From: a virus
Direction: 5' to 3' (one strand)
DNA length: 21,198 bases
IMG/VR virus record: IMGVR_UViG_3300025132_000374
Span: 1 to 21,198 of that record
Position numbers and translations under genes: made by a program. The notes under the pieces were generated by a model. The model was not told the origin of the DNA, did no database searches, and was given only the letters and a program-made list of their open reading frames with translations. Of this stretch, positions 1 through 21,198 are shown in pieces; position 1 is the stretch's first letter, and the number at the start of each line of letters is the position of its first letter.

Positions 1-168
1 AAGTGGGAACAGGAGCATCTATCTAATGGTAGATATACTCTTGAAATGGTCCGGATCGATGACAAAGTTAAAGAAGTCATCACAAAGATCAAGCTGGAGG
101 AAGCAGCGATTGCTCACAAGCAAAACACTATTGAAGGTGTAACTCCACAAGTTTCAGTAGCTACTTAA
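1..168 (+). CDS. 3' end of an unidentified phage protein (5' partial)
   Basis: Frame 1 is open from the window edge and gives the last 55 residues of a protein, ending in ...QVSVAT followed by two successive TAA codons. The fragment is charged and probably helical (KVKEVITKIKLEEAAIAHK). It shows no diagnostic motif and I do not recognise the family. Its position just before a candidate virion decoration gene suggests a head-module gene, but that is inference. The start and most of the protein lie outside the window. Confidence 0.7.
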   Translation, partial: KWEQEHLSNGRYTLEMVRIDDKVKEVITKIKLEEAAIAHKQNTIEGVTPQVSVAT

Positions 169-216
169 TAAAAAAGCTACATCGTTGAATAAATTCAATT
201 CACATTACAGGCTCTC

Positions 217-245
217 TTGCACTCTACCTAAAACTAGTATATACT
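217..245 (+). promoter_or_regulatory. Candidate sigma70-like promoter for the 330-737 gene
   Basis: TTGCAC at 217-222 is separated by 17 nt from TATACT at 240-245, which matches 5 of 6 bases of the TATAAT consensus; the -35 matches only TTG. The predicted transcription start, about 252, coincides with the first strand of the complementary segments in the leader. The surrounding 160-bp gap between genes is the largest in the window, which supports a regulatory role. The AT-rich background makes chance -10 matches common. Confidence 0.45.
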
Positions 246-251
246 TTTATC

Positions 252-329
252 ACTATACAATTAATTAGAATACTGACGAGTATAGTCGACGGCCTAGAGA
301 CAGTATTCGGAAACTAGGAGGATAATACT
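252..329 (+). promoter_or_regulatory. Structured 5' leader with interlocking helices around the ribosome-binding site
   Basis: Four short perfect complementarities are visible. ACTATAC 252-258 pairs with GTATAGT 280-286, AATACTG 269-275 with CAGTATT 301-307, and CCTAG 293-297 with CTAGG 314-318. In addition AGTATT 302-307 can pair with AATACT 324-329, directly before the ATG at 330. The first three interlock as chained pseudoknots. The fourth is exclusive with the second and would enclose the AGGAGG at 317-322 in a loop. Alternative pairings that hide or free the ribosome-binding site suggest translational control. The helices are short and AT-rich, so chance is a real alternative. No known ribozyme or riboswitch consensus was recognised. 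Confidence 0.4.
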
Positions 330-737
330 ATGGCAAAAACATTGTTTAGAGGACCAGTTCTGCAAGGTAAATTTAACGAAGCAGGTGTTACTGGATTTAA
401 CCTAGAAAACAAAGAGTCTAACTACACTGTTACGAATGCAGATTCTGGAAAGACATTTACTTCATCAACTGATGGTGTTGTATTTACTTTACCTGCAATC
501 TCTATCGGAAGAGTGTTTACTTTCGTAAACACAGGTGCAGATGGAACTAATACTTTAACAATTAGTCCAAATGCTGCTGATGGTATTTTGTATGCTGGAT
601 CTTTAACTGATGATAAAGATATCATTAATACAAAAACTACTTCAAAAGTTGGTGACTATATAGTATGTGCATCTTTAAACTCAACAGCTCATTGGACAGT
701 TGTTGCAGTTCAAGGTGTATTTGCTAAAGAAGCATAA
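330..737 (+). CDS. Beta-rich virion protein, candidate capsid decoration protein
   Basis: 135 aa, preceded by AGGAGG at 317-322. The first 30 residues are followed by a block with the pattern YTVTNADSGKTF near 32-43 and a hydrophobic VVFTLPA segment near 49-55. The alternating, Thr/Asn/Gly-rich sequence predicts beta structure; there are no membrane segments and a single Cys (residue 112). The DSGKTF...FTLPA pattern occurs in many phage structural and decoration proteins. The gene lies between a likely head gene and the connector cassette and appears to have its own promoter and terminator-like hairpin, as expected for a protein needed in many copies. Decoration is inference; a short fibre or another head protein is possible. 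Confidence 0.6.
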   Translation: MAKTLFRGPVLQGKFNEAGVTGFNLENKESNYTVTNADSGKTFTSSTDGVVFTLPAISIGRVFTFVNTGADGTNTLTISPNAADGILYAGSLTDDKDIINTKTTSKVGDYIVCASLNSTAHWTVVAVQGVFAKEA

Positions 738-750
738 TAATTAATTTATT

Positions 751-768
751 GTGGGCCTTCGGGCCCAC
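751..768 (+). terminator. UUCG-capped GC hairpin, likely terminator or processing hairpin
   Basis: GTGGGCC at 751-757 and GGCCCAC at 762-768 form a perfect 7-bp GC-rich stem closed by C-UUCG-G, a very stable tetraloop. It stands out in an AT-rich region, 14 nt after the stop of the 330-737 gene. The flanks 741-745 and 771-775 can add A-T pairs. The downstream tract is ATATTAATTTAA rather than a pure T run, so termination may be partial, or the hairpin may protect an mRNA 3' end. Confidence 0.7.
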
Positions 769-792
769 ATATTAATTTAAGGAGAAACAAAT

Positions 793-1089
793 ATGAGTTC
801 AGACCAAAGATTTACAAGAATAACTTCTACTGGACAGGTTAAAACTATTGGTGGAGGATCAACAAATATAGGTCCTTCAAGAATAACTTATATTCAAGCA
901 AAAGGACACGCTAGTGGACAACTTGAATTAAGAAATAGTTCTGATAATTCTGGTGATTTATTATTTATTGCACACTTCGGAACAGAAGGTTTAGATATTT
1001 ATGTTCCTGGTAACGGTATTAGATTTGATGATACTATTCATGCAACTATATCTGGAACAGGATCTGTTACACTTGGCTACACTGGCTAG
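793..1089 (+). CDS. Small beta-rich phage structural protein, function unknown
   Basis: 98 aa, with an AAGGAG site at 779-784. The sequence is Ser/Thr/Gly-rich with alternating hydrophobics (QLELRNSS, DLLFIAHF, GLDIYVPG) and ends SGTGSVTLGYTG, an ending like those of small beta-sandwich virion proteins in marine phages. It has no cysteines, signal peptide or membrane segment. It sits 8 bp before the head-tail adaptor gene. A head or neck decoration role is possible but unproven. Confidence 0.55.
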   Translation: MSSDQRFTRITSTGQVKTIGGGSTNIGPSRITYIQAKGHASGQLELRNSSDNSGDLLFIAHFGTEGLDIYVPGNGIRFDDTIHATISGTGSVTLGYTG

Positions 1090-1097
1090 GAGGTTAA

Positions 1098-1847
1098 ATG
1101 GCTAATACAACTTCTGGAACAACAACTTTTGATAAAACTTTTTCTATTGATGAAATAATAGAAGAAGCTTATGACAGAATTGGTGTATTAGATTATTCCG
1201 GTTTTAAATTAAAAACTGCAAGACGTTCTTTAAATATAATGCTTCAAGAATGGGGCAATAGAGGTATTCATTATTGGGAAATAGATGAATTAGATCTTGA
1301 TTTAGTAGAGGGACAAGCAGAATATAAATTTTTTAGAGCTAGTTCAGATGGTACAAGTGCTACTTCAACACCAAATGGTGTGTATGGAATATCCGATGTT
1401 CTTGAAGCACAATTAAGATCAAATAGAACAGCAACAGATCAATCAGATAGTCCAATGACAAAAGTTGATAGATCAACTTATGCTGCTTTTTCAAACAAAC
1501 TTTCTAAAGGTACACCAAATCAATATTGGGTACAAAGATTTATTGATCATGTTAGTGTTAGTATTTACCCAACACCAGACTCAACTAATGCATCTAAAGA
1601 TATGCATTTTTATTATATAAAAAGAATTCAAGATATAGGAAACTATACAAATGCAACTGACATGCCATTTAGGTTTATACCTTGTATGGTTTCTGGTTTA
1701 GCTTATTACCTTTCTATGAAATATGCACCTCAATTAGTTCAAGGTATGAAATTAGTTTATGAAGATGAATTTCAAAGAGCATTACAAGAAGATGGTTCAG
1801 CTTCAAGTACATTTATTACACCTAAAGCTTATTACCCAGGAACATAA
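1098..1847 (+). CDS. Head-to-tail adaptor, P22 gp4-like
   Basis: 249 aa with AGGAGG at 1088-1093. Residues about 16-65 carry the recognisable adaptor pattern: a helical SIDEIIEEAYDRIGV segment, then ARRSLNIMLQEWGNRGIHYW. This resembles the N-terminal helices of P22 gp4 and its many marine-phage relatives, which form the dodecameric ring below the portal and extend the DNA channel. The middle is a beta-rich insertion (FFRASSDG... about 79-110) and the C-terminal half is helical (LSMKYAPQLVQGMKLVYEDEFQRAL). The stop overlaps the next start by one base (TAATG), indicating translational coupling. The family assignment rests on motif recognition; the protein is longer than P22 gp4 (166 aa). Confidence 0.65.
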   Translation: MANTTSGTTTFDKTFSIDEIIEEAYDRIGVLDYSGFKLKTARRSLNIMLQEWGNRGIHYWEIDELDLDLVEGQAEYKFFRASSDGTSATSTPNGVYGISDVLEAQLRSNRTATDQSDSPMTKVDRSTYAAFSNKLSKGTPNQYWVQRFIDHVSVSIYPTPDSTNASKDMHFYYIKRIQDIGNYTNATDMPFRFIPCMVSGLAYYLSMKYAPQLVQGMKLVYEDEFQRALQEDGSASSTFITPKAYYPGT

Positions 1848-2449
1848 TGTCTAAGTACGCAACAGGAAAACATGCAAAAGCTATTTCAGATAGATCAGGT
1901 ATGGAGTTTCCATACAGAGAAATGGTTAGAGAATGGAATGGATCTTTTGTTCATTACACGGAGTTTGAACCAAAGCAACCACAGTTAGAACCAAAACCTA
2001 TTGGTGGAGACGGTATTGCGTTACTTCATGTTAGAACGGATAGAACAGAACCAATTACAACTGTTATGTTACCACAAGATCCTTTTACAACTTACCAAGC
2101 TGGGTCTGGTGTTTTAAATGTTTTTGCACCGGGACATGGTTTAACAAATGGTACAACTTATTTATTTAGAGGTGCACCTACAACATCACCTGGAACAGGT
2201 ACATCAACTAATCCTGTTTTTGCTTACGCAGCAATTCCAAACTTTGATGGGATTACCGGAGCACAAATAACTCAAGGATCTGGATACGCTATTACAACTG
2301 GACTTTTTGATAATGGTGTAAGAGTTACAACAGATTATGCGCTATCTAATTTCTTCTTCTTTACAGTTAATTCAGATACTGCTACAACAGGAAATATAAA
2401 AGGAGGAGGTTACGGATGTTCCGTAGGACCTATAACAATATCACCATGA
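1847..2449 (+). CDS. Conserved connector-region structural protein, function unknown
   Basis: 200 aa, coupled to the upstream adaptor gene. The N-terminus (SKYATGKHAKAISDRSGMEFPYREMVREWNG, residues 2-32, read as SKYATGKHAKAIS then DRSGMEFPY then REMVREWNG) followed by FEPKQPQLEPKPI is a conserved block I associate with marine podovirus structural proteins. The rest is Gly/Thr-rich beta sequence ending GGGYGCSVGPITISP. No enzyme motif is seen. Its place between two adaptor genes argues for a neck, head-closure or connector-decorating role. It overlaps the next small gene by 4 bases (ATGA). Confidence 0.55.
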   Translation: MSKYATGKHAKAISDRSGMEFPYREMVREWNGSFVHYTEFEPKQPQLEPKPIGGDGIALLHVRTDRTEPITTVMLPQDPFTTYQAGSGVLNVFAPGHGLTNGTTYLFRGAPTTSPGTGTSTNPVFAYAAIPNFDGITGAQITQGSGYAITTGLFDNGVRVTTDYALSNFFFFTVNSDTATTGNIKGGGYGCSVGPITISP

Positions 2450-2583
2450 TTAAAAAATTTATTAATTGGATTAAAAATATATTTACACCTAAAAAACAGG
2501 ACCCTCATTTAGAAATGTATGAAGAATTAAGATCTGATAAAGCAGATAAAATTAATAAAAAATACAAAGAGGATTCTGAATAA
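2446..2583 (+). CDS. 45-aa small protein with amphipathic N-terminus
   Basis: The ATG at 2446 overlaps the upstream stop as ATGA, and the TAA at 2581-2583 overlaps the next start as TAATG, so the frame fills the space between two virion genes exactly. The N-terminus (MIKKFINWIKNIFTP) can form a short hydrophobic/amphipathic helix; the rest is charged and helical (EMYEELRSDKADKINKKYKED). There is no good ribosome-binding site, so reinitiation is likely. The family is unknown. It might be a small assembly factor or membrane-touching peptide (inference). Confidence 0.6.
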   Translation: MIKKFINWIKNIFTPKKQDPHLEMYEELRSDKADKINKKYKEDSE

Positions 2584-3236
2584 TGACATATGCAGAATTA
2601 GTGGATAAAATTAGAAACTATACAGAAGTTGATTCAAATGTTTTAACTTCTGCTATTATAAATGGTTTTATTGAAGATGCAGAATTTAGAATCATGAGAG
2701 ACGTAGATTCTGATCAAAATAGAAGATACGCAACTGCTCCTTTACTTAGTGGTCAAAGATTTATAAATACTCCTCCAAATACTTTAATAGTAAGATCAGC
2801 ACAAATTGTTGACTCTGATGGTGTGGGTCAAGCAAACAATAGAGATTTTTTAGAATACAGAGACACTAGTTTTATGTCAGAATTTAACTCTGCAGAATCT
2901 ACAGGAGTTCCTAAATATTATAGTATGTGGGATAACGATACATTAGTTTTTGCTCCAACCCCTAATGCAGGATACACAATTCAAGTAAACTATATCTTGA
3001 AAAATCCTGGCTTATCTAGTACTAATACAACTACATATATTAGCACTAATTTTCCAAACGGACTTTTATATGCATGTTTAGTTGAAGCTTACGGATTTTT
3101 AAAAGGTCCCAATGACCTCTTGCAATTATACGAAGGAAAGTATAAACAAGTATTACAAGGCTTCTCAATTGAACAAATGGGAAGAAGACGACGAGATGAA
3201 TATCAATCTGGTGTTCCTAGAGTCGGAGGAAAATAA
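2583..3236 (+). CDS. Phage adaptor / tail tubular A (gp11)-like protein
   Basis: 217 aa. The N-terminus (MTYAELVDKIRNYTEVD) and the helical IINGFIEDAEFRIMRDVD match the start of phage adaptor proteins of the T7 gp11 type. The centre has the motif GVPKYYSMWDNDTLVFAPTP near 109-128 followed by YTIQVNYILKNPGLS, and the C-terminal part has FPNGLLYACLVEAYGFLKGP near 159-178 then LYEGKYKQVLQGF, all typical of the family. Such proteins form the ring joining the portal or first adaptor to the tail nozzle. The gene is coupled to the 45-aa gene upstream and lies 11 bp before the next gene. Recognised from motifs only. Confidence 0.65.
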   Translation: MTYAELVDKIRNYTEVDSNVLTSAIINGFIEDAEFRIMRDVDSDQNRRYATAPLLSGQRFINTPPNTLIVRSAQIVDSDGVGQANNRDFLEYRDTSFMSEFNSAESTGVPKYYSMWDNDTLVFAPTPNAGYTIQVNYILKNPGLSSTNTTTYISTNFPNGLLYACLVEAYGFLKGPNDLLQLYEGKYKQVLQGFSIEQMGRRRRDEYQSGVPRVGGK

Positions 3237-3247
3237 GGAGATAAAAT

Positions 3248-3700
3248 ATGGCAATAACACAGGCTATCGCAAATGCTTTTAAAAAACAATTATTAGAAGG
3301 CGATCACAATTTTAAATCATCAGGTGGTGACGTTTTTAAAATAGCTCTTTATACTAGTTCAGCTACTCTAAATTCAACTACAACTGCTTATTCAACTACT
3401 AACGAAGTTAGTAATAGTGGTCAGTACACAGCAGGTGGTGGTACGTTAGTTAATAGTGGAACTTCAATTGGAACTGGATCCGGTAAAGGTGTTGCATTTG
3501 TTGATTTTGCAGATAGATCTTTTACTGGTGTAACATTAACCGCTAGAGGTGCATTAATATATAATACTTCATCTGCTACAACCAATGCAGCTGTTGCAGT
3601 CTTAGATTTTGGAGGAGACAAAACGGCTACATCAGGAACTTTTACAATTCAATTTCCCGCAGATACTACATCAGCCGCTATATTAAGAATCTCTGGATAG
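3248..3700 (+). CDS. Conserved phage structural protein (tail/fibre-associated), unknown role
   Basis: 150 aa with AAGGAG just upstream. It follows a pattern seen repeatedly in podovirus tail modules: a helical start MAITQAIANAFKKQLLEG, then HNF...FKIALYTSSATL, a Thr-rich stretch with STTNEVSNSG, AFVDFADRSFTG, TARGALIYN and finally AVAVLDFGGDKTATSGTFTI. The pattern predicts a beta-sandwich after an N-terminal helix, with no cysteines. It lies directly before the giant fibre gene, so it may be a fibre adaptor, baseplate-like or virion surface protein; this is inference. Confidence 0.6.
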   Translation: MAITQAIANAFKKQLLEGDHNFKSSGGDVFKIALYTSSATLNSTTTAYSTTNEVSNSGQYTAGGGTLVNSGTSIGTGSGKGVAFVDFADRSFTGVTLTARGALIYNTSSATTNAAVAVLDFGGDKTATSGTFTIQFPADTTSAAILRISG

Positions 3701-3709
3701 GAGGACAAA

Positions 3710-6700
3710 GTGGCTTTAGTCATAAACGATAGAGTAAAAGAAACCTCTACCACAACTGGTACAGGTACATTTAGTTTAGCAGGAGCAGTTCAAGATTTTG
3801 AAACTTTTGTTGCAGGAATTGGTTCAACCAATACTACATATTATTGCATAGTAAATTCTGGAACAGGTGAATTTGAGGTTGGTATTGGAACAGTAACAGA
3901 CGCTAGTCCTGACACTTTATCAAGAGACACAGTTATTTCTTCATCTAATTCTGATGCAAAAGTAAATTTTGCAGCAGGTACAAAAGATGTATTTTGTACC
4001 CTACCTGCATCAAAAGCAGTTGTAAAAGATTCAAATAACGATGTTACACTTCCAGCAGATTTAAATGTTGGTGTTAATTTAGATGTCGATGGCCTTACTA
4101 CAACAGATGGAATAACTAACGTTGGTAATTTTTCTACAGATGGTGGAACAATTAAACTAGATGGTAATTATCCTGTAGGAACAAATAACGTTGCATTAGG
4201 AGATCAAGCATTAGATGATGGTTCTTTGTCTGGTGCACACTCCACAGCAATAGGTCATGTAGCTTTGACTTCTAATACTTCTGGCTCTCATAATACAGCA
4301 GTTGGTTCAAATTCTTTAACTACTAATACTACAGGTGGCTGTAATGTTGCTATGGGTGTAAGTGCAGTTGCTATGAATGTTTCTGGTAATCGTAATACAG
4401 GACTAGGTAGATCAGCTTTACAAGAAAATACAACAGCATCTGATAATACAGCAATAGGTTATTTTTCTATGTGTAGTAACTTGACAGGTGCAACTAATAC
4501 AGCTGTTGGTATGTGTTCTTTAAAATCAAATACTTCAGCAGATGACAATACATCAATAGGTGGTCAAACACTTACAGCTAACACAACAGGTGGCTGTAAT
4601 ACAGCTTTAGGTCAAGGTGCTTTATTTACCAATACCACAGGTGGCTGTAATACAGGTATTGGTCGTCATGCTTTACTTTTAAATACAACAGGGACAAGAA
4701 ATGTTGCAGTAGGTTTTTGCACTTTACAAGCAAATCAAACCGGTGGAAACAATGTGGCGGTTGGATTTTGTGCTGGTCAAAGTAATACAGGAACAGCTAA
4801 TGTAGCAATAGGAGATTCCGCTCTTAGACTTAACACTGCGAACGATAATACTGCTGTTGGTAATAGAGCATTATATTCACACACAACAGGTGTTTCTAAT
4901 GTTGCCATAGGTTATCAATCTTTATGTAGTAACACTACTGCTTCTAATAATACTGCTCTTGGTTATCGATCTTTATGTGCTAACACAACAGGTTGTTTTA
5001 ATGTTGGATTAGGTTCATGTTCTTTAATATGCAATACAACGGGCTCTAGAAACACAGCAGTTGGTAGACAATCTTTACATTGCAATACTACAGGTGGTTT
5101 TAATACTTCTTTAGGGCTAGACTCTATGTATGAAAACACAACAGGGTCATGTAACACTGCTGTGGGTAGAAGCTCTATGCTTTGTAACACAGAAGGTGCT
5201 TGTAATGTTTCTGTTGGAGAACATGCACTAGGTAAAAATACAACAGCAAATAATAATACAGCAATTGGTTTCCAGGCTATGAGATGTAACACAACAGGTG
5301 CTCAAAATACAGCAGTGGGAAGATTAGCACTTGATGCTAATACGACAGCTGCTGAAAATACTGCTATGGGTAATAGTGCTTTGGGTGCAAACACAACAGG
5401 TGAAAAAAACACTGGATTGGGAAGTTCCTCTTTAAGTGCTACCACAACAGGTTCATGTAATACAGCAGTTGGTATGGATGCAATGTTATCTAACACAACA
5501 GGTTCATGTAATACAGCAGTTGGACATAAATCTTTATGTTCTAACACTACAGCAGATGATAACACAGCAGTCGGCACAAGGTCACTTTGTTCTAATACGA
5601 CAGGTACAAATAATGTTGCAGTAGGAAGACAAGCATTAGAAGATAACACAACAGCATCAGGTAATACTGGAATAGGTAAAAGTTCTTTATTAGAGAATAC
5701 AACAGGTAGTAATAATTTAGCATCAGGTTTTGCAGCATTACAACTTAACACAACAGGTTCTAGTAATGTAGCAGTTGGAAGTCTATCTTTAAATTCTAAC
5801 ACCACAGCATCTTCTAATACAGCAGTAGGTACTTGTTCATTAAATGCTACTACAACAGGTTGTCAAAACACAGCAGTTGGTATGGCTTCATTAGATACAA
5901 ATACGACAGGAGATAATAATGTTGGTGTAGGTTATCAGGCACTTTTCTCTAATACTACAGCAGATAATAATGCTGCAGTAGGTTATCAAGCACTTTCAGT
6001 TAATACAACAGGAGCATCTAATAACGCATTTGGTTATAGAGCGTTACGTTGTAACACAACAGCATCAAACAACACAGCAATGGGTTTTTGTGCTTTATTT
6101 GCTAACACAACAGGAGATAATAATACATCTGTAGGTACTAGTGCATTAAGCTCTAACACAACAGCAATTAATAATGTTGCTCTTGGATTTTCAGCTTTAT
6201 CTACTAACGTAACAGGTTCAGATAACACAGCTTTAGGTCATCAATCTTTAAGAGATAACACAGGTGCAGATAATACTGGAGTTGGTTATCGTTCTTTATT
6301 TGCTAATTCATCAGGAACAAAAAACGTAGCAGTCGGTCATAGTTCTTTAATTGCAAATACAACAGCTAATCAAAATACAGCTGTAGGATATTCATCATTA
6401 GGTGCAAATACAACAGGTGCTAATAATACAGCAATGGGTTGTGGTGCTTTAGTTTTAAATACTACAGGTGCAGAAAACACTGCTATTGGTGCATTATCTT
6501 TAGATGCAAATACTACAGGTAGTTATAATACAGCTGTAGGTCATTTGTCACTTACTGCTAACACAACAGCAGATGATAACACAGCCATAGGTAGAAGTTC
6601 TTTGTGTAAAAACACAACAGGTACTAATAATACAGCTGTAGGTAGATTATCTTTATTTAATAATACAACAGCAGACAATAATACAGCTGTTGGTAAAAGT

Positions 6701-9700
6701 GCTTTATGTTCTAACACTACAGGTGTTTCTAATGTAGCTGTAGGTCTTTGTTCATTAGTTGCTAATACAACAGGTGGTGAAAATACTGCCGTTGGTAATC
6801 AAGCATTAGATACAAATACTACTGGCTGTAAAAATACGGCAATGGGTAGAAACGCATTATTTGCTAATACAACAGCATCTAATAATACAGCTGTTGGTTA
6901 TGATGCACTTTTTTCTAATACAACAGGTGACTTTAATGTTTCTATGGGTGCTCTTTCACTTGATGCTAATACTACAGGTGTTGATAATACTGCCATAGGA
7001 AGTTACACATTATCTGCTAATTCTACAGGAGTAAGAAATGTAGCCGTAGGCTATGCTTCTGGATTTAACAATACTACAGCTAACGACAATACATCAGTTG
7101 GTGCTTGTTCTTTATATTCTAACACAACAGGTGCACAAAATACTGCTTTTGGTACAAATGCTTTAGGTGCTAATACAACAGCTTCATGTAATACAGCATT
7201 TGGTTGTGGTGCAATGAAATCTAATACTACAGGATCTGTAAATACAGCTTTTGGTAGAGGTGCTTTATGTTCCAATACAACAGGAGTTAATTCAACAGCT
7301 ATTGGTCAATTAGCTTTAAGAGATCAAACTACTGCTGGGAGTGGAAATGTTGCTGTTGGAGATTTAGCAGCTCTTGCAACAACAACAGGTGGACACAATG
7401 TTGTTATGGGTAACTCTGCATTTAGATGTAATACTACAGGTTCAGACAATACTGCTATTGGTGTACTTGCTTTACTTGAAAATACAACAGCAGATGACAA
7501 CGTAGCTGTTGGGTGTAGATCTCTTTGTGCTAACACTACAGGTACAAGAAATGTTGCAGTCGGTAATTTAACTCTTGATAATGGTAATGCAAATAATGAT
7601 AGTGTTGCTATTGGTTATGCTGCATTAAGTAATACATCTAATTCTTCATCTAGTAATACAGCAGTAGGTTCTTATTCTTTATTAAGTAATTCAGGTGATG
7701 ACAATACAGCTGTAGGTAGATGTGCTTTAAGTGGTAACACAACTGGATCAAGCAATACAGCTATTGGGCATAATGCTATGTATGAGGGTACAACAACAGG
7801 TGATTATAATACTATGGTAGGTGCTAGCTCTGGAAGAAAAATGACTTCTGGTACTCAAAACACAGCATCAGGTATAAATTCTTTGGAATTAAACACAACA
7901 GGAGCAAATAATACTGCTATAGGTATGAATGCTTTAGCAGCTAACACTACAGCAGAAAACAATTCAGCTTTTGGACATAGTGCTTTAGCAGCTAACACAA
8001 CAGGAACAAGAAATACAGCAGTTGGTAGAAGTGCTTTAGCTTCCAACACAACAGCAAATGAAAATGTGGCTATTGGTAAAGATTCTATGTGTACCAATAC
8101 GACAGGAACTTTAAATGTAGCAGTAGGTAATAATGCTTTATGTTCTAACACCACAGCAAATTGTAATGTAGCTGTAGGTTATGAATCTTTAGCAACTAAC
8201 ACAACAGGAACAAGAAACACAGCATTAGGTTTTAGATCGCTATGTGCTAACACTACAGGAAATGACCTCGTAGGTATTGGTTGTGGTGCTTTATTAGCTA
8301 ACACAACAGGTACAATAAATGTAGCAGTTGGTAGAGCTGCATTAGCAGATAATACTACAGGAGGTTGTAATGTAGCGATGGGTTATTTTGCTTTGGCTGC
8401 AAATACTACAGCTAATGGAAATACTGCATTAGGAAGAAGTTCAATGGGTTCCAACACTACAGGAGCAAATAATACAGCAGTAGGTTTTTGTTCTTTAAAA
8501 GGTAATACAACAGCTTCAAATAGTACAGCATTAGGTTATTCAGCATTAGAAGCTAACACAACAGGGGCAAACAATACAGCAGTTGGTTTTCAAACACTTC
8601 TTGCTAACACTACAGGAGCAAACAATACAGCTCTTGGTCTTCAGTCTATGTATTACAACCAAACAGGTAGCAAAAACGTAGGTGTTGGTAATAACTCATT
8701 AGGAGCTGGTGGTGGAGGTGGAAGTTTCTCTAGCAATACAGCAGTTGGTTTTGATGCTTTAAGAGAAGTTACAACAGGTTCTAATAACGTAGCAATTGGA
8801 ACTTGTGCGTTAGAAAATAATACAACAGCAAATGAAAATGTAGCTGTTGGAAGATGTTCTATGTTTGCTAATACTACAGGAACTCAGAACGTAGCAATTG
8901 GTAGTTATTCTCTAGATTCAAATACAACAGGAGACCATAACGTAGCTATGGGTTATCTTGCTTCATGCACTATGACAGATGGTAATAGAAATGTTGGTAT
9001 TGGTAGAGCAGCTTTACAAAGCTCTACAACACCAAATGATAACACAGCAGTAGGAGATCAGACGTTAGCAAATAATACTACAGGTGCTGGTAATACTGCC
9101 ATAGGTAGAGCTGCTATGTTAGGAAACACTACAGCTAGTGATAATACTGCTGTTGGTTGTTATGCTATGTTAAGTAACACCACAGGTATTAGAAATCTTG
9201 GAATAAGTAAATGTGCTTTAGGAAATAACACTACAGCTTCTGACAATATGGCTATTGGATTTTGTGCTTTAAAAACTAGTCAAACAGCTGGTGATAACAT
9301 AGCTATAGGTAACTTTAGTTTAAGAGATAATACAACTGGTACTACTAATACATCAATAGGTCTTTCAGCAATGAAAGAAAATACAGAAGGTACATCTAAT
9401 ACAGCAATAGGTAGATCAGCAGTATGTTCTAATACAACAGGTGATGACAATACAGCTGTAGGTAGATGTGCTTTAAGCGCTAACACAACTGGATCAAGCA
9501 ATACAGCTCTTGGAGAGTCTACTGGTAATACAGTAACCACAGGTTCAAACCTAACTTTATTAGGTCATAACGCACAACCTTCATCTGCAACAGCTACCAA
9601 TGAGATTACACTTGGAGATGCTAATGTAGACACATTGAGAATGGGTAATGGTGTCAACATAGTCAGTGGTGGTGCTTTAGTTGGTGGAGGGGGTGGTAAA

Positions 9701-10171
9701 ATTTTGCAAGTTAAACAAACTGCAAATACTTCTACGAGTAGCACATCTGGAACATCATACTCTGACCTTTCTGGTATGAGTGTTTCTATAACTCCATCTG
9801 CAACAGATTCAAAAATATTAGTTATGTTTAGTTTAAATTTTGGTACTGATAGTAGTGGTGGTGATATTCATGTTAGACTTTTAAGAGGTTCTACAGCTAT
9901 TGGTCAACCTAATAATGGTGGGGGTTATGCTAATAATGATTGTCATACTTCAGCTGGTTCTTCAAGAAATCAATACGAAATGTCAAATGTATCATCAACT
10001 TTTTTAGATACTCCATCAACAACAAGTGCAACAACATATAAACTTCAAGCTGTATCAAGACCAGATACTACAGGGCCTACTCTTTATTTAAACAGAACAG
10101 TAAATGATGCATCTGGTGATAATGGAGAAAGAACAGCATCAACAATCACAGTAATGGAAATAGGAGCATAA
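3710..10171 (+). CDS. Giant 2153-aa tail fibre with YadA-like 17-aa repeat shaft
   Basis: The start is GTG with TAGGAGGA immediately upstream (about 3698-3705). Residues 1 to about 155 form a phage fibre N-terminal region (VINDRVKETSTTTGTGTF, DVFCTLPASKAV, VTLPADLNVG) expected to attach to the tail. Residues about 157-1953 are roughly 100-105 copies of a 17-residue unit, consensus NTAVGxxALxxNTT[G/A]xx, related to the repeats of trimeric YadA-type left-handed beta-rolls. Residues about 1954-2153 form a tip domain: EITLGDANVDTLRMG, a Gly linker (GGALVGGGGGK), then a beta domain beginning KILQVKQT. No intramolecular chaperone or protease domain is recognisable. The shaft holds about 50 cysteines, unlike the neighbouring proteins. 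It probably trimerises and binds the host surface. A rise of about 0.5 nm per turn, as in YadA-like rolls, would give a shaft near 50 nm (inference). Confidence 0.85.
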   Translation: MALVINDRVKETSTTTGTGTFSLAGAVQDFETFVAGIGSTNTTYYCIVNSGTGEFEVGIGTVTDASPDTLSRDTVISSSNSDAKVNFAAGTKDVFCTLPASKAVVKDSNNDVTLPADLNVGVNLDVDGLTTTDGITNVGNFSTDGGTIKLDGNYPVGTNNVALGDQALDDGSLSGAHSTAIGHVALTSNTSGSHNTAVGSNSLTTNTTGGCNVAMGVSAVAMNVSGNRNTGLGRSALQENTTASDNTAIGYFSMCSNLTGATNTAVGMCSLKSNTSADDNTSIGGQTLTANTTGGCNTALGQGALFTNTTGGCNTGIGRHALLLNTTGTRNVAVGFCTLQANQTGGNNVAVGFCAGQSNTGTANVAIGDSALRLNTANDNTAVGNRALYSHTTGVSNVAIGYQSLCSNTTASNNTALGYRSLCANTTGCFNVGLGSCSLICNTTGSRNTAVGRQSLHCNTTGGFNTSLGLDSMYENTTGSCNTAVGRSSMLCNTEGACNVSVGEHALGKNTTANNNTAIGFQAMRCNTTGAQNTAVGRLALDANTTAAENTAMGNSALGANTTGEKNTGLGSSSLSATTTGSCNTAVGMDAMLSNTTGSCNTAVGHKSLCSNTTADDNTAVGTRSLCSNTTGTNNVAVGRQALEDNTTASGNTGIGKSSLLENTTGSNNLASGFAALQLNTTGSSNVAVGSLSLNSNTTASSNTAVGTCSLNATTTGCQNTAVGMASLDTNTTGDNNVGVGYQALFSNTTADNNAAVGYQALSVNTTGASNNAFGYRALRCNTTASNNTAMGFCALFANTTGDNNTSVGTSALSSNTTAINNVALGFSALSTNVTGSDNTALGHQSLRDNTGADNTGVGYRSLFANSSGTKNVAVGHSSLIANTTANQNTAVGYSSLGANTTGANNTAMGCGALVLNTTGAENTAIGALSLDANTTGSYNTAVGHLSLTANTTADDNTAIGRSSLCKNTTGTNNTAVGRLSLFNNTTADNNTAVGKSALCSNTTGVSNVAVGLCSLVANTTGGENTAVGNQALDTNTTGCKNTAMGRNALFANTTASNNTAVGYDALFSNTTGDFNVSMGALSLDANTTGVDNTAIGSYTLSANSTGVRNVAVGYASGFNNTTANDNTSVGACSLYSNTTGAQNTAFGTNALGANTTASCNTAFGCGAMKSNTTGSVNTAFGRGALCSNTTGVNSTAIGQLALRDQTTAGSGNVAVGDLAALATTTGGHNVVMGNSAFRCNTTGSDNTAIGVLALLENTTADDNVAVGCRSLCANTTGTRNVAVGNLTLDNGNANNDSVAIGYAALSNTSNSSSSNTAVGSYSLLSNSGDDNTAVGRCALSGNTTGSSNTAIGHNAMYEGTTTGDYNTMVGASSGRKMTSGTQNTASGINSLELNTTGANNTAIGMNALAANTTAENNSAFGHSALAANTTGTRNTAVGRSALASNTTANENVAIGKDSMCTNTTGTLNVAVGNNALCSNTTANCNVAVGYESLATNTTGTRNTALGFRSLCANTTGNDLVGIGCGALLANTTGTINVAVGRAALADNTTGGCNVAMGYFALAANTTANGNTALGRSSMGSNTTGANNTAVGFCSLKGNTTASNSTALGYSALEANTTGANNTAVGFQTLLANTTGANNTALGLQSMYYNQTGSKNVGVGNNSLGAGGGGGSFSSNTAVGFDALREVTTGSNNVAIGTCALENNTTANENVAVGRCSMFANTTGTQNVAIGSYSLDSNTTGDHNVAMGYLASCTMTDGNRNVGIGRAALQSSTTPNDNTAVGDQTLANNTTGAGNTAIGRAAMLGNTTASDNTAVGCYAMLSNTTGIRNLGISKCALGNNTTASDNMAIGFCALKTSQTAGDNIAIGNFSLRDNTTGTTNTSIGLSAMKENTEGTSNTAIGRSAVCSNTTGDDNTAVGRCALSANTTGSSNTALGESTGNTVTTGSNLTLLGHNAQPSSATATNEITLGDANVDTLRMGNGVNIVSGGALVGGGGGKILQVKQTANTSTSSTSGTSYSDLSGMSVSITPSATDSKILVMFSLNFGTDSSGGDIHVRLLRGSTAIGQPNNGGGYANNDCHTSAGSSRNQYEMSNVSSTFLDTPSTTSATTYKLQAVSRPDTTGPTLYLNRTVNDASGDNGERTASTITVMEIGA
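7694..7767 (+). repeat. 74-bp long-range direct repeat, copy A
   Basis: This copy matches 9440-9513 at 71 of 74 bases, including a 38-base identical run. It starts GGTGATGACAATACAGCTGT and encodes GDDNTAVGRCALSGNTTGSSNTAIG. The identity is far above that of ordinary units of the array, which suggests a recent intragenic duplication or gene conversion. Confidence 0.75.
9440..9513 (+). repeat. 74-bp long-range direct repeat, copy B
   Basis: Partner of 7694-7767, 1746 bp downstream. The three differences give GRCALSAN in place of GRCALSGN and NTALG in place of NTAIG. The spacing is not a whole multiple of 51 because irregular units lie between the copies. Confidence 0.75.
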
Positions 10172-10190
10172 AATTTAGGAGTTAATTAAT

Positions 10191-10541
10191 ATGATAGATA
10201 TAGAACAAGCAATTAGAGCATTAGATAATAACGCAGAATTTGTTGTTGATGGAATACCAACTAATGAAGCTGAATATAAAGCACAAGTTAAATATATTTC
10301 TGGTGCAGATGAAAATAATTCAGCTATTTATTCTGATACACAACCTTTTACTTGGGAACAAGTTTTAGTTAAAAAAAATGAATTACAAGCTGAACATGAT
10401 GCTGAAGAATGGAAACGAAATAGACAAGCTGAATATCCATCACATGAAGAATGTATACATGCTCTATTAGATGGTGGCGATACATTAACAGAATTACAAG
10501 CTAAACGATCAGCTATTAAAAATAAATTTCCAAAAACATAA
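10191..10541 (+). CDS. XkdW-like / tail-assembly-type small phage protein
   Basis: 116 aa with TAGGAG upstream at about 10177-10182. The start (MIDIEQAIRALDNNAEFVVDG) and a central PFTWEQVLVKKNELQAEHD resemble XkdW-type phage proteins that often follow tail-fibre genes. The C-terminal end (EYPSHEECIHALLDGGDTL then ELQAKRSAIKNKFPK) is the short conserved tail seen in many small phage proteins of this position. It may be a fibre-assembly helper or a minor tail protein; the function is not established. It directly follows the giant fibre gene, 19 bp after its stop. Confidence 0.5.
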   Translation: MIDIEQAIRALDNNAEFVVDGIPTNEAEYKAQVKYISGADENNSAIYSDTQPFTWEQVLVKKNELQAEHDAEEWKRNRQAEYPSHEECIHALLDGGDTLTELQAKRSAIKNKFPKT

Positions 10542-10548
10542 TAAGGTA

Positions 10549-10576
10549 TTGAAGTATAAATTATTTTTGCTATAAT
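10549..10576 (+). promoter_or_regulatory. Extended -10 sigma70-like promoter before the GT9-like gene
   Basis: TTGAAG at 10549-10554 is followed after 16 nt by a perfect TATAAT at 10571-10576, preceded by TG one base upstream (TGCTATAAT), an extended -10 element. A start near 10583 leaves an 18-19-nt leader to the ATG at 10602. It lies in a 60-bp gap, unusual in this otherwise coupled gene string, so the downstream gene can probably be transcribed by the host polymerase on its own. Confidence 0.6.
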
Positions 10577-10589
10577 TTATTGAAAAATG

Positions 10590-10595
10590 AAAGGA
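10590..10595 (+). promoter_or_regulatory. Ribosome-binding site that decides the start at 10602
   Basis: AAAGGA lies 6 nt before the ATG at 10602. The in-frame ATG at 10587 has no such site and would lie only about 4 nt after the predicted transcription start, so 10602 is preferred. Confidence 0.65.
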
Positions 10596-10601
10596 AATAT
10601 A

Positions 10602-11483
10602 ATGTTAAATACATATGTCGTAGAAGGTGGTGTTGGTAAATGTGCTGCATTTACTGCTTTACTACCAAAATTAAAAAAGAAATCAGAGGTGCAGGTATAC
10701 ACACCTTACATTGATTGTTTTGCAAACAATCCTGATGTTAAACTTGTATTAGAACAAAGTTTACCTTTAAGTGATCCAAGAATCATGGCGTCTGATAATA
10801 TATATTATTCAGAACCTTACAAATCAAATTTTCAATTTGGTAAACAACATTTAGTTGAAAGTTATTGTGAACATCACGGTGTTGAATATGATAAATCAAT
10901 GACTCCTAAATTGTACACAGAGCAACACAAAGCATCTGTTAATAAATGGTTAGGTGATAATAATATTGGTAAATATATTATGATTCAATTTAGTGGTGGT
11001 CAATCTAATTGGAATTATGGAAGCAACGTTCAATACCAAAATATAAATCCAAATAGAAACTATCAACCATTTCTTGCTCAACAGGTTGTTAATATGTTGT
11101 TAGAAGAATATAAAGATACAGCTATCATTAATTGTGTGTTACCTAATGAACCTCATTTTGATGGTACTATCGGATGTGATTTACACTGGGCCTTGATTCA
11201 TGAAATGTTAAAAGGAGCTGAAGGGTTTATTAGTATTGATAGTTGTCTTCAACACTTCTCAGCATCAGCAGAAAAACATGGAGTGGTTATATGGGGGTCA
11301 ACTAGATGGACGCAGTTTGGTTATTCTCACAATAAAAATCTACATTTTCACATGGAAAAAGAATGGGATGAATCTAAATTTATTGATAGTGATCCAAGAA
11401 ATAATATGGTAGAACCCAGATTAATTATCGATAATTTTAAAAAATTAGATAAGACCAAAACTGTTGCATGTGCAACAAAATAA
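10602..11483 (+). CDS. GT9-like (heptosyltransferase-fold) glycosyltransferase
   Basis: 293 aa from the ATG at 10602; an in-frame ATG at 10587 would add five residues but lacks a ribosome-binding site. The N-terminus (YVVEGGVGKCAAFTALLPKL, residues 5-24) is the nucleotide-sugar/Rossmann start typical of GT9-like proteins, followed by VQVYTPYIDCFANNPDV. The second domain starts near 124 (KYIMIQFSGGQSNW), and SIDSCLQHFSASA (211-223) with VVIWGSTRWTQFGY (228-241) matches the donor-binding loop of ADP-heptose:LPS heptosyltransferases, where the family has a D-SG-H pattern and a G-T motif. It probably transfers a sugar to a virion protein or host glycan. Acceptor and donor are unknown. Its own promoter makes it moron-like among structural genes. 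Confidence 0.65.
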   Translation: MLNTYVVEGGVGKCAAFTALLPKLKKKSEVQVYTPYIDCFANNPDVKLVLEQSLPLSDPRIMASDNIYYSEPYKSNFQFGKQHLVESYCEHHGVEYDKSMTPKLYTEQHKASVNKWLGDNNIGKYIMIQFSGGQSNWNYGSNVQYQNINPNRNYQPFLAQQVVNMLLEEYKDTAIINCVLPNEPHFDGTIGCDLHWALIHEMLKGAEGFISIDSCLQHFSASAEKHGVVIWGSTRWTQFGYSHNKNLHFHMEKEWDESKFIDSDPRNNMVEPRLIIDNFKKLDKTKTVACATK

Positions 11484-11495
11484 GGAGAAAACAAT

Positions 11496-11744
11496 ATGAG
11501 TGAAGTAAGAAACGCTGAACAATTGGCACAAGACTATACAGCTATGGGTCATTCTGTAGATTTAATCAATGCTATAATTGATGGATCTCAAATGGCAGAT
11601 GAGTCAGCTGAAGATAGACAAAGTACAGTTGACAGAAATGTTGAGCACTTAGAACTGATGGTCGCTAAAGACGATTGGGGAGATGAAGACATGACTGCCG
11701 CTAACTCAGCTATCACTGCAGGCAAAGCATACACAGCTAGCTAG
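11496..11744 (+). CDS. Small acidic conserved phage protein, unknown function
   Basis: 82 aa with AAGGAG upstream. It is acidic and probably largely helical (NAEQLAQDYTAMGHSVDLINAII, then VDRNVEHLELMVAKDDWGDEDMT) with no cysteine or membrane segment. It resembles short conserved proteins found in tail modules of marine phages, but I know no function. It lies 12 bp after the GT9-like gene and 11 bp before a fibre-like gene. Confidence 0.55.
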   Translation: MSEVRNAEQLAQDYTAMGHSVDLINAIIDGSQMADESAEDRQSTVDRNVEHLELMVAKDDWGDEDMTAANSAITAGKAYTAS

Positions 11745-11755
11745 GAGTCTAAGTA

Positions 11756-12316
11756 ATGGCTTTTGGTTTAACAGCATTTGCAGAAGCACCTTTTGCAGCA
11801 TTAGGTGGAAATGCAGCAGCTGTAGTAACCGGCCTAACTTTATCTTCTAACTTAGGTACCACTGCTCAAGTAGGTACAGCTAATGTTTCGTTAACAGGTC
11901 AGCTAATAGCTTCTAATCTTGGAACAGCTATTGGTAGAGCTGGTGCTAATGTTACTGTAACTGGAGATCTTTTAAATTCTAATTTAGGAACTGTTGATCC
12001 ATCACCGGATGCAACAGTAACTGGACTTGGAATGACTGCTGCTTTAGCAGTTGGAACCGTTGTTGTAGGAACTGCAAATGTTCCTGTAACCGGTCAGTTA
12101 GCAACTTTAACATTAAACTCTGCTACAACTAAAGCAGATGCAAATGTTCCTGTTACTGGACAACTTTTAACAAGCACCTTAGGTATAGCAGGAATTAGAT
12201 GGGCAATAGTACCTACAGGGGACGATACTACTTGGACACCTGTTTCTGAAGGTTCAAGCAGTACGTGGACTGAAGTAAACCAAGGATCATCTTCTACATG
12301 GAAAGAAGTAGCTTGA
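11756..12316 (+). CDS. Fibre-like protein with 22-aa beta repeats and TWxxV tail
   Basis: 186 aa with AGGAG at 11743-11747. After residue about 23 there are six units of roughly 22 residues, pattern VTGQLLxSNLGT...GTANVP, ending near 148. The C-terminus has three 11-residue-spaced TW motifs (TWTPV, TWTEV, TWKEV) separated by SEGSSS or NQGSSS. The Ala/Gly/Thr-rich repeat predicts an extended beta shaft; TW/SS repeats of this type occur at the ends of phage tail or virion proteins. No cysteine is present. Likely a short fibre, spike or virion surface protein; partner unknown. Confidence 0.6.
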   Translation: MAFGLTAFAEAPFAALGGNAAAVVTGLTLSSNLGTTAQVGTANVSLTGQLIASNLGTAIGRAGANVTVTGDLLNSNLGTVDPSPDATVTGLGMTAALAVGTVVVGTANVPVTGQLATLTLNSATTKADANVPVTGQLLTSTLGIAGIRWAIVPTGDDTTWTPVSEGSSSTWTEVNQGSSSTWKEVA

Positions 12317-12348
12317 TTTACAATATAAATATAACTATAGTATAAAAT

Positions 12349-13257
12349 ATGCCAAATACTACGACAACTAGTTTAAAACTTACAGTTCAAGCGACAGGGG
12401 AAAACTCAGGAACTTGGGGTCAGATAACTAATACAAACCTACAGATTTTAGAACAAGCTATAGGTGGTTACGATACTGTTAGTGCTGCATCTGGTGCTAC
12501 TTTAACTTTTTCAAACGGTGTATTATCTAATGGTAAAAACCAAGTATTAAAATTAACAGGGACTATATCAGGAAATGTTAATGTAGTTATTCCTGACTCT
12601 ATTGAAAAAACTTATATTGTAGAAAATGCAACAAGTGGAGCGCATACTGTAACTTTTAAAACAAGTTCTGGAACAGGTGTTACTTGGTCTGCAACAGATA
12701 AAGGAAAGAAAATTTTATATTCTGATGGAACTAACATTGAAGAGGGAGTTACATCAACAGGTAGTTTAATTACCGGTGGTATTACTTCAAACAGTATTCA
12801 TACAAACACTATTAATACAAGCAATCTTACAGTAACTAATGACACAAATGTTAGTGGTATTACTATAAGCGACAATGTTACAGCAGCAAACAATATTACG
12901 ACAACTTCAGGAGGCGTGGTAGCTTCTTCTGGAAACATGACAGATCAAAAAGGCGAAGTAAGATTAGTTCCAGCAAATACTCAAGGATCAACTTATACCT
13001 TAGTAGCTAGTGATCATGGTAAAGTTATTATAGCTTCTAATACAATAACAGTTCCTTCAGGGGTTTTTTCAGTAGGTCAAACGGTTTCAATATTTAACAA
13101 TACTTCAGGTAATATTTCAATAAGTCGTTCTAGTGTTACTATGTATTGGTCTCAAAATGGAACTAATGCAGATAGAACGCTAGCAACTAGAGGAGTTGCT
13201 ACAGTTCTTTGTGTAGGAACTAATACATTTGTTATTACTGGTGGAACATTAAGTTAG
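12349..13257 (+). CDS. Tail fibre protein with conserved N- and C-terminal phage domains
   Basis: 302 aa. The N-terminal block (TSLKLTVQATGENSGTWG, then NTNLQILEQAIGGYD) is the attachment-type region of many marine phage tail fibres. Residues about 50-130 are beta-rich, 130-195 are an Asn/Thr-rich shaft-like stretch, and about 198-302 form a tip domain (GEVRLVPANTQGSTYTLVASD, VPSGVFSVGQTVSIFNN, RTLATRGVATVLCVGTN). No ribosome-binding site is visible in the 32 bp before the ATG, unlike nearly all neighbours. Likely adsorption function; the receptor is unknown. Confidence 0.65.
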   Translation: MPNTTTTSLKLTVQATGENSGTWGQITNTNLQILEQAIGGYDTVSAASGATLTFSNGVLSNGKNQVLKLTGTISGNVNVVIPDSIEKTYIVENATSGAHTVTFKTSSGTGVTWSATDKGKKILYSDGTNIEEGVTSTGSLITGGITSNSIHTNTINTSNLTVTNDTNVSGITISDNVTAANNITTTSGGVVASSGNMTDQKGEVRLVPANTQGSTYTLVASDHGKVIIASNTITVPSGVFSVGQTVSIFNNTSGNISISRSSVTMYWSQNGTNADRTLATRGVATVLCVGTNTFVITGGTLS

Positions 13258-13266
13258 GAGAAAACC

Positions 13267-14259
13267 ATGACTCATTACTCTTTGTTAATAGGAGCAGGAG
13301 GTTGGTTTCCTACAAGTGCTAGTGGTGGAACAGAATCTACTGAAACTATAAGTGGTGTTGAATATAGAGTCCATACATTTACATCATCAGGTACACTAAC
13401 TATTTCAAATGCAGGAACACAATCAACTGTTGAAGCTTTTCTTTGGGGAGGAGGCGGAGGTTTTGGTGGATTTACAGATACTAACAGTGATCCTGGTAGA
13501 GGGGGAAGAAATGGTGGTAGTGGCGGAGGTTCAGCTTATGCTAGAAATTTAGCGCTATCAGTAAATGAAGAGGATTTAAATATTTGTGTTGGAGGTGCAG
13601 GAGGAAATGGTAGTTTAGGATCTTCAAATAACGGAGGAGCAGGAGGCTCTGGAGTAGTAATTGGTGGATCTAATTTTTATTTTGGAGGTACAGGTGCTTC
13701 GTCAGGAATATCTTTCTCAGGTGGAGGAGGTGGAGGCGGAGGAGCCTCTGCAATTATAAGAAGTACAACAGGATTAATAGTAGCTTCAGGAGCTGGTGGA
13801 GGTGGTGGTAGTGAAAGAAGATCACTTGCTGGTAATGGAGGTGGTGGTAATTTAGATGGAACTTCAGGAGCTGGAGGTTCTGGCGGTACTGCTGGTGCTT
13901 CTAGTGATACGAATGGCGCTCAAGGTGCATCAGGTACTCATTCAGTTGCAGGATCTGGTGGTGGAGGTGTTAATGGCGGTGGCGGTGGTACGTCTCCAGG
14001 TAGCGATTTTGTTGGTGCTGGTGCTGGTGCTGGAGGTACATCTACTGCTGGAACAGGTTCAGGAACTGCAGTAGTTAATGGTGGAACACCTGCTACCACT
14101 GGTCAAGGAGTTCCAGGAGATGATGATTATAGCACGTATAATAGCAGTGGAATTTATGGAAAAGGAGGTGGAGGAGGTAGCCCATCATCACCTTCTAATG
14201 TAAATAATGCAACAGGGGGCTTAGTTGTGGTAAGATACCCAATAGAATTTCCAGGATAA
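13267..14259 (+). CDS. Glycine-rich phage adhesin / fibre tip protein
   Basis: 330 aa with TAGGAG upstream. The first 60 residues contain GVEYRVHTFTSSGTLTI and VEAFLWGGGGG, the typical entry into phage glycine-rich domains. Residues about 60-310 are dominated by GG, GGG and GGGG runs separated by short Ser/Asn/Ala segments, and the protein ends GGLVVVRYPIEFPG, a family-typical close. The composition resembles polyglycine-sandwich adhesins at fibre tips, such as T-even gp38-like proteins. It contains a single cysteine. It follows the fibre gene with a 9-bp gap, so it may cap that fibre (inference). Confidence 0.6.
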   Translation: MTHYSLLIGAGGWFPTSASGGTESTETISGVEYRVHTFTSSGTLTISNAGTQSTVEAFLWGGGGGFGGFTDTNSDPGRGGRNGGSGGGSAYARNLALSVNEEDLNICVGGAGGNGSLGSSNNGGAGGSGVVIGGSNFYFGGTGASSGISFSGGGGGGGGASAIIRSTTGLIVASGAGGGGGSERRSLAGNGGGGNLDGTSGAGGSGGTAGASSDTNGAQGASGTHSVAGSGGGGVNGGGGGTSPGSDFVGAGAGAGGTSTAGTGSGTAVVNGGTPATTGQGVPGDDDYSTYNSSGIYGKGGGGGSPSSPSNVNNATGGLVVVRYPIEFPG

Positions 14260-14261
14260 TT

Positions 14262-16214
14262 ATGTTACAAAAATTAAATTTTAAACCAGGTTTTAATAAA
14301 CAAGTCACAGAATCAGGAGCAGAGTCTCAATGGGTAGATGGAGACTTTGTTAGATTTAGATATGGACTACCAGAAAAAATAGGTGGTTGGACACAACTTA
14401 CATCAAATACTTTACCCGGTGCAGCTAGATCACAACATGCTTTTGCTAGTTTAGCAGGAGAAAAATACGCAGCTATAGGAACAAGCAAAGGTTTATTTTT
14501 ATATTATGGAGGAAACTTTTTTGATATTACTCCTTTAGATACAGCTATAACAGGAGCAACTTTTACAGTAACATCTGGATCTGCTACAGTTACAGTTAAT
14601 AAAACAAGTCACGGATTACTTGATGGTGAGTATATAACTTTTACAAGTGTAACTAGTCCTACAAACTCTGGTTATGCTACTTCTTTATTTACAGATAATA
14701 CTTTTGAAGTTTTAAATTCACAATCAAATACTTTTCAAATAACAATGCCATCAAACTCTGCAGGAGCTAGTAGTGCTACTGGTGCTGCAACAATTAATCC
14801 ATACATAACAGTTGGTCCATCTGTTCAAACTCCTGGTTATGGTTGGGGTACATCTACATGGGGAGGAAGCACTTGGAATACACCTAGAGCAACTACCAAT
14901 GTTGTTTTGGATCCAGGTCTTTGGTCTTTAGATAATTTTGGTGAAGTTCTTATTGCAACTATACATAACGGTAAAACATTTACATGGAATGCAGGAGCAC
15001 CAAATGCTAGAACAATTAGAGCATCTACATCAACATCTGGTTTTTCTACATCGGCTAATCCTACAGCAAGTAGATTTACTTTAGTATCAGATAGAGATAG
15101 ACATATATTTCATTTTGGAACAGAAACAACAATAGGCAGTGTAACAACACAAGACCCTATGTTTATTAGATTCTCTGATCAAGAAAATTTAAATGAATAT
15201 AACCCTACAGCAACAAATACTTCAGGTACTTTTAGATTAGATACAGGTAATGAAATTAGAGGAGCTGTTCAAGGTAAAGATTATACATTAGTTTTAACAG
15301 ATAGTGCTGCTTACATTATACAATTTGTTGGAGCACCTTTTACTTTTAGTGTAAGACAGGTTGGTACTAATTGTGGGTTGATTGGACAGAATGCTTTAAG
15401 TTATTCTAATGGTAGTGTTTTTTGGATGTCTAGTGAAGGAGGGTTTTTTGTTTATGATGGTACAGTTAAACTTCTTCCATGTCTTGTAGAAGATTTTGTA
15501 TTTACAACGGGAGGAGATAATCTTGGAATTAATTTTGGAGCTGCAGGAATAACTTACGCAGAACACAATAGTCTATATAATGAAATTAGTTGGTTTTATC
15601 CTAAAGCTGGATCTACACAAGTAGATAGGTGTGTTTCATATAACTATGGTGAGAATTGTTGGACAACCAGTTCTCTTGCAAGATCTACATATATGGATCA
15701 AGGAGTGTTTGATTTACCTTATGCAACAGAATATAATAAAACAGCGACTCCTGTGTTTGATATACAAGGCATTACAAATACAGCAGGCTCTAGCACATAT
15801 TATGAACACGAAAAAGGAACTGATCAAGTAAATGCTTCAGGAACAACATCTATTAATGCATTTATTAGATCGGGTGATTTTGACATAACTGCAGGAGTAA
15901 ATAGATCAGGAGCACCAACAGGAATTGTTAATTATAGAGGGGACGGTGAATTTTTTATGTCTGTAAAAAGATTTATACCAGACTATCAATTAATCTCTGG
16001 TAATTCTAAAATAACATTATTTATAAACGATTATCCAAACAATACATCAACTAGTTCATCTCTTGGACCCTTTACAGTTAATGCTTCTACTGATAAAATA
16101 GACACACGTGCTAGAGGACGATTAGTTTCACTTAAAATAGAAAACGATGCTGTAGGTGAAACATGGCGTTATGGAACATTTAGACTTGATGCACAACCAG
16201 ATGGACGTAGATAA
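14262..16214 (+). CDS. Tail nozzle / DNA stabilisation protein (P22 gp10 / T7 gp12-like)
   Basis: 650 aa. The start matches the marine-phage nozzle family: LNFKPGFNKQVTESGAE then WVDGDFVRFRYGLPEKIGGW (24-43), YAAIGTSKGLFLYYGG and FDITPLDTA. The body is beta-rich with repeated short blade-like segments (RFTLVSDRDRHIFHFG, MFIRFSDQENLNEYNP, IRGAVQGKDYTLVLTD, SVFWMSSEGGFFVYDG), consistent with the beta-propeller-like platform of P22 gp10 and T7 gp12. It would form the distal tail tube that carries DNA and fibres. It is separated from the adaptor genes by the whole fibre block. Stop and next start overlap (TAATG). Confidence 0.65.
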   Translation: MLQKLNFKPGFNKQVTESGAESQWVDGDFVRFRYGLPEKIGGWTQLTSNTLPGAARSQHAFASLAGEKYAAIGTSKGLFLYYGGNFFDITPLDTAITGATFTVTSGSATVTVNKTSHGLLDGEYITFTSVTSPTNSGYATSLFTDNTFEVLNSQSNTFQITMPSNSAGASSATGAATINPYITVGPSVQTPGYGWGTSTWGGSTWNTPRATTNVVLDPGLWSLDNFGEVLIATIHNGKTFTWNAGAPNARTIRASTSTSGFSTSANPTASRFTLVSDRDRHIFHFGTETTIGSVTTQDPMFIRFSDQENLNEYNPTATNTSGTFRLDTGNEIRGAVQGKDYTLVLTDSAAYIIQFVGAPFTFSVRQVGTNCGLIGQNALSYSNGSVFWMSSEGGFFVYDGTVKLLPCLVEDFVFTTGGDNLGINFGAAGITYAEHNSLYNEISWFYPKAGSTQVDRCVSYNYGENCWTTSSLARSTYMDQGVFDLPYATEYNKTATPVFDIQGITNTAGSSTYYEHEKGTDQVNASGTTSINAFIRSGDFDITAGVNRSGAPTGIVNYRGDGEFFMSVKRFIPDYQLISGNSKITLFINDYPNNTSTSSSLGPFTVNASTDKIDTRARGRLVSLKIENDAVGETWRYGTFRLDAQPDGRR

Positions 16215-16378
16215 TGGCTAAAATAACTTCATACATACCAGAACCAAAACAAGAATACGATCCAGAAAACCAAAGACAAATTTTAGAGTCTCTTGCAACA
16301 GTAAAAAACCAACTTAATTTTTCTTTTCAAAATGATTTGAAAGAAGAACAAGATGTATTTAATTATTTTATGTCATGA
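16214..16378 (+). CDS. 54-aa small conserved phage protein
   Basis: The start overlaps the nozzle stop (TAATG) and the stop overlaps the next start (ATGA), so the frame exactly links two genes. The sequence begins MAKITSYIPEPKQEYDPEN and continues as a charged helix (RQILESLATVKNQL, DLKEEQDVFNYF). It resembles short proteins that follow nozzle genes in marine phages. Function unknown. Confidence 0.6.
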   Translation: MAKITSYIPEPKQEYDPENQRQILESLATVKNQLNFSFQNDLKEEQDVFNYFMS

Positions 16379-16710
16379 CAATACAATATAAAAACGCTAC
16401 ATTTGATTTAACTACAACAAACTTAACAACAACATTAAGTATAGCTACGTCTGCAATAGCTATTGTAAAAACAGTGCAAGCTGTTCATGATTCAGCAAGC
16501 AACGTAGACGTGCATTTAGTTTTAAAAAAAGTAGGTGGGTCAGATGTTAAGATTGCTTATGAAGAACTTAATAAAGAAACACAAAATATGTTAAAGGGCA
16601 CTATAAATTTAGAGGGTGGAGATGTTTTAAAACTACAAGCAGGTACAGCAAACGAGATTACTGGACAAATAAGTTATCTTCTGGTAGATAGATCTCAAGA
16701 AAATGGATAA
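16375..16710 (+). CDS. Small beta-rich phage structural protein, function unknown
   Basis: 111 aa, coupled to the 54-aa gene by ATGA. It shows beta alternation (YKNATFDLTTTNLTTTLSIAT, VHLVLKKVGGSDVKIAYEEL, GDVLKLQAGTANEITGQISY) and no cysteine. The pattern is that of small virion decoration or tail proteins; the hydrophobic SIATSAIAIVKTV near 22-34 is more likely a beta strand pair than a membrane helix. It overlaps the next gene by 8 bases. Confidence 0.55.
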   Translation: MTIQYKNATFDLTTTNLTTTLSIATSAIAIVKTVQAVHDSASNVDVHLVLKKVGGSDVKIAYEELNKETQNMLKGTINLEGGDVLKLQAGTANEITGQISYLLVDRSQENG

Positions 16711-16891
16711 AGATATAGCAAAAATTAATTGTACAACTGTTGTAACATACAGAAATACAAAAACAGGTGAGGTCTTTAAAGACAAAAAAGAAGGAGAGAA
16801 TATCGTGCAAGATGTAACTGTGCAGGTTTCTCCAAAAGGTTTAGAGATTTTACAGAAAGTTATGAAAAAAGATAATGAACCAAAACCCTAA
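16703..16891 (+). CDS. 62-aa small phage protein, function unknown
   Basis: It begins inside the end of the upstream gene and overlaps the following glycosyltransferase start by 17 bases. The sequence contains TTVVTYRNTKTGEVFKDKKEG and VTVQVSPKGLEILQKVMKK, a short beta-hairpin-plus-helix layout. The position suggests translational coupling rather than an independent ribosome-binding site. No function is recognisable. Confidence 0.5.
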   Translation: MDKDIAKINCTTVVTYRNTKTGEVFKDKKEGENIVQDVTVQVSPKGLEILQKVMKKDNEPKP

Positions 16892-17813
16892 AGGGGGGAC
16901 TGAGTTACAATTTGAATATTTAAAAAAACATGTTGATTCTAAACTTTTAGATCAAGTTCAAATATGTACATCTGTTCCAGAAAAAATACCTTTACATAAA
17001 GATAAAGTAAATATTCTTTGGCAAAAAAATTCTTGGGATCAACCCAACCTAAAACCATGGTTTGAAAATAAATCAAACCATGACAAGTATGATTGGTATG
17101 TTTTTAATTCTAACTGGAACTTTGAACAATTTACAAAACGATTTGATCTACCTACAGAAAAATGTTTGGTTATTAAAAATGGTGTAGATAATATTGAACC
17201 TATCTCAACTACATATAGAAAAAAAGATCCAATAAAAATAATACATCACTGCACTCCATGGAGAGGTTTATCTGTTTTATTAGGAGCTATGCAATTAGTT
17301 AAGAACCCATTAATTAGTTTGGATGTGTATTCTTCAACTGAGGTATATGGTAAATCTTTTTATGACCATAATGATCATTATTATCATGAGCTATATAATC
17401 AAGCAAAACAACTACCTAATGTTAATTATATTGGATACAAATCAAATGAATATATTAAAAAACATTTAAAAGACTACAGATTATTTGTTTATCCAAGTAT
17501 ATGGGAAGAAACTTCTTGTATATCTTTATTAGAAGCTATGTCTGCAGGTCTTTATTGTATAACAACAAATTTTGGTGCTCTTTATGAAACAGGTTCTGAG
17601 TTTCCAATGTATATCCCTTACTCTAATGATTATAGAAGTTTAGCAAAAAAATTTGCAAAAAGTATTGATATTGCTGCACTATCTTTACACGAATCAAGCA
17701 TCAAGGATCATTTAAAAATGCAAAAAAATTTTGTTAACAATTTTTACAACTGGAAAATAAAAGGTAAAAGCTGGACTAGATTTTTACAAGGAGCAATAGA
17801 TGCAAAACAATAA
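16875..17813 (+). CDS. GT4-like GT-B glycosyltransferase
   Basis: 312 aa. The KGGTELQFEYL motif is at residues 6-16, so the first Rossmann strand common in longer GT4 enzymes is missing or minimal, as in other phage GGTE-type transferases. The C-terminal donor domain has VIKNGVD (99-105), HHCTPWRGL (124-132), and an E-x7-E signature, E212 to E220, in WEETSCISLLEAMSAG, which binds the nucleotide sugar in GT4 retaining enzymes. Acceptor and donor are unknown. It lacks a strong ribosome-binding site, overlaps the upstream gene by 17 bases and the next transferase by 14, so the two are likely co-translated. Confidence 0.75.
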   Translation: MNQNPKGGTELQFEYLKKHVDSKLLDQVQICTSVPEKIPLHKDKVNILWQKNSWDQPNLKPWFENKSNHDKYDWYVFNSNWNFEQFTKRFDLPTEKCLVIKNGVDNIEPISTTYRKKDPIKIIHHCTPWRGLSVLLGAMQLVKNPLISLDVYSSTEVYGKSFYDHNDHYYHELYNQAKQLPNVNYIGYKSNEYIKKHLKDYRLFVYPSIWEETSCISLLEAMSAGLYCITTNFGALYETGSEFPMYIPYSNDYRSLAKKFAKSIDIAALSLHESSIKDHLKMQKNFVNNFYNWKIKGKSWTRFLQGAIDAKQ

Positions 17814-18690
17814 ACCTATTTGGTTCAATGAAGATACATATCAGACAATAAATCACGATAAAGTAGAACCTGAAACAATAGAGATAAATCTAGATAGAAA
17901 ACCAATAGCTAAGATAATGGTCTGTACTCCTTGTCATAGTGAAGTTTCAATGCACTATACCCAAGCTGTATTAAAGTTTCAAATGGAATGTATGAAACAA
18001 AATATATTGGTTAGTTTTAGTTTGTTAAAATCATCACTTGTTACACAAGGTAGAAACTTGTGTGTAGCAGAATTTATTAATCATGCTGATAATTATGATT
18101 ACTTATTATTTATTGATTCAGATATAGATTTTGAATCTAAGACAATATTTAAAATGATAGGAGCTGACAAAGATGTCATTGCTTGTCCTTATCCAATGAA
18201 AATGATTGATACAGATAGAATGTGGGCAAAATTACATCAGACAGAGTTAGTAAAAACAAAAGATGATTTGTTAAAGGCAGGTTACTCTTTTCCATTAAAA
18301 ATGGACAACAAAGATAAAATCAATATAGATCATGGAATTATAGAGGTTAGTCATGCTCCAACTGGATGCATGTTAATCAAAAGAGAAGTTATAGAAAAAA
18401 TGATAAAACATCACCCAGAATTACAGATATATCAGCCAACTATAGTTAATGGCAAAGAAACAGCAAAAGAAAATTTTTATAATCTATTTGATACATTACA
18501 TGATTTAAAAACCAAACGTTATTTTGGTGAGGACTTTGGTTTCTGTCAAAGATGGACAGATATGGGTGGTAAAGTTCATATTTATGTGCTAGATTATATA
18601 ACCCATGTAGGGGAGCATCAATATTGTGGTAGATTCTATGATCAATTAGAAGCTTTAAAACGTATTGACGACGAAGAAAAAACCAAATAA
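17800..18690 (+). CDS. GT-A type glycosyltransferase (DxD motif)
   Basis: 296 aa with AAGGAG at 17788-17793 inside the upstream gene. After a 35-residue lead, IAKIMVCTPCHSEVS (37-50) starts the GT-A fold. LVTQGRNLCVAEF and YLLFIDSDIDFE (101-112) follow, with the D106-S-D108 metal-binding motif, and then a C-terminal RYFGEDFGFCQRW with HVGEHQYCGRF. The GEDFGFC..W element is common in phage-encoded nucleotide-sugar transferases. It may act on the same acceptor as the coupled GT4-like enzyme (inference from coupling). Confidence 0.7.
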   Translation: MQNNKPIWFNEDTYQTINHDKVEPETIEINLDRKPIAKIMVCTPCHSEVSMHYTQAVLKFQMECMKQNILVSFSLLKSSLVTQGRNLCVAEFINHADNYDYLLFIDSDIDFESKTIFKMIGADKDVIACPYPMKMIDTDRMWAKLHQTELVKTKDDLLKAGYSFPLKMDNKDKINIDHGIIEVSHAPTGCMLIKREVIEKMIKHHPELQIYQPTIVNGKETAKENFYNLFDTLHDLKTKRYFGEDFGFCQRWTDMGGKVHIYVLDYITHVGEHQYCGRFYDQLEALKRIDDEEKTK

Positions 18691-18699
18691 AATAACAAA

Positions 18700-20589
18700 A
18701 TGGCCATCACAAGAGCACAACAAGCTAGACAATTATTAGAGGACGGAGGTATGCTAGTACAACCATCTATGGATGGTAAACGACCAGGATACAGAAGTGC
18801 TAGAACACAAGAAGTTCAAGGTAGAACATCGACATATTCTGGAAATACAGGAAAACAAGGACCCACTGATAATAGAGCAGTTGACAGAAGTAGTGATGCA
18901 CAAACTATTAATCAGTTAAGAAACCAAAACAGGTTTGTTGCAGAAGATTATGATTTACTTCCAGGTGATACACCTGATTCAGGAGTTGATATAAAATTAA
19001 ATGAAAGAGAAAAACAGTTTCAAAATTTTTTAAATAGAAGAAATAGAGTTAATCTATTTGGTTCAGGAAAATTTTTTGAAAAACCGGCACAAATATTTTC
19101 TGATTATAACGCTTCAATAAACAGACCTTTTTTTAAAGATGTTATTAGAGCAGGTAAATTTAATTACACAACAAAAGATGGTAAACCTTTAAGTTTTGAC
19201 ATGACCGAAGACGATTTTGAAGATGCCTATCAAAATTATATGTCAAGTAGACTTAGAGGAGAAATAGATGCGTATGGAAATCCTATAGATCAAGATGATG
19301 ATAACAACAATATTATTATACCAGATTCTACAATGAACCAAGGATCAAGCACCACGGAACAAGAAAAAGATACTCCTTTTGTGCCTTATAGATTTTTGGC
19401 AGATGGTGGACGAATAGGTGCTCAACAAGGTGGAATCATGCCTAGACTAAATGAATTAAGTGGTGATGTATCTTCTGCAGAACAAATGTTACAAGAAATA
19501 AATCAAAGATTACAATCAGCTGAATCTAGTTTAGGTGAAGGTGGTGGAGGTGGTATGGGTAGTTTACCAGATAATTTTCAACCTGCCATACCCGCTGAAA
19601 ATACACAGCCACAAGCAACATTCAGTGGGTTTGGTCAACCTTTGTTTGATAAAGATGGATTTAGATTAGGAGATCAAAGATATGGAACTGGTTTAGTTGG
19701 TGGACCAAAAATGGCATTGCCTAGTTTATTAAATCAAACATCAGAAGGTCCAATACAATCACCAATGCAAGATGCTATTAAACAACAGTTTGCAGATGGT
19801 GGTATGGCAGAAGAAGATGATCCTGTGGGAGGAATCATGGACCTTGAATCAGGAAGACAAATGTATTTCTTAGGTAAGTTAGTTAAGAAAGCAACAAGAG
19901 CTGTTAAAAAAGTTGTTAAATCTCCGTTTGGTAAAGCTCTTATACTTGGTGGATTAACATTTGGAATTCCTGGAGTAAGCAAGGGTTTTTTTAGTAAAGG
20001 ACTGATGGGAACTAAATCTGGATTAGGGTTTAAAAAATTTTTAGGAGATAAAATATTAGGTGAAGCAACCATGAAACAAGGAACTACACAAAGATCAGGC
20101 GGTCTTTTAAATTTTATAAAAAACAATAAAGCATTATCTGGTATATTAGGAGCTTCAACTTTAGCAGGATTAAGTGCACCTCAAAGCCCTGATAATGCAG
20201 AACAAGAAGATGATTTTCGTTTAGAAATACCGGAACAATATAGGTTTTATGCAGAAGGTGGGAAAGCAGAACCGGTAGCTAAAAAGACCATGCCATTATT
20301 AGATATGGATGGTAAAGAAAAAGACTACAGAGAAACAGGTGGTTTTGTAGACATGGGTAGAATGGAAAGAGCTGATGATGTGCCTGCAAGATTATCTAAA
20401 AATGAATTTGTATTTACAGCTGATGCTGTAAGAAATGCTGGTGAAGGAGATATAGACAAGGGCGCAGAAGTCATGTATAACATGATGAAAAACCTTGAAG
20501 CCGGGGGTGAAGTATCAGAAGAATCGCAAGGCTTAGATGGCGCTAGAAACATGTTTCAAACATCACAAAGATTAGAGGAAGTATTATAA
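18700..20589 (+). CDS. Putative internal virion / ejection-type protein with GG motifs
   Basis: 629 aa; the start MAITRAQQARQLLEDGG is typical of marine-phage virion proteins. Short acidic-GG motifs recur: EDGG (14-17), ADGGRI (about 232), ADGGM (about 366), AEGGK (about 518) and EAGGE (about 602). A Gly-rich hydrophobic segment (KALILGGLTFGIPGVSKGFF, about 409-428) and GILGASTLAGLSA (about 480) could interact with membrane. The C-terminal block PARLSKNEFVFTADAVRNAG and GAEVMYNMMKNLE is a conserved element in these proteins. No ribosome-binding site is visible before the ATG. Ejection role is inferred from position and composition; a tape-measure-like or scaffold protein is an alternative. 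Confidence 0.5.
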   Translation: MAITRAQQARQLLEDGGMLVQPSMDGKRPGYRSARTQEVQGRTSTYSGNTGKQGPTDNRAVDRSSDAQTINQLRNQNRFVAEDYDLLPGDTPDSGVDIKLNEREKQFQNFLNRRNRVNLFGSGKFFEKPAQIFSDYNASINRPFFKDVIRAGKFNYTTKDGKPLSFDMTEDDFEDAYQNYMSSRLRGEIDAYGNPIDQDDDNNNIIIPDSTMNQGSSTTEQEKDTPFVPYRFLADGGRIGAQQGGIMPRLNELSGDVSSAEQMLQEINQRLQSAESSLGEGGGGGMGSLPDNFQPAIPAENTQPQATFSGFGQPLFDKDGFRLGDQRYGTGLVGGPKMALPSLLNQTSEGPIQSPMQDAIKQQFADGGMAEEDDPVGGIMDLESGRQMYFLGKLVKKATRAVKKVVKSPFGKALILGGLTFGIPGVSKGFFSKGLMGTKSGLGFKKFLGDKILGEATMKQGTTQRSGGLLNFIKNNKALSGILGASTLAGLSAPQSPDNAEQEDDFRLEIPEQYRFYAEGGKAEPVAKKTMPLLDMDGKEKDYRETGGFVDMGRMERADDVPARLSKNEFVFTADAVRNAGEGDIDKGAEVMYNMMKNLEAGGEVSEESQGLDGARNMFQTSQRLEEVL

Positions 20590-21198
20590 TGGCGATACAG
20601 ACAACAGTAAATAAACCTGCACCATTTGTAGAACAATTAGGAAAAAATTTAGCTGAACAAGTAACAGCACAAACAGGTGTTCCAATAGTATCTTCTGGAG
20701 TAGGTTCTCTTTCACAATTAACAGGAGAGACAGCTGATCAATTTGCGGCTAGACAAAAAGCTGCTGAACAATTTGATGTTAGAAAACAAAGTCTAGCAGG
20801 GATTGCTCCAACTGTTGCTGCTCAGGATGCATTACAAAAACAAGCACAAGCTTTAGCACAACAAGGAATAGGTTCTTTTCAACCGTTTTTACAAGCAGCA
20901 CAAGCTGCTACAGGTCCACAAGCTTTTCAACAGTTTATGTCGCCTTATCAATCACAAGTTATTGACACAACATTAGCCGAGTTTGATAGAAATCAAAAAA
21001 TACAAGAACAACAAATTAGAGATCAAGCAGTTGCTTCTGGAGCATTTGGTGGCGGTAGAGAAGCAGTTCAGTTAGCAGAGTTTGGTTCGGGAATGGCTAG
21101 ACAAAGAGCAGGACTACAAGCTAACTTACAACAACAAGGTTTTGAAGCTGCACAAAGAGCAGCACAACAACAGTTTATAAATCAACAAGGTTTAGCAC
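20589..21198 (+). CDS. Putative ejection / internal virion protein (3' partial)
   Basis: The start overlaps the previous stop (TAATG), and 203 residues are visible before the window ends. The sequence is Gln/Ala-rich and helical, with FMSPYQSQVIDTTLAEFDR followed by a coiled-coil-like KIQEQQIRDQAVASGAFGGGRE and AEFGSGMARQRAGLQANLQQQGF. The SPYQ...EFDR...GAFGGGRE pattern is one I associate with internal virion proteins of marine podoviruses. The C-terminus is outside the window. Confidence 0.55.
   Translation, partial: MAIQTTVNKPAPFVEQLGKNLAEQVTAQTGVPIVSSGVGSLSQLTGETADQFAARQKAAEQFDVRKQSLAGIAPTVAAQDALQKQAQALAQQGIGSFQPFLQAAQAATGPQAFQQFMSPYQSQVIDTTLAEFDRNQKIQEQQIRDQAVASGAFGGGREAVQLAEFGSGMARQRAGLQANLQQQGFEAAQRAAQQQFINQQGLA

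Follow-up and report, generated by a model that had tools for sequence, protein, structure and literature searches.

In the window, the 21.2-kb IMG/VR record (21,198 nt) analysed here as a whole, a giant tail fibre gene forms a module with the genes for a GT9-like glycosyltransferase (GT) and an 82-aa partner protein (S82), and this module is mobile between phages. Among fibres with the same 17-residue repeat, the cysteines of the repeat shaft are associated with the GT. The window fibre itself is a long member of an already known fibre kind, and the new element is the mobile module together with the cysteine association.

SAR11 phages rank among the most abundant viruses on Earth and, to our knowledge, the working of their fibres is so far not understood. 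As an explanation of the whole we favour, with moderate confidence, glycosylation of the shaft by the GT, plausibly at cysteine residues, in the fibre of an HTVC023P-type pelagiphage.

Results

The phage and its fibre gene

The structural genes are collinear with those of Pelagibacter phages, with identities of 69% to HTVC027P and 58% to HTVC023P over a 650-aa protein. The structural proteins and many collinear genes in common with these two phages place the window in the HTVC023P-type group, whose members are podoviruses (PMC9599517).

The fibre frame starts with GTG and encodes 2153 aa (Table 1). Dynamic segmentation found 105 repeat units, mainly of 17 aa, at residues 160–1947, with 159 aa on the N-terminal and 206 aa on the C-terminal side, and the shuffled fibre protein as a control yielded just 0–4 units. 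The unit consensus is N[T/V]A[V/I/L]Gxx[A/S]LxxNTT[G/A]xx. Of the 106 segments listed, 105 have G5; the list includes one spurious extra at residue 2068, the accepted count being 105.

Table 1. Coordinates of the fibre gene and its companion genes in the window.
Feature	Position (nt)	Strand	Remark
Fibre gene, whole frame	3710..10171	+	
N-terminal anchor of fibre (aa 1–159)	3710..4186	+	
Shaft, 105 tandem units, mostly 17 aa, predicted beta-solenoid	4187..9550	+	
Distal cap and tip (aa 1948–2153)	9551..10171	+	
116-aa gene, candidate assembly factor (chaperone) of the window's tip type	10191..10541	+	
GT9-like glycosyltransferase, 298 aa	10587..11483	+	fold match to GT9 (3tov, WaaC/WaaF, TibC)
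S82, 82-aa partner gene adjoining 17-mer fibres with or without GT	11496..11744	+	

The protein is a phage tail fibre by its own PHROG matches to virion structural and tail spike families (E down to 0) and by its virion gene neighbourhood (SU10-adaptor-like and PHROG structural genes). The counterpart of its anchor in related phages is also a stand-alone protein of ~150 aa (HTVC023P gp58, 79% identity over 104 aa). An earlier note on this DNA had described a frame unbroken for 2153 codons, about 100–105 17-residue repeats and a phage fibre architecture in almost a third of the window. The frame, the repeat number and the share (6462 of 21,198 nt) are all borne out, and the architecture is supported by the PHROG matches and the tail-fibre-tip-like C-terminal domain.

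The same note had asked for a check for an assembly artefact, which is ruled out by the absence of repeated 41-mers and by separately assembled contigs with the same long array. Exact direct repeats within the array reach at most 40 nt and every 41-mer is unique, so short reads can resolve it. Of the separate IMG/VR contigs, L005 carries 107 units, and L006, where the contig end cuts the array, at least 99. The DNA identity among units averages 58% and does not drop as the distance along the array grows, which argues against recent local duplication of units.

Among the 103 complete repeat ORFs collected, the window array ranks third, the median being 30 units and the maximum 207. The longer ones are L005 and, with its 207 units in a frame of 5474 aa, L023. 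The shaft called very long beforehand is so relative to the median but is not unprecedented.

The same repeat type occurs in known tail fibres with 17-residue repeats from phages of marine and other origin (PHROG 23837, 6002 and 4636; HTVC111P gp52, Venkman gp55, CRP-1 gp37 and SPO1 gp2.52). Such fibres usually have ~30 units and an S74 self-chaperone end, whereas the window fibre has 105 units, a P-SSP7-like tip and one extra small gene. The fibre/GT/S82 module is common to most of its GT-linked relatives.

Predicted fold of the shaft

Twelve units were modelled by AlphaFold2 as a single chain with 83 in-register sequences. The model is a confident solenoid with one coil per 17-mer (pLDDT 87, pTM 0.83). 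It supports the previously proposed one coil per repeat. On this model the shaft is likely a beta-roll; by analogy it would be a trimer and, at 0.48 nm per coil, would extend over ~50 nm.

The proposed likeness to YadA fares less well and is only suggestive. Foldseek with the shaft model places the YadA-like heads of BpaC and BoaA among the top PDB matches, with non-significant E values of 0.08–0.5 (probability 0.90 for BoaA). The fibre matched no Pfam family at E 0.1, though Pfam contains the YadA head repeat, and the repeat searched by sequence in Pfam, NCBIfam and PDB gave nothing useful. The heads of BoaA (3s6l) and BpaC (7o23) and the shaft are alike in having short tandem repeats in which one Gly is invariant and the inside is hydrophobic, and the shaft is likewise predicted as a solenoid with one coil per repeat. 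Unlike them, the window fibre has a 17-aa unit without Pfam match, 105 coils, and a phage fibre anchor and tip without an autotransporter membrane anchor.

The fibre-GT-S82 module

GT relatives are present in 2 of 50,697 phage records, HTVC111P and HTVC112P, each immediately 3′ of a 17-mer fibre. S82 relatives are present in 7 of these records, all within the 123 bearing a 17-mer-type fibre, and in all 7 S82 adjoins the fibre or only GT stands between. In IMG/VR, the fibre is directly upstream of GT in 73 of the 74 loci testable for it (at least 700 nt upstream) and S82 is downstream in 76 of 76. The fibre is also upstream in 53 of the 55 S82 loci having at least 1.5 kb upstream. Fetching same-lineage contigs with an unrelated structural gene gave 49, of which 6 have the complete module of three genes and 43 lack all of it.

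Fibre, GT and S82 alone among the genes of the window have matches in HTVC111P, and therefore the module moves between unrelated phages. Most GT+ loci have some backbone genes in common with the window. Splitting the GT loci into separate phage lineages by common genes was abandoned because single linkage merged them, so a clearly different backbone is counted only for HTVC111P and HTVC112P. A bacterial origin of GT was rejected, as 84,980 species genomes gave one match, in a MAG contig of Roseovarius whose upstream genes are phage-fibre-like. The fibre as first noted is thus real but no isolated oddity, since it belongs to a module of three genes, and its cysteine link to GT had been overlooked.

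The GT9-like enzyme

The predicted GT structure (pLDDT 80) matches GT9 members 3tov (E 1e-7), WaaF, WaaC and TibC in Foldseek, and all 47 members of the GT family match PF01075, weakly (best 1e-6), placing it, as an enzyme of GT-B fold, in GT family 9. D218, H223 and G237, of the GT9-type C-terminal nucleotide-sugar site, are invariant in the aligned family. GGxGK is found in all 47 aligned members, and its position presumably corresponds to the catalytic Asp of WaaC, which we take as a lead only. Of the cysteines, only C19 and C94 are invariant in the 47 members, with no obvious cluster like the four-cysteine iron finger of the dodecameric TibC.

Glycocin S-glycosyltransferases belong to the GT2 type and modify a single Cys in a small peptide, and we know of no description of Cys S-glycosylation by a GT9 enzyme. 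The window GT differs from them in its GT9 fold and would act on tens of Cys in a shaft. What they share would be the sugar on a cysteine of a protein substrate, as in sublancin and pallidocin (PMC6405829), here a proposal.

The working analogy is TibC (PDB 4rap/4rb4), an enzyme of GT9-type fold that heptosylates autotransporter adhesins (PMC4358343). Judging here from the genes, GT adjoins a fibre gene as TibC-like enzymes adjoin an adhesin gene. GT is shorter (298 versus ~400 aa), has no sequence-level PDB match and differs in the proposed acceptor, Cys, and the proposed substrate, a phage fibre. A GT9 fold is compatible with protein and LPS substrates alike, and neither donor nor acceptor can be read from it.

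Shaft cysteines track the GT

The window shaft contains 53–54 Cys, all in unit columns 6, 7, 10, 11, 16 and 17. Across the fibres nearly all Cys are in these same columns, which are the variable ones and presumably face outward. We compared 180 deduplicated fibres adjoining S82. The GT+ shafts (n = 83) have a median of 0.446 Cys/unit and a minimum of 0.118, and the GT− shafts (n = 97) a median of 0 and a maximum of 0.143 (Mann-Whitney p 5e-32, for a pattern found by inspection of many features and not predicted beforehand).

Other long ORFs of the GT+ and GT− loci are alike in Cys (0.50% versus 0.45%), and second fibres inside GT-bearing loci are likewise Cys-rich (median 0.50, n = 30). Among isolates, GT+ HTVC111P and HTVC112P, whose host is HTCC7211, have 0.36 and 0.41 Cys/unit, CRP-1, CRP-7, CRP-831, MW202545 and Kolga have 0, and Venkman has 0.125. 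GT+ and GT− shafts are alike in their conserved N/T/S columns, and N-x-T or Thr/Ser columns were rejected as the sugar acceptor on this ground.

The window and L005 have flanking proteins of up to 99% identity, and of 30 Cys sites just 12 persist between them, with 18 lost and 15 gained; the Cys density is therefore maintained as the individual sites shift. The S82 tree has at least 4 GT state changes. Independent GT+/GT− pairs number 4 on the best S82 tree (2 on supported branches) and are all concordant, which is not significant alone.

In a follow-up after the discovery, whole contigs of Cys-rich fibres lacking an adjacent GT were searched with the GT profile. L038, first scored GT-free, has GT elsewhere in the contig (E 7e-124), ~1.6 kb from another Cys-rich fibre, and AG-345-L05 has just a distant GT9 relative (E 7e-13). 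No close GT relative was found in the partial contigs of L033 and L023. The L033 contig, which has no GT-profile match, contains a cluster of sugar enzymes, among them a protein whose N-terminus looks GT9-like by eye, and in the L023 fragment two small genes lie upstream of the fibre, one GT2-like. Nine GT-free contigs (23–62 kb) with Cys-free arrays have no GT found anywhere in them.

Tip exchange and the 116-aa gene

Fibre residues 1995–2151 resemble PDB 9efk orf22 and the end of the P-SSP7 tail fibre, and sit where most relatives carry the S74 self-chaperone domain. The Peptidase_S74 domain is absent from the window fibre C-terminus and detected in L051 (E 5e-12). HTVC026P and Lederberg share the tip domain of the window, and there too a homologue of the 116-aa gene adjoins it or lies near it.

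The S74 domain forms the end of most GT-linked fibres, and in nearly all of these GT starts −1 to +52 nt past the fibre stop. Among fibres of other end types whose gene end is intact (the window; L201, which shares its type with L005; L017; L011/L009), a gap of 390–540 nt holds one or two additional small genes. Collinearity of the window with L005 runs at 85% up to position 6951 and resumes, at 93%, from 10540, and therefore the distal array, the tip and the 116-aa gene look block-replaced; they may have been swapped as one block through recombination within the repeats. The tip was rejected as the partner of GT, which is retained beside different tip types.

Discussion

We propose that the fibre would serve host recognition, with an N-terminal anchor, a 105-coil beta-solenoid shaft and an exchangeable tip. 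The GT would act on the fibre and not on the host, adding sugar to outer-face side chains of the shaft, most plausibly the variable-column cysteines, to yield a sugar-coated shaft. S82 may be a general assembly partner of the 17-mer shaft type, and the 116-aa gene may serve the particular tip of the window.

The modification of the fibre by GT is the more probable part of this proposal, and cysteine as its acceptor is tentative. Somewhat more doubtful still is the proposal in full, that a phage enzyme of GT9 type adds sugar to the sulfur of tens of surface cysteines all along a giant beta-solenoid tail fibre, that these persist only with the enzyme, and that fibre, enzyme and partner move as one cassette among marine phages.

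GT might instead alter a host surface glycan such as LPS, blocking superinfection or changing the receptor, and merely sit in the host-recognition region. Tail-region glycosyltransferases of pelagimyophages have been so read (PMC7029224), and GT9 includes the LPS heptosyltransferases WaaC and WaaF that are structural matches of GT. Yet such a role predicts no tie to shaft composition, whereas the Cys content tracks GT, and GT stays beside the shaft when the tip changes. Its start so near the stop of nearly all S74-type fibres also speaks against that role, since GT is presumably expressed late with the fibre. We regard this alternative as unlikely. Slightly less likely again is that the cysteines form disulfides or other crosslinks stiffening the shaft, with GT hitchhiking or modifying something else. 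The ~160 cysteines per presumed trimer would suit crosslinking, as would the excess of column 16 pairs in adjacent coils (23 seen versus 8.7 expected). However, no general pairing pattern was found in the shafts; several close pairs are depleted, such as 7–10 (15 seen versus 34 expected), and units with at least 3 cysteines are rarer than expected. These counts do not support a disulfide ladder along the shaft. Moreover, Cys sites turn over singly between close relatives, and crosslinking leaves the tie to GT unexplained.

Shared ancestry or host, with the GT+ fibres being a few related lineages that are Cys-rich by chance without functional link, appears about as improbable as the crosslinks. 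The few state changes that suffice on the S82 tree and the backbone genes that most GT+ loci have in common with the window are compatible with it. But the fast turnover of the Cys sites at a kept density makes inheritance alone unlikely, and close S82 relatives without GT have 0–0.1 Cys/unit versus 0.42–0.56. A common host explains it no better, as Kolga infects Pelagibacter and has a 20-unit array that lacks Cys and beside which no GT was seen, and HTVC111P has the same trait on a different backbone.

If the association reflects function, as in the glycosylation of the shaft by GT that we favour, the phage would bring a dedicated enzyme for glycosylating its fibre, and this would probably be cysteine glycosylation of a new class. 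The Cys density of the shaft would then be a simple sequence marker for modified fibres. This offers an alternative to the usual view that the tail-region glycosyltransferases of marine phages only modify host LPS. The question is directly testable in HTVC111P and HTVC112P, the cultured isolates that have the module.

The shaft of the window's fibre (4187-9550) carries G or A at position 15 of its 17-residue units, and neighbouring units both with A occur once against 7.9 expected (permutation p 0.0003). Column 15 thus gives the shaft a partial two-unit alternation. In the variable columns, the window at 4187-6951 and its close relative L005 are only 37-46% identical despite their relatedness, and several structural proteins flanking the fibre are 99% identical between them. 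The low identity points to a fast-changing shaft surface or to unit shuffling.

A longer array, of 207 units of the same repeat type, is in the fibre of contig L023, a single frame with 201 Cys. Directly upstream lies a pair of small genes; one of these gives a GT2-like Pfam hit, PF00535.

Among 84,980 prokaryote genomes, the sole relative found of the GT9-like glycosyltransferase is on the Roseovarius MAG contig JALQUE010000049.1 (L253), with phage-fibre-like genes upstream of it. In the window, a gene for a glycine-rich protein with many GGGG runs lies just 5′ of the conserved 650-aa structural protein gene. In the cultured pelagiphage HTVC111P (L298), gp50, with tail and fibre genes close downstream, is possibly another protein-modifying enzyme. 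In several phages (six loci), a GT9-like gene or a Cys-rich fibre has a sulfotransferase-like gene close by; the fibres possibly carry sulfated sugars.

Coordinates of the L023 fibre and of the other genes
Feature	Location	Detail
L023 fibre	L023:3818-20239	5474 aa
Glycine-rich protein	window 13267-14259	330 aa
HTVC111P gp50	L298:21239-21646	annotated lysine-acyltransferase-like
Sulfotransferase-like gene	L212:8203-8997	Pfam match
Sulfotransferase-like gene	L253:9233-9820	Pfam match
Sulfotransferase-like gene	L120:15672-16505	Pfam match
Sulfotransferase-like gene	L462:2040-2894	sequence likeness
Sulfotransferase-like gene	L463:3302-4234	sequence likeness
Sulfotransferase-like gene	L464:4164-5015	sequence likeness
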